Below are positions 1 through 64,000 of a stretch of DNA of 64,000 nt, piece after piece (positions within the stretch are counted from its first letter, which is position 1; each line of letters opens with the position of its first letter). The notes under the pieces are model-generated. The model did no database searches. It was given only the letters and a program-made list of their open reading frames with translations, and was not told the origin of the DNA. The position numbers were made by a program, and so were the translations under genes. This stretch comes from Aliishimia ponticola (GTDB taxonomy: Bacteria > Pseudomonadota > Alphaproteobacteria > Rhodobacterales > Rhodobacteraceae): NCBI RefSeq assembly GCF_004803475.1, contig NZ_SRKY01000001.1, positions 496,001 to 560,000 of the forward strand, in the 5' to 3' direction.

Positions 1-822
1 CTTGGAATGCGCACGCTTTTGTCGGTTGGCCAGGGCTCTGACAGCCCGTCCAAGGTTGTGGTGATGCGCTGGAACGGAGGCGGTGACGAAGCGCCGGTTG
101 CCTTGGTCGGCAAGGGCGTCGTCTTTGACACGGGCGGTATCAGCCTCAAGCCCGCGGGCGGCATGGAAGACATGACGATGGATATGGGCGGGGCTGGCGT
201 GGTCGCCGGCACGATGCGCGCGCTGGCGCTGCGCAAGGCAAAGGCGAACGTCGTCGGTCTGGTCGGACTGGTAGAGAACATGCCCTCCGGCGCGGCGACG
301 CGGCCCGGAGATGTGGTCAAATCCATGAAGGGCGATACGGTCGAAATCATCAACACCGATGCCGAAGGGCGCCTCGTCCTGTGTGACGTGATGTGGTACG
401 CGCAAGAACGGTTCTCGCCCGTGGCGATGATCGACCTGGCGACGCTGACCGGCGCGATCATCATTGGCCTCGGCCATGAGAACGCCGGCGTGTTCTCCAA
501 CGATGACACGGTCTGCAACGCTTTTCTCAAAGCCGCCGCCGCCGAAGATGAGGGCGCATGGCGGATGCCGCTGGGCAAAGCCTATGACGATCAGCTCAAA
601 TCCAACATTGCCGATATGAAAAATGTCGGCGGGCGGCCTGCGGGGTCGATCACGGCGGCGCAATTCCTGCAACGCTTCGTCAAGGATGACTGCCCGTGGA
701 TTCACCTGGATATCGCCGGTGTCGCGTCGGTGAAGTCGGAAACCACCCTGGCCCCCAAAGGTGCGACCGGCTGGGGCGTCATGGCGTTGAACCGCCTTGT
801 GGCCGACAATTACGAAAGCTGA
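1..822 (+). CDS. pepA: Leucyl aminopeptidase (M17 family), 5'-truncated
   Basis: The reading frame is open from base 1, so the N-terminal domain lies outside the window; about 273 C-terminal residues remain. It contains the M17 signature NTDAEGRL and the metal/substrate region [10 protein letters not shown] followed by a Met/Asp/Gly-rich loop, which together hold the two-zinc catalytic site. M17 enzymes are cytoplasmic hexamers that release N-terminal residues from peptides. The stop codon is one base before the holC start, an arrangement (pepA-holC) common in proteobacteria, so the two are very likely co-transcribed and translationally coupled. Confidence 0.95.
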
Positions 823-823
823 G

Positions 824-1282
824 ATGGGCGCGGTCTTCTTCTACCACCTGACCCAGCGCCCGCTGGAGGCAACCCTGCCGGTCCTGCTTGAGAAATCGCT
901 TGAGCAGGGCTGGCGGGTCGTGTTGCGCGGCCCCAATGTCGAACATTTGTCCAAGCTGGATGCGCAACTTTGGTTGGGAAACGAAGAAGCCTTTCTGCCG
1001 CACGGGCTGGCGGGCGGGCCGCATGACGATTTTCAACCGATATTGCTGACGACCCAGAAGGGGCAAAAAGCCGATTGCGTGATCTGCATCGATGGTGATG
1101 CACCCACGGCGGAAGAGGTCGCGCAAACCCAAAGGGCCTGCGTTCTGTTCGATGGACATGACCCTGATGCGGTGCAAACCGCGCGCCGCCATTGGAAGGC
1201 TTTGACCGATGCGGGCTGCGCCGCGAAATACTGGTCCGAGGAATCGGGCCGTTGGGAAATGAAAGCGGAATCAGGTGGTTAG
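824..1282 (+). CDS. holC: DNA polymerase III chi subunit
   Basis: A protein of 152 residues starting MGAVFFYHL, with the fold-typical pattern of the HolC family (FYHLT near the N-terminus, then LLEKSLEQGWRV and the LWLGNEEAFLPHG block). Chi links the clamp loader (through psi) to SSB on the lagging strand. The ATG at 824 was chosen because it sits one base after the pepA stop and matches the family start; an in-frame upstream ATG at 797 would lie within pepA. The gene converges on a protease gene, with a TTTGCAAA hairpin in the 35-bp gap. Confidence 0.93.
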   Translation: MGAVFFYHLTQRPLEATLPVLLEKSLEQGWRVVLRGPNVEHLSKLDAQLWLGNEEAFLPHGLAGGPHDDFQPILLTTQKGQKADCVICIDGDAPTAEEVAQTQRACVLFDGHDPDAVQTARRHWKALTDAGCAAKYWSEESGRWEMKAESGG

Positions 1283-1286
1283 ACCT

Positions 1287-1318
1287 GTTTGCAAACCGGT
1301 CTTTGCCTGTTTGCAAAC
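1287..1318. repeat. Paired GTTTGCAAAC palindromes in a convergent gap
   Basis: Two identical 10-bp palindromes (GTTTGCAAAC at 1287-1296 and 1309-1318) are separated by 12 bases. Because each copy is self-complementary, the pair can also form a 10-bp hairpin. It fills the gap between the converging holC and protease genes and touches the protease stop codon. A terminator-like role for both strands is inferred; no U-tract follows. The same core recurs at 4336-4357. Confidence 0.6.
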
Positions 1319-1896
1319 TACTCTCTGATCAAGACCAGCGTGCCGTCGGAAATCTCGATCCGGTCCCAGCGATTAAGATAGGCCATCCCCAGCAAGGATT
1401 GCGACATCTCGCCCTCATTCACAAAGGCTGTCACGTCGCCGTCGCGAATGCCGCCAATGGCAACCTCGTCCAGTCGAACCGGCGCGGTGCGCACCTCGCC
1501 ATTCGCGGTGCTGGCCCGTCCCAGAAACCGCAATTCATCAAGATCCAGCCCCGCGCGCTGCGCGTCCTGCATCGTCAGAACGATCTCGCTCGCACCTGTA
1601 TCGACGACGAAAGGCACCGGCGCACCATTCACATCCAGCGTGATATAGTAATGACCGTCGCGGTGACGCTCCAACTCGATCCGTCCCTGATCGGTGAAGA
1701 CGGATTGACGCTGCTGGCCCTTGATGTCGTCCCAGATGCCAAAACCTGCGACCGTGACCAGAAAGATCAGTGCCCAAGTCGCCGCCGCCTGCATGTTCGC
1801 GCGCAGCCGCTGACCACCCAAGGACAGAAGCAGGATCAAGGCGATGAACCCAAGGAACACCGCGCTTAGAATATGACCTGTTTCAAATCCGCCCAT
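1318..1896 (-). CDS. Membrane-anchored retropepsin-like aspartic protease (TIGR02281-type)
   Basis: A 192-residue protein with two predicted membrane helices (about residues 9-27 and 39-54), followed by a soluble domain holding the aspartic-protease motif VVDTGAS with Asp99. A single active-site Asp per chain implies a dimeric retropepsin-like enzyme. The length and layout match the TIGR02281 clan AA family found throughout alphaproteobacteria, whose substrate is not known to me. The catalytic domain would face the periplasm if the second helix exports it. It stands alone between convergent holC and the co-directional ABC-F gene. Confidence 0.85.
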   Translation of the reverse strand: MGGFETGHILSAVFLGFIALILLLSLGGQRLRANMQAAATWALIFLVTVAGFGIWDDIKGQQRQSVFTDQGRIELERHRDGHYYITLDVNGAPVPFVVDTGASEIVLTMQDAQRAGLDLDELRFLGRASTANGEVRTAPVRLDEVAIGGIRDGDVTAFVNEGEMSQSLLGMAYLNRWDRIEISDGTLVLIRE

Positions 1897-1933
1897 CCGC
1901 CCAATATAGGTACGCAGCGCCGAACGGAAAGGG

Positions 1934-3778
1934 TTAACCGGCCTGCGCGGCCTCCAGTTTCTCTTGTGCGTTCATCCAAAGCGTTTCCGCCCGGTTCAGC
2001 CCGTCCATGATCTCCGCATATTTGCGGTTCCATGTTTCCAGCTCGCCCACACGGCTGTCTTCATACAGGGCCGGATCGGCGAGTTTCTCCGCCAGTTTCG
2101 CGCGCATCTCTTCGATCTTTTCGACCCGTGCCTCGCATTTGCGCAACTCTGAGCGAAGCGCCTGAATCGCCTCGCGCGAGGCTTTCTTCGCCTTGGGTTT
2201 TTCCTGTTCTTTCTTGGGCTTGGACGGGTTTGCAAGCAGGTGATCGCGATAGGTTTGCAAATCGCCATCATAGGGCGCAACCGTTCCCGCATTCACCAGC
2301 CACAGACGGTCAGCCACCAGTTCCAACAGGTGCATGTCGTGGGTGACAAGGATCACCGCCCCGGTATAGGCGGTCAGCGCTTCGACCAGGGCCTCGCGCG
2401 ATTCAATGTCGAGGTGGTTGGTCGGTTCGTCGAGGATCAGCAGGTGCGGTGCGTCGATTGTGGCAATCAGCAGGGACAGCCGCGCTTTCTGACCGCCCGA
2501 CAAACGCCCCACCTCGGTTTCGGACTGCTCCGCCCCAAGGCCAAAGCCCGAAAGCCGCGCGCGCAGTTTGGCCGGTGTTTCCGCCGGGCGCAGCCGCCGC
2601 AGGTGATCGATCGGGGTCTCGTCCACATGCAGTTCATCAACCTGATGCTGCGCGAAATACCCGATCCGCAGTTTGGAGGACGTGACCATCTTGCCCGCGA
2701 TCAACGGCAAGCGGCCCGACAGCAGCTTGGACAGCGTAGACTTGCCCTGACCGTTCTTGCCCAGCAGTGCGATCCGGTCGTCCTGATCGATCCGCAGGTT
2801 CAAACGGCGCAGGATTTCGACCTCGCCATAGCCGGTGATGCCGCCCTCGACCGCGATGATGGGGGGCGACAGTTCCTCGGGCTGCGGGAATTCCAGGCGT
2901 CGCAAAGCGGCTTCCTGCGGCGTCGTGATGGGCTGCATCTTGGCCAGCGCCTTCAGACGCGATTGCGCTTGCTTGGCCTTATCGGCCTTGTAGCGGAACC
3001 GATCCACATAGGATTGCAGATGCGCGCGCCGCGCTTCCTGCTTTTTCGACATCGCTTGCGCATGGGCCAGTTTTTCCTGCCGCTGCCGTGCGAATTGATC
3101 GTAGGGGCCTTGGTAGAAGGTCAGTTGCCGGTCTTCCAGATGCAGGATCGCACCCACCGCGCGGTTCAAAAGCCCCCGGTCGTGGCTGATGATCAAAACG
3201 GTGTGCGGATACCGCGCCAGATAGGTTTCAAGCCAGACCGCGCCTTCCAGATCCAGATAGTTGGTCGGTTCGTCCAAAAGCAGCAGGTCGGGCTGGGCAA
3301 ACAGCACCGCCGCCAAGGCCACGCGCATCCGCCACCCGCCCGAAAAGGCCGAACACGGCTTGTGCTGCTCCGGCTCGTCAAATCCCAACCCTTTGAGAAT
3401 CGTTGCCGCGCGCGCTTCGGCGGACCAGGCATCGATATCGGCCAGACGGGTCTGGATTTCCGCGATCCGCGCGGGATCGTCGGTTTCTTCTGCCATGAGG
3501 GCGGCGCGTTCGGTATCGGCGGCCAGCACGGTGTCGATCAGCGACACGTCCGACGACGGAACCTCTTGCGCGACGCCGCCGATCCGCGCGCCGGTGGGCA
3601 AGGAAATCTCGCCCGATTCCAAGGCAAGCTCCCCCCGGATCAGTTTGAACAGGGTCGTCTTGCCCGTGCCGTTGCGCCCCACAAGGCCGACCTTGTGGCC
3701 GGTTGGGATCACGGCAGAGGCCCCCTCAAACAGGGGACGGCCTTCAATGGCGAAGCGGATGTCGTTCAGGCGCAGCAT
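1934..3778 (-). CDS. ABC-F family ATPase (YheS-like)
   Basis: A 614-residue soluble protein with two ABC nucleotide-binding domains and no membrane segment. The first has Walker [10 protein letters not shown], signature FSGGWRMR and Walker [15 protein letters not shown]; the second has [18 protein letters not shown] and [10 protein letters not shown]. The linker between them is charged and the C-terminus (about 530-610) is a predicted coiled coil. ABC-F proteins act on the ribosome as translation factors, and FSGGW is typical of the YheS branch. The ATG at 3778 ([13 protein letters not shown]) fits the family better than the upstream in-frame ATG at 3814. It is divergent from ndk. Confidence 0.92.
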
Positions 3779-3904
3779 GCCGGTGTGTTTGGGCCAAGGG
3801 GCTGCCCGCGTCAATCGCCGCTTTTCATGCGCAATGGCCCGTGCTATCGGGGCCGCGATTTTGACAGGGGGCAGGGGCCCCCGCGCGCAATTAGGAGACT
3901 ACCC

Positions 3905-4327
3905 ATGGCCGTGGAACGCACGCTGTCCATCATCAAGCCCGACGCAACCAAGCGGAACCTGACCGGCAAGATCAATGCCAAGTTCGAAGACGCCGGTCTG
4001 CGCATCATCGCGCAAAAGCGTATCCAACTGACCAAGGCGCAAGCTGGCCAGTTCTACGCCGTGCACGCAGAGCGCCCGTTCTATGACGAATTGTGCGAAT
4101 TCATGGCCTCCGCGCCGGTCGTCGTTCAGGTTCTCGAAGGCGAAGGCGCCATCGCAAAGAACCGTGAAGTCATGGGCGCGACCAACCCGGCCGATGCGGC
4201 ACCGGGCACCGTGCGCGCGGAATTTGCCGAAAGCGTTGGCGAAAACTCCGTTCACGGCTCCGACGCACCGGAAACCGCAGCGGTTGAGATCGCTTACTTC
4301 TTCTCCGGTCTCGAACTGGTCGGCTGA
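3905..4327 (+). CDS. ndk: Nucleoside diphosphate kinase
   Basis: A 140-residue protein of full family length starting [14 protein letters not shown]. The catalytic phospho-histidine is His117 in ENSVHGSD, and the nucleotide-binding [11 protein letters not shown] block is intact. It transfers gamma-phosphate from ATP to other nucleoside diphosphates through a phospho-His intermediate in the cytoplasm. An AGGAG ribosome site lies 8 bases before the ATG. The gene is monocistronic, divergent from the ABC-F gene and convergent with the TfoX-C gene. Confidence 0.98.
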
Positions 4328-4335
4328 ACGCCGGG

Positions 4336-4357
4336 TTTGCAAATCGAAATTTGCAAA
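4336..4357. terminator. TTTGCAAA hairpin in the ndk / tfoX-like convergent gap
   Basis: TTTGCAAAT (4336-4344) and ATTTGCAAA (4349-4357) form a perfect 9-bp stem with a CGAA loop, filling the 38-bp gap between converging genes. There is no strong U-tract, so a bidirectional terminator role is inferred from position. It is the second convergent gap in this region built from the TTTGCAAA octamer. Confidence 0.5.
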
Positions 4358-4365
4358 TTAGCAAG

Positions 4366-4701
4366 CTAGGGTTTCGGGATTACACCGATTTCCGCAAGGG
4401 CCGCATCCAGATCGGGGCGGCCCTTTTGTTTTGCCTTCTGTGCGGATTTGATCGCATCGAAACGCGCCCGCAGCGCGTCCTTTTCAGCGCCGCGGCAGTC
4501 ATTCCACGGCCGTCCTTGCAGCCCCATGACCATCGCGTAATAGCCGATGAAATGCGGCTTCATCCCGCTGGCCATCATCCTTGCATAGGCCGTGTCTGGG
4601 CCAAGCTCTCGCAACTCTTCGGCAGATTGAATCCCGGCCCTTTGGCAAGCTTGCTCAACGGCGGGGCCAAGATTGCGGATGCTAGAGACTGGCAAAGACA
4701 T
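4366..4701 (-). CDS. TfoX C-terminal domain protein
   Basis: A 111-residue protein made only of a TfoX/Sxy C-terminal helical domain: the N-terminal SIRNLGPAVEQACQRAGI segment and ELRELGPDTAYARM are family hallmarks, resembling a helix-hairpin-helix. In gammaproteobacteria TfoX activates competence genes, but stand-alone TfoX-C proteins are common in alphaproteobacteria and have no demonstrated role there. The C-terminal half is a basic, Lys/Ala-rich segment. It is convergent with ndk. Confidence 0.8.
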   Translation of the reverse strand: MSLPVSSIRNLGPAVEQACQRAGIQSAEELRELGPDTAYARMMASGMKPHFIGYYAMVMGLQGRPWNDCRGAEKDALRARFDAIKSAQKAKQKGRPDLDAALAEIGVIPKP

Positions 4702-4748
4702 GTCCGCAAGTTTACGCCTGCGAACGGGCTACGCAACAGCGCCGCGAA

Positions 4749-4850
4749 TTAAATGCTGGCGAAATCCGTAAAGACCGGAGCCGGGGCAGGTTGCTGCGGT
4801 GCCGGCTTATCGTTGGATTGCGCACTTTTCTCAATAGGTTGGTTCGACAT
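4749..4850 (-). CDS. Possible 33-residue small protein
   Basis: A short frame encodes 33 residues, beginning MSNQPIEKSAQSND and continuing through a Pro/Ala/Gln-rich stretch to FTDFASI. An AAGG element lies about 10 bases before the ATG. It has no membrane segment or recognised domain, and no clear partner gene. It sits alone between the TfoX-C gene and puuD on the same strand. Support is only the ribosome site and a soluble, low-complexity composition unlike random antisense frames, so it may not be real. Confidence 0.3.
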   Translation of the reverse strand: MSNQPIEKSAQSNDKPAPQQPAPAPVFTDFASI

Positions 4851-5080
4851 AGTTTCTAACCTTCTCACTCAGGAACACTCGGGAAATAACCCTGTGCATT
4901 ATCAAAAACGTAAGTTTGATGGTGAAGGCGCAGATATGGTCGAAACAAGGATTTCCTGCCGGTTTTGCAAAAATGTTACAATAAATGTCCCGGATTTGAA
5001 CTTTTCGGTTACGGCGAATGTCGATGCGGGGCTTTTGGTGTAACGCATTGCTATCATGGCGAGAAATTTCGCCCGGTTTG

Positions 5081-6307
5081 TCAGTTTCCAGTCGCGTTCC
5101 GGTACCAGGCCACGAGGATCGCACGGGAGTCATCGTCCAGTTCGAACACGCCGGGTGGTGGCATGGCGTGGCTGCGGCCCGCTTGCAGGTAAATCTCGCG
5201 GGCGTGGCGGGCGACATCCGCCTCTGTTTCCAGCACGACCCCTTTGGGCGGCCAGAGCATTCCCTCCCACAGGGGTTCGCGCGCGTGGCACATGGAACAA
5301 TTGCCAAGGACGGTGTCATAGCTTTCCTCGAACCCGGCGGCAGAGGCAAAGCGCTGCTCTTGCGCGGTCAGCGGGCGGGCTTCGGCCTCTTCCAGCGTGT
5401 CGGTCACCGGCCCGGCTGACAGCCAGACGATCAGCAGAAAAATCAGTACCGTTACGCCCCATGTCCACCACGGACGCCCTTGCTTGGCATGCATCGTGTT
5501 GAAGAAATGGCGGATCGTGACGCCCATCAGGAATACGAGGCTGGCGATGATCCAGGCATTATCGGTGCCAAAGGCCAGCGGGTAGTGGTTCGACAGCATC
5601 AGGAAGATGACCGGCAGCGTCAGGTAATTGTTATGGGTCGAGCGCAGTTTGGCGATCTTGCCGTATTTCGGATCGGGTTTGCGCCCGGCTTTCATATCGG
5701 CCACGACGATGCGTTGGTTGGGAATGATCACATGGGCCACATTCGCGGTCATGATCGTCGCGGTGATTGCCCCCAGATGCAGCAGCGCCGCGCGCCCGGT
5801 AAAGACCTGATCCAGCCCCCAAGACAGCAGCACAAGGATCACGAATAGCAGCAGCATCACCTGTGTCGGGTGATCGCCAAGCTTGGATTTGCAAATGAAA
5901 TCATAGGCCAGCCAGCTAAGCACGATCACACCAAGCGAGATGACGATGCCCTGCCACAGCACCAGATCGGTCTTTGAGGCATCCATCAGATACAGCTCTC
6001 CGCCCGCCCAATAGACCACCATCAGCAGCGCAAAGCCGGACAGCCACGTGGAATAGCTTTCCCATTTGAACCAGACCAGATGTTCGGGCATCTGCGGCGG
6101 TGCGACCAGATATTTCTGGATGTGGTAGAACCCGCCGCCATGCACCTGCCATTCCTCGCCATCGGCAGGGCCGGGAATGGACCGGTTCAGCCCCAGATCC
6201 AGCGCGATGAAATAGAAGGATGACCCGATCCAAGCGATCGCGGTGATAACGTGAAGCCAGCGGATCGCGAATTCCGCCCAGTGCCAGAGAAGTGCCAGAT
6301 CAAGCAA
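5081..6307 (-). CDS. puuD: Urate oxidase PuuD, membrane-bound with cytochrome c domain
   Basis: A 408-residue protein with about eight membrane helices in its first 300 residues (including an early AEFAIRWLHVITAIAWIG segment) and a C-terminal c-type cytochrome domain with haem motif CSMCH at 337-341 and a likely Met ligand in HAMPPPG (Met382). This is the architecture of PuuD, which oxidises urate to 5-hydroxyisourate and passes electrons to the cytochrome pool instead of directly making H2O2. A TTG start at 6307 was chosen: AAGGAA lies about 8 bases upstream and the family begins near LLDLALLWHWAEF. The in-frame ATG at 6385 would add an implausible basic leader. It precedes no other gene on its strand but follows uraH, the next pathway step. 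Confidence 0.9.
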   Translation of the reverse strand: MLDLALLWHWAEFAIRWLHVITAIAWIGSSFYFIALDLGLNRSIPGPADGEEWQVHGGGFYHIQKYLVAPPQMPEHLVWFKWESYSTWLSGFALLMVVYWAGGELYLMDASKTDLVLWQGIVISLGVIVLSWLAYDFICKSKLGDHPTQVMLLLFVILVLLSWGLDQVFTGRAALLHLGAITATIMTANVAHVIIPNQRIVVADMKAGRKPDPKYGKIAKLRSTHNNYLTLPVIFLMLSNHYPLAFGTDNAWIIASLVFLMGVTIRHFFNTMHAKQGRPWWTWGVTVLIFLLIVWLSAGPVTDTLEEAEARPLTAQEQRFASAAGFEESYDTVLGNCSMCHAREPLWEGMLWPPKGVVLETEADVARHAREIYLQAGRSHAMPPPGVFELDDDSRAILVAWYRNATGN

Positions 6308-6400
6308 GGTGCCGTTTCCTTTTCGTGACGCGAATGGCCGCGCGTGCCGCCAAGAAGTTTGAGCCCGAGGCCGGGAGCTGTGCAAGCCCTGCGCGGCGGA

Positions 6401-6766
6401 TCAACTGCCCCGATAGGTGGAATACCCGAAGGGCGACAGCAAAAGCGGCACATGGTAGTGGGAACGCTCGGACATGCCGAAGCGGATCGGGATCACATCC
6501 AGAAAGCGCGGCGTTTCAGGGGGCATGCCCACCGCGTCCAGATAGGCGCCGGCGTGAAAGATCAGCTCATAGGTGCCGGTGGCAAAATCGCTTTCGGGCA
6601 GAATCTGCCGATCCGTGCGCCCATCCGCATTGGTGGTCAGTGTGGTCAGGAAGACGCGCGTGTCGCCCTCGATTCGGTACAGATCGATCGTCAGGCCCTC
6701 TGCCGGGCAGCCCCGCGCGGTATCGAGTACATGTGTCGTGAGATATCCAGCCATCGCCTTTGCCAT
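6401..6766 (-). CDS. uraH: 5-Hydroxyisourate hydrolase
   Basis: A 121-residue transthyretin-like protein. It has the N-terminal [11 protein letters not shown] motif and ends in YRGS, the C-terminal tetrapeptide that distinguishes HIU hydrolases from transthyretin; both contribute active-site residues at the tetramer interface. It hydrolyses 5-hydroxyisourate, the product of PuuD, to OHCU. The start could be Met1 (6766) or Met5 (6754, MAGYLTTHV); neither has a clear ribosome site. It lies 93 bp upstream of puuD on the same strand and is divergent from puuE-uraD across a 136-bp shared promoter region. Confidence 0.93.
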
Positions 6767-6902
6767 CGCTCTTGTTCGTGTTGACCCGGCCCACTGTGCC
6801 TATCGGTTGGGCAAAGGGCAATCGGTCTGCGCGATGCTCTCTTTTCATTGCCGGGCAAAGCGTATTGTCTGAGCGCAGACCCAGTTGAGGACAAGGACCG
6901 CC

Positions 6903-8312
6903 ATGCAACGCTATCCCCGTGACATGACAGGATATGGCGCAACGCCGCCCGCAGCGAACTGGCCCGGAGGGGCGAAGATCGCCGTGCAGATCGTCTTGAA
7001 CTACGAGGAGGGCGGCGAGAACAACATCCTGCATGGCGATGCCGCGTCCGAGGCATTCCTGTCCGAAATCACCGCCGCCCAGCCATGGCCGGGCCAGCGC
7101 CATTGGAACATGGAATCGATCTATGAATACGGGGCGCGCGCCGGGTTCTGGCGTCTTCATCGGATGCTGGGGCATGTGCCGATCACCGTATTTGGCGTTG
7201 CCTCGGCGCTTGCCCGCGCGCCGGAACAGGTTGCCGCGATGCAAGAGGCCGGATGGGAGATCGCCAGCCATGGGCTCAAATGGGTCGAACACAAGGACAT
7301 GGACCCCGAGGAGGAGCGCGCCCAGATCGCGGAGGCCCTGCGCCTGCATACCGAAGTCACCGGGCTGGCCCCGCGCGGCTGGTATACGGGTCGCTGTTCG
7401 ATGCACACGGTGCAACTGGCGACGCAGACCGGGAAATTCGACTATATCGCGGACAGTTATGCCGATGATTTGCCCTATTGGGACCAGTCCCATGGCCGCG
7501 ATCAGCTGATCGTGCCTTATACGCTCGATTGCAACGACATGCGTTTTGCGATCCCGGCGGGCTATTCCGCGGGCGACCAGTTCGAAACCTATATCAAGGA
7601 CAGTTTCGACGCGCTTTATGAGGAAGGCCTGAACGGTGCGCCCAAGATGCTGTCGATTGGTCTGCACTGTCGGTTGGCCGGGCGTCCGGGACGGGCCGCA
7701 GGGCTGAAGCGCGCGCTGGATTACATGGCGGCCAAGGACGGCGTCTGGTTCGCCACGCGCCTGCAAATCGCGCAGCATTGGGCGGCAACGCACCCGCCCG
7801 CAGCGCGAACCCGGCCTTCGGCCATGTCCCAAGACGCGTTCGTCGCAGCCTTCGGCGGTATTTTCGAACACAGCCCGTGGATTGCCGAACGCGCCCATGG
7901 GCTAGAGCTTGGCGCAACCCATGACACGGCGCGGGGTGTGCATGCCGCCTTGGCGCGCGTGTTCCGATCCGCGTCCGAAGAGGACCGCCTGGGCGTTCTG
8001 CGCGCCCATCCCGATCTGGCGGGCAAACTGGCCGCTGCCAAGCGGCTGACGGAGGATTCGACGCAAGAGCAAGCCTCTGCCGGGTTGGACATGCTGACCG
8101 ATGCGGAACGGGCCAGGTTCCAGACCCTCAATGCGGCCTATACGGAGAAATTCGGTTTTCCCTTCATCATTGCCGTGCGCGGCCATGACAAGGCGTCGAT
8201 CATGGCCGCGTTCGAGCGGCGCATCGCCCATGACCGCGACACCGAATTCGCCGAAGCCTGCCGGCAGGTGGAGCGCATCGCGGAACTGCGGTTGAGGGAG
8301 AAACTGCCATGA
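6903..8312 (+). CDS. puuE: Fusion of PuuE-type allantoinase and OHCU decarboxylase UraD
   Basis: A 469-residue bifunctional enzyme. Residues 1 to about 305 form a polysaccharide-deacetylase-like metal-dependent allantoinase of the PuuE class (YPRDMTGYG start, NYEEGGE, ASHGLKW, GWYTGRCS, GLHCRLAGRPGR). Residues about 312-469 form an OHCU decarboxylase (FVAAFGGIFEHSPWIAE, LRAHPDLAGKLA, TEKFGFPFI), which yields (S)-allantoin. The two activities are successive steps, so the fusion may channel allantoin, although the decarboxylase acts first. AAGGA lies before the ATG. The stop overlaps the allA start by 4 bases. Such fusions are known in other alphaproteobacteria. Confidence 0.93.
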   Translation: MQRYPRDMTGYGATPPAANWPGGAKIAVQIVLNYEEGGENNILHGDAASEAFLSEITAAQPWPGQRHWNMESIYEYGARAGFWRLHRMLGHVPITVFGVASALARAPEQVAAMQEAGWEIASHGLKWVEHKDMDPEEERAQIAEALRLHTEVTGLAPRGWYTGRCSMHTVQLATQTGKFDYIADSYADDLPYWDQSHGRDQLIVPYTLDCNDMRFAIPAGYSAGDQFETYIKDSFDALYEEGLNGAPKMLSIGLHCRLAGRPGRAAGLKRALDYMAAKDGVWFATRLQIAQHWAATHPPAARTRPSAMSQDAFVAAFGGIFEHSPWIAERAHGLELGATHDTARGVHAALARVFRSASEEDRLGVLRAHPDLAGKLAAAKRLTEDSTQEQASAGLDMLTDAERARFQTLNAAYTEKFGFPFIIAVRGHDKASIMAAFERRIAHDRDTEFAEACRQVERIAELRLREKLP

Positions 8313-8806
8313 AAGAAGATCGTCTGATCCGGACCGAACCGCTGACCGGCGCCGCCTTTGCCCCGTTCGGCGACGTGCTGGAGGCAACCGGCCCCGCCGA
8401 CAAGATCATCAATCAAGGGCGCTGCGGGCGGTTCCATGACCGTGCGCAACTGGCCTTTGCGGATGGGCGCGCCGGGATCAGCCTATTTCAGGCAGAGCCG
8501 CGCGACCTGCCGCTGGGGCTCGACATGATGGAACGGCATCCAGAAGGCTCTCAGGCGTTTCTGCCCATGAGCGCCGATCCCTTCCTTGTCATCGTGGCCG
8601 AGGATGCAGGCGCACGGCCCGGCACGCCGCGTGCCTTTCTGACCCAGCCGGGGCAGGGCGTGAACTACCACCGTGGCACTTGGCACGGTGTTCTGACGCC
8701 GCTGCATCCACCGGGCCTGTTCGCAGTGGTGGACCGGATCGGTGCGGGCGCCAATCTTGAGGAATTCTGGTTCGACGAGCCCTATACCGTCGATGCCTCG
8801 CCCTGA
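8309..8806 (+). CDS. allA: Ureidoglycolate lyase
   Basis: A 165-residue cupin-fold protein of normal AllA length with the family motifs FAPFGDVLE near residue 17, GRFHD, and YHRGTWHGVL (metal or substrate-site histidines) near residue 118. It splits ureidoglycolate into glyoxylate and urea, the last step of this route. Its ATG overlaps the puuE-uraD stop (ATGA), so the two are translationally coupled. It converges on allE with a gap of 5 bp. Confidence 0.92.
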   Translation: MKEDRLIRTEPLTGAAFAPFGDVLEATGPADKIINQGRCGRFHDRAQLAFADGRAGISLFQAEPRDLPLGLDMMERHPEGSQAFLPMSADPFLVIVAEDAGARPGTPRAFLTQPGQGVNYHRGTWHGVLTPLHPPGLFAVVDRIGAGANLEEFWFDEPYTVDASP

Positions 8807-8811
8807 CGCGG

Positions 8812-9636
8812 TTAGCCCAGCCCCAGCGGCATGTGGCGGTTCACGTCCTTGTACAGAAGATAGCGAAAGCGCCCCGGTCCGCCCGCGTAGCAGGCTTGCG
8901 GGCAGAAGGCGCGCAGCCACATGAAATCGCCGGCTTCGACCTCGACCCAGTCCTGGTTAAGCCGGTAGACGGCTTTGCCCTCCAGCACGTAAAGCCCATG
9001 TTCCATGACATGCGTTTCGGCAAAGGGGATCACTGCGCCCGGCTCGAAATTCACGATATTGACGTGCATGTCGTGGCGCAGGTCGTCCGGATCGACGAAA
9101 CGCTGCGTGCTCCAACGCCCTTCGGTGCCGGGCATCTCTGACGGTGCAACGTCGGCCTCATGGGTGACGAAGACCTCCGGCGCGGGCAGGCCATCGACCG
9201 CGACAAACCGTTTGCGCACCCAGTGAAACCGCAGCGGCGCGTCGCCATCGGCGCTGATCTGCCACGCGGTTCCGGCCGGGATATAGGCGTAAGACCCGGC
9301 GCGCAGGCTGTACTCTGTCCCATCAACGCTGAGCCGCCCGCTGCCGCCAACACAGAACACGACGGCCTGCGCCCCGCGATCCGCTTCGGGCCGGTCAGAG
9401 CCGCCGCCGGGCCCGACCTCCATGATGTACTGCGAGAATGTCTCGGCAAACCCGCTCAGCGGGCGCGCGATGACCCATGCCCGCGTCTTGTCCCAGAACG
9501 GCAACTGGCTGGTCACGATGTCGCGCATCGTGCCGTGGGGAATGACGGCATAGGCATCGGTGAACACGGCGCGGCCGGTCAGAAGCTGGTCTTGCGTTGG
9601 CAGGCCGCCGGGCGGAAAGGCGTAATTTGTGGACAT
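8812..9636 (-). CDS. allE: (S)-Ureidoglycine aminohydrolase, bicupin
   Basis: A 274-residue protein with two cupin domains (about 50-130 and 185-260). Family motifs include the N-terminal YAVIPHGTMRDIVTSQLPFW block and the second-cupin segment MEHGLYVLEGKAVYRLN, which carries metal ligands. It converts (S)-ureidoglycine to (S)-ureidoglycolate with release of ammonia, the step immediately before AllA. It is transcribed towards allA and divergently from cydD. An enzyme for the preceding step (allantoate amidohydrolase) is not seen in the window. Confidence 0.92.
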   Translation of the reverse strand: MSTNYAFPPGGLPTQDQLLTGRAVFTDAYAVIPHGTMRDIVTSQLPFWDKTRAWVIARPLSGFAETFSQYIMEVGPGGGSDRPEADRGAQAVVFCVGGSGRLSVDGTEYSLRAGSYAYIPAGTAWQISADGDAPLRFHWVRKRFVAVDGLPAPEVFVTHEADVAPSEMPGTEGRWSTQRFVDPDDLRHDMHVNIVNFEPGAVIPFAETHVMEHGLYVLEGKAVYRLNQDWVEVEAGDFMWLRAFCPQACYAGGPGRFRYLLYKDVNRHMPLGLG

Positions 9637-9836
9637 GCGCGCTCCGGTACAGGTGTTGACACGTCTGACCTAACGCAAAGCGCGCCCCTGCGGTATCCCC
9701 TATCGCGCATTCAAAATGGGCCGTCGCTGCGGCCCGAGTTCCGCGCCCCGATGCTGCGTGATCTTGTCACTGTCGGCGCGCGGTGGTCTGTGTCAGGACG
9801 GGCCACGGTTTCACCGTTTCAGGAAGGGACGACCCG

Positions 9837-11495
9837 ATGACCAAGGACGCGCACACGCCGCGTATGCGTGCTCAGGCACGGATCATTGCGCCGGTGGCGG
9901 ACCTGCTGCGCAAGGCGGGTTGGGTCAGCGTGGCGGCGGGGCTGATCTGGCCCTTGCAGGCGGCGCTGATCGCCTGGGCCGTGTCTCAATGGGTTGCGGG
10001 GCCAGTGCGGCTTGATCTGTCCGTCATGGCGGCGTTGGGCGTCGCGGCGCTGGGGATCGTGCGCGCGGAGCTGGAGCGTTTGGCAGGCGGCTGGCTTTTC
10101 GCCGCGGCGGATGAGACGATCCGGCGCGAACGCGATGCGCTGATCCTGCGCGAGGCCCGTGCGCCGGGCGCGGACAGCTCTGCCGCCGTGGCCGCGCTGG
10201 CGGTTCAGAAACTCCCGCTGCTACAGCCATGGATCACCCGCTATCACGTGGCGATGACGCGGGTGCGTGTGGTGCCGCTGGTTCTTCTGGCGCTGGTTTT
10301 CAGCCTGTCATGGGTGGCGGGGCTGGTTCTGCTGGTGGCCGGGCCGCTGATCCCGGTGTTCATGGCACTGGTGGGCATGGCCGCCGAAGACGCCTCGCGC
10401 CGGCAAATGGACGAAATCGCGGGCATCAACGATCTGACGCTGGAGCGCCTGACCGCGATGCTGGACATCCGGCTTCTGGGCGCTCAGCGCCGTGTCATCG
10501 ACGGGTTCGCGCTGCGGGCGGACGATCTGCGCGACCGCACCATGGCGGTACTGCGCGTGGCGTTTCTGTCTTCGACCGTGCTGGAGCTTTTCGCGGCCCT
10601 TGGCGTCGCCCTCGTCGCGGTTTTCGTGGGCTTTACCCTGCTGGGAGAGATCGGCTTCGGCAGTTGGGCGCAGCCACTGACGTTGGGCGAAGGGCTGTTC
10701 ATCCTGCTGATCGCGCCGGAATTTTTCCAACCCCTGCGAGAACTTGCTGCCGCGTGGCACGACCGGGCAGCAGGCTTTGCCGTGGTCGAGGAACTGGACC
10801 GGCTGGATGCGGCGCCGCGCGCTGTGATGCTGGGCCAGGGCGCGCGCGTGCAGCCCTTGCCGGGTCCGTTGTCCATCCGCACCAATGGGGCCGGTGTCGC
10901 CTATGCCGGAACGCAGATAGCAGTGCCGGACTTGTCGGTGCAGGCCGGGGATGCGCTGGTGCTGACCGGGCCAAGCGGCGCCGGCAAAAGCACGGTTCTG
11001 TCAGCGCTGGCCGGGCTGGTGCCCTGCGCGCAAGGGCAGATTGAGGTCTGCGGCCAGCCGCTGACCACGGACAGCGCCGATGCGTGGCGCGCCCGAATTG
11101 CGCTGGTGCCGCAGCGCCCGCATTTCGCGGATGTGCCGCTATGCGCGTGGCTGGACCCGCGCGGCACTGGCATGGACCCGGCAGAGGCCTTGGCGCTGGC
11201 GGGCGCGACACAGATCGTCGCGCGTCTGCCGCAAGGGCTAAAGACGCGGCTGGGCGAAAGCGGCGGCGGCGTGTCGGGGGGCGAGGCGCGGCGTCTGATG
11301 ATCGCCCGCGCGGTCATGATGGGTGGCGACGTGCTGCTGGCCGACGAACCGACCGCCGATCTGGACCCGGAGACCGCCACCCATATCATCGACGCGCTCA
11401 AGCGATTGAACGAAGCGGGCCGCACGCTGATCTGCGCCAGCCACGATCCGGCGCTGATCGCCGCTTTTGACACGAGGGTGGAGGTCGGGGCATGA
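9837..11495 (+). CDS. cydD: Thiol ABC exporter / cytochrome bd assembly subunit CydD
   Basis: A 552-residue half-transporter with an N-terminal six-helix exporter domain (about 25-310) and a C-terminal ATPase with Walker A GPSGAGKST near residue 378, signature VSGGEARR and Walker B DVLLADEPTADLD. With CydC it exports cysteine/glutathione to the periplasm and is required to assemble cytochrome bd. The ATG at 9837 is preceded by GGAAGGGA at suitable spacing. The gene opens a cydDCABX set and its stop overlaps the cydC start. Confidence 0.95.
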   Translation: MTKDAHTPRMRAQARIIAPVADLLRKAGWVSVAAGLIWPLQAALIAWAVSQWVAGPVRLDLSVMAALGVAALGIVRAELERLAGGWLFAAADETIRRERDALILREARAPGADSSAAVAALAVQKLPLLQPWITRYHVAMTRVRVVPLVLLALVFSLSWVAGLVLLVAGPLIPVFMALVGMAAEDASRRQMDEIAGINDLTLERLTAMLDIRLLGAQRRVIDGFALRADDLRDRTMAVLRVAFLSSTVLELFAALGVALVAVFVGFTLLGEIGFGSWAQPLTLGEGLFILLIAPEFFQPLRELAAAWHDRAAGFAVVEELDRLDAAPRAVMLGQGARVQPLPGPLSIRTNGAGVAYAGTQIAVPDLSVQAGDALVLTGPSGAGKSTVLSALAGLVPCAQGQIEVCGQPLTTDSADAWRARIALVPQRPHFADVPLCAWLDPRGTGMDPAEALALAGATQIVARLPQGLKTRLGESGGGVSGGEARRLMIARAVMMGGDVLLADEPTADLDPETATHIIDALKRLNEAGRTLICASHDPALIAAFDTRVEVGA

Positions 11496-13102
11496 GCGCG
11501 CTTTTCAACATTCTGCGGCTGCTTCTGACTGCCGATCGCAAGGCCATGTGGCGCGGTGCGATGCTGTCGGTGCTGGTGCTGCTGATGGGCGCGGCGCTGT
11601 TGGGTCTGTCGGGCTGGTTCATCACCGCGACGGGGCTGGCCGGGCTGGCGGGGGTCGGCATCGCCTTTGACGTCTTCCGCCCCTCTGCCGGGGTGCGGTT
11701 CCTTGCGCTGGGGCGCACCGCCGCGCGCTATGGTGAACGGCTGCTGACCCATGATGCGACCCTCCGTGCGCTGGCTGCGCTGCGTGTGGCGGTGCTGCGC
11801 CGCCAATCCGAAGCCGATGGGCGCAGTTTGATGCAGTTGCGCGGCTCTGCCGGGCTGACCCGGATCATCGCGGATGTCGATGCGCTGGACGGGATCGTGC
11901 TGCGGCTGGTCTTGCCGGCCTTCGCGGCGCTGGTCACGCATCTGGTGGTCTTTGCCCTGCTCGCATGGCTTGTCGGCGTGCCGGTGGCCATGACGGTTCT
12001 TGTCGGCTATCTGCCCGCCGCCGCGCTGATCCTGTGGCGGCTGGGGCGGTGCGGCATGGCACCGTCCCGGCAGGCAGAGGCGGAACAACAGGCGCTGCAA
12101 CGCGGGATCATCGACATGATGCGGGACCGCGAGGCGCTGATCCTGGCCGGAGAACTTGGCGCGCAGGAACAGGCGCTGATGCAAACCGATATGCGCGCCC
12201 GCCGCGCCGCCGGTACGCTGGACCAGGCCGACCGGGCCGCTGCGGCGCAACTTTCCGCGTTGGTGGCCATCGTGACGGCGGCGGCCTTTGTCGCCGGTGC
12301 AGTGCTGCTGGGGCGGGGCGTCATCGACCCGGCGGTCGCGGTCATCGCCACGTTCGTCGCGCTTGCACTGGGGGAAGCCGTGATGCCGCTCCGGCGTGGG
12401 TTTGCCGAACTTGGCCGAATGCAGGATGGGGCGGCGCGGGTAGAGATCGCAGCGCAGCCCTTGGCAGATGCCGCGCCCATCGATCCCGTGCCGGACGCGC
12501 CGTTGCTGACGCTGCGCCTTGGCGGCGACGAGGTCGCGCTGACGCCCGGAGATTTCGTGGCGCTTGAAGGCGCAAGCGGTAGCGGCAAGACGACCCTGCT
12601 TCTGGGGATCGCGGGGCTGCATCCTGTGCCGGACATCCGCATCAAGGGCCGCGCCCCGCAGGACTGGCCCGAAGCGCAACTGCGCCGGATCGTCGCCATG
12701 CTGCCGCAGCGCAGTGCCCTGATATCAGGCACGGTCCGCGACAACTTGTCCCTCGCCGGGGACTACTCCGACGCCGCCATGAAGGAGGTGCTGGAGGTCG
12801 TGGACCTATGGGCGGCTTTGTCCCCGCGCGGGGGATTGGACCTGCGCCTCACAGAGGCGGATGCGGGTCTTTCGGGCGGGCAAGCCAAGCGGCTGAGCCT
12901 TGCTAGAGCCTTGCTTTTAAAACCAGAAATTCTACTTCTCGATGAGCCGACCGAGGGGCTGGACGCGCAAACTGCCCAGCGCGTCCTGACCAATCTGCGG
13001 CGCTATCTGCCGGATGCCGCGGTTCTGGCGGCGCTGCACCGGGGCCACGATCAGGCCGAATTCGACCGGATGCTGCGGATAGAGCCTCAGGCGCGACGGT
13101 GA
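11492..13102 (+). CDS. cydC: Thiol ABC exporter / cytochrome bd assembly subunit CydC
   Basis: A 536-residue partner of CydD. It has an N-terminal membrane domain with the GLSGWFITATGLAGLAG segment typical of CydC near residue 30, and a C-terminal ATPase with GASGSGKTT, LSGGQAKRLSLARAL and ILLLDEPTEGLD. The start overlaps the cydD stop in an ATGA arrangement, ensuring paired synthesis of the heterodimer. A 105-bp gap separates it from cydA; no terminator hairpin is seen there, so co-transcription with cydAB is likely. Confidence 0.94.
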   Translation: MSALFNILRLLLTADRKAMWRGAMLSVLVLLMGAALLGLSGWFITATGLAGLAGVGIAFDVFRPSAGVRFLALGRTAARYGERLLTHDATLRALAALRVAVLRRQSEADGRSLMQLRGSAGLTRIIADVDALDGIVLRLVLPAFAALVTHLVVFALLAWLVGVPVAMTVLVGYLPAAALILWRLGRCGMAPSRQAEAEQQALQRGIIDMMRDREALILAGELGAQEQALMQTDMRARRAAGTLDQADRAAAAQLSALVAIVTAAAFVAGAVLLGRGVIDPAVAVIATFVALALGEAVMPLRRGFAELGRMQDGAARVEIAAQPLADAAPIDPVPDAPLLTLRLGGDEVALTPGDFVALEGASGSGKTTLLLGIAGLHPVPDIRIKGRAPQDWPEAQLRRIVAMLPQRSALISGTVRDNLSLAGDYSDAAMKEVLEVVDLWAALSPRGGLDLRLTEADAGLSGGQAKRLSLARALLLKPEILLLDEPTEGLDAQTAQRVLTNLRRYLPDAAVLAALHRGHDQAEFDRMLRIEPQARR

Positions 13103-13207
13103 CAAAGTTACCGCCAAGCAATCGCCAGAGGCGTAACATGATCAAGACGACGCAAAGGACCTGAGTCGTACCAAGGCCGCTTTGCATGGAATGCCAAGGA
13201 GTCGCCA

Positions 13208-14875
13208 ATGGAGCTTGATATCGTAGAGCTGTCTCGATTGCAGTTTGCAATGACAGCAATGTACCACTTCCTTTTCGTGCCGCTGACGCTGGGTCTGTCG
13301 ATCCTCGTTGCGATCATGGAAACCGTTTACGTGATGACCGGACGCCCGATCTGGCGACAGATGACCAAATTCTGGGGCACGCTGTTCGGCATCAACTTCG
13401 TTCTGGGTGTCGCGACAGGCATCACGATGGAATTCCAGTTCGGCATGAACTGGTCCTACTATTCCCACTATGTTGGCGACGTGTTCGGCGCGCCGCTGGC
13501 CATCGAGGGCCTGATGGCCTTCTTCCTTGAGGCGACCTTCGTGGGGCTGTTCTTCTTCGGTTGGGACAAGCTGAGCCGCGTGCAGCACCTTGTGGTGGCA
13601 TGGCTGGTGGCCATCGGGTCCAACTTCTCTGCGCTGTGGATTCTTATCGCCAATGGCTGGATGCAGAATCCGGTCGGCGCTGAATTCAATCCCGATACGA
13701 TGCGGATGGAGATGACCTCCTTCACCGAAGTGATCTTCAACGAGGTCGCACAGGCCAAATTCGTCCACACGGTTTCGGCGGGTTATGTCACCGCGTCTGT
13801 CTTCGTTCTGGGTGTGTCCGCTTGGTATCTTCTTAAGAACCGGCACGTGGAACTTGCGCGCCGGTCGATCACGGTGGCCGCGTCCTTTGGCCTTGCCTCG
13901 GCGCTTTCCGTCGTGGTGCTGGGGGACGAGTCCGGCTATTCGGCGAGCCATACCCAAAAGATGAAACTGGCCGCGATCGAAGCGATGTGGGAAACCCATG
14001 ACGCGCCCGCGCCGTTCACGGCAATCGGCTTTCCCGACCAGGAAGCGCGCGAGACCCATTACGCCATCGAAATCCCCTGGGTCATGGGCCTGATCGGGAC
14101 GCGGTCGCTGACGCAGGAAATTCCCGGCATCAACGATCTGGTGGCCGAGGCAGATACCCGCATCCGCAACGGCATCATCGCCTATGACGCGCTGATGACC
14201 ATCCGCGAGGGGCAGGGCACTGCGCCGGACGACGTGCGCGCAACCTTCGAGCAGCATTCCGACGATCTGGGCTTTGCCTTCCTACTGCTGCGCTATGTCG
14301 ATGATCCGCGCATGGCGAGCGAGGCGGACATCACCAAGGCCGCCAATGACACGATCCCCGGCGTGGCACCGCTGTTCTGGGCCTTCCGGATCATGGTCGG
14401 GCTGGGCTTCGCCTTTATCGGTGTGATGCTCTACTTCTTCTGGCGCTCCAGTTTCCGGCGTCAGACCTATCCTTGCTGGGCGCTCCGGGCGGCTGTGATC
14501 ATCATCCCGGCCCCGTGGATTGCAGCGGAACTGGGCTGGTTCGTGGCCGAATTCGGCCGCCAGCCCTGGACCGTGGACGGCGTCTTGCCGACCGCGCTGT
14601 CGGTCAGCCATCTGAGCATTCAGGATCTTCTGCTGACACTGGCCGGGTTCATCACCTTCTACACCATCCTCTTCATCATCGAGATGGGGCTGATGCTGAA
14701 ATACATCCGCAAGGGCCCGTTCCAGGATGTGGAGGAAACCGAAGCATGGGAGGCGCGGCACGAACACCGTCTGCGTACCCATGACGGGCAGGGGCCCTTC
14801 GCTCCGGCGGGCGTTCAAGCGGCCTCGGCGCTGGACGAACCCGGCGCAGCCTTCAACGCAAAACCGGCGGAGTAA
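13208..14875 (+). CDS. cydA: Cytochrome bd ubiquinol oxidase subunit I
   Basis: A 555-residue integral membrane subunit. His20 in [14 protein letters not shown] is the expected axial ligand of haem b595, and the GRQPWTV motif near residue 450 marks the quinol-oxidising CydA family. The long periplasmic Q-loop (roughly 250-390, including [17 protein letters not shown]) is of the E. coli CydA type rather than the short cyanide-insensitive type. With CydB and CydX it oxidises quinol and reduces O2 with high affinity and without proton pumping. AAGGAG precedes the ATG. Confidence 0.97.
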
Positions 14876-14880
14876 TCGAC

Positions 14881-16044
14881 ATGGTGCTTTTCGAACTCAT
14901 TTCCTACGACGTTCTGCGCGTCATCTGGTGGCTGCTGCTGGGCGTTCTGCTGATTGCCTTCGCATTGACGGATGGCTTTGACATGGGCGTGGGCGCGCTG
15001 CTGCCTTTCATCGGCAAGACCGATCTGGAACGGCGCGTGATCATCAACACCGTCGGGCCGGTCTGGGAAGGCAATCAGGTCTGGTTCATCCTTGGCGGCG
15101 GCGCGATCTTTGCCGCTTGGCCGCCGCTTTACGCGGTCAGTTTCTCGGGCTTCTACCTTGCGATGTTCGTTGTTCTTGCAGCGCTGATCGTGCGCCCGGT
15201 GGCGTTCAAATACCGTTCCAAGCGCGAAAGCGTGCGGTGGCGCAACAGCTGGGACTGGGCCCTGTTCGCGGGCGGTGCCGTTCCGGCGCTGATCTTCGGG
15301 GTCGCGGTGGGCAATGTGCTGCAAGGCGTCCCGTTCGAACTGACGCCGGACCTGTTCTCGCGCTACGAGGGCAGCTATTACGGCAAGTTCTTTGGCCTGC
15401 TGAACCCCTTTGCACTGCTGGTTGGCCTGTTCTCGGTCAGCATGTTGCTGACCCACGGCGCGGCATGGCTGTCGCTCAAGACCGAAGGGGTGATTGCGGA
15501 CCGCGCCCGCGCGGTGGGGGCGATCACCGGTATGCTGACGATGGGCGGCTATGCACTGGCTGGGCTGTGGCTGGCTGTGGGCATCGATGGTTATGCCTTT
15601 GCGGGCGAAGTGGTCCGCGACGGCCCGTCGAACCCGCTTTATTCCGAAGTGGTGCGCACCGGATCGTGGCTCAGCGCCTATTCCGACCGCCCCTGGATCA
15701 TCCTTGCCCCTATCCTTGCCTTCCTTGGCATGGCGATGGCGGTACGCGGGCTGCGCAATGGCCAGGAGGTCGGCACGCTCTTGTGGTCCAAGCTGGGCAT
15801 CTTTGGCGCGATCTCGTCGGTGGGTCTGACGATGTTCCCCTTCATCCTGCCATCCTCGCTTGATCCGACCTCGTCGCTGACGGTCTGGGACAGCTCGTCC
15901 TCGCATCGCACGCTCTTCATCATGCTGGTCAGCACGGCGATCTTCCTGCCGCTGATCCTGATGTACACCGCGTGGGTCTACAAGGTGCTGTGGGGCAAGG
16001 TCACAGAGGACGACGTCACCGGCAACAGCCATTCGGTCTATTGA
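14881..16044 (+). CDS. cydB: Cytochrome bd ubiquinol oxidase subunit II
   Basis: A 387-residue protein with about eight to nine membrane helices. The family motifs [37 protein letters not shown] and the C-terminal DSSSSHRTL are all present. It pairs with CydA to complete the haem-bearing oxidase core. It begins 5 bp after the cydA stop, so the two are translationally linked, and it is followed after about 100 bp by cydX. Confidence 0.97.
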
Positions 16045-16147
16045 CCCTGGCGGCGCGCGGCGGGCGACGCAGCCCACGCGCCCGCCCCAACGACATTCCC
16101 GCCGGCGTGGTCCATCCCGACCGGCACTGAATAGAAGGAGAACCGAC

Positions 16148-16273
16148 ATGTGGTATTTCGCTTGGCTTCTTGGCCTCCCACTGGCGGCAATTTTCGCCGT
16201 GATGAATGCGATGTGGCTTGAGCTGCAACACGATCGCATCCTCGCGGGCGAAGCCGAAGAGCACGACACCTAA
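16148..16273 (+). CDS. cydX: Cytochrome bd small subunit CydX
   Basis: A 41-residue single-helix membrane protein, MWYFAWLLGLPLAAIFAV followed by an acidic tail (EAEEHDT). The MWYFxWxLG start is the CydX/YbgT hallmark. The peptide binds CydA and stabilises the haems of the oxidase. AGAAGGAG lies about 8 bases upstream of the ATG. Its position directly after cydB completes the operon. Confidence 0.93.
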   Translation: MWYFAWLLGLPLAAIFAVMNAMWLELQHDRILAGEAEEHDT

Positions 16274-16354
16274 GCCAAACACGGCGCATTCAAGCACGGA
16301 TCATCGCCCCGCGTCTTCGGGGGGCGCCGGTCCCGTGCGGACAAAAGACAGCAC

Positions 16355-17662
16355 ATGGACCGTAGAGATTTCCTGACCCTCATGGCCGCTGGCGGCGCTT
16401 TGGCCGCCGCGCATCCCCATCCGGCAGACGCCGCCAAGGCGCAACCGGTGCAGACCTCGGCCCGGATCGTCATCATTGGCGCGGGCGCGGCCGGAACCGC
16501 GCTTGCCAACCGGCTGGTGGATCGTCTGGAAGGGGCGCAGATCACCGTCATCGATCCACGCAAGACCCATCTTTATCAGCCGGGGCTGTCGCTTGTGGCG
16601 ACCGGGTTGAAACCGCCCAGCTATGTGACCTCGCAGACCGCTCATTGGCTGCCCAAGGGCATCGACTGGCGCGCGCAGAAGGTTGCTGCGGTCGATCCCG
16701 AGGCCAAGACAGTCGCCACCGAAGGGGGCGAGACCATCGCCTATGACTGGCTGATACTGGCACCGGGCCTGACGCTGGATCACGGCGCAATCGAGGGGTT
16801 CTCTCTCGACATGGTGGGGGAGAACGGGATCGGCGCGCTTTATACCGGGCCGGAATATGCGGCGCGCACGTGGAAAGCGGCTCAGGCCTTCACCGAAACG
16901 GGCGGCACTGGCATCTTCACCCGCCCGGAGACAGAGATGAAATGCGCGGGCGCGCCTCTCAAACACACCTTCCTGATCGACGATATCGCTCGCCGCGCGG
17001 GGCATTCCAGCAAGATGAACATGGTGTATGCCGCGCCCCAAGACACGCTTTTCGGTGTGCCGATCGTGGCCGAAAAGGTGCGGATGATCTTTGAAGATCG
17101 CGGGATCGAAGGGCGCTTGGGCCTGACGCTGAAATCCATCGACAGTGAGGCCAAGCGGGCGACCTTCCGCGATGCCAGCGGCAGCGCCGTCGAGATGGGC
17201 TATGACTACCTTCACGTGATCCCGCCCCAACGCGCGCCGGATTTCATTCGCCAGTCGGGCCTGTCCTGGGCGGACAAATGGACGGATCAGGGCTGGGTCG
17301 AATGCGACATGCAGACCCTGCGCCACCTGCGTTACCCCGATATTTTCGCCCTTGGCGATGTGGCGGGCGTGCCCAAGGGCAAGACGGCGGCCAGCGTCAA
17401 ATGGCAGGTTCCGGTGGTGGAGGATCACCTGATCGCCGCCATTCAGGGGCGCGAGGGGCAGGCGACTTATGACGGCTATACCTCCTGTCCGATGATCACC
17501 CGGATCGGGCGCGCGATGCTGGTGGAATTCGATTACCACGACAACCTTGTCCCATCCTTCCCGGGGATCATCGCCCCGCTCGAAGAGCTTTGGATCAGTT
17601 GGTTGATGAAGGAGGTCGCGCTGAAGGCGACCTATAACGCGATGCTGCGCGGCCGCGCCTGA
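16355..17662 (+). CDS. Sulfide:quinone oxidoreductase-like flavoprotein with twin-arginine leader
   Basis: A 435-residue FAD protein. A twin-arginine type leader (RRDFLTLMAAGGALAAA) is followed by the dinucleotide-binding motif IVIIGAGAAGTALAN (about 38-52) and a second FAD motif YPDIFALGDVAGVPKGKT near 330. Two cysteines sit where SQR enzymes hold their sulfur-relay pair: Cys197 in KCAGAP and Cys378 in TSCPMI. The third SQR cysteine, expected near residue 155, is not seen (the region reads LYTGPEYAAR). SQR oxidises sulfide and reduces quinone; a flavocytochrome c sulfide dehydrogenase-type role is possible. It follows cydX by 81 bp and starts a run with three genes for membrane or periplasmic proteins. 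Confidence 0.82.
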   Translation: MDRRDFLTLMAAGGALAAAHPHPADAAKAQPVQTSARIVIIGAGAAGTALANRLVDRLEGAQITVIDPRKTHLYQPGLSLVATGLKPPSYVTSQTAHWLPKGIDWRAQKVAAVDPEAKTVATEGGETIAYDWLILAPGLTLDHGAIEGFSLDMVGENGIGALYTGPEYAARTWKAAQAFTETGGTGIFTRPETEMKCAGAPLKHTFLIDDIARRAGHSSKMNMVYAAPQDTLFGVPIVAEKVRMIFEDRGIEGRLGLTLKSIDSEAKRATFRDASGSAVEMGYDYLHVIPPQRAPDFIRQSGLSWADKWTDQGWVECDMQTLRHLRYPDIFALGDVAGVPKGKTAASVKWQVPVVEDHLIAAIQGREGQATYDGYTSCPMITRIGRAMLVEFDYHDNLVPSFPGIIAPLEELWISWLMKEVALKATYNAMLRGRA

Positions 17663-17676
17663 GGAGGATCTGACAC

Positions 17677-18039
17677 ATGCAAGACCTGACATTCGAAACC
17701 ATGATCGCCGTGTTCGAGGAAATCTTTGGCCGCGGCTTGTTCTGGGCCATGGTCGCCGTCGCGGCACTGGTCACTCTGGCATACATCTACGTGCTGATCC
17801 GCGACCGGTCGGTGAGTTGGCGCAAATTCCTGGTGGCGCAGCTTTCCATGCCTGTGGGCGCGGTCGCGGCGGTCTGGTTCGTGATGGGCATGACCCATTC
17901 GCACCTTTCCGATCTGGGTGGCCCGATCGATGTGATCGTCTTCCTCGGCGTCGCCGTCATGGGCGCGATCGGCATGGCGATCCTTGTCTACACGGTCGAG
18001 GCGCTGATCGGCAGCGACAGGACAACCGGCCATGAGTAA
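17677..18039 (+). CDS. Small membrane protein, DUF5368-like
   Basis: A 120-residue protein with three predicted membrane helices (about 18-42, 52-70 and 82-106) linked by short charged loops; a conserved-looking GMTHSHLSD segment lies between helices two and three. I associate this pattern with the DUF5368 family of Rhodobacterales, but that assignment is from memory. A GAGGAGG-type ribosome site precedes the ATG, 14 bp after the SQR-like gene, and its stop overlaps the next start by 8 bp. Co-translation suggests a partner of the flavoprotein or of the channel. Confidence 0.75.
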   Translation: MQDLTFETMIAVFEEIFGRGLFWAMVAVAALVTLAYIYVLIRDRSVSWRKFLVAQLSMPVGAVAAVWFVMGMTHSHLSDLGGPIDVIVFLGVAVMGAIGMAILVYTVEALIGSDRTTGHE

Positions 18040-19018
18040 CCTTGACCCCGCACCGGACGGCACGGCCCCGGCAGCGGCGCCGCAGTCCCGGCTGCAACAT
18101 GTGCCCATCAGCCTCTTTGGCATGACAATGGGCCTCTTCGGTCTGGGGCTGGCGCTCCATGCGGGCGGGCTGGATCGGGCCTCTGCGGCTTTGGGCATCA
18201 TCGGGGCGGCGCTGTTTGTGTTCCTGCTGGCGATATACGCGCTCAAATCGCTGCGATACCCGGCGGCGCTGGTCGAAGACTGGCACCACCCGGTGCGCTT
18301 GTCCTTCTTCCCGGCGATCTCGATTTCGCTTCTGTTGCTGGCCACGCTGGCCCGTCCAAGCCTGCCGGACGCGGCCCATGCGATCTGGCTCATCGGGGCG
18401 GCGGCGCAGGGGATATTGACGCTTGTCGTTGTCTCCGCCTGGATTTCGCATCGCAGCTTTGGCCCGGTGACCCTGTCGCCTGCCTGGTTCATTCCCGCGG
18501 TGGGCAATCTGGTCGTGCCCGTGGCGGGCGTGGCTTTCGGGCATGATGCGCTAAGCTGGTATTTCTTTTCGGTCGGTCTGCTGTTCTGGCTGGTTCTGCT
18601 GACGGTCGTGTTCAACCGGCTGATCTTTCACGATCCGCTGCCGGGGAAATTGCGCCCCACACTGGTTATCCTGATTGCACCGCCCGCCGTCGCCTTCCTG
18701 TCATGGACGCAGCTCAATGGCGGCCAGATCGACCCGGCGGCGCATATCCTGATCAACGCGGGCTATTTCTTTGCCGCGCTGGTGGCGCTGCAAGTGCCGG
18801 GCCTGCTGCGCCTGCCATTCGCACTGTCCTTCTGGGCCTTGTCCTTCCCACTGGCCGCGCTGACCATCGCGAGTTTTCGCTTTGGCGTTCTGGCCGCCTC
18901 GGGCGCCCATAACGGGCTGGGCTACGGGCTTTTGGCCCTGACGATCCTGACCATCGCGGCCCTCGTGCTGCACACACTTCGCGCTGCAAGACGGGGCGCA
19001 ATCTGCGTGCCCGAATAA
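18032..19018 (+). CDS. SLAC1/TehA-family anion channel or exporter (TDT family)
   Basis: A 328-residue membrane protein with about ten helices. Features of the tellurite-resistance/dicarboxylate transporter (TDT) family are the N-terminal VPISLFGMTMGLFGLGLAL helix, WHHPVRLSFFPAISIS, and a central LSPAWFIPAVGNLVVPVAG segment. The family includes TehA, the plant anion channel SLAC1 and the yeast sulfite pump Ssu1. In this sulfur-flavoured context sulfite or another small anion is a reasonable but unproven substrate. It overlaps the preceding small membrane gene by 8 bp. Confidence 0.85.
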   Translation: MSNLDPAPDGTAPAAAPQSRLQHVPISLFGMTMGLFGLGLALHAGGLDRASAALGIIGAALFVFLLAIYALKSLRYPAALVEDWHHPVRLSFFPAISISLLLLATLARPSLPDAAHAIWLIGAAAQGILTLVVVSAWISHRSFGPVTLSPAWFIPAVGNLVVPVAGVAFGHDALSWYFFSVGLLFWLVLLTVVFNRLIFHDPLPGKLRPTLVILIAPPAVAFLSWTQLNGGQIDPAAHILINAGYFFAALVALQVPGLLRLPFALSFWALSFPLAALTIASFRFGVLAASGAHNGLGYGLLALTILTIAALVLHTLRAARRGAICVPE

Positions 19019-19047
19019 TGTCCACCGACCCCTGAAAGGAAAATTCG

Positions 19048-19482
19048 ATGAAAAACCTTCTTCTTGCCGCTTCGGCCGCGCTTGCATTGACCGGTGCTGC
19101 GTCCGCAGAAAGCCTGCCCAAATTGGTGACGGTGGTCACCTCGCCAGAGCCGCAAACGCAGCTTATGGCGATGGTGCTGACCATGCAGGCGGCGCAGCAG
19201 GGCGCTGACACCCATATCCTTCTGTGCGGCGGCGCGGGCGATCTGGCGTTGAAGGACGCGCCCGCCGCCGCCACCGCTGGCCAGCCGCCCAAGGATATGA
19301 GCCCGCAAGGCCTGATGCAGATGATCCAAAGCAAGGCTGGCGCGACGGTCGAGGTCTGCGCGATCTACTTGCCGGGCAAGGGCGCGGATGCCTCTGTACT
19401 GCTGGAGGGGATCGGCGTTGCCAAACCCGGCGAGATGGCCGCACGGCTGATGGATGCCGACACGCGCGTTCTGGACTTCTAA
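19048..19482 (+). CDS. Periplasmic DsrE-like protein
   Basis: A 144-residue protein with a clear Sec signal peptide (MKNLLLAASAALALTGAASA, cleavage near residue 20). The mature part looks like a DsrE/DsrF-fold: LVTVVTSPEPQTQ, then THILLCGGAGDLALK with a cysteine, and VEVCAIYLPGKG with a second cysteine, the positions where DsrE-family sulfur carriers place theirs. A role in binding sulfane sulfur made by the SQR-like protein is inferred. GAAAGGAAA precedes the ATG. It ends the run and is followed by a strong hairpin. Confidence 0.78.
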   Translation: MKNLLLAASAALALTGAASAESLPKLVTVVTSPEPQTQLMAMVLTMQAAQQGADTHILLCGGAGDLALKDAPAAATAGQPPKDMSPQGLMQMIQSKAGATVEVCAIYLPGKGADASVLLEGIGVAKPGEMAARLMDADTRVLDF

Positions 19483-19494
19483 GATCCCCACGAC

Positions 19495-19521
19495 CCCGGC
19501 CACACCGATCCTGTGGCCGGG
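19495..19521 (+). terminator. Hairpin after the cyd/sulfur gene run
   Basis: CCCGGCCACA (19495-19504) pairs perfectly with TGTGGCCGGG (19512-19521) around a 7-base loop, 12 bases after the DsrE-like stop codon. No U-tract follows, so it could be a weak intrinsic terminator or an RNA-stabilising 3' end. Confidence 0.6.
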
Positions 19522-20065
19522 CACCGCCCATGTGGCGGGGCCATAAAGGCTGCGCGCTGCGCCACGGGTTCGCGGGATGCGTCGGGAATCGCATGCCCGG
19601 CGAAGGGGGGCGTTGAATGCGCGCAACCCCCTCAAGGCACTATTTTTTATCGCCCAATTTGGCACCTGGCGAGCACGGCAAATCCGCACAGAAATATCTC
19701 GCGCCGCCGCACGGAAAGAGGCGGTCTGCATCCCTTCGTGGACCGAAATGGACGGTTTGTAGGGTGAAATGCGCCTAAATACTGGGCATATCCAGTCAAG
19801 AACGCTCAGATAATCGGCAAGCTCGCCGGTTTGCCCGATTTTCCATCACGCCGGAATTGCGCAACATCAAGCGACCTCGTCACGGTACAGATGCCTGACG
19901 CGACAACCATTGGTTGGAGGGAACGGCGTGCGGTTCCAAACGGGCGTGAGACCCGGCCAAATTCCGCACCAGACTCAACAGAGAAAAGCTGCAGGACGCA
20001 TGGCTTGGTATCGTGAAAGATCGCGGGCCGTACTGTTCTGCGCGCCCAACGGGAGAAACCACATA
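19522..20065. other. 544-bp intergenic region before urtA
   Basis: No convincing gene is seen on either strand; the short frames here have no ribosome site and no recognisable composition. It should hold the urtA promoter. I looked for a clear sigma-54 element, NtrC dyad or guanidine riboswitch and found none that I would defend. A hairpin lies at 19812-19840. The GGGAG ribosome site of urtA lies about 10 bases before its ATG. Confidence 0.6.
19812..19840 (+). terminator. Hairpin with short T run upstream of urtA
   Basis: AATCGGCAA (19812-19820) pairs with TTG and CCGATT (19831-19840) with one bulged C, and is followed by two more Ts. It might be a late terminator of the preceding run, 330 bp after its last gene, or part of a urtA leader; position alone does not decide. 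Confidence 0.3.
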
Positions 20066-21349
20066 ATGACACTCGTTCGTAACACCCTTCTTGCGGCCAC
20101 GGCCACTGCCGCGCTGACCAGCGCCGCGCAAGCCGCCGATTGCCCGATCAAGGTCGGTGTGCTGCATTCGCTGTCCGGCACGATGGCGATTTCGGAAACC
20201 ACGCTGAAAGACACCATGCTGATGCTGGTGGAAGAGCAAAACAAGAAAGGCGGCGTGCTGGGCTGCGAGCTGGAAGCCGTCGTTGTCGACCCGGCCTCCG
20301 ACTGGCCGCTTTTCGCGGAAAAAGCGCGCGAACTTCTGACCGTTCACGAAGTCGACGTGATGTTCGGCAACTGGACCTCCGTGTCGCGCAAATCGGTGCT
20401 GCCGGTGATCGAGGAACTCAACGGTCTGCTGTTCTATCCGGTGCAGTATGAGGGCGAAGAAAGCTCGCGCAACGTGTTCTATACCGGCGCGGCCCCGAAC
20501 CAGCAGGCGATCCCGGCGGTCGATTACTTCCTTGATGAACTGGGCGTCGAGAAATTCGCGCTTCTGGGCACCGACTACGTCTATCCGCGCACGACCAACA
20601 ACATCCTGGAAAGCTACCTGCAGGATAAAGGCATCGCGGCGGAAGACATCTTCGTGAACTACACGCCTTTCGGCCACTCTGACTGGTCCACAATCGTAGG
20701 TGACGTGGTCGAACTCGCAGCCGATGGCAGCCAGGTTGGCGTGATCTCCACCATCAACGGCGACGCGAATGTCGGCTTCTACAAGGAACTGGCCGCAGCG
20801 GGCGTATCCGCCGATGACATCCCGGTCGTCGCCTTTTCGGTTGGCGAAGAAGAGCTATCCGGTCTCGACACCTCCAACCTTGTTGGGCACCTCGCGGCTT
20901 GGAACTACTTCATGACGGCGGAATCCCCTGAAAACGAAGCGTTCATCGAAGCATGGCACGCCTTCATCGGCGACGAAGCACGCGTGACGAACGACCCGAT
21001 GGAAGCGCATTACATCGGCTTCAACATGTGGGTGAACGCGGTGACACAGGCCGAAACCACGGATGTGGACGCGGTGCGCGAAGCGATGTGGGGCCAGGAA
21101 TTCCCTAACCTGACCGGCGGCACCGCCGTGATGGGCACGAACCACCACCTCGCCAAACCGGTTCTGATCGGTGAAATCCGCGCAGACGGTCAGTTCGACA
21201 TCATCTCCAGCACCGAGCCGGTGCCGGGCGATGCATGGACCGACTTCCTGCCGGAATCCGCTGTTCTGGTCTCTGACTGGAAAGACCTTGGCTGCGGTAT
21301 GTACAACACCGAAACCAAGACCTGCGTACAGATGACGTCCAACTACTGA
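20066..21349 (+). CDS. urtA: Urea ABC transporter substrate-binding protein
   Basis: A 427-residue periplasmic binding protein with a Sec signal peptide (cleaved after AAQAA, near residue 23). The mature part starts DCPIKVGVLHSLSGTMAISE, the pattern of UrtA proteins, and continues with the YPVQYEGEESSRNVFYTGA block typical of urea or amide binders. Spaced cysteines near both ends could form disulfides. It captures urea for the UrtBCDE transporter. It lies 67 bp before urtB. The purine pathway encoded at 5-9.6 kb produces urea, giving a metabolic link. Confidence 0.95.
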   Translation: MTLVRNTLLAATATAALTSAAQAADCPIKVGVLHSLSGTMAISETTLKDTMLMLVEEQNKKGGVLGCELEAVVVDPASDWPLFAEKARELLTVHEVDVMFGNWTSVSRKSVLPVIEELNGLLFYPVQYEGEESSRNVFYTGAAPNQQAIPAVDYFLDELGVEKFALLGTDYVYPRTTNNILESYLQDKGIAAEDIFVNYTPFGHSDWSTIVGDVVELAADGSQVGVISTINGDANVGFYKELAAAGVSADDIPVVAFSVGEEELSGLDTSNLVGHLAAWNYFMTAESPENEAFIEAWHAFIGDEARVTNDPMEAHYIGFNMWVNAVTQAETTDVDAVREAMWGQEFPNLTGGTAVMGTNHHLAKPVLIGEIRADGQFDIISSTEPVPGDAWTDFLPESAVLVSDWKDLGCGMYNTETKTCVQMTSNY

Positions 21350-21416
21350 TCGGACGCATAAAGACGGGCGCGCTGCGGCAGTCGCGGCGCGCCCAACTCT
21401 TCCATCGGGACAATCC

Positions 21417-23348
21417 ATGAGACTTCTCTGCCTTCTCGCGCTTTGCGTGCTTCTGCCTGTGGCCGTTGCTGCACAAGACGTTCAGTCCATCCTGCAAAAC
21501 CACGCGCAGATCGTCGCCAAGCCGTCGCGCAAGACAGTAAGCACGGTGATCGACGCGCTGGTGGCCTCGGGCCTGCCGCAAGTGCCGGAATTTCTTGAAC
21601 GCTATCAGGCGCGTGACGTGTTCCAGCATGAGGACGGGCGCTTTGTCTATGCGGATAGCGCCGGTGACGGATACAGGCTGCGCGACATCGATACCGGCGC
21701 AGAGATGGGCACAGCCCCCAAGGACGCGCTGACGCAGATCAAGCCAAATGGCGGTGTGCGGCGCGTGCTGGCCGGGGCGCTCGTCGTGTTCCAATTGTCT
21801 GCGCCCGAAATCGAACGGCGGCGGACCGCGCTGGATGCCATCGCGCGCAAACCATCGGCAGACCATCTGGAGCCGCTGCGCGCCACCATCGACACCGAAA
21901 CCGATCCCGCCCTGAAGGCACGCAAGCAGCGCCTCGTTAATTCGCTGACCGCGCAATATGGCGCGGATACGGGCGAGCGCATTGCCGCAATCGAAGGGCT
22001 GGCGCAGGATGTGTCCGTCGAAAGCCGCGCGGTGCTTAGCCGGATCGTGCAAACCACGGCGGGGATCGCGCCTGAATTGCCGGACGCCAATATCGCCCGC
22101 GTGTTTGAGCCGGGACAGGACATGACCGCCGAGGCCGCTTATCTGCAACTGGTCGATGCGGGGCTGGCCCCGGCGGCGCTGACATCCGATGACATCCGCA
22201 ACACGCTGGCCGCCAATATCGATGGCGGCACCGTGGCGGGCGTTCCCGTGGCGCGGCTTAGCGATCCGTCCGCGCGGGCGCAGGCCTATGACGCGCTGGC
22301 CGCCAGCGGTGACGCCCCGCCGCGCATCACCGAGGCCGACAAGACGCAGGCGATTGCCGCGTACCGTTTCTTTGAAACCTATGACGAGCCGAACCCGGAA
22401 GTCACCGCCGCCGCCGAAACCGCGCTGGCACAGGTGCAGACCCGCGTTGCCGTGGGGCAAACCATCGACCTGACGCTGGATGCGCTGTCACTGGCATCCA
22501 TTTACTTTCTTGCCGCCATCGGTCTGGCCGTCACGTTCGGCGTGATGGGGGTCATCAACATGGCCCATGGCGAATTCATCATGCTGGGGGCGTATACCGG
22601 CTATGTCGTGCAGCTTTTCGTGCCGGACTACACGCTGTCGCTGGTGATCGCGCTGCCCTTGGCCTTTGCGGTGGCCTTTGGCGCCGGTGTCGCGATGGAG
22701 CGTCTGGTGATCCGATGGCTGTATCATCGCCCGCTGGAAACCTTGCTGGCGACCTTCGGGATTTCCATTGCATTGCAACAGCTTGCCAAGACGATCTTCG
22801 GTACGCAGGCGCGGCCGCTGACGGCACCGGGCTGGCTGGACGGTGCGCTGGTCATCAACGAGGTGATCCAGATCAGCTATATTCGGATCGCCATCTTCGT
22901 GCTGGCGCTGATCTTCCTTGCGCTGCTGCTGTTCATCTTCAAACGCACCCGGCTGGGGCTGGAAGTGCGGGCGGTGACGCAGAACCCGAAAATGGCGGCC
23001 TCCATGGGCATCAATCCCGACCGCATCAATATGCTGACCTTCGGGCTTGGCTCCGGCATTGCCGGGATCGCCGGCGTCGCGATCGGGCTTTACGCGCAGG
23101 TTACGTCCGAAATGGGCGCGAATTACATCGTGCAAAGCTTCATGACCGTTGTTGTCGGCGGTGTCGGCAATGTCTGGGGCACCTTGGCGGGGGCGTCGAT
23201 GATTGGCGGGCTGCAAAAGGGGATCGAATGGTTCAACCCCTCCAACACGCTGGCGGCGCAGACCTACATGATCATCTTCATCATCATCTTCATCCAGTTC
23301 CGGCCGCGCGGGATCATCGCGCTGAAGGGCCGGGCGGCAGGGGATTGA
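21417..23348 (+). CDS. urtB: Urea ABC transporter permease UrtB
   Basis: A 643-residue protein. Residues 1-20 are a signal peptide, about 21-345 a soluble helical extension usual for UrtB, and from about 350 a LivH-type permease with eight or so helices (FGVMGVINMAHGEFIMLGAY; FGLGSGIAGIAGVAIGL; VVVGGVGNVWGT). It forms half of the membrane channel for urea. Its stop is 4 bp before the urtC start. Confidence 0.94.
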   Translation: MRLLCLLALCVLLPVAVAAQDVQSILQNHAQIVAKPSRKTVSTVIDALVASGLPQVPEFLERYQARDVFQHEDGRFVYADSAGDGYRLRDIDTGAEMGTAPKDALTQIKPNGGVRRVLAGALVVFQLSAPEIERRRTALDAIARKPSADHLEPLRATIDTETDPALKARKQRLVNSLTAQYGADTGERIAAIEGLAQDVSVESRAVLSRIVQTTAGIAPELPDANIARVFEPGQDMTAEAAYLQLVDAGLAPAALTSDDIRNTLAANIDGGTVAGVPVARLSDPSARAQAYDALAASGDAPPRITEADKTQAIAAYRFFETYDEPNPEVTAAAETALAQVQTRVAVGQTIDLTLDALSLASIYFLAAIGLAVTFGVMGVINMAHGEFIMLGAYTGYVVQLFVPDYTLSLVIALPLAFAVAFGAGVAMERLVIRWLYHRPLETLLATFGISIALQQLAKTIFGTQARPLTAPGWLDGALVINEVIQISYIRIAIFVLALIFLALLLFIFKRTRLGLEVRAVTQNPKMAASMGINPDRINMLTFGLGSGIAGIAGVAIGLYAQVTSEMGANYIVQSFMTVVVGGVGNVWGTLAGASMIGGLQKGIEWFNPSNTLAAQTYMIIFIIIFIQFRPRGIIALKGRAAGD

Positions 23349-23352
23349 GACC

Positions 23353-24582
23353 ATGAATCGCAGTTTCTTCGCCCAATCGCCTTCCGTTCTGGTGTTCCTT
23401 GGCTGCCTTGGCCTCGCAACACTCTTTGTTACCGTCCTGTCAGAGGCGTTCGGCATCGGCGTCCTGTCGACCTCTTTCATCAAAACGCTGGGCAAGACGC
23501 TGTGCCTGTGCCTGATCGCCGTGGCGATGGATCTGGTGTGGGGTTATGCGGGTATCCTGAGCCTTGGCCACTTCGCCTTTTTCGGTCTTGGGGGCTACAT
23601 GATCGGCATGTGGCTGATGTATGAGCGCACCCGCGAGATCGTCGAAAGCTCCATGAGCGATGCGGTCATTCCGCCCACGCCGCAAGAGATCAGCGACGCC
23701 ATCGGCAACCAGATCTTCGGCGTTGTCGGCTCTAGCGAGTTTCCGCTGATCTGGACCTTTGCGGACAGCCTGACGATCCAACTGTTCCTCGTCGTCGCCA
23801 TTCCGGGTGTGCTTGCGGGGCTGTTCGGTTGGCTGGCCTTCCGCAGCCGTGTCACCGGGGTGTACCTGTCGATCCTGACGCAGGCGATGACCCTCGCGCT
23901 GTCGCTCTATCTGTTCCAGAACGAGAGCGGGCTGCGCGGCAATAACGGCCTGTCCGGGCTGCAAAACCTGCCGGGGGTCGAAGCCGGGCAAGACGTCGTG
24001 TCCATGTGGTTTTTCTGGGCCTCGGCGCTGGCACTCGGGCTTGGTTATCTGCTGGCGGCGCGGGTGATCTCCGGCAAGTTCGGCAGCGTCATTCGGGGCA
24101 TCCGCGACAATGAACAGCGTGTGCGCTTCCTTGGCTATGCGGTCGAAAGCTACAAGCTGGTGATCTTCGCGGGCACCGCCATGATCGCCGGCATCGCCGG
24201 GGCGCTGTACTATCCGCAGGCGGGCATCGTGAACCCGGCAGAGATCGCGCCCATCGCGTCGATCTACCTTGCGGTCTGGGTCGCGATCGGCGGGCGCGGG
24301 CGGCTTTACGGCGCGGTGCTGGGGGCGATCTTCGTCAGCCTCGTGTCCAGTTATTTCACAGGCGGTCAGGCGCCCGACATCAACCTTGGCTTCTATACGA
24401 TCAAATGGGTCGATTGGTGGCTTGTGATGCTGGGGATCAGCTTTGTTCTTGTCACCTTGTTCGCGCCCAAAGGTCTGGGCGGTCTGGTCGACCTGTGGGA
24501 AGACCGCCGCCGCCCGGATCGGCACGGCGCTGACCTTGGGCCCGATGCCGGTGCCCTGCGCGAGAAGGAGGCGGTGGAATGA
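23353..24582 (+). CDS. urtC: Urea ABC transporter permease UrtC
   Basis: A 409-residue LivM-type permease with about ten membrane helices. Diagnostic segments are WGYAGILSLGHFAFFGLGGYMIGMW near residue 60, NNGLSGLQNLPG near 198, and IRDNEQRVRFLGYAVESYK near 250, the cytoplasmic coupling loop. With UrtB it makes the urea pore. The stop overlaps the urtD start (ATGA). Confidence 0.94.
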   Translation: MNRSFFAQSPSVLVFLGCLGLATLFVTVLSEAFGIGVLSTSFIKTLGKTLCLCLIAVAMDLVWGYAGILSLGHFAFFGLGGYMIGMWLMYERTREIVESSMSDAVIPPTPQEISDAIGNQIFGVVGSSEFPLIWTFADSLTIQLFLVVAIPGVLAGLFGWLAFRSRVTGVYLSILTQAMTLALSLYLFQNESGLRGNNGLSGLQNLPGVEAGQDVVSMWFFWASALALGLGYLLAARVISGKFGSVIRGIRDNEQRVRFLGYAVESYKLVIFAGTAMIAGIAGALYYPQAGIVNPAEIAPIASIYLAVWVAIGGRGRLYGAVLGAIFVSLVSSYFTGGQAPDINLGFYTIKWVDWWLVMLGISFVLVTLFAPKGLGGLVDLWEDRRRPDRHGADLGPDAGALREKEAVE

Positions 24583-25319
24583 CGACGCTTCTGGAAGTTT
24601 CGGGCGTTTCAGTCTCGTTCGACGGGTTTCGTGCGATCAACAATCTGTCGTTCCAGATCGGCCCGGCGGAACTGCGCGCCATTATCGGGCCGAACGGAGC
24701 GGGCAAGACGACGTTCATGGACATCATCACCGGCAAGACTCGCCCCGATGAAGGCCGGGTCATTTGGGGGGACCTCAGCCGGTCCTTGCTGTCCATGTCG
24801 GAGGCGCAGATCGCGCAGGCGGGGGTTGGACGAAAATTCCAGAAACCGACCGTCTTCGAAGATCAAAGCGTCGAAGAGAACCTGCTGATGGCATTGAGCA
24901 ATCCGCGCGGGCCGCTGGCCGTTCTGTTCTACAAACCCGCCAAGGCCGATTTGGCGCGGGTGGCGGAACTGGCGGATGAAATCGGCCTGCGCGCGCAGCT
25001 TTTCCGCAAGGCGGGGGAACTCAGCCACGGGCAGAAACAATGGCTCGAAATCGGCATGTTGCTGGCGCAAGATCCAAAGCTTTTGCTGGTCGATGAACCC
25101 GCCGCCGGCATGACCCCGGAAGAGCGTGAGCACACGACCCAGCTTTTGGTAGAGGCCGCCAAGACCCGGGCCGTTGTCGTCGTGGAGCATGATATGGAAT
25201 TCATCCGGCGCTTGGGGTGCCGCGTGACCGTGCTGCACGAAGGGTCGGTTCTGGCCGAAGGCAGCCTTGATCATGTGACGTCCAACCAAGACGTCATCGA
25301 CGTATATCTGGGGCGCTGA
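24579..25319 (+). CDS. urtD: Urea ABC transporter ATPase UrtD
   Basis: A 246-residue LivG-type ATPase with Walker A GPNGAGKTT near residue 38, signature LSHGQKQWLEIGM (His in place of the usual Gly, as in UrtD proteins) and Walker B LLLVDEPAAGMT. It powers urea import together with UrtE. Its start overlaps urtC and its stop lies 2 bp before urtE. Confidence 0.95.
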   Translation: MTTLLEVSGVSVSFDGFRAINNLSFQIGPAELRAIIGPNGAGKTTFMDIITGKTRPDEGRVIWGDLSRSLLSMSEAQIAQAGVGRKFQKPTVFEDQSVEENLLMALSNPRGPLAVLFYKPAKADLARVAELADEIGLRAQLFRKAGELSHGQKQWLEIGMLLAQDPKLLLVDEPAAGMTPEEREHTTQLLVEAAKTRAVVVVEHDMEFIRRLGCRVTVLHEGSVLAEGSLDHVTSNQDVIDVYLGR

Positions 25320-25321
25320 CC

Positions 25322-26017
25322 ATGCTGTCTGTTCGCAATCTCGACCTGCATTACGGTCATTCGCAAATCTTGAACGGTGTGTCGCTGGAGGCCGAGGCGG
25401 GCAAAGTGACCTGCCTCATGGGGACCAATGGCGTCGGAAAAACCAGCCTGATCAAGGCGATTTCGGGCACCCATCCGCGCAGCGCGGGGGACATCATCCT
25501 TGATGGCCAGACCCTTGGCGTCTTGCCGCCGCAAGCGATGGCGCGGCTTGGGGTGGGTTATGTGCCTCAAGGGCGTGAGATCTTTCCGCTTTTGACGGTG
25601 CAGGAAAATCTGGAAACCGGGTTCTCCTGCTTGCCGCGAGCGGAACGGCGCGTGCCCGATGAAATCTTTGACCTGTTTCCGGTTCTCAAGGAAATGAAGG
25701 ATCGGCGCGGCGGTGACCTGTCCGGCGGGCAACAACAGCAACTCGCCATTGGCCGCGCGCTGGTCACACGCCCCAAGCTTTTGCTGTTCGATGAGCCGAC
25801 AGAAGGCATCCAGCCAAACGTCATTCAGCAAATTGGCCGTGTGATCGCGCAATTGCGCGACCGGGGCGATATCGCCATCGTTCTGGTCGAACAGTATTTC
25901 GAATTCGCCTATGAGCTGGCCGACAGTTTCACGATCCTGCGGCGCGGGACGGTGACCTTGTCGGGACGCAAGGGTGACGTGTCGCGTGACGACGTCTTGC
26001 GGGGCGTTTCCGTCTGA
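25322..26017 (+). CDS. urtE: Urea ABC transporter ATPase UrtE
   Basis: A 231-residue LivF-type ATPase with Walker A GTNGVGKTS near residue 37, the UrtE-typical VPQGREIFPLLTV, signature LSGGQQQQLAIGRAL and Walker B LLLFDEPTEGIQPN. It is the last gene of the urtABCDE operon. No urease genes follow inside the window, so urea hydrolysis must be encoded elsewhere. Confidence 0.95.
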   Translation: MLSVRNLDLHYGHSQILNGVSLEAEAGKVTCLMGTNGVGKTSLIKAISGTHPRSAGDIILDGQTLGVLPPQAMARLGVGYVPQGREIFPLLTVQENLETGFSCLPRAERRVPDEIFDLFPVLKEMKDRRGGDLSGGQQQQLAIGRALVTRPKLLLFDEPTEGIQPNVIQQIGRVIAQLRDRGDIAIVLVEQYFEFAYELADSFTILRRGTVTLSGRKGDVSRDDVLRGVSV

Positions 26018-26051
26018 ATCCAATTGAAATCAGTCAATCGGTTGCATTTCT

Positions 26052-26585
26052 GTGAAAGTCGCGTCAAGTGACGCCACGGAAATGGAGGCTGTTATCGGGA
26101 ATTCAAAAAGCAAGCTTGCCGAGCAGATTGCGGCCCTGCCGCTGCGCCGTGATGCGAAGGGCAGGTTGAGCGTTCTAATGGTGACGTCGCGCGAAACGGG
26201 ACGTTGGGTCATGCCCAAAGGTTGGGAAATGGACGGCAAGAAACCGTGGGCGGCGGCCGAAATCGAAGCGCTTGAGGAAGCGGGCGCGGTCGGGCACATC
26301 AGCACGACCGAGATCGGCACCTATCGCTATGTCAAAAAGCTCGACAACGGGAAGGGCGTCCCGTGCCGTGTGACCGTCTATCCGATGGTGGTGGATCGTT
26401 TGAAAACGAACTGGAAAGAGCGGCATCAGAGAAAGCGCAAGTGGTTTTCACCGCCATCTGCGGCCAAGCGTGTCCATGAACCCGAACTGCGTGATTTGCT
26501 TTTGACGCTGGATACGAAAAATCCGGTGAAATCGCTGCCCAAGGAAATCCGCAAGAAGATGAAGAACACTCAATTCGACGAATGA
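26052..26585 (+). CDS. NUDIX hydrolase, diphosphoinositol-phosphohydrolase-like
   Basis: A 177-residue protein with a NUDIX box beginning GWEMDGKKPW and ending EALEEAGA (about residues 58-81). The catalytic Glu cluster is intact, whereas two consensus positions differ (Lys for the first Glu, Ile for the Arg). WVMPKGW before the box is typical of the DIPP-like subgroup. The C-terminus (150-177) is strongly basic (KEIRKKMKNT). The substrate is likely a nucleoside or inositol diphosphate-linked compound but cannot be told from sequence. It follows urtE by 34 bp and may be read through from it. Confidence 0.85.
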   Translation: MKVASSDATEMEAVIGNSKSKLAEQIAALPLRRDAKGRLSVLMVTSRETGRWVMPKGWEMDGKKPWAAAEIEALEEAGAVGHISTTEIGTYRYVKKLDNGKGVPCRVTVYPMVVDRLKTNWKERHQRKRKWFSPPSAAKRVHEPELRDLLLTLDTKNPVKSLPKEIRKKMKNTQFDE

Positions 26586-26766
26586 CAACGCCGGGCAGAT
26601 GCCTTTTGGCGCTGGCGTGGAGCGGGCAGTCTCGGCCTCAAGGGGCTTGCGTTCTGATCTGAATGCGTGTTGCAGATGTTGGTCTTTGGAGCATCATCGC
26701 GTGGGCGCCTTCGGCGGTCTGAAATCCGGCGGTACAGGCGGCCCTCGAGCATAAATATCCCGGCTT

Positions 26767-27168
26767 TCAGAACAAATCCACCACGCCGTGGCCGGATGTT
26801 CGGTTGTGATCCACATGCGGCGCGGACGGCTCTTCGCGGGTCAATCGACGCAAACGCTCCTTGATCTGTTCAAGTTTTGGCGTTTCCACGATGGCCTCGA
26901 CATCCACCGGAACATGCGGATCATGGAAGCCCGCGATTAATTCCGGCGAAGACAGGATCGAAACAAGATCGTGCTGGACCTGCTGAAGAAGGTCCAGGCG
27001 CTGCAGCTCTACCACGGGGAATGTCTCGACCTGCGCGCCTGCTTTCAGCCAGTCCCCCAGTGCATTTTCAAGGTAGGCGGCGTCGTGCGAGCACTCCTCC
27101 AGAGTGCCCGCGATTTCCGACAACATATCCGTAAACGTCGCGCCTTTTTCCGGCGAGGCATCTGTCAT
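26767..27168 (-). CDS. Unknown protein encoded at the end of the chemotaxis operon
   Basis: A 133-residue, mostly helical acidic protein beginning MTDASPEKGATFTDML, with a Leu/Gln-rich central helix (ELQRLDLLQQVQHDL) and no signal peptide or membrane segment. The ATG at 27168 overlaps the cheY stop (ATGA), so it is translationally coupled to cheY and belongs to the operon. The helix-rich pattern and the place after cheY suggest a CheY-binding protein or phosphatase; similarity to CheZ is not evident enough to claim. I do not recognise a family. Confidence 0.75.
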   Translation of the reverse strand: MTDASPEKGATFTDMLSEIAGTLEECSHDAAYLENALGDWLKAGAQVETFPVVELQRLDLLQQVQHDLVSILSSPELIAGFHDPHVPVDVEAIVETPKLEQIKERLRRLTREEPSAPHVDHNRTSGHGVVDLF

Positions 27169-27551
27169 AGCGGGCCGACAACAGCTTCGATACAATTGCG
27201 CAGATCATTCGGTTCAAACGGCTTTTTGAGAAAGTTGTTCATGCCAAGTTTCCGGCCGTAATCAATGATCTGCTGCTCGGCGCGCCCGGTGATCAGGATG
27301 AAACCGACGCCTTTGGTGCGTTCATTCGCGCGCAGGTGTTGTAGCAGATGCAGGCCATCCATGCTGGGCATGTTGTAATCCGAGATGACCATATGGACCG
27401 GTGCGCGCGCCAAAATTTCCAACGCATCGGAACCGTTATCGGCCGTCGAGACGTTGCGAATACCGAACCCTTCCAGGGCTTGGGTGATAAGACCGCGGCT
27501 GGTCGACATATCGTCGACAACCATGATGCGAAGTTGATCTCGTAGGGCCAT
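27165..27551 (-). CDS. cheY: CheY-type single-domain response regulator (distal copy)
   Basis: A 128-residue receiver domain with acidic pair VVDD (13-14), phosphorylation site Asp58 in VISDYNMP, the Thr of LITGRAE and Lys in KKPF, so a complete phospho-acceptor site. It lacks any output domain and should bind the flagellar switch or act as a phosphate sink. It begins directly after the cheR stop (TGAATG) and overlaps the next gene. It is distinct from the proximal CheY at 31126-31491. Confidence 0.93.
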   Translation of the reverse strand: MALRDQLRIMVVDDMSTSRGLITQALEGFGIRNVSTADNGSDALEILARAPVHMVISDYNMPSMDGLHLLQHLRANERTKGVGFILITGRAEQQIIDYGRKLGMNNFLKKPFEPNDLRNCIEAVVGPL

Positions 27552-28439
27552 TCAGTTGTCCTTCCTCAGAGAAGTCGACGCGATGTTATTGTCGGGTTTT
27601 GCAAAGGCGTACGCGGTCGAACCGACGGATTTGAAAGCGGGATCGGTGATCCTTTCGGAATGCCCGACGAACACGAACCCATCGGGTTTCAAAAGGCTGC
27701 CAAAGCGCGGCCAAAGCCGTTCCTGGGTTAATCCGTCGAAATAGATGACGACATTCCGACAGAAGATCGCATCGAACTTCCGGCGCATCGGCCAATCGCC
27801 GATCAGGTTCAGTTCGCGGAAAGCGATCATGCGCCGCAGATCATCGTTTACACGATAGATTATCTCGCCGTCCTGATCTTCTTCCTGCGTTGTGAACTGC
27901 GAAATCTGCCTGTCGTCGAGCCCTGCAACCTGAGCTTCCGTATAGCGCCCGGTCGCCCCATAGGCGACGACCTGGGGGTCAATATCCGTTGCAAGGATCC
28001 GGAAATCCCCACTCCGGAAAACGGGGTCCTCGGACGCGAGCAGCATCGCGATGGAATACGGCTCCTGACCATTGGAGCAGCCCGCAGACCATATGCGGAC
28101 CGCTTCGCCGTTTTTGATCCGCTCGGCCATGCGTGGAACCAAATCTGACTTGAGCTGTTCGAAGTGATGCGGCTCTCGAAAGAATCCGGAGACATTGGTC
28201 GTCAGCGCAGAGATCATATGCCGGCGCTCGACCTGCTGGGCGTCGGACTTCACGTAGTTGCAATAGGCCTCAAGGTTGTCGATGGAAAGCGCCTTCAGCC
28301 GGTGTCGCAACCGGGACTTGATCATCGCAGCCTTGCTGTCCGATAGGACAAGGCCGGCCTCATCATAGGCCAGTTTCGACAACGCATCGAAGCCGGGTTC
28401 GGCGCCGCCGCGTGTCGGGGTCTGTTCAACGAAAGTCAC
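27552..28439 (-). CDS. cheR: Chemotaxis methyltransferase CheR
   Basis: A 295-residue protein with the N-terminal helical CheR domain (LVLSDSKAAMIKSRLRHRLK) and a SAM-binding Rossmann domain with IWSAGCSNGQEPYSIAM near residue 120 and the FCRNVVIYFD motif near 228. It methylates glutamates of chemoreceptors. The start overlaps the cheW stop. No CheB methylesterase gene is seen in the window, which is unusual next to cheR. Confidence 0.95.
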   Translation of the reverse strand: MTFVEQTPTRGGAEPGFDALSKLAYDEAGLVLSDSKAAMIKSRLRHRLKALSIDNLEAYCNYVKSDAQQVERRHMISALTTNVSGFFREPHHFEQLKSDLVPRMAERIKNGEAVRIWSAGCSNGQEPYSIAMLLASEDPVFRSGDFRILATDIDPQVVAYGATGRYTEAQVAGLDDRQISQFTTQEEDQDGEIIYRVNDDLRRMIAFRELNLIGDWPMRRKFDAIFCRNVVIYFDGLTQERLWPRFGSLLKPDGFVFVGHSERITDPAFKSVGSTAYAFAKPDNNIASTSLRKDN

Positions 28440-28891
28440 GCTGCTACGCTCTCCGCCTTGGCGATCACGCTCTCCAACTCGAGGATGCGGATCATACGTT
28501 CATCGATGAGCGACAACGCGCGAATGGTATTCGCGCCGCCATCATTCGTGACGTCCGGCGGCGGCTGCATATCGTCTGCCGAAAGAGCGATGATGTCAGA
28601 GACCGCATCGACAAGCAGACCCGTCATACAGTCATTGCATTTGACCACGATGATGACATTCCTTTCGGTCGTCTCGGTGGGCGGAAGCCCCAGGCGCGCG
28701 GCAAGATCGATAACCGGAAGCACAGTTCCCCGAAGGTTGATCACGCCGCGCATGAAGGCGGGGGCGTGAGGCATCGGGGTCGTTTTCGTCCAGCCGCGAA
28801 TTTCCCGGACCGACATAATATCGAGTGCATATTCCTGGTTTCCCAGTTTGAAGGTCAGCAATTCTTTGCTGGTGCTGTCGAGATCAGTCAT
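28436..28891 (-). CDS. cheW: Chemotaxis coupling protein CheW
   Basis: A 151-residue single CheW domain with the typical FKLGNQEYALDIMSVREI, MRGVINLRGTVLPVIDL and VNGLLVDAVSDII-like segments (here CMTGLLVDAVSDI). It bridges receptors and CheA. The ATG overlaps the cheA stop, and its own stop overlaps cheR, so cheA-cheW-cheR form one coupled run. Confidence 0.95.
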   Translation of the reverse strand: MTDLDSTSKELLTFKLGNQEYALDIMSVREIRGWTKTTPMPHAPAFMRGVINLRGTVLPVIDLAARLGLPPTETTERNVIIVVKCNDCMTGLLVDAVSDIIALSADDMQPPPDVTNDGGANTIRALSLIDERMIRILELESVIAKAESVAA

Positions 28892-31113
28892 GACGACGCT
28901 CCTGATACTAAGGCGGGATCCAGAAGGGGGGCAGCATTCCCTGCCTGATGGACGATGTCGGTCGGATCGAGGATCAGGGCGATCTGACCATCACCGAGAA
29001 TGGTCGCGGCAGCGATGCCGGGAGACCTGTAGAAGTTTTCGTCGAGCCCCTTGATCACGACTTGGCGCTGATCTCGGATATCGTCGATCATAATTGCAAA
29101 TCTCTGGCCATCTTCATGGGCAATCAAAAGGACGACGCAGCCGGAATTGTCTTCCAAAGGTTCGCGGTATCCCAAAGCGACGCCAAGATCGAAGACGGGA
29201 ACAAAGGCGCCACGCACCCTGATGGACAAAACGCCGGGCCGGATCATATCCATATCGACATCGCTGAGCGTGAGCGTTTCGATGACCAGATTGAGCGGGA
29301 CAACGAGCGTCTCGCCCGCGACCTCGACGACCATCCCGTCCAAGACCGCCAAGGTAAGTGGCAAGGAAATCGAAAAGGTCGTCCCGACGCCGGGTTCCGA
29401 TTGAATGGTGATCCGGCCGCCAAGTGCTTGAATGGCGGTGCGCACCACATCCATACCCACGCCGCGGCCGGACAGATCAGACACTTCTTTCGCGGTGGAG
29501 AACCCCGGCAAAAACAGCAGGTTGTCGATCTCGGTGTCGGTGAGGTTCGAATCTTCGGGGATCAAACCTTTTTCGATCGCAATCTGCAGAACGCGTGGCC
29601 GATTGATGCCGCCCCCATCGTCGGACACGTCTATCACGACGCGGCCCGATTTGTGCGAGGCGCTCAGACGGACGTTGCCCTGCGCGGATTTTCCGGCATC
29701 CAGTCTGGTTTGCGTGTCTTCAAGGCCGTGATCCACGGCGTTTCGGATCATATGGGTCAGCGGGTCGGCAAGGCGTTCGATGACTGTTTTGTCGACTTCG
29801 GTGTTTTCACCTTCGGTAATCAGCCGCACATCTTTCTTGATGGCAGAGGATGCCTCGCGGACGATACGCGACATGCGCTGGAACAACGATTTCACCGGCT
29901 GCGCGCGGATCATCATGACGCTGTCCTGAATATCCCGCGTGAGACGCTGGAATTCTTCAAGACCGTTCATCGCGTCGGAATGCGGAGAGAGGCCCGCTTG
30001 TTCAAGGCTCTGCGAGAGCATCGCCTGATTGATCACAAGCTCGCCCACAAGATTTACCAGCCGTTCGATCCGATCGAGGTCTACACGCACCACGGACTTC
30101 GCGGCCGGTTGTTTCCCGCCGCCGGCAGCTTTGGTCTGCTTTTCCGCCTTTGGTTCCGGTTTCAGCTCCGATGTTTCGGCGACCGGCACCGGATCCGTTT
30201 CTGTCGGTGCCGGCTCTGCCGCCATCACTGGCACGTCGTCGTCGTCCGGGAGCGTCGGCGGCGGCGGGGGCAGATCGCCAGGCAGGGACAAGTCGAGCGG
30301 GGGCGGCGCACTTGCAGCCGCGTTTAATGGGGTGATCTCCAATGTGCACAGACCTTCGACAAACTCGAAGACCGAATTGATCTCAGCCGCGTCGGCAGCC
30401 GTTGTCAGCTTGATATTCCACGCCAGGTACGACTTTTCTGGCGCCAGATCGTCGAGGGCAGGGATGTCTTCACATAGAATCTCAACCTCGCAATCGCCCA
30501 ATTCGTGCAGCGCCTTCAGAAGTTGGAAGGGCTCATTTCCGGTTTCATAGAGTTCAAGCTGCGGCTTGAAGTGAATGTTGAAACCGGGTGCTTCCGTTGG
30601 GGCGTCTTCGGCAACCGGAAGATCGAGAGGCGGCAGACCCGGCAGCCCGAGATCAAGGTCAAGGGAGAGACCCGCCGGTTGGAAGTCGATTTCTTCCTCG
30701 GCAGCGTCTTCGCCGTCATCGCCGATCAACTCGTCAAGCTGCGCCAAAAGCTCCTGCGAGCGCTCCGTCGGCAATTCACCCTCGTCGCGGGATTCGCGCA
30801 CAAGATCGGAAAGGTGGTCTGCGGCCTGAAAGAACAGCTTGAGCGCTTTGTCCGACACCTCCATCCGGCCGCCACGCACCTCATCCAGCGCGGTTTCGTA
30901 TCGGTGCGCGAAGCGAACCAGCGCTTCGAGTCCAAACGCGCCGGCCCCGCCTTTGATGGAATGTACGGCCCTGAACACGACGTTGATGACCTCGCCATCT
31001 TCATCGCCATCTTCGAGACTGGTCAGGCCGTCCTGCAATGCTTCAAGCAGTTCCTCGCTTTCGATAAAAAACGAGGCGCGGATTTCGGCCATTGGATCGG
31101 TATCTTGGCTCAT
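28888..31113 (-). CDS. cheA: Chemotaxis histidine kinase CheA
   Basis: A 741-residue kinase. Domains in order: HPt (1 to about 110) with phospho-His51 in RAVHSIKGGAGAFG; a P2-like region (about 175-265); a Pro-rich acidic linker (about 265-330); dimerisation helices (about 340-400, RIERLVNLVGELV); HATPase with N box MIRNAVDHG near 458, VSDDGGGI and GRGVGMDVV near 551; and a CheW-like domain from about 581 to the end. Autophosphorylates at His51 and passes phosphate to CheY. It starts 12 bp after the proximal cheY. Confidence 0.96.
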   Translation of the reverse strand: MSQDTDPMAEIRASFFIESEELLEALQDGLTSLEDGDEDGEVINVVFRAVHSIKGGAGAFGLEALVRFAHRYETALDEVRGGRMEVSDKALKLFFQAADHLSDLVRESRDEGELPTERSQELLAQLDELIGDDGEDAAEEEIDFQPAGLSLDLDLGLPGLPPLDLPVAEDAPTEAPGFNIHFKPQLELYETGNEPFQLLKALHELGDCEVEILCEDIPALDDLAPEKSYLAWNIKLTTAADAAEINSVFEFVEGLCTLEITPLNAAASAPPPLDLSLPGDLPPPPPTLPDDDDVPVMAAEPAPTETDPVPVAETSELKPEPKAEKQTKAAGGGKQPAAKSVVRVDLDRIERLVNLVGELVINQAMLSQSLEQAGLSPHSDAMNGLEEFQRLTRDIQDSVMMIRAQPVKSLFQRMSRIVREASSAIKKDVRLITEGENTEVDKTVIERLADPLTHMIRNAVDHGLEDTQTRLDAGKSAQGNVRLSASHKSGRVVIDVSDDGGGINRPRVLQIAIEKGLIPEDSNLTDTEIDNLLFLPGFSTAKEVSDLSGRGVGMDVVRTAIQALGGRITIQSEPGVGTTFSISLPLTLAVLDGMVVEVAGETLVVPLNLVIETLTLSDVDMDMIRPGVLSIRVRGAFVPVFDLGVALGYREPLEDNSGCVVLLIAHEDGQRFAIMIDDIRDQRQVVIKGLDENFYRSPGIAAATILGDGQIALILDPTDIVHQAGNAAPLLDPALVSGASS

Positions 31114-31125
31114 ATCGCTGGTTCC

Positions 31126-31491
31126 TTAGCCCGCCACCATGTGCAACGCTTTGATCAGCTTGTTCGGATCGAACGGTTTCACGATCCAGCCTGTCGCGCC
31201 TGCTTCGCGCGCGCGCATCTTGAGTTCCGGCGCGCTTTCCGTGGTCAGCACCAGAATGGGGGTCGCGCGGTGCTTTTCCTGTTCGCGCACCGCGTCGATA
31301 AAGCCGAAGCCATCCATTCGCGGCATGTTGATATCGGTGATGATCGCGTCCGGAGAGATGCCTTCCAGCACCTCCAACCCATGCACACCATCATCGGCGG
31401 TATGGACTTCGAAATCGCCGGTATTCAGTGCCATCTTGATCATGTTGCGCATGGTGCGGCTGTCGTCGACTGCAAGAACTTCCAAGGTCAC
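31126..31491 (-). CDS. cheY: CheY-type response regulator (proximal copy)
   Basis: A 121-residue receiver domain with acidic residues in LAVDDSR (9-10), Asp53 in ITDINMPRMDG, Thr in VLTTESA and Lys in VKPFDP. A GTG start at 31491 is chosen because it overlaps the STAS stop (GTGA) and gives a protein of exact CheY length; the upstream ATG at 31632 would lie inside the STAS gene. It precedes cheA by 12 bp, so it is likely the principal CheA target. Confidence 0.92.
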   Translation of the reverse strand: MTLEVLAVDDSRTMRNMIKMALNTGDFEVHTADDGVHGLEVLEGISPDAIITDINMPRMDGFGFIDAVREQEKHRATPILVLTTESAPELKMRAREAGATGWIVKPFDPNKLIKALHMVAG

Positions 31492-31760
31492 AGTGCGCCC
31501 TCCCTCAACTGTTCGGGCGAGGCGCCCATGAATTCCAACTGGTGCAGAACTTTCTCCGGGGTGTCGGTCAGCGCAAAACTGTGACCGCCTGCCTTGGCTT
31601 TCCGAGACGCGGCCACAAGCGTTTGCAAGCACAGCGCGCCAAGATGCTTCACCTGAGACGCATCGAGCGTGATATCACCGTCCATGGCCCGCAGGTCGGT
31701 GGCGAGTTTCGTTGCCGCAGCGAGATCCAACCGCTCGGGAAGGTGTAAAGGTTCACTCAT
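31488..31760 (-). CDS. STAS-domain protein, first gene of the che operon
   Basis: A 90-residue protein that is one STAS domain: LPERLDLAAATKLATDL, DITLDASQVKHLGALCLQTLVAA (the loop that carries a phosphorylatable Ser in SpoIIAA has Ser here, in DASQVK) and a C-terminal helix. STAS proteins act as switch partners in phospho-relays. Its overlap with cheY suggests a part in the chemotaxis pathway. STAS genes heading che operons are known in other alphaproteobacteria, but the function is unclear. Confidence 0.88.
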   Translation of the reverse strand: MSEPLHLPERLDLAAATKLATDLRAMDGDITLDASQVKHLGALCLQTLVAASRKAKAGGHSFALTDTPEKVLHQLEFMGASPEQLREGAL

Positions 31761-31852
31761 GTCCCGATTGCCCCAACTTCGATTTCACCAATGCACATGC
31801 ACGTATCCCCATCGTCGATTCCTGAGATGCAGGGTTTTTAGGGGCAGGGGGC

Positions 31853-31867
31853 TTAAGGTATCGTTAC
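31853..31867. promoter_or_regulatory. Candidate CtrA-type site upstream of the che operon
   Basis: TTAA, seven bases, TTAC at 31853-31867 resembles the CtrA box (TTAA-N7-TTAA) with one mismatch, 93-107 bp upstream of the first che-operon gene. CtrA controls motility and chemotaxis genes in several Rhodobacterales. The match is imperfect and short, so it is only a candidate. Confidence 0.35.
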
Positions 31868-31892
31868 AGCCTTTAGAGTTTTCCAAACGAAT

Positions 31893-31919
31893 TGGGCCCG
31901 ACGCATTGCACCGGGCCCA
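31893..31919 (-). terminator. Hairpin after the methyltransferase gene
   Basis: TGGGCCCG (31893-31900) pairs perfectly with CGGGCCCA (31912-31919) around an 11-base loop, 26 bp past the stop of the gene ending at 31945 on the minus strand. No U-tract is visible, so terminator strength is uncertain. Confidence 0.5.
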
Positions 31920-31944
31920 TGTTCTTGCATTTTATTCTGTGAAT

Positions 31945-33006
31945 TCAGGCGCGTCGGCGGCGTCCACCGGCACGGCCACCACGGCCACCACGTGCGCCTT
32001 CCGGCCCGTCCGCGGGTTTGTTGAACCGAATCCACTCCGCCCCATGCGGGTCGTTATCGGTCAGGAAGTTGGCCGCGCGGATGGCTTCCATTTCCTTGCC
32101 CGGACGCGGCTTTGTGGATCCCAGACCGAACATCTGGCAGAAGGTTTCGTCATCCATGTCCGGCGGCAGCACGATGCCAGCTTCTTCGACCGCCGCACGT
32201 TTTTCAGCGATCTTGCTGGCCCCGACCGGCAGCGCCACCGGGTTCATGATGGCAGAGGTCATGCCCGCGCCCATCGCCATCGGCAGGAATGCATTGTTGA
32301 TCCCGTGCCGGTTTGGCAACCCGAAGGAGATATTCGACGCGCCGCAGGTCGTGTTGACGCCCAGTTCTTCGCGCAAACGGCGCACCAGCGTGAACACCTG
32401 AAGCCCCGCCGTACCCATCGCGCCCACTGGCATAACCAGCGGATCGACCACGATATCATGCGCCGGGATACCGAAATCGGCGGCACGTTCGACGATTTTC
32501 TTGGCGACGGCGAACCGCACGTCCGGGTCTTCGGAAATGCCGGTGTCATCGTTGGAAATCGCCACGACCGGCACGTTGTATTTCTTGACCAGCGGCAGGA
32601 TCAGTTCCAGCCGCTCTTCCTCGCCAGTGACGGAGTTGAGCAGCGGGCGGCCTTCGCACGCCTCCAGCCCGGCCTCCAACGCACCGGGCACCGAACTGTC
32701 GATACACAGCGGCACATCCACCAGCCCCTGCACCAGTTCGATCATCTTGCGCATGAGCGGCGGTTCGGTCTGGTTGGGATCGGGGTTCGAGTTATAGACA
32801 ACGCCCGCATTCACATCGAGAACCGTCGCACCGGCGGCGACCTGCGCCAATGCGTCTTTCTCGACGGTCGAAAAATCGCCCGCTTCGAGTTCGGCGGCCA
32901 GTTTCTTGCGCCCGGTCGGATTGATCCGTTCCCCGATCACGCAGAACGGCTCGTCGAAACCGATCACGGCGGTCTTCGACTTCGATTCAACAATCGTTCT
33001 CGTCAT
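31945..33006 (-). CDS. Methyltetrahydrofolate:corrinoid methyltransferase, split MetH-type
   Basis: A 353-residue pterin-binding (dihydropteroate synthase-like) TIM barrel: CVIGERINPTGRKKL near residue 22, LDVNAGVVYN near 63, PLCIDSS near 98, LLNSVTGEEER near 120 and NTTCGASNISFGLPNR near 223, the core of the methyl-THF domain of MetH. Rhodobacterales split methionine synthase over several proteins, and this matches the methyl-THF module; corrinoid and homocysteine modules are not in the window. The C-terminus (about 333-353) is an unusual Arg/Gly-rich tail. AGGGG precedes the ATG. The MTHFR-like gene lies upstream on the same strand. Confidence 0.85.
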   Translation of the reverse strand: MTRTIVESKSKTAVIGFDEPFCVIGERINPTGRKKLAAELEAGDFSTVEKDALAQVAAGATVLDVNAGVVYNSNPDPNQTEPPLMRKMIELVQGLVDVPLCIDSSVPGALEAGLEACEGRPLLNSVTGEEERLELILPLVKKYNVPVVAISNDDTGISEDPDVRFAVAKKIVERAADFGIPAHDIVVDPLVMPVGAMGTAGLQVFTLVRRLREELGVNTTCGASNISFGLPNRHGINNAFLPMAMGAGMTSAIMNPVALPVGASKIAEKRAAVEEAGIVLPPDMDDETFCQMFGLGSTKPRPGKEMEAIRAANFLTDNDPHGAEWIRFNKPADGPEGARGGRGGRAGGRRRRA

Positions 33007-33143
33007 TACCCCTGTCTTTCTTTGGTCGGCAGACCTGATACTGCCCTGTTGTCTTTTGGGTCATACCCGCTTTGCGAGTAAATCGCGAGGCGCAGTCCCG
33101 GTAAGTTTCGCATGGAGTGCGCGTGCGGCTGGTTCGGGCCGGG

Positions 33144-34079
33144 TTATCCGGTCACACTGGCGGGTTTGGTCGCCGCGCCGCCATTCTCGATCGCCCAATT
33201 CGCATTGGTCTTGATCCCGCCCAGCGGGAAGAAGTGCACATTGGTGATGTTGAAGTCGGGATTGGCCGCCTTGTGCGCCGCGAGTTCGGACAGAACCTCT
33301 GTCGGCTCGAAGGGCAGCAGCAGCTTGCTGACGTCCTTGGCGCGCTTTTGCAGCACTTTAAGCGACGGTCCCACGCCGCAGGCAATCGCGAACTTGATCA
33401 GCGTTTGCAGCTTGGCGGGGCCAGCGATGCCAATATGGATCGGCAGATCGACACCTGCCGCCTTGAGGTCATCGGCCCATTTGATGATCGGTCCGGCCTC
33501 AAACGCAAATTGCGTGGCGATGGCCATTTCCGCATCCGTGCGCTCGGCATAACCCTGCTTCCACAGCAGCGCCGCATCGACATTGGTGCGGCTGCCATCG
33601 GGATCGATATCCTTGTTGCCTTCCGGGTGCCCGGCCACGTGCAGGCGGGTGAATCCGGCCTTGTCGAATTCGCCGGTCTCCATCAGCTGCATGGAACTGT
33701 CGAACTCCCCATGAGGGGTGGTCACGCCGCCCGCCAGCAACAGCGCCTGACGCACATCGGCCTCGCCCTGATAGCGCGCGATCCAATCGGCCAGCGTTGC
33801 GCGGTCCTTGATGATACGCGCGGGAAAATGCGGCATCACCGGGTAGCCTTCGGCATTCAACCGCGCGGCAGTGCGCACCATATCGTCGATCGGCGTGCCT
33901 TCGATATGCGCGACATAGACGCGGGTGCCCTTGGGCAGCAGATCGCGGAAGTCCTCGACCTTTTCGGCGGTGCGCGGCATGACCTCGATCGAATAGCCTT
34001 GCAAGAAGGCTTCCATCTGCGGCGAGACAACCTGCGTGCTCGGTGCGTCTTCGCGGCGTGTGAACAGGCTCAGGGCCAT
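33144..34079 (-). CDS. Methylenetetrahydrofolate reductase-family protein
   Basis: A 311-residue TIM-barrel protein of the MTHFR family: YSIEVMPRTAEKVEDF near residue 29, YVAHIEGTPIDDMVRTAARLN near 54, GYPVMPHFPARI, and LLLAGGV near 113, where the folate/flavin site lies. MetF enzymes reduce methylene-THF to methyl-THF, the donor for the neighbouring methyltransferase. The ATG at 34079 is chosen because AAGGAGG lies 8 bases upstream; a start at 34112 would overlap the previous gene. It follows the virulence-factor-domain gene by 29 bp. Confidence 0.87.
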   Translation of the reverse strand: MALSLFTRREDAPSTQVVSPQMEAFLQGYSIEVMPRTAEKVEDFRDLLPKGTRVYVAHIEGTPIDDMVRTAARLNAEGYPVMPHFPARIIKDRATLADWIARYQGEADVRQALLLAGGVTTPHGEFDSSMQLMETGEFDKAGFTRLHVAGHPEGNKDIDPDGSRTNVDAALLWKQGYAERTDAEMAIATQFAFEAGPIIKWADDLKAAGVDLPIHIGIAGPAKLQTLIKFAIACGVGPSLKVLQKRAKDVSKLLLPFEPTEVLSELAAHKAANPDFNITNVHFFPLGGIKTNANWAIENGGAATKPASVTG

Positions 34080-34108
34080 TTTCAGAACCTCCTTGATGGG
34101 GCGCGGGC

Positions 34109-34405
34109 TCATGCCCAGCCGTCGTTGGCAATCAGTTGTTTGATGCGGTCTTGGTCGTATTCAGCTTCGATCCGGGCCGCTTCGGCTTCGACGATCTCGG
34201 CCGGATCGCCCTCGACCTCATAGGGGGCCGCTTTGCGCCATTCCGCCAGATAGGCGTCGGTATCCTGCGCGCCGACCTTCATCGCGGCACGGTCGATCGC
34301 CTGTTCGAACCGTTCTTCCAGTTGGCGTTTTGCGCCGCGCCGACCCTTGCCCACGATGACTTGAGCGGGGATGTCGCGCCAGTAAACGATTGTCACATCG
34401 GGCAT
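34109..34405 (-). CDS. Virulence-factor domain protein (PF13769-type), folate-operon companion
   Basis: A 98-residue protein with the pattern VTIVYWRDIPAQVIVGKGRRGAK of the small 'virulence factor' family, an uninformative name. In Rhodobacterales such genes often sit next to MTHFR and methyl-THF methyltransferase genes, as here, suggesting a role in cobalamin-dependent methyl transfer. It has no membrane segment; the second half is acidic and helical. It is first in a three-gene run. Confidence 0.78.
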   Translation of the reverse strand: MPDVTIVYWRDIPAQVIVGKGRRGAKRQLEERFEQAIDRAAMKVGAQDTDAYLAEWRKAAPYEVEGDPAEIVEAEAARIEAEYDQDRIKQLIANDGWA

Positions 34406-34621
34406 CTGTGATTCCTTGCATGTCGTGCTGTCATTCCTAAGCAAATGGTCCGCGCTCACTGCGCCGTTTTCGACGACTCGCGGGCAATCCGCGACCTATG
34501 CCTGCGCCGGGGCTTTGGTGCCTAGGGCCCGGCGACACGCTTAGGGGGATCACAGCAACGCTTGCTCCTGCGGCCTTGAGTGATTATCGTCCAAGACAAC
34601 ACGATAAAGGAGGGCGCGACG

Positions 34622-35734
34622 ATGGCGCCCAGGCGTCCCAGTGGTGCGGGCGCCTTCCCTAGACCGGTAGAGAGCCCCGCGCCGAAACTTCCCGATCCGT
34701 CGGAGCTGTATGCTGCGTTGGATTTGGGGACAAATAGTTGTCGCATGCTGATTGCCCAGCCCAAGGGCAGCGGATTTCATGTCGTCGACAGCTTTTCGAA
34801 ATCCGTTCAGCTCGGCTCCGGACTGGAGCATTCGGGCCGGTTGTCGCGTGCGTCCATGACGCGGACGATGCAGGCGCTGCGGATTTGTCAGCAGAAGCTG
34901 AAAAAGCACAAGGTCAAGCATATGCGGCTGGTCGCGACCGAGGCGTGCCGCCGCGCGGTCAACGCCGAAGAGTTCGTGCACCGCGTTCACCGGGAAACCG
35001 GTTTGAACCTTGAGATCATCCAGCCGGAGGAAGAAGCCCGGCTTGCCGTGATTTCCTGCGCACCGCTGGTGTCCACCCGGACAGAGCAGCTCTTGGTGGT
35101 GGATATCGGCGGCGGCTCGACAGAGCTGGTCTGGATCGACATCGCGTCGGTGCCCAAGCGGGACCGGCCCCGTGCGATCATGCGGCTGCATACCGGGTTC
35201 TCTGCGCCCGAAGGTCCGTTTCCCGCTGCCAAGGTGGTGGATTGGATTTCCGTGCCGCTGGGCGTTGCGACGCTGCGGGACCAGTTCAACGATGTGGAAG
35301 ACGATTCCGCGCGCTTTGCGCTGATGAGCTGGTTCTTTGAGGAAAACCTTGCCGATTTCGCACCATACCGGGATTTGCAGGCGCATGAACGGTTTCAGAT
35401 CGTCGGCACCTCCGGGACGGTGACGACCGTAGCGGCATCTCATCTGGGACTGCGCCGCTATGATCGCAACAAGGTGGACGGCCTGCGCATGACCTCGACC
35501 CAGATCGACAAGGTGATCCGGTCCTATCTGGACCTTGGGCCTACGGGGCGGCGCGCCGACCCGCGGATCGGTCAGGATCGCCAGGCATTGATCATGTCCG
35601 GCTCTGCGATCCTGCAGGCGCTGATGCGTCTGTGGCCGACGGACCGGTTGTCGGTTGCGGATCGGGGCCTGCGCGAAGGGTTGCTTTATGCGCAAATGAC
35701 CGCACATGGCGTCTTGGAAGACGGGCCGTTTTGA
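34622..35734 (+). CDS. Ppx/GppA family phosphatase
   Basis: A 370-residue protein with an actin/HSP70-type ATPase fold: LYAALDLGTNSCRMLIAQP near residue 30 (phosphate 1 loop), ATEACRRAVN near 100, VVDIGGGSTELVW near 160 (phosphate 2) and IVGTSGTVTTVAA near 260. Exopolyphosphatase or guanosine pentaphosphate phosphohydrolase activity is expected; the two cannot be separated by sequence. The short C-terminal part makes it the single-domain, shorter class. AAAGGAGG sits 9 bases before the ATG. It is upstream of rlmE on the same strand. Confidence 0.93.
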   Translation: MAPRRPSGAGAFPRPVESPAPKLPDPSELYAALDLGTNSCRMLIAQPKGSGFHVVDSFSKSVQLGSGLEHSGRLSRASMTRTMQALRICQQKLKKHKVKHMRLVATEACRRAVNAEEFVHRVHRETGLNLEIIQPEEEARLAVISCAPLVSTRTEQLLVVDIGGGSTELVWIDIASVPKRDRPRAIMRLHTGFSAPEGPFPAAKVVDWISVPLGVATLRDQFNDVEDDSARFALMSWFFEENLADFAPYRDLQAHERFQIVGTSGTVTTVAASHLGLRRYDRNKVDGLRMTSTQIDKVIRSYLDLGPTGRRADPRIGQDRQALIMSGSAILQALMRLWPTDRLSVADRGLREGLLYAQMTAHGVLEDGPF

Positions 35735-35798
35735 TCCAGCAGGGATCGGGGCGGGCCGGATGCGGGGCGCGCCATGATATCAATCGAATGAACACGGG

Positions 35799-36530
35799 AT
35801 GACGAGCGTGAGCGACAAGGGCAAGAATACATCGGGGCGGGGCCAGCGCGATCTGAAGGTGAAGGTCAAAAGCGCCCGTGGTCGCAAGCTGTCATCGACC
35901 CGGTGGCTCGAACGGCAATTGAACGATCCGTATGTGAAACGTGCGCGCGCCGATGGTTATCGGGGCAGGGCGGCCTATAAGATATTGGAACTGGACGACA
36001 AGTTCCGCTTTCTGGTGCCCGGTGCGCGGGTGGTCGACCTGGGCTGCGCGCCCGGTGGCTGGTGCCAGGTGGCGGTCAAACGCGTCAATGCGCTGGGACA
36101 GAAGTCCGGCAAGGCCGTGGGCACCGTTCTGGGCGTCGATCTGCAAGAGGTCGAACCGATCGCGGGCGCCGAAATCCACCAGTTGGATTTTCTCGAGGAC
36201 GACGCCGATCTGAAGGTGAAGGAATGGCTGGGCGGCGATGCCGATGTGGTCATGTCGGACATGGCGGCGGCGTCGTCGGGCCACAAGCAAACCGATCACC
36301 TGCGCATCATCGCCTTGTGCGAGGCCGCGGCCTATTTCGCGTTCGACGTGCTGGACGAAGGGGGCACCTTCGTCGCCAAGGTCCTGGCGGGCGGGGCCGA
36401 AGGCGACCTGCAAAAGCTGCTCAAACAGCGTTTTACCAAGGTGGCCAATGTCAAACCGCCAGCCTCCCGCGCCGACAGTTCCGAGAAATTCGTCGTTGCA
36501 ACGGGATACCGGAAGTCATCTGAGGCTTGA
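35799..36530 (+). CDS. rlmE: 23S rRNA 2'-O-methyltransferase RlmE (FtsJ)
   Basis: A 243-residue RrmJ/FtsJ methyltransferase. A Lys/Arg-rich N-terminus (1-35) precedes the SAM-binding motif [15 protein letters not shown] near residue 77; catalytic tetrad positions are filled by Lys in [10 protein letters not shown], Asp in MSDMAA near 150 and Lys in FVAKVLAGG near 192, with a Glu in [12 protein letters not shown] near the end. It methylates U2552 of 23S rRNA. The ppx-rlmE order is common in alphaproteobacteria. A dyad overlaps its stop codon. Confidence 0.95.
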
Positions 36531-36548
36531 GAAAAAACTGTTTTTCTC
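36529..36548. promoter_or_regulatory. 20-bp perfect dyad upstream of the LuxR gene
   Basis: GAGAAAAA (36529-36536) and TTTTTCTC (36541-36548) form an A/T-rich inverted repeat with a 4-base centre. It overlaps the last bases of the rlmE stop codon and ends 31 bp before the luxR ATG. As a 20-bp dyad it has lux-box size, so autoregulation by the LuxR protein is possible; a terminator for rlmE is the alternative. Confidence 0.45.
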
Positions 36549-36579
36549 GCAATACTTTCGCGGTTGAAGGAATCCGTGC

Positions 36580-37350
36580 ATGCCTCTGAGCAGAGAAGAC
36601 GTCCCGCAGGTCATCGCAGAAGCCATGCAGAAAATGGTGGCGTCGCAGGATTCGAACATCGTGTGGGAGATTTTCTGCGCGGCCTGCGAGGGGTTCGGAT
36701 TTGACAAGATGCTGTATGGCGCGACGCGGATGCCCAAGGATGCGCGTCTGGGGGATCTGCGGGATGCGCTGATCCTGCACCACGGCCCCAAGGTCTATGC
36801 CGACGCCTATATCGAGGAAGAACTCTATCTCTATTCCCCGACCTATGCCTGGGCCGCGCAGAATTCCGGTTTCGTCAGTTGGCCCGCCGCCGCCGCGCAG
36901 TTCAACGGAGAGATCAAACCCCAGCATATGCGCATTGCAGAGCTTAACGCGCAGTTCGGGCTGCGGTCTGGCTTTGTGGGATCGCTGGATGATGTCGTGC
37001 GCGGGATGCACGGTGTCATCGGTCTAAGCCCCGCTGGCGCCATCGAACAGCCCGAGGCGGATGACCTCTGGCGCGAGGTCGGCGCACATATCGAGACATT
37101 GTCGAACCTTCTCCACCTTCGGATCGCAAGCCTGCCGCTGCCGGGGCAACGCCGCCCGCTCAGCACCCGCCAACTCGAAGCGTTGCACTGGTTTGCGCAG
37201 GGCAAGACCATGCAGGACATCGCCGTGATCATGGGGCTTAGCGCCAATACCGTGGAAAAGCACCTGCGGATGGCCCGCGAGTCGCTGGATGCGAACACCA
37301 CGGCCCATGCAATCCAGAAAGCCACCTCTTTGAATCTGCTGACGGTCTGA
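36580..37350 (+). CDS. LuxR-family regulator with altered autoinducer-binding domain (LuxR solo)
   Basis: A 256-residue protein with an autoinducer-binding domain (about 20-170) and a C-terminal LuxR HTH (about 186-250, LSTRQLEALHWFAQGKTMQDIAVIMGLSANT). Aligning to TraR without gaps, the six conserved pocket residues W57, Y61, D70, P71, W85, G113 appear as Tyr73, Tyr77, Ser86, Pro87, Trp101, Gly131. Loss of the Asp that holds the acyl-homoserine-lactone amide and the Trp-to-Tyr change suggest a different ligand. No luxI gene is present in the window. It follows a palindrome and rlmE. Confidence 0.88.
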   Translation: MPLSREDVPQVIAEAMQKMVASQDSNIVWEIFCAACEGFGFDKMLYGATRMPKDARLGDLRDALILHHGPKVYADAYIEEELYLYSPTYAWAAQNSGFVSWPAAAAQFNGEIKPQHMRIAELNAQFGLRSGFVGSLDDVVRGMHGVIGLSPAGAIEQPEADDLWREVGAHIETLSNLLHLRIASLPLPGQRRPLSTRQLEALHWFAQGKTMQDIAVIMGLSANTVEKHLRMARESLDANTTAHAIQKATSLNLLTV

Positions 37351-37453
37351 AGGATCGCAGCCGGATCAACCTTCGCTTAATTCTCCTATGGCAGGGTCCG
37401 AAGGGCGCAGACCGGTCCGGCGTTGCGCCGGCGATAGAGGGAGCCTTGGATAT

Positions 37454-38023
37454 ATGCCAACCGTAAGACTGACCGCGATTGCATCTTTGCTGGCGCTTCC
37501 GGTCATTGCCAGCGATCCATCGGCCGCGATGACGGAATATGTCCGCCAAAGCGTGATGACGTGGATGTCCAACCCGGAAATCGTGAACGCAGTCGTCGCG
37601 CGGAACGTGGCCACATCGGGCTTGAGCGATGAGGAGGTCGTCGCGCTGGATAACCAGTGGCGGGCAGAAATCGGCGCCCCGTCTTCGCCGCTGATCGACA
37701 TGATCATGGGCTCTGCCGCGTCGGACGCGATCCGGTCGCAGGTCGAAAACACCGATGGCATGATCACAGAGGTGTTCGTGATGGATGCGCGCGGCCTGAA
37801 TGTCGCGGCATCGGGCGTCACTTCCGATTTCTGGCAAGGGGACGAAGCCAAGTTCCAGGAAACCCATGGGGTTGGCGCAGGCGCGATCCATGTGGACGAA
37901 ATCTCGTTTGATGAAAGCACCCAAACCTATCAGGGGGAGGTGTCTTTTACCCTGATCGATCCCGCAACCGGTGCCCCGATCGGCGCGGTCACCGTCGGCC
38001 TGAATGTAGAGGCGTTCTTCTGA
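37454..38023 (+). CDS. Secreted PDC/Cache-like protein
   Basis: A 189-residue protein with a signal peptide (cleavage near residue 25, after SDPSAA). The rest resembles a stand-alone PDC/Cache sensor fold: LIDMIMGSAASDAIR, MITEVFVMDARGLNVAASG, TSDFWQGDEAKFQ and SFTLIDPATGAPIGAVTVGLN, a series of strand segments as in periplasmic sensor domains. No transmembrane or kinase part follows, so it may be a soluble periplasmic ligand binder. The ATG at 37454 begins the signal peptide. It follows the LuxR gene by 103 bp. Confidence 0.72.
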   Translation: MPTVRLTAIASLLALPVIASDPSAAMTEYVRQSVMTWMSNPEIVNAVVARNVATSGLSDEEVVALDNQWRAEIGAPSSPLIDMIMGSAASDAIRSQVENTDGMITEVFVMDARGLNVAASGVTSDFWQGDEAKFQETHGVGAGAIHVDEISFDESTQTYQGEVSFTLIDPATGAPIGAVTVGLNVEAFF

Positions 38024-38156
38024 CGCGCGCAGTTGGCGCGTCGCCCCGCGCATCCCGACCATCCAAAGCCCCATAACGTGACGTTTGACCGGCCCGGCCT
38101 TGCAAGCCCTGCCGCGCAATGGCACCAAACGCGCAATGGATTAATGGGAGAGAGAC

Positions 38157-39341
38157 ATGGCCGAGATCGTTATCGCATCCGCAGCACGCACCGCCGTTGG
38201 GGATTACGGGGGCGCTTTGAAGGGCATCGCGCCGACGGAGCTTGGCATTGAAACCGCACGCGCGGCGATTGAACGCGCGGGGGTGACGGCGGACGTCATC
38301 GGGCAGGCATTCTACGGCAATGTCATCCACACAGAACCGCGCGACATGTATCTGTCGCGCACGATCGCAGTGGGTGCAGGCGTGCCGGAAACCGCACCAG
38401 CCTTGACTGTGAACCGCTTGTGCGGCTCTGGCCTGCAAGCGGTTGTGTCTGGCGTGCAAGCTCTGGCGCTTGGCGATGCGGATGTGGTGCTGGCAGGCGG
38501 CTCCGAAAGCATGAGCCGCGCCAATTACGCCATGCCCGCCGCGCGCTGGGGCCAGAAGATGGGCGATGTGGAGGTCGTCGACATGATGCTGGGCGCGCTG
38601 CATGACCCGTTCGGCCACGGCCATATGGGGATCACTGCCGAAAACGTCGCCGAGAAATACCAGATTTCGCGCGAAGATCAGGATGCGTTCGCCGTGGAAA
38701 GCCACCGCCGTGCGGCGCAGGCGATTGCCGAAGGGCGCTTTGCCGAACAGATCGTGCCGATCACGCTGCGCAGCCGCAAGGGCGATACCGAATTCACAAC
38801 GGATGAACATGTCCGCTCCGATGCCAGCCTTGAAGGCATGGCGAAACTGCGCGCGGCCTTCCGCAAGGACGGGCGGGTGACGGCTGGCAACGCCTCCGGC
38901 CTGAACGATGGCGCGGCCTCCTTGGTTCTGATGACCGCGGACGCGGCCAAGAAACATGGGATCACGCCGATGGCCCGCATCGTGGCCTATGGTCATGCCG
39001 GGGTAGATCCGCAATTCATGGGGATGGGACCGGTGCCCGCCATGCAGAACGCCCTGTCCCGTGCGGGGCTGACGGTGGACGATCTTGATGTCATTGAATC
39101 CAATGAGGCTTTCGCGGCGCAGGCCTGTGCGGTGACCGCCCAGCTTGGACTTGACCCCGCAAAGGTCAATCCGAATGGCGGCGCCGTCGCGATTGGTCAC
39201 CCTGTGGGCGCGAGCGGGGCGATTATCGCCACCAAGCTGCTTTACGAACTCAAACGGACCGGCGGCAAATACGGCGCGGCGACCATGTGCATCGGTGGCG
39301 GGCAGGGGATTGCCCTTATCGTGGAAAACACGGCGAGCTAA
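38157..39341 (+). CDS. Acetyl-CoA acyltransferase (thiolase)
   Basis: A 394-residue thiolase with Cys89 in NRLCGSGLQAV as nucleophile, the catalytic His in NGGAVAIGHPVGASG near residue 350, and the second Cys in CIGGGQG near 380. The length and residues fit degradative or biosynthetic acetyl-CoA acyltransferases, including BktB-type enzymes; substrate chain length is not decidable. A GGGAGAGAG site precedes the ATG. It converges on the hybrid kinase with a shared strong terminator. Confidence 0.93.
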   Translation: MAEIVIASAARTAVGDYGGALKGIAPTELGIETARAAIERAGVTADVIGQAFYGNVIHTEPRDMYLSRTIAVGAGVPETAPALTVNRLCGSGLQAVVSGVQALALGDADVVLAGGSESMSRANYAMPAARWGQKMGDVEVVDMMLGALHDPFGHGHMGITAENVAEKYQISREDQDAFAVESHRRAAQAIAEGRFAEQIVPITLRSRKGDTEFTTDEHVRSDASLEGMAKLRAAFRKDGRVTAGNASGLNDGAASLVLMTADAAKKHGITPMARIVAYGHAGVDPQFMGMGPVPAMQNALSRAGLTVDDLDVIESNEAFAAQACAVTAQLGLDPAKVNPNGGAVAIGHPVGASGAIIATKLLYELKRTGGKYGAATMCIGGGQGIALIVENTAS

Positions 39342-39367
39342 TTTGATCGCTGGTTGATAGTGACATG

Positions 39368-39394
39368 GGCACCGTCCGGCTTCCGGGCGGTGCC
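39368..39394. terminator. Bidirectional terminator between thiolase and sensor cluster
   Basis: GGCACCGTCCGG (39368-39379) pairs with CCGGGCGGTGCC (39383-39394) around a 3-base loop with one G-U type pair, followed by TGTTCTTT on the plus strand. It lies in the 72-bp gap between converging genes and can serve both. Confidence 0.7.
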
Positions 39395-39413
39395 TGTTCT
39401 TTGCGGCGGCCGT

Positions 39414-40496
39414 TCAAGTACGGGCCGGAAACTCGCAAACGAAAACGGTGCCGACGTCATTTCCCGGCCTGCAATAAATGCGGCCGTTATGTAGCTCCAT
39501 GATGCGTTTGCATGTCGCCAGCCCCAAACCGGTGCCTTCGAATTCCCGTTCCGAATGCAAGCGCAAGAACGGTTCAAACACCTGGGCCGCATCTTCTTGC
39601 GAAATCCCGATCCCATTATCCTGAACAAGGATCTGAATGGCAGCATTCGTCTTGCGCGCAGATACTTGAACTTGCGGCGTGTCCGACCGGTTATATTTCA
39701 GCCCATTGCTCACAAGGTTCTGGAAAAGCTGAACAATCAAGGGCGCGTCGCCTTGGATTTCCGGCAAGTCCGGCGCAATGCCCAGTTCAGCATTGGCTGT
39801 TTTGAGATCCATCGACAGGTTTTGCGCGACCGCCTCCATCTGCGCATTCAGATCGACGCGCGTGGCTTCGGGCGCGGAATCATCAAGGCTATTATAGGCC
39901 TGTAACGCGACGATCAGTTGATCCATGCGCTGCGCACCGTGGTTCACGAAATCCAACATCTCCTTATGTTCCTGAACAACGGGGTCGGGCAGGTCTTCGA
40001 ACAGGAACTCGATCGCCCCGGTGATCGACCTGAGTGGCGCGCGCAAGTCATGCACGAGCATTCTGGAAAAGGCCTCAAGGCTTTGTCGCTGCTCCCGGAT
40101 CATCTTTGTCATGCCGGAACGCTCAATCGCGTTGGTGATGCTGCGATCCAGCGCGGTATGCGTCATGGACGATTTGGGAATGTAGTCCTGTGCGCCCATC
40201 TGCATCGCCTTGACCGCAATCGCCTCGTCGCCCTGACCGGTGATCATCACCACCGGCGTATCAGGGAACATCGCCACGATCTTTTCCAGCGTCGCCAAGC
40301 CGTCACGACCGGGCAGGGAGTAATCCAGCAAGATGCAATCGGGATTCAAGCCGTCGCTGAGCCACGTCAGACATTCGGTGCTGTCCAGCGCCTCGGTCAC
40401 CGGATGATAGGAATGGCCGGAGCGTTTGAGCGCCCGCGTGACGAATTCCCGATCTTCAGGATTGTCGTCAACAAGCAAAAGGGAAATGTCGCCCAC
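39414..40496 (-). CDS. Response regulator-histidine kinase fusion
   Basis: A 360-residue soluble protein with an N-terminal receiver (about 4-120; Asp58 in ILLDYSLPG, Lys in IPKSS) and a C-terminal kinase: dimerisation helix with His149 in LVHDLRAP, N box in LFQNLVSNGLKYN, NGIGIS and GTGLGLATCK. The receiver-kinase order suggests a kinase switched by phosphorylation from another kinase, as in phytochrome-type relays. No membrane or sensor domain is present. It is the last gene of the sensor cluster in transcription order, 3 bp after the preceding regulator. Confidence 0.93.
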   Translation of the reverse strand: MGDISLLLVDDNPEDREFVTRALKRSGHSYHPVTEALDSTECLTWLSDGLNPDCILLDYSLPGRDGLATLEKIVAMFPDTPVVMITGQGDEAIAVKAMQMGAQDYIPKSSMTHTALDRSITNAIERSGMTKMIREQRQSLEAFSRMLVHDLRAPLRSITGAIEFLFEDLPDPVVQEHKEMLDFVNHGAQRMDQLIVALQAYNSLDDSAPEATRVDLNAQMEAVAQNLSMDLKTANAELGIAPDLPEIQGDAPLIVQLFQNLVSNGLKYNRSDTPQVQVSARKTNAAIQILVQDNGIGISQEDAAQVFEPFLRLHSEREFEGTGLGLATCKRIMELHNGRIYCRPGNDVGTVFVCEFPART

Positions 40497-40499
40497 GGC

Positions 40500-40928
40500 T
40501 CAGACCTGTTTTGGAAGAAGCGCGAAGTGGAACCAATAGTCGTGAAGACGGGAAATCGCCTCTGAAAATTCGTTCCACGACACGGGTTTACGCACATAGG
40601 TATTGGCGCCCATCGCATAGCATTGAGAGACATCTTCTTCCCGCGTCGATGTGGTCATGATCACGACGGGGATGACGCAAAGCCGTTCGTCCTGCTTGAT
40701 CCGCGCCAAAAGCCGCCGGCCATCCAGCCCCGGCATGTTCAAATCCAGAAGGATCAGCGCCGGAAGCAGGTTGTCCTGATTGTTGAGCATGTCCCACGCC
40801 TCAGCCCCGTCGCTACAACGGATCAACGGGTTCGCAAGGTTACTGCTTTTCCGCAGCGCGCGTTCGGTGGCTTCGAAATCATCGTCATTATCATCAATGA
40901 TCATTATGGCTTTTGAGGTTTGATCCAT
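40500..40928 (-). CDS. Rcp1-like single-domain response regulator
   Basis: A 142-residue receiver domain of the cyanobacterial phytochrome-partner (Rcp1) style: IMIIDDNDDDFEATERAL, phospho-acceptor Asp62 in LLDLNMPGLDG, Thr in MTTSTREEDV and Lys in VRKPV. No output domain. It overlaps the upstream kinase gene by 25 bp and lies just ahead of the receiver-kinase fusion, so it is probably the phosphate carrier between them. Confidence 0.92.
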   Translation of the reverse strand: MDQTSKAIMIIDDNDDDFEATERALRKSSNLANPLIRCSDGAEAWDMLNNQDNLLPALILLDLNMPGLDGRRLLARIKQDERLCVIPVVIMTTSTREEDVSQCYAMGANTYVRKPVSWNEFSEAISRLHDYWFHFALLPKQV

Positions 40929-42313
40929 CTTAATCGCGACTCCTTGTCGGGAAATGAAATGTAAAAACTGCTGCCCGTGTGGGGGGTAGAGGTGACGCGA
41001 ACGACGCCATCGTTCGCCTCGACGATCTTCTTGACGAATGCGAGCCCCGCGCCGATGCCCTCGCCATATTTTCCGGGGCGTTGCAGGCGCTTGAAAAGGC
41101 GGAAGATATCTTCGCTGAATTCGCCCTCCATCCCAATTCCGTTGTCCCGGACATAGAGAGCGGAGTGCAGGGTTTCGCCATCGACGAACACGCTGTCCGC
41201 AAAGCCGACCCAGACCGTTTTCTGCGCCTCTTCATTGAAAACCAGCCCGTTCACGATGAGGTGCCGCAAGCAGGTGCGCAGTTGCAGCGGGTCGAAGAAC
41301 AGCTTGGGAAGGCTCGTCTCCAGAATGACCTCGCCCTGAACCCCGTCGGGCAGATTATCCGCAAGATCAGTGACGATTTCGGTCAGGTCATTCCATTCGG
41401 GCGCGTTTCTTGCGGTGGCGTCGGCATAGGCCAGAAGGCTCTCGACCAGGTTTTCCATGGACCCGCAAAGTTCCTGCATGCGTACAAGGCGCTTGCGCCC
41501 CTCTGCCGGCAATTTGTCTTCGAAATCCTCGACCAGAAACCGCGCGTGATTAGCGATGCCGCGCATCGGGGTGCGCAAGTCATGCGAAGTGAAGAAGGCG
41601 AATTCGGAAAGCTCGCGATTGGTTCTGTCCAATTGAGCGTTTCGCCGCGTCAGGTCTTCGTTCAGTCCGACCAGAAGCTTGTTCTGCGCGCGGTCAGATT
41701 GCAGCGTCGACCAGCCGATCCAGATGATGATGAGCGGCCCGAGAATATTGAGGAACGCCAAAACCCGCAGGATCGCCCCGAGCTCGTCGACTTGGCGGCG
41801 GGTTTCCTGTTGCGACTTGACGCGCAGCGCCTGAACGATCGCAATGATACTGACGGCGGCACTTGCATCCGAAATGCGCACCACCGCGTCGATTTCGGCG
41901 GGCGCCGCGCCATCGTCGCGCCGTTCGTCCACGACGTTCAGCGCATCGATATAGCTGCGCAATGTGCTGCGGATCGGGTTCGTGTCGATCTCGACCCCGG
42001 CCAGTTCTGCCAGCGCTTCCAACTCGCCCAGATTGTAAAGCGCCTTGTCATAGCTGCGCACCGCGGCGATCCGGTATCCAGATTCCCTTGGCCGCAGGAC
42101 ATAATTTTTGAAGTTGTGGATCAGCCCGGTATAGCCCACCGCAGAGTGAAACCCCGTAATCGCATTAGGAAGTCGTTCACCATACATCACATCGTATTGG
42201 TGGATCTTGTGGCGGACTGTCCGCAGCAGAATTTCGGCAGTGACGCCGGATAATACGACGAAGGCCATGACGGCCCACAGCACACGCATGCGGTTTTTGA
42301 CCGACATCTTCAT
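40904..42313 (-). CDS. Membrane histidine kinase with periplasmic helical sensor
   Basis: A 469-residue kinase. A first membrane helix (about 8-30) and a second (about 186-206) enclose a periplasmic helical domain containing HSAVGYTGLIHNFKNYVLR (56-74), a segment I have seen in other bacterial sensor proteins. Then a dimerisation helix with His244 in TSHDLRTP and an ATPase domain with LRHLIVNGLVFN, RDNGIGM and GEGIGAGLAFVKK follow. It overlaps both neighbours (the next kinase upstream by 4 bp and the regulator downstream by 25 bp), so the run is one transcription unit. Confidence 0.92.
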   Translation of the reverse strand: MKMSVKNRMRVLWAVMAFVVLSGVTAEILLRTVRHKIHQYDVMYGERLPNAITGFHSAVGYTGLIHNFKNYVLRPRESGYRIAAVRSYDKALYNLGELEALAELAGVEIDTNPIRSTLRSYIDALNVVDERRDDGAAPAEIDAVVRISDASAAVSIIAIVQALRVKSQQETRRQVDELGAILRVLAFLNILGPLIIIWIGWSTLQSDRAQNKLLVGLNEDLTRRNAQLDRTNRELSEFAFFTSHDLRTPMRGIANHARFLVEDFEDKLPAEGRKRLVRMQELCGSMENLVESLLAYADATARNAPEWNDLTEIVTDLADNLPDGVQGEVILETSLPKLFFDPLQLRTCLRHLIVNGLVFNEEAQKTVWVGFADSVFVDGETLHSALYVRDNGIGMEGEFSEDIFRLFKRLQRPGKYGEGIGAGLAFVKKIVEANDGVVRVTSTPHTGSSFYISFPDKESRLRWIKPQKP

Positions 42314-43470
42314 GCGGAACTTTGGCCTTCCGCTGCGGGGGGCGCGGACAGGGAAAAGTAGAATACGGAGCCTGCGCCCAGCGCCGACTGCAACTCGATT
42401 TCCCCTGACGAAGTTTCGACGATCTTTTTGACGAAGGCGAGCCCAGCGCCCGTGCCCTCGCTGTATTTGTCGTTTGTGTTCAGCCGCTTGAACATCTTGA
42501 ACACGTCGGCCTGAAACTCCGGGTCGATCCCGATCCCGTTATCCTTGACGTAGAAGGCATTGCGCATCGTCTTGCCGTTGACTTCGACGCTGTCCAGAAA
42601 TCCGATGTGAACCGTCCGTTCGTCGTTTTCATTATAGGTCAGGCCGTTCGTTATCAGGTTACGCATGACCGTGTTGAACTCCGCCGGATTGCCCGAGATC
42701 TGCGGCAATGGCGTGTCGATCTCGATCGTGCCGTTTTTCTCGTTCAGCGTTTCCCGCAAGGTTTCGATGATCTTTTCGACTTCCCGTTTCGTGTCGAAAA
42801 GTTCGATCGCTTGTTGGCGGCCAAGGCGTGAGTATTGCATCAGGGTGGAGATCAGTTCTTCGACCCGCGCGCAAAGTTCCTGCATCCGGGTGATCCGCTT
42901 GAGCGCATCTGCCGGCAGGCTTTCGGCGTGATCCTCGACAAGAAACTGCGCGTGGTTGGAGATGCCGCGCATCGGCGCTTTCAGATCATGCGACGCGATA
43001 TAGGCGAATTCGCTCATCTTCTCCTGAATTTCGCGGGATTCCTCCGCCCGCCGATGGCTTTGCAAAAGCTCTGCGTCGCGGAGCGCCATCTGGAACTGGC
43101 TGGGCATGGCAAGAAAACGGGGGAGCAGGCGGTAAAGCTGGATGGCCGTATAGACAGAGATGATCGCAGTCATGACCTTGATCGCCGCTTGCAGCCCATA
43201 CGCGGGCACCCAGAGCGTGGCCAGTCCCGCCAAATGGCTGAACCCGCAGGCCAGAATGAAGGTCGCGAACAGTCTGCCCACCTGCGCATCCAGAAGATCG
43301 GGACGGCGGCGCACGGCTTGCAGGATCAGAACCGGGATCGCGAAATAGGCGCAGGCGACAAGAAGGTCCGACACGCCATGCATCGCAATCAAATCCGGAC
43401 GCCACAAAAGACATACGGCATGCGGTACAAACTGCGTCGCGCTGAACAGGTCGAGGATATAATCGAACAT
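42310..43470 (-). CDS. Histidine kinase with ETR1-like (ethylene/copper-site) membrane domain
   Basis: A 386-residue kinase with three N-terminal membrane helices (about 31-52, 65-87, 95-117). These match the plant ethylene receptor: SDLLVACAYFAIP (Asp35, Tyr42, Pro46), FILACGFSHL (Ile72, Cys75, His79) and IKVMTA (Lys98). ETR1 uses Asp25, Tyr32, Cys65 and His69 at its copper/ethylene site, each exactly ten positions lower. A PHAVCLLW motif precedes, as in related bacterial proteins. His161 in SHDLKAP, N box RNLITNGLTYN, KDNGIGID and GTGAGLAFVKK make a complete kinase. It heads the unit, downstream of a 15-bp dyad, and overlaps the next kinase by 4 bp. Confidence 0.88.
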   Translation of the reverse strand: MFDYILDLFSATQFVPHAVCLLWRPDLIAMHGVSDLLVACAYFAIPVLILQAVRRRPDLLDAQVGRLFATFILACGFSHLAGLATLWVPAYGLQAAIKVMTAIISVYTAIQLYRLLPRFLAMPSQFQMALRDAELLQSHRRAEESREIQEKMSEFAYIASHDLKAPMRGISNHAQFLVEDHAESLPADALKRITRMQELCARVEELISTLMQYSRLGRQQAIELFDTKREVEKIIETLRETLNEKNGTIEIDTPLPQISGNPAEFNTVMRNLITNGLTYNENDERTVHIGFLDSVEVNGKTMRNAFYVKDNGIGIDPEFQADVFKMFKRLNTNDKYSEGTGAGLAFVKKIVETSSGEIELQSALGAGSVFYFSLSAPPAAEGQSSA

Positions 43471-43517
43471 AGAACCGCCGCTGATTTACACTGCGCTGTG
43501 ACCCTGTCCGAAATTCC

Positions 43518-43532
43518 TTATTAATTGATTAA
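43518..43532. promoter_or_regulatory. 15-bp AT-rich dyad, copy 1
   Basis: TTATTAATTGATTAA lies 48-62 bp upstream of the ETR1-like kinase start. Its core TTAAT-TG-ATTAA is a perfect inverted repeat. An identical copy in the same orientation lies upstream of the neighbouring regulator gene (44409-44423), so a shared DNA-binding site or promoter element is likely. Confidence 0.6.
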
Positions 43533-43548
43533 CCGTGACCGAGCCCTG

Positions 43549-44346
43549 TTAACCACGGCTGCTTCTTGAAAAAACGCTTGGCGGTTTGGTTACCTTCGGT
43601 CGCAGAAGCCCCTCGAACTCGTTGGGCTTCGGCTCCTGCAACTGGCTCAACGAGTCCAGAATGTCGGGCGCTTGCTCCATCGCGATCTTGGTCAGTTGAT
43701 TGTCTTCGGCAAGTGCTTCCATGTCTTGAAAGAACTCTTCCAGCCGCAGGCAGGTGCCTTCGATCTCGGCGATATGTGCGGATTGGGAACTGACGGAGCC
43801 GTTGGACGATTTGAGCTGCCGCACCTGCCGGATCATGCGGTTGATCATCGGGCGCATTTCGCTGGAACAGGCCTTGGAGAAGGATCGCAACACGGCTTCG
43901 ACAGCGCGCATTTCGGCGCTAGCCTCGTCCGCCGCGCGTGTGAGGCGGAGCTTTTCCAGCGCGTTGAGCGAGGCGCGCGTCAGAGAGGCGATGTTGAGAT
44001 CGCCCTTGTCGATGTAATCCGAAAACCCGCGGTTGATCGCCTCAAGCGCGGTAGCGGTGTCGCCATTGCCGGAAATCATGATCAGATGCGCATCCGCATT
44101 CGTGCGATGCGCGCGCACGATGGGTAACAGGTCCAGACCATTGTCGGAACCAATGGACATATCGACGAAGATCAGGTCGAATTTGATGGAGTCCATGACA
44201 TCGCAGGCTTCCGCGATCGTGCAGGCTTGGCGCAGGATGAAGTCGAGGCCCGTCGCTTCGAGAAGCCGGGAAAATCGCTTTTGGTCGAATGCGTTATCCT
44301 CGACTAACAGGGCATTAACGTAACGCGACTTCTGCGGTCTGGTCAT
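43549..44346 (-). CDS. Receiver-domain protein with helical C-terminus
   Basis: A 265-residue protein: receiver domain (about 8-130; NALLVEDNAFDQ, Asp62 in IFVDMSIGSDNG, Ser/Lys positions in MISGNGD and YIDKGD) followed by a helical region (about 140-240) and a basic tail (KVTKPPSVFSRSSRG). No known output domain; the helical part could be a dimerisation or kinase-like His-helix lacking ATPase, but no clear His motif is seen. The ATG at 44346 has GAAGG 6 bases upstream. It is transcribed towards the kinase unit and has its own copy of the dyad. Confidence 0.85.
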   Translation of the reverse strand: MTRPQKSRYVNALLVEDNAFDQKRFSRLLEATGLDFILRQACTIAEACDVMDSIKFDLIFVDMSIGSDNGLDLLPIVRAHRTNADAHLIMISGNGDTATALEAINRGFSDYIDKGDLNIASLTRASLNALEKLRLTRAADEASAEMRAVEAVLRSFSKACSSEMRPMINRMIRQVRQLKSSNGSVSSQSAHIAEIEGTCLRLEEFFQDMEALAEDNQLTKIAMEQAPDILDSLSQLQEPKPNEFEGLLRPKVTKPPSVFSRSSRG

Positions 44347-44408
44347 TTGAACCTTCAAGACACTACTCCGGATCTCGGCACTCGGAGTGCAAAAAAGCAT
44401 AGGACCAG

Positions 44409-44423
44409 TTATTAATTGATTAA
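44409..44423. promoter_or_regulatory. 15-bp AT-rich dyad, copy 2
   Basis: An identical TTATTAATTGATTAA, 63-77 bp upstream of the receiver-protein start at 44346 and in the same orientation as copy 1. Two copies at comparable distances from two neighbouring starts suggest common control of both transcription units. Confidence 0.6.
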
Positions 44424-44624
44424 TGCTGCAGATATGGGGGCAAGAAAGCCCCAACCTTCAAAGCCAAATTGTCCGCATCTCCACGCGATCCTGCCAGCGC
44501 GGCCTTCGCGAACATGCGGGCCAAGGCATGTTGAGGAGCGTGGGTTAACGCAAAACCTTGACCCGCCGTGTCGCTACCCGATCCCAGCTACCGGGCGGCC
44601 GACCTCTGCGTGTGGCAGTTCCGA

Positions 44625-46019
44625 TCACTCACCTTCGATCATCGCCGTTTCAAGCCCGCTGAGCACTGGGTCGAGCAGATAGGTCAGAACCGTTTCTTCG
44701 CCCGTGGCCACCATGACCTGCACCGGCATACCGGGATGCGGCGTTACCTTGTCGGGCAGGTTTGCATAGGCGTCTGCGGGGATCTGCACGTGGATCTTGT
44801 AGTAACTGACGCCCGCACCCTCATCAAAGAAGCTGTCAGCAGACACATAGGACACGCGCCCTTCAATGGGCGGGGTGGTGCGGAAACTATAGGCTGACAG
44901 GCGCACGCGCGCGTCACGACCCACCGCGATTTCATCAATGTCCGAGGTGGCAACCTGCGCTTCGATCATGAAGGGCGCATCACCCGGCACGATTTGCATC
45001 AGCACGCCGCCCGCCGGCACCACCGCGCCGATTGTGTTCGCCTCGAACCCGACGATCCGCCCGGAAATCGGGGCGCGGATGTCCAGACGATCCCGTACAT
45101 CCTGATAGCTGCGGATACGCTGGCGTAGGTCAAAGATGTTTTCGGTCAGCACCTGCTGGTCGTCCGCGATGCGCTGGCGCCGATCCCGCGCGACCTGCAA
45201 TTGACGCTCGCGCACCTCGGCCACCTGGTCGAGCACATCCTGCCGTTCATTTTCGCGCTGGCCAATCCGGGCCAGTACGGCAAGGCGGTCTTCCTCGCGG
45301 GCATAAAGCCGCGCCTTGGACACCAGCCCTTTTTCAAAGAGGCTTTGCAGATCGGCCAATTCCTCTTCGACGATGGTGAGTTGTGCGTGCAGCATCTGGG
45401 TCTCGCCCTCCAGACCGACGAGGCGTGTGTTCAGCTGCGCGATACGTTCGTCGAAAATGCTGATTTCACCCAGATCGGACTGCCGGTTGGACTGGAACAG
45501 CGCCACTTGTGTCTCTTTGACCTGCGCCAAGGCCGGATCGGAAGCGATCAGGCCGTCAAGCTCGGGCGAGAACGTGATTGCATCCGCGCCCTGCATCGCC
45601 GCGCGCAGCCGTCCCTCGCGCGCCAGGGCGGAGGCAAGCTGACTGCGCAGCACGCCAAGCTGCGCATCGACCCGCGCACTGCTGAGCCGCGCCAGAACCT
45701 GCCCGGCGGCCACATCGTCGCCCTCGCGGACAAGGATTTCCGACAAGATACCGCCTTCAAGGTGATCGACGACCTGAAGATCGCCTTCGATTTCAAAAGT
45801 GCCGCCCCCAACGACGGCGCTTTGGATTTTCTGCGTCGCCGCCTGATAGAACAGCGCGCCAATCAGGCCGAACCCGGCAAGGCATAGCCAAAAGGTCAGC
45901 CCCGCCACCTTGGTCGCCACGATTTGCGGGCGGTCGAAACTGCCGGGCACCTTGCCGTTCAGCGGTCCCACGGTCCCGGTTTTGGGCTTGGTCAGCGGTC
46001 GGGTGTCATCTTGTGTCAT
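44625..46019 (-). CDS. Type I secretion periplasmic adaptor (HlyD/PrtE family)
   Basis: A 464-residue membrane fusion protein: one N-terminal membrane helix (about 35-60), a lipoyl-like half motif (GGILSEILVREGDDVAAGQVL near 92), a long coiled-coil hairpin (about 130-315) and a C-terminal beta-barrel region with DIRAPISGRIVGFEANTIG near 317 and PHPGMPVQVMV near 435. It bridges the ATPase and the outer-membrane channel (TolC type, not in this window). Its ATG overlaps the stop of the ATPase gene (ATGA). Confidence 0.93.
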   Translation of the reverse strand: MTQDDTRPLTKPKTGTVGPLNGKVPGSFDRPQIVATKVAGLTFWLCLAGFGLIGALFYQAATQKIQSAVVGGGTFEIEGDLQVVDHLEGGILSEILVREGDDVAAGQVLARLSSARVDAQLGVLRSQLASALAREGRLRAAMQGADAITFSPELDGLIASDPALAQVKETQVALFQSNRQSDLGEISIFDERIAQLNTRLVGLEGETQMLHAQLTIVEEELADLQSLFEKGLVSKARLYAREEDRLAVLARIGQRENERQDVLDQVAEVRERQLQVARDRRQRIADDQQVLTENIFDLRQRIRSYQDVRDRLDIRAPISGRIVGFEANTIGAVVPAGGVLMQIVPGDAPFMIEAQVATSDIDEIAVGRDARVRLSAYSFRTTPPIEGRVSYVSADSFFDEGAGVSYYKIHVQIPADAYANLPDKVTPHPGMPVQVMVATGEETVLTYLLDPVLSGLETAMIEGE

Positions 46020-47800
46020 GTGGACGCTCCTGAGCGGGGCTGCGCATCATCGCCCTTTTCGTTGGACTTGCCCGAGGATGGGCGGGGCCGGTGCAGCGTG
46101 GTGACTTTGGGATTTTCGAATGTCTCGTGCGGGGCCATCGGCTCTGTCGCGGAGGCGAGGATATCGCGCGCCGCGCCGAACTTGGTCAGCCGTCCGTTCA
46201 CCATCAGCCCTGCGTGGCTCATCCGTTGAAGAATGGCCATCCGGTGCGTGACCACGATGACGACGCAGCCCTCTGCACTGGCCGCAGCGACCGCACGCGC
46301 CAATGCTTCTTCGCCCTCGGGGTCAAGATTGGCATTGGGCTCGTCCAGAACGATCAGGCGTTTTTCCCCGAAAAAGGCGCGGGCCAGACCGATGCGCTGG
46401 CGCTGGCCTGCGGATAAAAGCTCCCCCCGCATGCCGACCTGCGCGTTATAGCCGCCCGGCAGGCTGAGGATCAGGTTATGCACCTGCGCCAGTTTCGCCG
46501 CGCGCACCACATCGGCAGCGTCGGCGTTCTCATCCATAGAGGCGATGTTTTCCGCGATGGTGCCATCGAACAGCTCAACCCGCTGGGGCAGGAACCCCAC
46601 ATGCGCACCGATCTGGTCAATCGGCCAATCCTCCAGCGAGGCATCGTCGATACGGATGTGACCGCGCGCCAAGGGTTGAAGCCCGACGAGGCTGCGCGCC
46701 AACGTGGTCTTGCCCGACCCGCTGGGACCGATCAGCCCCATCGTATCGCCCGGGCGCAGATCAAAGGTGACATCAAAGATCAGCGGGTTCTGCTGCGCGG
46801 GCACGACCACGGTCGCGTTTTCAACCGACAGGCGGCCTTCGGGTTCGGGCAATTCGATGCGGACCTTTCCGGTTTCGATCCCGGCAAGGATCGCGTTCAG
46901 GCGCTGGCGGGCAGACGCGGCGGAGAGCAGGGCGCTCCATCCTGCGATGGCCTGTTCCACAGGCGCCGCCGCACGGCCCAGAAGGATAGAGGCGGCGATC
47001 ATCACGCCGGGGTTCAATTCGCCGCGCAGAACCAGCGTGACACCGACGGCAAGGATCGCGATCTGCAACACCAGCCGCGCGAACCGGGCCAGCGCACTGA
47101 AGGTCGCGACCCGGTCGACCACCTTGTTCGACGACAGCATGGACACGACCGAGCGCGCCTGCCACCGGTCGATCAGGGCAGGTGTCTTGCCCATGGAACG
47201 GACGACATCCGCGTTGCGCACCATTTCTTCGGCCAGCGCATGTGCGGCCCGGCCAGTCCGTTCGGCATCTGCATTGGGTTTGCGTGCGCTGATCTCGCTG
47301 AGCACGCCCAGCACGAACAGCACGGAAATTCCTGCAATCGCAACCCAGCCCAGCGCCGGATGGAATAGGAACATGATGGCCACGAAAACAAGCGACCAGG
47401 GCGCGTCGAGCAGGGCGGTAAACACCGGACCGGCCACGAAACGGCGCAGCACCTGCAAATCCCGCACCGGCTGCGCGCCGCGCCGATCCTCGGCGGAGGC
47501 CGATTGCACGAGCACATTCATCACGATGGGGCCAAGGCTGTCTTCCAGCCGCGTACCAAGCCGCGTGGCCAGCTTTTGCCGGATCGTGTCGAAGAAAAAG
47601 AAGAAAAGCAGCGCGACAACCGCGCCAATGGTCAGGACCGCAAGCGTCGAGGTACTGCCGGAGTTCATCACCCGCGAGAACAGTTGCAGCATGTAAAGGG
47701 GTGCCGTCAGGGCCAGAATGTTAACGAAGAAACTCGCGATGAAGATGGCGGCAATGACGCCGCGCTGACCTTCAAAGACGGATGATCTGTGATGTTTCAT
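46016..47800 (-). CDS. Type I secretion ATPase/permease (PrtD family)
   Basis: A 594-residue ABC exporter: six membrane helices (about 10-310) and an ATPase domain with Walker A GPSGSGKTT near residue 358, signature LSAGQRQRIGLARAF (Ala for Gly in the LSGGQ, as in many PrtD-like exporters) and Walker B LIVLDEPNANLD. There is no N-terminal peptidase domain, matching the RTX-export class. It exports unprocessed substrates with a C-terminal signal, presumably the RTX protein encoded 200 bp upstream. Confidence 0.94.
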   Translation of the reverse strand: MKHHRSSVFEGQRGVIAAIFIASFFVNILALTAPLYMLQLFSRVMNSGSTSTLAVLTIGAVVALLFFFFFDTIRQKLATRLGTRLEDSLGPIVMNVLVQSASAEDRRGAQPVRDLQVLRRFVAGPVFTALLDAPWSLVFVAIMFLFHPALGWVAIAGISVLFVLGVLSEISARKPNADAERTGRAAHALAEEMVRNADVVRSMGKTPALIDRWQARSVVSMLSSNKVVDRVATFSALARFARLVLQIAILAVGVTLVLRGELNPGVMIAASILLGRAAAPVEQAIAGWSALLSAASARQRLNAILAGIETGKVRIELPEPEGRLSVENATVVVPAQQNPLIFDVTFDLRPGDTMGLIGPSGSGKTTLARSLVGLQPLARGHIRIDDASLEDWPIDQIGAHVGFLPQRVELFDGTIAENIASMDENADAADVVRAAKLAQVHNLILSLPGGYNAQVGMRGELLSAGQRQRIGLARAFFGEKRLIVLDEPNANLDPEGEEALARAVAAASAEGCVVIVVTHRMAILQRMSHAGLMVNGRLTKFGAARDILASATEPMAPHETFENPKVTTLHRPRPSSGKSNEKGDDAQPRSGAST

Positions 47801-47948
47801 AACTTCGCCTCAAACTGACCTGAATAAAATGACGGCACCCTGACCCAAAGACGTCCGCGGTGGCTGGGTGACCCCGTGAGGCCCTCGAGCCAGGGCCCCG
47901 GAAGCGCAGGTTCGGGAAAGGGCCCGATCCGGCGCGACCGATTTGCGT

Positions 47949-47978
47949 GGCAGCCGCGAAGTAATGCACGCGGCTGCC
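47949..47978 (-). terminator. Strong hairpin between the RTX gene and the exporter genes
   Basis: GGCAGCCGCG (47949-47958) pairs perfectly with CGCGGCTGCC (47969-47978) around a 10-base loop, 24 bp after the RTX stop. There is no U-tract on the minus strand. It may stabilise the RTX message and reduce read-through to the exporter genes, giving more cargo than exporter. Confidence 0.6.
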
Positions 47979-48001
47979 AATCTCATACCCGGTTGACCGG
48001 A

Positions 48002-50278
48002 TCAGATTTCGACAAGAGCGCCTTCGTTGACGATGATGTCGATGGCTTCGTACTGGTGGTTGCCATCGGTCCAGTCATTGATCGTCTCAAGGCTGTCGAA
48101 GTTGAACGGAGCGTTCGCTGCAATCCCGAGCAAGGTCAGGGTCGCGCCGCCCACCGAGATCACGGTGTCGGTGCCGTTATCGACCACGCTCGTTGCCCCG
48201 GTCAGGGCGTTGAACGCATCGGTATCGGACGTCGAACCGGTCTGATCTTCGATGACGAAGGTGACCACATCGTTGTCGTTGTTGAAGTCGAAGTCCGTGA
48301 CAACGTCATTGCCATCGGCAGACGAGAAGGACAGGCCATCCCAGGTCAGGTGAACCTCGAAGACGTCACCACCAGCGCCGCCGGTCAGCACGTCGTCGCC
48401 GGTCCCGCCATGCAGGAAGTCGTCGCCGCCATCACCGTACAGGGCGTCATTGCCGGCATCGCCGTCAATATCGTCCATGCCAAGGCCGCCGCTGATGTAA
48501 TCGTCGTCGTCGCCGCCCTTCATGCAGTCATTGCCGTTGCCGCCGTACATGGTATCAACACCGGCGTCGCCATACATCGTATCGTCGCCGCGGTTGCCCC
48601 ACATCTCGTCGTTGCCGTCGTTGCCGCGCATGTAGTCGTTACCGGCGTTACCCCACATGTCGTCGTCGCCGTCGTTACCATACATGGTATCGTCGTCGCC
48701 TTCGCCGCACATCCAGTCATTGCCGGCATTGCCTTCCATGTAGTCGTAGCCCGCGCCACCGAACATCGTGTCAGCGCCGTCGTTCCCGTACATCTCGTCA
48801 TTGCCGGAATTGCCCTTCATGCGGTCGTCGCCGGCATTGCCTTCCATGTCGTCATTGCCGGTGCCGCCATACATGTAGTCGTTACCGTCATTGCCGTACA
48901 TTTCGTCGTCGCCGGCATCACCGCACATGACGTCCATGCCTTCGTTACCTTCAAGGTAATCGTTGCCACTGCCGCCTTTGACGAGGTCATCGCCGGTGCC
49001 ACCATACATGGTGTCGTCACCTTTGTTGCCCCACATTTCATCATGCTTGCCTTCGCCATACATGATGTCGTTGCCGCCGCCGCCGCCCATGACATCGCAG
49101 CCGTCTTCGCCTTCGTCATAGCTGAGGCCTTCGTGGTCGAAGCAGCTTGCGGTCCAGCTGGGGGTATATTGCCCCGCCAGGCCAAAGCCGGAGTCACCGA
49201 ACATGATGTCATCGCCGGATGCGCCAAGGATCCAGTCATCACCGGAGCCGCCCAGACCGAGGTCGGATTCATGCCCGAGATTGATGGAGTCATCGCCCGA
49301 CCCGCCGTCGACATAGTCCTCACCACGGCCACCAAACAGACGGTCCTGACCTTCTTCGCCCAGGATTTCGTCGTTGCCCGCGCCGCCATCGGCCCAGTCA
49401 TCGCCGGTCCCGGCAAAGATCACATCCGCCGCGCCGATGAATTCGAACTTGACGCCGGACCACGTGTCCGAACCGATATCAAGGTCGGTTTCCGTGCCCT
49501 GACGGATGTCGCCGAAGATCTCGTCATCGCCTTCATCGCCATCAATGAAATCGCTGCCGGTGCCGCCCGCAATACGGTCATCGCCGGTGCCACCGCTGAT
49601 GTCGTCATCGCCGGAATTGCCGTAGAGCGTGTCATTGCCGTCTTCGCCGAAGATGCAGTCATCGCCGCCTTCGCCGTCAACGCAGTCATCGCCGGAGCCG
49701 GCAAGGATGAAGTCGTTGCCATCGTCGTATTGGTAACCGTCATTGTCGTCACCCATGATGACGTCATTGCCGGAATTACCTTCGATGTAGTCATTGCCGG
49801 TGCCACCGAGGATTTCGTCATCCCCTGAACCGCCATAGACCGTGTCATGGTCGGCGCCCGCGTCGATATCGTCGTTGCCGCCTTCACCATAGATCAGGTC
49901 GTCACCGCCTTCGCCATAGATCAGGTCATTGCCGTCGTCGTAATCGGGATCGCCGATCACATCACCGTCGGAATCGGCATCGTCGCCATAAAGCACGTCC
50001 TTGTCGGCGCCGCCATTGATCAGGTCGTCACCGTCCCAACCCCAGACCACGTCGCAGCCTTCTTCAGTCGTGATGTAGTTGTTGTCGGAGTTACCGACGA
50101 CCACATCATCCCCGATATCGGAATCGTAGTTGTCCGGCATCGCGTCGAGGCGCATATCGACCTGATCGTCGCCCACAGTACCGTAACCAGTGACGCCGTT
50201 GTTCCCGGACGCCTTACTCAGATCAATTTCTTCAAATTCGGGATCGCAAATGTCCCACGGATTAAATTGAGTAGCCAT
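48002..50278 (-). CDS. RTX calcium-binding protein, probable type I cargo
   Basis: A 758-residue, very acidic protein with no signal peptide. After an N-terminal stretch (1-65) nearly the whole chain to about residue 650 is made of glycine/aspartate nonapeptide repeats of the GGxGxDxxx type (for example YGGTGDDLV, GGTGNDYIEG), with many variants such as YGNDGNDYM. A C-terminal domain of about 100 residues (VTDFDFNNDNDVVTF, ending GALVEI) resembles the calcium-dependent secretion cap of RTX proteins. The beta-roll repeats fold outside the cell when calcium binds. GAAAGGAAAG precedes the ATG. No enzymatic domain is seen, so an adhesin, surface layer or matrix role is more likely than an enzyme. 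Confidence 0.9.
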   Translation of the reverse strand: MATQFNPWDICDPEFEEIDLSKASGNNGVTGYGTVGDDQVDMRLDAMPDNYDSDIGDDVVVGNSDNNYITTEEGCDVVWGWDGDDLINGGADKDVLYGDDADSDGDVIGDPDYDDGNDLIYGEGGDDLIYGEGGNDDIDAGADHDTVYGGSGDDEILGGTGNDYIEGNSGNDVIMGDDNDGYQYDDGNDFILAGSGDDCVDGEGGDDCIFGEDGNDTLYGNSGDDDISGGTGDDRIAGGTGSDFIDGDEGDDEIFGDIRQGTETDLDIGSDTWSGVKFEFIGAADVIFAGTGDDWADGGAGNDEILGEEGQDRLFGGRGEDYVDGGSGDDSINLGHESDLGLGGSGDDWILGASGDDIMFGDSGFGLAGQYTPSWTASCFDHEGLSYDEGEDGCDVMGGGGGNDIMYGEGKHDEMWGNKGDDTMYGGTGDDLVKGGSGNDYLEGNEGMDVMCGDAGDDEMYGNDGNDYMYGGTGNDDMEGNAGDDRMKGNSGNDEMYGNDGADTMFGGAGYDYMEGNAGNDWMCGEGDDDTMYGNDGDDDMWGNAGNDYMRGNDGNDEMWGNRGDDTMYGDAGVDTMYGGNGNDCMKGGDDDDYISGGLGMDDIDGDAGNDALYGDGGDDFLHGGTGDDVLTGGAGGDVFEVHLTWDGLSFSSADGNDVVTDFDFNNDNDVVTFVIEDQTGSTSDTDAFNALTGATSVVDNGTDTVISVGGATLTLLGIAANAPFNFDSLETINDWTDGNHQYEAIDIIVNEGALVEI
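48355..50070 (-). repeat. RTX nonapeptide repeat array
   Basis: About 570 residues of tandem glycine-aspartate nonapeptides within the RTX gene. The underlying DNA is a degenerate repeat array with recurring TCGTCGCCG- and CATTGCCG-type words, which explains the long open frame seen on the opposite strand. Boundaries are approximate. Confidence 0.85.
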
Positions 50279-50385
50279 CTTTCTTTCCTTTCGGTTGAAA
50301 AATTACCGGTATCAAAGCCAACTCAGGTCTTGGAAAAATGCTCCTCCTGAATCACCCAGCCCGATACGTTAAGTGAATAAGAAAA

Positions 50386-50988
50386 CTAGTTTGAAAAATG
50401 CCCCCAAATGGGGGTGATTTGGTCTACCAATGGTTGCAAATAGCCAGTCGCAGAAGATGTAAGTGGCTGAATATCGGCGCTAAATACAGAACCCGCGACC
50501 ACAAGTGCGATGGCAACAACCACACCGCTCACCATACGGAATATATTGCCTCCTTTCTTTGCTGGCGAAGCCGTCAATTCGCTTCGCAAAATGGATTGAA
50601 TTTGCGGTGTCAACTCGACTCGCAACGCCGCTTCGACACTGTCCAAAGATTTTTCGACGATCTCGATCCGATCGCATAATTCCTTGCGATCGCGTTCAGC
50701 CGTCTTCATCGCCATTTCGCCCAGGCCATGGTTCAGCGTCTTGAACATCGTGACCATGCGCGAATGCAGTTCGATGAGATCCTGTCGGGTCGCGGGCGGG
50801 CTGCGTTTTCTGTCGCCAGCGCCCGTCTTGTCCGGGGGCGCGGCGTTTTCAGACGCATCCGCCGCGGCATCGGTCTCTTCCGCTGCCGCATCATCGCTGG
50901 CAGACGCCGTGGCCCGCGACAGCGCGTCATCCGCATCCTTGACCGCCGTGTCATCCTCCAAATTGGGATTTCCTGTGATCTGGTTCAT
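50386..50988 (-). CDS. Coiled-coil, single-helix membrane protein coupled to the LuxR gene
   Basis: A 200-residue protein: an acidic/Ala-rich disordered N-terminus (about 1-65), a coiled-coil (about 75-135, RQDLIELHSRMVTMF to ILRSELT), one membrane helix (about 148-168, FRMVSGVVVAIALVVAGSVF) and a short C-terminal tail. The ATG at 50988 overlaps the stop of the LuxR-type gene. No family is recognised; it may be a regulator-coupled envelope protein or signalling partner. An intrinsic terminator overlaps its last codons. Confidence 0.78.
   Translation of the reverse strand: MNQITGNPNLEDDTAVKDADDALSRATASASDDAAAEETDAAADASENAAPPDKTGAGDRKRSPPATRQDLIELHSRMVTMFKTLNHGLGEMAMKTAERDRKELCDRIEIVEKSLDSVEAALRVELTPQIQSILRSELTASPAKKGGNIFRMVSGVVVAIALVVAGSVFSADIQPLTSSATGYLQPLVDQITPIWGHFSN
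50394..50414 (-). terminator. Intrinsic terminator at the end of the LuxR/membrane-protein unit
   Basis: On the minus strand CCCCC, a 4-base loop, GGGGG and then CATTTTTC make a classic stem with U-tract (stem halves 50401-50405 and 50410-50414, Us at 50394-50398). It overlaps the 3' end of the membrane-protein gene, so the downstream RTX gene should have its own promoter. Confidence 0.65.
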
Positions 50989-52061
50989 GCCGAACGCCCT
51001 CCTGCGGCTTGCCAAGTCAGCATCTGCGCCATCTCTGTGCGGCAACTGACATTCAGTTTGTTCAGAACCCGCTTGGCATATGTGTTGAAAGTCTCTGGCC
51101 GAACGCCCGCGATCTTTGCCGCCTCGCGGTTGCTCAGCCCCAATTGCAGCAGCGCCGCCACCCGTGCTTCGGAACTGGTCAGCCCCATCTGCCGGACAAG
51201 GTCTTCGACCCGCGCGGGCGAGGGGGGGACCGGCACCATCGCCAGAACGTATTGTGTCGGAACACCGTGATGGAAATAGCGCGACAGCGTCAGCGGCATG
51301 CGGCGTCCATCCTCGGGTGAGGTCAGAAAGACCACGTGGCCATCGGTGTCGCGGGCGGTTGCCATGGCCCGGACGGCGGTCTTGAACGCGGCCTGATCGT
51401 CGGGATTGCTTGGCCCGATGCTGCCACGATCACGCGCAATGGGCTGGCCCGCATCCAACATCTCGCGCGCGGCGACATTCAGGCGGTACAGCCGGCAGCG
51501 CCGATCCAGCAAGATCATCGCCATGTCCACCCGGTCCAGCAAATTCCAAGCCGGGCCAAAGGGATCGACCTCAGCCATGTCCGTGCTTTGCGGCGCGTTC
51601 AGGCAGTCCTGACGCAATACCGGCCAGACGCACTTTAGATAGGTACAGGCCGTCTCCAGCGTGTCGGGCGCATCCAGACGCAGCGTGACCCGGTCGGTCC
51701 GCCCATTGGTCAGATGCAGCGTGAAGCGATGCCAAACCGGATCGCTTCCGATCTGTGGGCCACCATCAGCCTCAAGCGCCCCCGGTGCCCCAAGCACAAA
51801 CGCCTCGCAAAGCGCGCAGGCCTCTGCCGGTGGCACAACGTCCTGCGTCAAAGACCGAACGCCGACACGGTCCTCGAGGGCCGGAGGCGTTACCGCATCC
51901 AACCTGAAAGGCCCGTGCCCGTCCTGCGTCGTCAGCGTCAAAACGCTGTCGCCCAAGTCTATTTCTGCAATCGCATGTTGTGAAATCGCAGACATCAATC
52001 TGTGTAAAACGCCGGACGTCGCCGCGCGCGCCAAAATTGGCTCTGAACACATTCCCAGCAT
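50985..52061 (-). CDS. LuxR-family transcriptional regulator
   Basis: A 358-residue protein with a C-terminal LuxR HTH (about 293-350; MGLTSSEARVAALLQLGLSNREAAKIAGV, FNTYAKRVLNKLNVSCRTE). The middle (about 170-285) has a PAS-like stretch (MAMILLDRRCRLYRLNVAAREML), and the N-terminal half is not recognised. No receiver domain is seen. It is followed by the coupled membrane protein and the RTX/T1SS genes, so it may control them. The start is uncertain: 52061 gives the longest form; an ATG at 51995 (MSAISQHAIAE) is an alternative; neither has a strong ribosome site. Confidence 0.82.
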   Translation of the reverse strand: MLGMCSEPILARAATSGVLHRLMSAISQHAIAEIDLGDSVLTLTTQDGHGPFRLDAVTPPALEDRVGVRSLTQDVVPPAEACALCEAFVLGAPGALEADGGPQIGSDPVWHRFTLHLTNGRTDRVTLRLDAPDTLETACTYLKCVWPVLRQDCLNAPQSTDMAEVDPFGPAWNLLDRVDMAMILLDRRCRLYRLNVAAREMLDAGQPIARDRGSIGPSNPDDQAAFKTAVRAMATARDTDGHVVFLTSPEDGRRMPLTLSRYFHHGVPTQYVLAMVPVPPSPARVEDLVRQMGLTSSEARVAALLQLGLSNREAAKIAGVRPETFNTYAKRVLNKLNVSCRTEMAQMLTWQAAGGRSA

Positions 52062-52536
52062 CGATCACCCCAATCGACATGTGTTGCTAAAATGGAAAAA
52101 ACTTTCCTCGAAACGTGTCCAAGCGTAGCAGTTTGTCAGGGGCTGTCTGTCCCTCAGGCAGCGTAGACCGGTCGGCGGATATTGGCGCAAACTCCCCGGA
52201 AAGAGGCAGGAACCTCCCCCAATAGGCGTAGTCCCAACCGCCATGAGGGACGCAAAAGGCGTAGTCCGCTTGGCCGGGTAAGAAAGTTTCGCGCCCAGGC
52301 CGCGCAAGTCTTGTCCGATCTGCTGCTAAAGAAGGTGTTGTCAAAACAACATGTTACCCCGCGTGACCATGCGATTCGCGGCCCAGATGCCCCTCGCACC
52401 ATGACCGAATAGGGCAAAACTGCTTCCCCGAAAGTGGTTGCCCGAAGCCCAAACGGCGAATATTCTTTCAGACGAGTGGGGACGATTTAAAAGCGCTTTT
52501 TTCTGGGCGCGTTGATAAATTTTCTTTTGTATTGAA
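52062..52536. other. 475-bp intergenic region between divergent regulators
   Basis: No convincing gene is found. The part next to the 52537 gene is AT-rich (ATAAATTTTC, TTTTGTATTG) and probably contains a promoter. A 10-bp word GGCGTAGTCC occurs twice (about 52225 and 52259). No terminator or known operator was recognised. Confidence 0.55.
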
Positions 52537-53163
52537 ATGCTTATAAACATTATATCCTCTGCGGGGATGTTCCGTGACCTTATCGCCCAAGCGGTTGATG
52601 ATGCAGGCCATGAGGTTTCGACAATCCTTGACGATCTTTCTGGCGGCGACAGCCTCCCAGCAGAGGCCGTTGTCGTGATCATCTGTCGGTCCACCGAAAA
52701 TGATTTCTGCGCAAATCTGCGTGAATTACGCGGGCATCGGCCAGATCTTGCCATAGCGATCGTATGTCCGACCCGGCTGGAGCAAGAGCTGGTCCGCGAT
52801 GTCGGCGATTGCGTCAACGGGATTTTCCCGGACGACAAGCCCATCAGCCTGATCCTGGCTTCGCTGCCAGCCCTGTCCGAAGGGTATCGCCTTGTGCCGC
52901 CCGCGCGCGCGCCGACATCCGGGATACAGGTGAAACGGGTGACGCATGAGAATTGCAGGGATGATGATCATGGCACGCCGCAGCTGTCATCGCGCGAAGA
53001 AACCGTGTTGGAGCGTATACTGGGCGGTCAGTCCAACAAGGAAATCGCGCGCGATCTTGGCATCAGCGATTCCACCGTAAAGGTGCATATGCGGTCGATC
53101 TTTCGAAAGATCGGTGTGCGTAACCGAACGCAGGCCGCCATGTGGGCCACGCGCCAGAACTAG
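52537..53163 (+). CDS. LuxR/NarL-type regulator with degenerate receiver domain
   Basis: A 208-residue protein: a receiver-like N-terminal domain (about 1-120) and a C-terminal LuxR HTH (about 147-205; LSSREETVLERILGGQSNKEIARDLGISDST, RSIFRKIGVRNRTQ). The phosphorylation-site strand reads VVVIICRSTEND, with no Asp where DLxMP should be, and the N-terminal acidic pair is missing, so phosphorylation is unlikely. It therefore acts as a pseudo-receiver controlled in some other way. The start at 52537 has no clear ribosome site; an ATG at 52567 after GCGGGG is an alternative. It converges on a LysR gene with a 4-bp overlap. Confidence 0.85.
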   Translation: MLINIISSAGMFRDLIAQAVDDAGHEVSTILDDLSGGDSLPAEAVVVIICRSTENDFCANLRELRGHRPDLAIAIVCPTRLEQELVRDVGDCVNGIFPDDKPISLILASLPALSEGYRLVPPARAPTSGIQVKRVTHENCRDDDHGTPQLSSREETVLERILGGQSNKEIARDLGISDSTVKVHMRSIFRKIGVRNRTQAAMWATRQN

Positions 53164-54086
53164 GCGGGCAGGGGGCGCGTAGCCTCGCTCCAGTCGCGGC
53201 GCTGTCCCAGCCGCTCGATCAGAAAGTCGATGAACAGCCGGGTTTTCGGCGTCAGCACATTCGACTTGGGATAGACCAGCCATAGAACCGATTGATCGTT
53301 GAGCCGCCATTCCGGCAACACCCGGTGCAGTCGTCCGGCCGCGATGTCGTCGGCCACACTCCAGAGCGAATTGATCGACAGCCCCGCACCTGCCAGCGTC
53401 GCCGCGCGCTGCGCGGTCCCATCGTCAAGAATGGCCCGGCAGGTCAGGGCGGCAGGATCCAGCATGAAGGTATCGCCCCCGGCATTGATCATTTCGCGCG
53501 GCGCCTTGGTCTTCCATGTGATGAATTTGTGCCCGGCAAGGTCTTTGGGGGTTTGAGGCGTGCCATGGCTTTGCAGATAGCCCGGCGCGGCGCAGATCAC
53601 GCGCGTATCATCGGCCAGTTTGCGACCTTTGAGGCTGCTATCGGCAAGCGGCGCACTGCGCAGCGCCAGATCGAAACTGCCTTCGATCGCGTCGAACCGC
53701 GTGTCCGACAGGCGCAAATCCAACGTCAGGTCGGGGTAAAGCGTGTTGAACTCCGGCAAAAGCGGCATGATGTGCAATTGCGCGAAACTGCTGGGCGCGG
53801 CAAAGCGCAACGTGCCCTGCGGCCCCGTATCCGATCCGCCCAGCGCCGCGCGAGCCGCATCCGCCTGCGCCAAAATCTCCCGCGCGTAGGGCAGGAAATC
53901 CGACCCTTCCAGCGACAGGGAAACCTTGCGCGTGGTGCGGTGCAGCAATTGTGCGCCAAGATCGCCCTCCAGTTTGGCAATCCAAGCGCTTGCCACGGCG
54001 GGGGCCAATCCCAGTTCCCGGCCCGCGGCGCTAATATTCAGAAGCTCTGCCGCCCGCACAAAAAGCCTGAGACACTGGATGTCCAT
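53160..54086 (-). CDS. LysR-family transcriptional regulator
   Basis: A 308-residue LTTR with N-terminal winged HTH (1-60; LRLFVRAAELLNISAAGREL, VASAWIAKLEGDLGAQLLHRTTRKV) and a substrate-binding effector domain (about 90-300) with QGTLRFAAPSSFAQLHI at its start. It is divergent from the nitroreductase gene across about 107 bp, the classic LTTR arrangement, so it likely controls that gene and itself. The inducer is not known; redox or quinone/nitro compounds are plausible. Confidence 0.93.
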   Translation of the reverse strand: MDIQCLRLFVRAAELLNISAAGRELGLAPAVASAWIAKLEGDLGAQLLHRTTRKVSLSLEGSDFLPYAREILAQADAARAALGGSDTGPQGTLRFAAPSSFAQLHIMPLLPEFNTLYPDLTLDLRLSDTRFDAIEGSFDLALRSAPLADSSLKGRKLADDTRVICAAPGYLQSHGTPQTPKDLAGHKFITWKTKAPREMINAGGDTFMLDPAALTCRAILDDGTAQRAATLAGAGLSINSLWSVADDIAAGRLHRVLPEWRLNDQSVLWLVYPKSNVLTPKTRLFIDFLIERLGQRRDWSEATRPLPA

Positions 54087-54193
54087 CGATTATCTCCAAT
54101 AGCCGAATACTGTACTCGTGACTTGGCGGATTTTATGGAAACCAGCCGGTGATATCTAGCCTTCAGACACAGCATCTCTTTATGGAGCCTGAA

Positions 54194-54901
54194 ATGAACG
54201 CGATCACCCAAATCAACGCAGATGTGCAAAAGCAGATCACCGACGCCTTCAACTTTCGTCACGCCTGCAAGCTGTTCGACGCAGAGCGCAAGATCAGCGA
54301 TGGGGAGTTCGAAACCATCCTGGAGGCCGGCCGACTGTCGCCCACATCCTTCGGGCACGAACCGTTCCGTATTCTGGTGATCCAAACGCCGGAAAAACGC
54401 GAACTCTTCCGCCCGTTCTCGTGGGGCGCGAACGGCATGATGAGCGGCACGGACGGCCAGCTTGGCACAGCGAGCCATTTCGGCATCATCCTTGCAAGCA
54501 CAGCCGAGACGATGAAAGCGGGCTCCGACTATTTGCAGAACTTCTACCGCGAGGTGAAGTATCTGCCGGAAGACGTGATCGGCATGTTCAATGGCGCGTA
54601 TGGCAACTTCCAAAGCACCGATCACAACATCACGACGGATCGCGAAATCCTCGATTGGTCGGGCAAACAGGCGTATATCGTGCTTGCCAATATGATGACG
54701 GCCGGTGCCCTGATGGGCATCGATTCCTGCCCGATGGAAGGGTTCGACATGGAGAAAACGACACAGGTGCTGGAGCAGGAGTTCGGCATCGACACGAATG
54801 CCTGGCGTCCGGCAGTGATGTTCGGCTTCGGCTATCGCGCCGGTGAGCCTGCCTTCGACAAGACGCGCCGGTCGGTTGAAGATACCGTCACCTGGTTCTA
54901 A
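54194..54901 (+). CDS. Nitroreductase-family NAD(P)H oxidoreductase
   Basis: A 235-residue flavoprotein of the NfsB/YfkO-like group: FNFRHACKLFDAERKIS near residue 16 with the FMN-phosphate Arg/Lys, LEAGRLSPTSFGHEPFRILVIQ near 42, and MGIDSCPMEGFDMEKT near 174, the flavin-binding loop. It should reduce quinones or nitro groups as a homodimer with FMN. The ATG at 54194 has GGAG about 8 bases upstream; the in-frame ATG at 54149 is less likely. A strong terminator follows. Confidence 0.92.
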   Translation: MNAITQINADVQKQITDAFNFRHACKLFDAERKISDGEFETILEAGRLSPTSFGHEPFRILVIQTPEKRELFRPFSWGANGMMSGTDGQLGTASHFGIILASTAETMKAGSDYLQNFYREVKYLPEDVIGMFNGAYGNFQSTDHNITTDREILDWSGKQAYIVLANMMTAGALMGIDSCPMEGFDMEKTTQVLEQEFGIDTNAWRPAVMFGFGYRAGEPAFDKTRRSVEDTVTWF

Positions 54902-54937
54902 GGCATCACGCTAACCGTTAAATTTTCCGCTTGATGC

Positions 54938-54970
54938 AAGCCCGCGCATGTTTGATGCGCGGGCTTTTTT
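54938..54970 (+). terminator. Strong intrinsic terminator after the nitroreductase gene
   Basis: AAGCCCGCGCAT (54938-54949) pairs perfectly with ATGCGCGGGCTT (54955-54966), followed by four more Ts: a textbook Rho-independent terminator, 37 bp after the stop. Confidence 0.9.
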
Positions 54971-55331
54971 CTGCCCAATGACGTAAGGGAAGACGGCGCA
55001 ACCCTTGGTGGTGGCGTTATCCGAATCCCAGTGTGCCGAATCGTCGCAGTGGGTAGAAGTTAGGCGGCGTCCAGCCCAAGGGGAAATCTACCGGCGCGTT
55101 CCCCCGTGTTTTTTTCGCCACATCGCACATTAGGATGTGTTTGCATGTAATTGAGAGTAAACAAAAAAACGTCTGCTTAAAAATTATTCTGCAAAAAAGT
55201 CGACCAAGCAACCTTTCGTTAACCTTTTTTTCTTTCGGCCCATCACGATGCTGCGAGGCAGATAAGAGTCACAGCCGTTCCGCTGTTGGCGTCAAAGACT
55301 GGCGGCAGGAATGGGTACAGGGTTGCAGTCC
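54971..55331. other. 361-bp region upstream of the giant repeat protein
   Basis: No gene is supported. It is distinctly AT-rich around 55130-55240 (TTGAGAGTAAACAAAAAAACG and TTAACCTTTTTTTC stretches), unlike the surrounding coding DNA, and probably carries the promoter. A TTAACC word (CtrA half-site like) lies at about 55219. No complete known operator was recognised. Confidence 0.5.
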
Positions 55332-58300
55332 ATGATACGGTTAACGAGTGAAACGTCGAATTCCCAACAGTCGGTCGCGATGCGTCCGGCGGAATGTGGA
55401 TCAGACAAGGCCAGCCTGACACGATCGGGACGCAAACGCGCGCGGCTTCTGGCTTATCTTTTCGCTCTTTTCACGCTTCTTGCCGGTCCCGCTTTTGCTT
55501 TGCCCGATTGGGCATTGGGGATCGAGGATCCCGGCCAGGACGGTCTGCCCGCAGGCAGCACGCTGGTTTACGAAGTCGAAATTCGGAATGACGCCTTTGG
55601 CGCCAGCAACAATGCCGGGCCAACCACCATTACCTTCACCGTTGGCGCCGGGACCACGATGGTCGATGGGGGCGGGTTGCTGAACTGTGTGACGCTTGGT
55701 GTGCCAGACGCCTCCGTGACATGTGATGTGCCGCCGATCGACGCCGGTAGCGCGCAGACCTTCCTGCCTCAAGTGGAAACCTCTGGGGCGGGCTCGCCCA
55801 CGTTCAGCGGCAGCATCCCCAGCGCCGGGGATGCCAACGGCGGCAACAACAGCGCGTCCCAGCAGACGACGGTAACGGCGGGCGCCGATATCGAACTGAC
55901 CGTCACTGGACCCAGCACCGCGCCATCAGGGACGGTGGTGGACTATGTGTTTACGGCAGAAAACAACGGCCCGAACGATTCCAACGGGTTCGATTTCGTC
56001 TTTCCCGTGCCCTCGGGGCTGCAAAATATCACACCGCCGTCGGGCTGTATTCTGAGCGGCGGGAATTACGAATGTAGCATTCCGGGCGTGATCGGGGTCA
56101 ACGAAACGGTCGATATCACATTCCAGGGGCAACTTTCCGCAGCGAACGGGTCTGCGGTGACGCCTTCGGGCGCTGTGACCAACGGCTCTCCGGCGGATGG
56201 GGACGGCTCCAACAACATCGCGAGCATCGAAACCACGGTCACGGCCGGGTCGGACCTTTCTATCGGCAAGTCCATCAGTGACGATGAATTGCTGGTGGGG
56301 GAGACCGCGACCTTCACGCTGACCTCCGAATATACCGGTGACGATCCGCAGGACGTGCAGATCATCGACGTGGTTCCGGTGGTCTATTCTGTCACCAGTA
56401 TCGATACGGCGGGCACAGGCTGGGATTGTAGCGCGTCGACCGGAAACGTGATCGATTGTACGCAGGCCAATGGCTCCGGATCAGGGGCCAATATCTCGTT
56501 GGGCGACATCACCATCGAGGTTCTGGTCATCGAAGATACCGGCGGCGTCAATGTCGCCAACGAAGCCACGATTTCGTCGGCAGGCCCGGTGGACCCCAAC
56601 CCTGCAAACAACACGGCGGATGATGGCGGCGTTATCGCAGAAAACCCGGTTGTGGACCATCAGGCCAATAAATCCGGCCCGACAGAGCCGGTTGCCGTCG
56701 GCAGTGAATACGACTTCTCCATCAGTTCGACCAATGTGGGCAATGCGGCCTTCTATGGCACGCTGCAACTGGAAGACACGATCCCCGCCGGTGCCGATTA
56801 CACAAGCGTCATCGACAACGGGTGGAGCTGTTCGCCCGCCGCGCCGCAAACCGGGCCGGTCGTGATCACGTGTCAGATCACCTACACCGAATCCGATCCC
56901 TTGCTGCCCGGCCAGACGACGCCAGCGGTCATCACCGGGGTCACGCCAACCACCACCGGGCCACTGCTGAACACGCTTCAGGTCAGCGCGCCGGTCGCGA
57001 ATATCGAAGACCTCGAAAGCCCGAACGACATCATTGCGTATACGGTCACGGGCGAGGGCGGCGCGGTGTCGCCGGATGTCTCGGTGATCAAGACCGTCGA
57101 CGGGCCGACGACCGTACCCTCTGGCGAGGTGGTTACCTTCACCATCGAAGTGCTCAATAACGGCCCGGTTCTTCCGGCGTCCGGGCCCGTGAACGCGGAA
57201 GGCGTGGTCGTCACCGACGAGGTCAGGGATCTGATCAACAATATCGCTGGGGCCGGTGGCGGCCTGGAATCCTTGAGCTTCGATCCGCAAGGGACCACGG
57301 GCATGACCTGTGACAGCGCCGCAGCAGGCTCGCGCGGGCGCTCGGTCACCTGTAACATTGCAGTGCTGCCCGAATGTACGGCCGGTGTGGACTGCCCGAC
57401 CATCACCATCGGTGTTCGTCCCGGTGGCAATGCCTGGACGCGAACGAATACGGCAAAGGTGATCAGCACGATCACCGCCGATTCCGATCCGGACAACAAC
57501 ACCAGTTCGGCGTCCTACATGATGACGAACCAGACCGACGTCACCGTGTCCAAAACCGCGACGCCGAACCCGGCCTCCATCGGGCAGGATCTGCTGTACG
57601 TCGTGACGGCGGAAAACAAGCCGGTAGATGCCGAAGGCAGACGGATCATCCTGAGCCCGGCGCGCGATGTGTCGATCACCGATACGCTGCCGAACGATGT
57701 CACCTTCGTTTCGGCCTCTGCATCCGGCGGCGGCACCTGCACAACCGCATTGGCGGCGGGCGATACGACCGATGGCAGCAACAACGATGTGGTGTGTGAG
57801 TGGGCCATCATCGGCAGCGGTGGTCAACAGACCGTCAGCATTCTTGTCCGCCCGAATAACGCGACGCTGGGCAATACGCCGCCCGATCCGTCGCTGACCA
57901 ACGATGTGGAGATCGAAACCACCACCGCAGAGACGGATACAGGCAATAACAGCGCCACGGTGGTTGTCGATATCATCGAGCCGGCATTCGATCTGTTGAT
58001 CAACAAGACAGATGACGTGGACCCGCTGCCAATCAGCGGCGAGACGACCTACACGATTACGGCCACCAATGGCGGCCCTTCTGCGGCGGAAAACGTGGTG
58101 ATCGTGGATCAGATGCCTGCCAGCGGGCTTGGGTTCTCCAGTTTCATCGATGGCGACGGCGTCACCTGCGCGGTGACGGACCCAGGCACAGCGCCCGCCA
58201 ATTCCGGATTCGGCAATCTGGGCGTGGAGGTAACGTGTAGCGTTGCCTATCTGGCCGCAGGCGAGTCCGCCAGTTTCCAGATCGTCGCCAAGGGGGATAC

Positions 58301-61300
58301 GAAAGGTTCGGCCACCAACATGGCGACGGTTTCTGCCGATAATTCGGAGTTCTATGAGACCAATACCGGTAACGATCAGATCGGTCAGACCACCACGGTG
58401 CGTTCCTTGGTCGATGTTCGGGTGAACTCCAAGACGGCAGACCGCGATCCTGTCAATCTGGGCGAGGATTTCAGCTGGACGATCCAAGTTGAAAATTACC
58501 AAGATGATTCCGTGCCTTACGGCAACTCCGATGGGACGGTTCTGACCGATAACCTGCCCTCTGGCATGATCCTGACCGCCACACCGGTTGTCGTGGCGCC
58601 GGGCGCGGGCACCTGTACCGGCACCGAGGGCAGCACCAGCTTTACCTGTACACTGGGGGATGCAGGCGGTGTGCCGGGGACGATGGATATCGGCGAGGTG
58701 TTGGAAATCACCGTCCCGGTCCGCGTCGTTACCGTAACCACGGATGCGCAGACCTTCTCGAACTCCGCCTCGGTCGAGGCCACCGGCAGCTTTGACGCCG
58801 ACCCGGACAATAACGACAGCACCGGCACCGTGGTGGTGAATAGCGGGACAATCTCGGGCGAGATTTTCCGCGACTTCAACGATGACGGAACCAAGGATCC
58901 GGGGGATAGCAATGTCCAAGAGGTCACGCTGACATTGACCGGAACCGACCTGAACGGGAACTCCGTCGACCGCGTGATCACGACAACCGATGGCACCTAT
59001 TCGTTCGGCCTGCTGCCCGAAGGCGAATACACCATCACACGCGGTCCGATCACCGAAGCCTATCAGACCGACGGCCAGAACACGCCCGGCACCACTGGCG
59101 GCCCGCTTTACACCGATCTGACCAGCCCCACGATCGTTCTTGGCGGTAACGAGGATGCGTCGAACTGGGATTTCGCCATCGTGCCACAAGCGCGGATCGG
59201 TCTGGCCAAGGCCGTACAGGGAACGCCTGCGCTCAATCCCGATGGCACGTTCGATGTGCCGTTCCGTTTTGTCATTCAGAACTTCAGTCTCGAAGCGGTG
59301 GACAGCGTTGAAGTCAGCGATGTTCTGACCGGCGCGGCGCCGTCTTTTGGGGCCTATACGACCGGAACCACCGCCGCCGATATGTCGCGGGGCAGCTACA
59401 TGGTGCTTACACCGCCGGCCGCAGATTGTGGCACCGGCACCGCGACCTTCACGGGGGAGGGCGCAGATATCATCGCGCTCTCCGGTGCGACCATTGCGGC
59501 CGAAAGCAGCTGTGTTCTGACATTCGAAGTCCGGGTCAACCCGACAGACCCGCTGCCCACCGGCACGCCGCAATACGAAAACTCCGCCACTGTCACGGGC
59601 GAAGGGGTGCTGTCCGGTCAGACCAGCGCGACAAATCCGTTGCTGGCGGACACCTCTGACAACGGGGCCAATCCCGATGCGGATGGCGACGGGTCCGCTG
59701 ATGACGCGAATGAGGATGATCCGACGCCCGTCAACGTGGAATTCCTGTCCACGGTCGAACTTGAAAAGACCGTCGATACAAGCGCCTTTGCCGACCCGGC
59801 CGCACCTGTCGCGGGGGAATTGCTGACCTATACCTATGTGGTCCGTAACCCCAATCAGTTCGATATTTTCGATATCAACGTGATCGAAACACCCCCCGGA
59901 GCGGCGGGCACTCCGCCTGCCTTTACCGGCACTGGCACACCGCCGGTGATCGGCGCGCCCGCGGGCGGGGCCGATATCGACGGGCAGGGCGATCTGCCCG
60001 ATCTCGCACCGGGTGGGGCCATTACCTACACGGCGACCTATGCGATCACGCAGGACGACATCGATACCGGCTTTGTGCAGAACACCGCGACGGTGACGGC
60101 CACGGATGTGTACGGCGATCCGATCTCCGATTTCTCGGATGATACGGCGGTCAACAACGGCACCGATTACAATGGCGACGACAATCCCGATGACCCCACG
60201 GTGGCGACGCTGCCGCGCGTCGCGAAACTGTCGCTTGAAAAGACCATCCTGTCCGACACCTTGTCCGAACCGCCTGCCGCAGGCGACACGATCGAATATC
60301 AGGTGGTCGTGACCAATACCGGCAATACCAACATCACCGATGTTGCCGTGACCGATCCCGGCCCGGAATTCGGCGGTGTCGCCGCCAGCAACGGCCCGGT
60401 TGTCTTCACGACCACCGACGCCACCGATCTGAGCCCGACGGATGAGGCGACCTTCACCGGCACCTACACATTGGACGCCACCGATGCGGCGAATTTCCTT
60501 ACTGCCGCCAGCCCCACCGATGCCATCCTGAACGAGGCCGATGCCACCGGCAATGTGCCCGGCGGAACCACGCTGGAAACCGAACCGGACACCGCCGAAA
60601 CGGGCGTCAGCCTGACGCCGGGGATCGAACTGACCAAGGCGATCACGCAGGTGACCGATACCAACGGGAACGGTATTCTGGGCGATGCCGGGGATGAGGT
60701 TCTGTATGACCTGACCGTGACCAATACGGGCATCACCTCGCTTGCCAATGTGCGTGTGACCGATGCCAAGCTTGGGCTGACCAACGCGGCGCTGACCGCG
60801 CCTTCTACCGGGGCCAACCTTGCTCCGGGCGATTCCGGCGCGATCGAAGATCAGTCCTACACCATCACCCCGCTGGATCAGGCACAGGGCGAAGTGGTCA
60901 ATACCGCCGAAGTCTCTGGTACTCCGGTGGCGACCAATACCGATGGCACCCCGGATGCTGGCACGCCGCTGGTCGATGACACGGGCGCGCCACTGCCAGA
61001 TGAGACGGACACGTCTGACACGCTGACCGACCCCGATCTTGATGGCGATGGCAATGTGGTGGCCACGGACGATCCGGCGGCAGATGGTGATGACACCGCG
61101 ACAGTGCTGAACCTGCCCACGCCAGAGGCGGGGATCACGATCACCAAGCGCGTTGACATGGTGGCCGACACCAACATGAACGGTCTGATTGGCGACGCCG
61201 AGGACACCATCACCTATTCGCTGGTGGTGACCAATACGGGCGACACGTCGCTGGCCGATGTGATGGTGACGGATGCGCTGCTGGGCGTGTCCCAGAATGT

Positions 61301-64000
61301 CGGCAACATGGCCGCGGGTGATGAGATCACGCTGTCCGGGCTGACCTATATGATCACGGTGCAGGATCAGGCCGACCGGGTGGTGGAGAACACCGCCGAG
61401 GCCGAGGGCAATCCCGTCGCGACAGGTCCCGGCAATGTACCGGACCCGAGCCAGCCGCTGGTCGATGCCACCGGGGCTGATCTGGACAATGTTACCGACG
61501 ATTCCGACACGCTGACCGATCCCGACATCAATGCCGATGGCTCGGTCGATGATGTGGACGATCCTGCCGCCGGGGGCGCCGACGATCCGACGCTGGTCAA
61601 GCTGCCGCCCACCGGCCCGGAGATCACGATCGTGAAATCCATCGCCGAACTACGCGATCTGAATGGCAATGGCCTGTTCGGGGATGCGGGCGACGAGGTG
61701 ATCTATAACTTCACCGTCACCAATACGGGCAATGTGTCCCTTGCCGGGGTGACCGTCACGGATGCGATGCTGGGTCTGGCAGATGCGCCCGTGACCCCGG
61801 CCAATCTGGCACCGACGGAGTCGGCAACGCTCAACGGCACATCCCATATCATCACGGCGCAGGATCAGGCGGGCGGCCAGTTGGAGAACACCGCAACCAC
61901 CTCCGGTCAGCCGGTCGTGACCAACCCGGACGGCACCCCCGATCCGGCAACCCCGTTGCAAGCCCCGGATGGTAGTGACCTTGATCCGGTAACGGATACT
62001 TCGGACACGCTGACAGAACCCGATCTGGACACCGATGGTAATCCCGTCAGCGTGTCCAGCCCCGGCAGCGATGGCAGCGACGATCCGACATTGCTGAACC
62101 TGCCGCCGGTCGATCCTGAAATCACGCTGGAAAAAGAGATCGTTCAGGTCTTTGACGCCAATGGCACCGGGCTTTTCGGCGATGTTGGGGACACGGTTCA
62201 ATACCTTCTGACCGTGACCAACACGGGCAATACCTCCCTTGCCGGGATCACGATCACCGATGCCAAGCTGGGCCTCACGGATGTGGCTGTGACGCCGGGC
62301 GATCTGCCGCCGGGCGGCGTGGCGACCCTGTCGCCGGCGCTATACACCATCACGGCGCAGGATCAGGGCGCGGGCGAAGTGGAAAACACCGCCCAAGCCT
62401 CTGGCGATCCGGTCGAAACCGGGCCGGGGAACCTGCCGTTGCCGGGCGCGCCGCTGGTGGATGCCGATGGCAACGATCTGGATGACGTCACCGATACCTC
62501 GGACACGCTGACCGAGCCGGATCTTGACGCAAGCAACGCCGTTGTCAGCGTCGCCGACCCGGATGCAGACGGCACTGATAGCCCGACGCTGCTGACGTTG
62601 CCGGAAATCGCGCCGGAAATCACGCTGGTCAAATCCATCACCGATGTGACGGATGTGAATGGGAACGGTCTGTTCGGCGATGTGGGCGATCAGGTGACCT
62701 ATGAATTGACCGTCACCAATACGGGCAACACCGCGCTGGCGGGCGTAACTGTAACGGATGCCAAGTTGGGCCTAACGGCTGTTCCGGTCAGCCCGGCGGA
62801 TTTGGGCATTGGTGACAGCGCCACGCTGACATCGGCCACGCTGTCGCAGTTGGTCTATACCATCACCCCGTTGGATCAGGCCGCGCGCCAGGTCGAGAAC
62901 ACCGCCACCACCGAAGGTCAGCCCGTTGCGACCGATCCGGTCACGGGCAACCCCGATCCGAGCACGCCTTTGCTGGATGCCAGCGGCAGCGCGCTTGATC
63001 CGGTGAACGATACGTCCGACACGCTGACGGACCCAGATCTGGACGCCGATGGCAACCCAGTAAGCACGGCCGCGCCCGATGCCGACGGGACCGATACGCC
63101 GACGCTGCTGAACCTGCCTGCCGATGGCCCCGAAATTTCGCTGGCCAAGTCGATTGCCGAGGTGCGCGACATCAATGGCAACGGGCTCTTTGGCGATGTG
63201 GGCGATGAAATCGTCTATGACCTCACGGTGCGCAACACCGGCAACACGGCGCTGGCAGGGGTGACGATCACCGATGCCAAGCTTGGCGTGGTCGATGTCG
63301 CCGTGACCCCGGCCAATCTGCTGCCGGGCGACAGCGCGACGCTGGCCGGTCAGGTCTATACCGTCACGGCGCTGGATCAGGGTGTGGGCGAGGTGATCAA
63401 CACCGCCACCACCCAAGGTCAACCTGTGGCGACCGGGTCTGACGGGTTGCCCGATCCCGGCACACCGCTGATCGATCCCGCGACCGGCGCTGCCTATGAG
63501 CCTGTGACCGACGATTCCAACACGCTGACTGACGCGGATCTGGACGCGGATGGCAATCCGGTGCCGGTAATCGGCGCCGATCCTGGCGGCGACGGTTCGG
63601 ACACCCCGACAGAGCTGAACCTGCCCCCGGTCATGCCTGAACTGACGCTGGTCAAATCCATTGCCGAAGTGCGCGACATCAACGGTAACGGGCTGTTTGG
63701 CGATGTGGGCGACGAAGTGGTCTATGACCTGACCTTGACTAACACCGGCAATACCTCGTTGTCGGGTGTCACCATCACCGATGCCAAGCTGGGTCTAACG
63801 GATGTGGCTGTGTCGCCAAGCGCGCTGGCCCCCGATGACAGCGCCGCGCTGACGGGACAGGTCTATACCATCACGCCGCTGGATCAGGCGGCAGGTGAGG
63901 TCGAGAATACCGCGACAACCGAAGGCCAGCCCGTGGCAACGCTGCCTGGCGGCACGCCCGATGTTGCCACCCCGCTGCTCGATGGCACAGGTGCCGCGCT
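55332..64000 (+). CDS. Giant secreted DUF11/SdrD_B repeat protein, 3' end outside window
   Basis: An open frame of more than 2,880 codons running off the right edge. A basic N-terminus and membrane-type segment (LLAYLFALFTLLAGPAFA) form a long signal peptide. About nine Ig-like DUF11 units follow (each opening like LSIGKSISDDELLVGETATF), often with cysteine pairs, then an SdrD_B-like domain at about 58848-59055 (GEIFRDFNDDGTKDPGDS), more DUF11 units, and from 60621 seven tandem repeats of about 163-172 residues. Each late repeat has DxNGNGLFGD and DxDxDGNP loops that look like calcium sites. A cell-surface stalk or adhesin is inferred. Starts at 55311 or 55380 are in frame and possible; no ribosome site decides. 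Confidence 0.88.
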   Translation, partial: MIRLTSETSNSQQSVAMRPAECGSDKASLTRSGRKRARLLAYLFALFTLLAGPAFALPDWALGIEDPGQDGLPAGSTLVYEVEIRNDAFGASNNAGPTTITFTVGAGTTMVDGGGLLNCVTLGVPDASVTCDVPPIDAGSAQTFLPQVETSGAGSPTFSGSIPSAGDANGGNNSASQQTTVTAGADIELTVTGPSTAPSGTVVDYVFTAENNGPNDSNGFDFVFPVPSGLQNITPPSGCILSGGNYECSIPGVIGVNETVDITFQGQLSAANGSAVTPSGAVTNGSPADGDGSNNIASIETTVTAGSDLSIGKSISDDELLVGETATFTLTSEYTGDDPQDVQIIDVVPVVYSVTSIDTAGTGWDCSASTGNVIDCTQANGSGSGANISLGDITIEVLVIEDTGGVNVANEATISSAGPVDPNPANNTADDGGVIAENPVVDHQANKSGPTEPVAVGSEYDFSISSTNVGNAAFYGTLQLEDTIPAGADYTSVIDNGWSCSPAAPQTGPVVITCQITYTESDPLLPGQTTPAVITGVTPTTTGPLLNTLQVSAPVANIEDLESPNDIIAYTVTGEGGAVSPDVSVIKTVDGPTTVPSGEVVTFTIEVLNNGPVLPASGPVNAEGVVVTDEVRDLINNIAGAGGGLESLSFDPQGTTGMTCDSAAAGSRGRSVTCNIAVLPECTAGVDCPTITIGVRPGGNAWTRTNTAKVISTITADSDPDNNTSSASYMMTNQTDVTVSKTATPNPASIGQDLLYVVTAENKPVDAEGRRIILSPARDVSITDTLPNDVTFVSASASGGGTCTTALAAGDTTDGSNNDVVCEWAIIGSGGQQTVSILVRPNNATLGNTPPDPSLTNDVEIETTTAETDTGNNSATVVVDIIEPAFDLLINKTDDVDPLPISGETTYTITATNGGPSAAENVVIVDQMPASGLGFSSFIDGDGVTCAVTDPGTAPANSGFGNLGVEVTCSVAYLAAGESASFQIVAKGDTKGSATNMATVSADNSEFYETNTGNDQIGQTTTVRSLVDVRVNSKTADRDPVNLGEDFSWTIQVENYQDDSVPYGNSDGTVLTDNLPSGMILTATPVVVAPGAGTCTGTEGSTSFTCTLGDAGGVPGTMDIGEVLEITVPVRVVTVTTDAQTFSNSASVEATGSFDADPDNNDSTGTVVVNSGTISGEIFRDFNDDGTKDPGDSNVQEVTLTLTGTDLNGNSVDRVITTTDGTYSFGLLPEGEYTITRGPITEAYQTDGQNTPGTTGGPLYTDLTSPTIVLGGNEDASNWDFAIVPQARIGLAKAVQGTPALNPDGTFDVPFRFVIQNFSLEAVDSVEVSDVLTGAAPSFGAYTTGTTAADMSRGSYMVLTPPAADCGTGTATFTGEGADIIALSGATIAAESSCVLTFEVRVNPTDPLPTGTPQYENSATVTGEGVLSGQTSATNPLLADTSDNGANPDADGDGSADDANEDDPTPVNVEFLSTVELEKTVDTSAFADPAAPVAGELLTYTYVVRNPNQFDIFDINVIETPPGAAGTPPAFTGTGTPPVIGAPAGGADIDGQGDLPDLAPGGAITYTATYAITQDDIDTGFVQNTATVTATDVYGDPISDFSDDTAVNNGTDYNGDDNPDDPTVATLPRVAKLSLEKTILSDTLSEPPAAGDTIEYQVVVTNTGNTNITDVAVTDPGPEFGGVAASNGPVVFTTTDATDLSPTDEATFTGTYTLDATDAANFLTAASPTDAILNEADATGNVPGGTTLETEPDTAETGVSLTPGIELTKAITQVTDTNGNGILGDAGDEVLYDLTVTNTGITSLANVRVTDAKLGLTNAALTAPSTGANLAPGDSGAIEDQSYTITPLDQAQGEVVNTAEVSGTPVATNTDGTPDAGTPLVDDTGAPLPDETDTSDTLTDPDLDGDGNVVATDDPAADGDDTATVLNLPTPEAGITITKRVDMVADTNMNGLIGDAEDTITYSLVVTNTGDTSLADVMVTDALLGVSQNVGNMAAGDEITLSGLTYMITVQDQADRVVENTAEAEGNPVATGPGNVPDPSQPLVDATGADLDNVTDDSDTLTDPDINADGSVDDVDDPAAGGADDPTLVKLPPTGPEITIVKSIAELRDLNGNGLFGDAGDEVIYNFTVTNTGNVSLAGVTVTDAMLGLADAPVTPANLAPTESATLNGTSHIITAQDQAGGQLENTATTSGQPVVTNPDGTPDPATPLQAPDGSDLDPVTDTSDTLTEPDLDTDGNPVSVSSPGSDGSDDPTLLNLPPVDPEITLEKEIVQVFDANGTGLFGDVGDTVQYLLTVTNTGNTSLAGITITDAKLGLTDVAVTPGDLPPGGVATLSPALYTITAQDQGAGEVENTAQASGDPVETGPGNLPLPGAPLVDADGNDLDDVTDTSDTLTEPDLDASNAVVSVADPDADGTDSPTLLTLPEIAPEITLVKSITDVTDVNGNGLFGDVGDQVTYELTVTNTGNTALAGVTVTDAKLGLTAVPVSPADLGIGDSATLTSATLSQLVYTITPLDQAARQVENTATTEGQPVATDPVTGNPDPSTPLLDASGSALDPVNDTSDTLTDPDLDADGNPVSTAAPDADGTDTPTLLNLPADGPEISLAKSIAEVRDINGNGLFGDVGDEIVYDLTVRNTGNTALAGVTITDAKLGVVDVAVTPANLLPGDSATLAGQVYTVTALDQGVGEVINTATTQGQPVATGSDGLPDPGTPLIDPATGAAYEPVTDDSNTLTDADLDADGNPVPVIGADPGGDGSDTPTELNLPPVMPELTLVKSIAEVRDINGNGLFGDVGDEVVYDLTLTNTGNTSLSGVTITDAKLGLTDVAVSPSALAPDDSAALTGQVYTITPLDQAAGEVENTATTEGQPVATLPGGTPDVATPLLDGTGAA
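60621..64000 (+). repeat. Seven tandem repeats of about 0.5 kb in the giant gene
   Basis: Repeat units start at 60621, 61131, 61620, 62118, 62616, 63132 and 63639, i.e. every 489-516 bp; the last is cut by the window edge. Each unit begins like PEITLVKSIAEVRDINGNG, continues with VTNTGNTSLAGVTVTDAKLG and ends with a DTSDTLTDPDLDADGNP segment. Similarity is highest among the later units, suggesting recent duplication. Confidence 0.9.

Follow-up and report, generated by a model that had tools for sequence, protein, structure and literature searches.

An ethylene-receptor-type histidine kinase in a tightly packed signalling unit of Aliishimia ponticola

Results

The window, a stretch of 64,000 nucleotides of Aliishimia ponticola DNA, contains an ATG-started open frame on the minus strand (42310..43470) with a product of 386 aa. 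From its Pfam matches, site residues and structure model, we annotated this product as an ETR1_N-type sensor histidine kinase (the ETR kinase). Three genes follow on the same strand: a second sensor histidine kinase of 469 aa (HK2; 40904..42313), in which residues about 1-211 include apparent TM segments without a Pfam match and are followed by Pfam HisKA and HATPase_c domains; a single-domain response regulator of 142 aa (40500..40928; Pfam Response_reg, E 1.5e-20); and a 360-aa REC-histidine kinase (39414..40496) with REC, HisKA and HATPase_c domains in Pfam. The ETR kinase and HK2 genes overlap by 4 nt, the HK2 and regulator genes overlap by 25 nt, and 3 nt separate the regulator from the REC-kinase; this packing suggests that the four genes share one transcript. 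A scan for promoters and terminators gave matches no more numerous than those in shuffled sequences. The preliminary description of this DNA had placed the kinase at the head of a four-gene signalling unit. The four genes are indeed there, but a gene for a 301-aa REC-domain protein (43549..44454, minus strand; Pfam Response_reg, E 8.1e-14) lies 78 nt upstream of the ETR kinase in the same orientation. This protein is possibly a fifth member of the unit, and the ETR kinase thus may not strictly head it.

Just upstream on the same strand, positions 44625-50278 encode a type I secretion pair (HlyD and ABC) together with a 758-aa RTX nonapeptide-repeat protein. A 650-aa frame on the plus strand (47876-49828) runs antisense to the RTX repeats; its translation is repetitive and rich in V, A and I, and it is probably a shadow ORF. 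A LuxR-type regulator with an autoinducer-binding domain is encoded a few genes from the unit (36580-37350, plus strand).

The N-terminus of the ETR kinase matches the ETR1_N profile (PF25487) over residues 27-122, covering model positions 2-97 of 97, with an E value of 1.9e-30 and a score of 105.4 bits against a curated Pfam cut-off of 27. This profile comparison, which the preliminary description had proposed as a check, came out far beyond chance. The output half contains HisKA at residues 152-217 (E 1.9e-8), which includes H161, and HATPase_c at residues 262-376 (E 5e-18). Both domains retain their catalytic motifs (H161, NLITNG at 271, DNGIG at 310 and GTGAGLA at 339), and the protein therefore has the domains and the H, N and G motifs of a two-component histidine kinase. 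Pfam found neither a GAF nor a PAS domain in it. The ETR1_N match and the intact HisKA and HATPase_c domains together favour reading the product as a membrane histidine kinase of the ethylene-receptor type, and this is the identity that we assign to it. It holds the single copy of ETR1_N in the whole genome. The genome also encodes a CtrA that scores above the cut-off of a Rhodobacterales-named model, which points to that group, although one control genome passes as well; a 16S search of the genome found nothing.

All seven residues of the ETR1 copper/ethylene site are present: D35, Y42, P46, I72, C75, H79 and K98, in the contexts AYFAIP and FILACGFSHL that had been reported previously. As the preliminary description had claimed, the numbers of the first six are exactly ten higher than in ETR1; for K98 (ETR1 K91) the offset is seven. 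An AlphaFold2 monomer model (pLDDT 82.6, pTM 0.69), for which the input was the window sequence plus 16 relatives, predicts helices at residues 25-55, 62-84 and 91-120; the first carries D35, Y42 and P46, the second I72, C75 and H79, and the third K98. The product thus combines the family profile, the seven residues and three predicted N-terminal TM helices. It had been suggested that C75 and H79 facing each other in a model would support a copper site. The two residues do lie one turn apart on a single predicted helix, but any helical model would place them on the same face because their spacing is i/i+4. The sensor has no sequence match to any PDB chain, and the best hit of a Foldseek search with the model had an E value of 0.69, far from the threshold of 0.001, so that solved structures cannot be used to confirm the fold. 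Two positions depart from the usual family residues: position 78 is Ser, where most members have Thr, and position 18 is Ala, where most have Gly. Given these substitutions, the ligand pocket could be differently tuned.

We compared the site across an alignment of 93 ETR1_N rows, comprising matches from the genome sample and from named organisms plus ETR1, with a few rows representing the same gene twice. The positions of the ETR1 sequence used agree with those cited elsewhere (PMC11819568, PMC6586836). All seven residues are kept in 73 of the 93 rows; by this comparison, a complete set is typical of the ETR1_N family. C75 is absent from eight rows, including that of a genome from the host's own family (G251), in which it is replaced by Ser. 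Among sampled genomes, ETR1_N occurs in 9 of 296 from the host's family (about 3%; 8 above the cut-off) and is therefore absent from most of them, in 28 of 385 from its class (about 7%) and in 29 of 398 from its phylum. Named carriers include Bradyrhizobium, Microvirga, Novosphingobium, Sphingomonas, Hyphomicrobium, Limnobacter, a Methylococcales bacterium and an uncultured Geobacter, and the carriers Azospirillum and Rhizobium have the gene on plasmids. Ethylene-type receptors have been described in many proteobacteria (PMC7700396); their presence in heterotrophic members is published and common (PMC7700396, PMC11819568).

Bacterial ETR1_N proteins have a PHxxCxxW motif (also written PHGxCxxW) ahead of TM1, which in the ETR kinase reads PHAVCLLW (residues 16-23) and supplies H17 and C20. 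In the 93-row alignment, all bacterial rows in which the seven site residues are complete also contain H17 and C20, and H17 is missing from all eight rows that lack C75. Since most rows that lack C75 are divergent throughout, this joint absence may merely mark degeneration. As a guess, H17 and C20 could form a second copper site, a copper-loading site or a structural site. L038 and L013, similar ETR-type proteins encoded by two genomes of a single genus, differ in these positions: L038 lacks H17, W23 and C75 together (ARSTCLFG, IIAGGTTH), and L013 retains all three.

Plant ETR1 shares the seven residues and is likewise a Cu(I)/ethylene sensor with three TM helices, but it has no equivalent of the bacterial H17: its N-terminus carries the C4/C6 disulfides in place of the PHxxCxxW motif. 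It also differs by its GAF domain and its receiver, and it signals mainly via CTR1. The copper ligands of ETR1 are C65 and H69 (PMC6586836).

The closest functional parallel comes from Azospirillum brasilense, in which AzoEtr1 was shown in 2025 to be a functional ethylene-binding receptor that influences biofilm formation and root colonisation; D35, C75, H79 and K98 were named for it, and D35A and C75A variants were made as predicted non-binders (PMC11819568). We recovered its gene from NZ_CP012915.1 (Sp7, plasmid ABSP7_p1), and the 525-aa product matches the published length. AzoEtr1 carries D35, Y42, P46, I72, C75, H79 and K98 with numbering identical to that of the window kinase, and the two sensors are 43% identical over 129 aa. 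Similarly, AzoEtr1 has a histidine kinase output, belongs to a heterotrophic alphaproteobacterium and is adjoined downstream, with a small overlap, by a gene for a single-domain response regulator, as published (PMC11819568). Unlike the window kinase, AzoEtr1 has a PAS domain and a kinase core of another lineage, and its unit consists of two genes rather than four. We considered and rejected placing the window kinase in an AzoEtr1-like subgroup as a whole protein: no PAS domain was found, and the kinase core falls in another clade. Because AzoEtr1 affects biofilm formation, a link between the ETR unit and the neighbouring type I secretion and RTX genes is, by analogy, conceivable. The Synechocystis protein SynEtr1 (slr1212) is also a bacterial ETR-type kinase and signals via an adjacent regulator; it differs in being cyanobacterial and bifunctional for light (PMC11819568), with a chromophore-binding GAF domain (PMC7700396) that has no counterpart among the Pfam matches of the window kinase.

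In a phylogeny built from 36 kinase cores, one clade (support 99/94) united the ETR and HK2 cores of the window and of one relative (G239) with the ETR core of a second relative (G768). Beside this clade stand two non-ETR kinases from the host's family; a homologue of the regulator (42%) follows one of them. AzoEtr1 and the other ETR kinases tested fell outside the window ETR/HK2 clade, although several of their cores are long-branched and their exact placement is unsure. Given that the ETR core clusters with that of HK2, apart from the cores of AzoEtr1 and the other ETR kinases tested, the simplest reading of the sequences is that an ethylene-type sensor became attached to a kinase of a local lineage. 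By the same reading, the ETR kinase and HK2 would be paralogues in their kinase parts, with the regulator in common.

Both relatives belong to other genera of the host's family. G239 has all four genes in the same order (identities: ETR 55%, HK2 38%, regulator 57%, REC-kinase 49%), and a homologue of the REC-domain protein (28%) adjoins its unit on the opposite strand. G768 has the ETR kinase (57%, by tblastn), the regulator (57%) and the REC-kinase (46%); HK2 is missing from its unit, and no homologue of the 43549-44454 protein was detected in that genome. The G768 ETR gene (L104:7394-8545) has an in-frame stop in the ATPase domain and is thus broken or misassembled, although the regulator and REC-kinase frames that flank it are open. 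We rejected a wide distribution of the unit within the host's family, as only G239 and G768 share it among the sampled genomes. We likewise rejected a general pairing of HK2-like sensors with the same regulator and REC-kinase, which were absent at the nine other HK2-like loci retrieved.

Discussion

Our results indicate that the preliminary description observed the ETR-type kinase correctly and read it soundly, and that a kinase of this kind was already known. Its ethylene/Cu(I) sensor reading is well supported by the family assignment, the residue set and the match to AzoEtr1, by analogy with which the window kinase would bind Cu(I) and ethylene. The novelty it implied for a heterotrophic host, as opposed to a plant or cyanobacterium, had been anticipated by AzoEtr1 (PMC11819568) and by the published proteobacterial receptors (PMC7700396).

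We consider it probable that the protein works as an ethylene-receptor-type kinase with copper- and ethylene-tuned autophosphorylation. In such a mechanism, the ETR kinase would dimerise in the inner membrane, where C75 and H79 would hold Cu(I); binding of ethylene or a different small pi-ligand to this copper would alter autophosphorylation at H161, probably lowering it, as has been proposed for the kinase activity of AzoEtr1 and SynEtr1 (PMC11819568). Phosphate would then pass to the downstream single-domain regulator and on to the REC-kinase, and HK2, whose kinase core is closely related, would bring a second signal to that regulator. These phosphotransfer partners are assigned from gene order and core relatedness alone. 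Copper handling does exist in the host, judging from the two Cu-type P1B ATPases encoded in its genome, but these discriminate little, because 13 of 14 control genomes also have matches above the cut-off.

An unlikely alternative is that the domain binds Cu(I) and responds to a signal other than ethylene, such as copper, redox state or O2, CO or another alkene. The site residues define a Cu(I) site, not ethylene specificity; SynEtr1 also responds to light (PMC11819568); the occurrence of ETR1_N in the host's family is patchy; and the host genome has no ACC deaminase, nor did we find any other link to ethylene metabolism in it. Against this, SynEtr1 and AzoEtr1, bacterial members with such a site, bind ethylene with physiological effects (PMC11819568), I72, D35, Y42, P46 and K98 are complete here alongside the copper ligands, and no copper-resistance gene was seen among the window ORFs scanned. 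That the sensor has kept the fold and binds neither copper nor ethylene is very improbable: members without C75 do exist, even in the host's family, but the ETR kinase keeps all seven residues plus H17 and C20 and matches ETR1_N at 105 bits.

Gene order and core relatedness suggest that the ethylene-type sensor is probably one of two inputs to one regulator. More tentatively, and with the balance slightly against it, the locus may be a twin-input module, in which two membrane sensors, that for ethylene/Cu(I) and one other, placed on duplicate local alphaproteobacterial kinase cores, would drive a shared single-domain regulator and REC-kinase.

The ETR kinase adds a Rhodobacterales member to the bacterial ethylene-type receptors, a growing set, and opens no new class. 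What it usefully contributes is genomic context: a tightly packed signalling unit, in which the sensor is paired with a kinase core unlike those of the other ETR kinases tested. Were the twin-input arrangement true, ethylene and a second signal would be integrated at the level of the kinases. Should the protein bind ethylene, a further bacterial lineage would join those that sense a gas hormone, and its downstream circuit would be unlike that of AzoEtr1.
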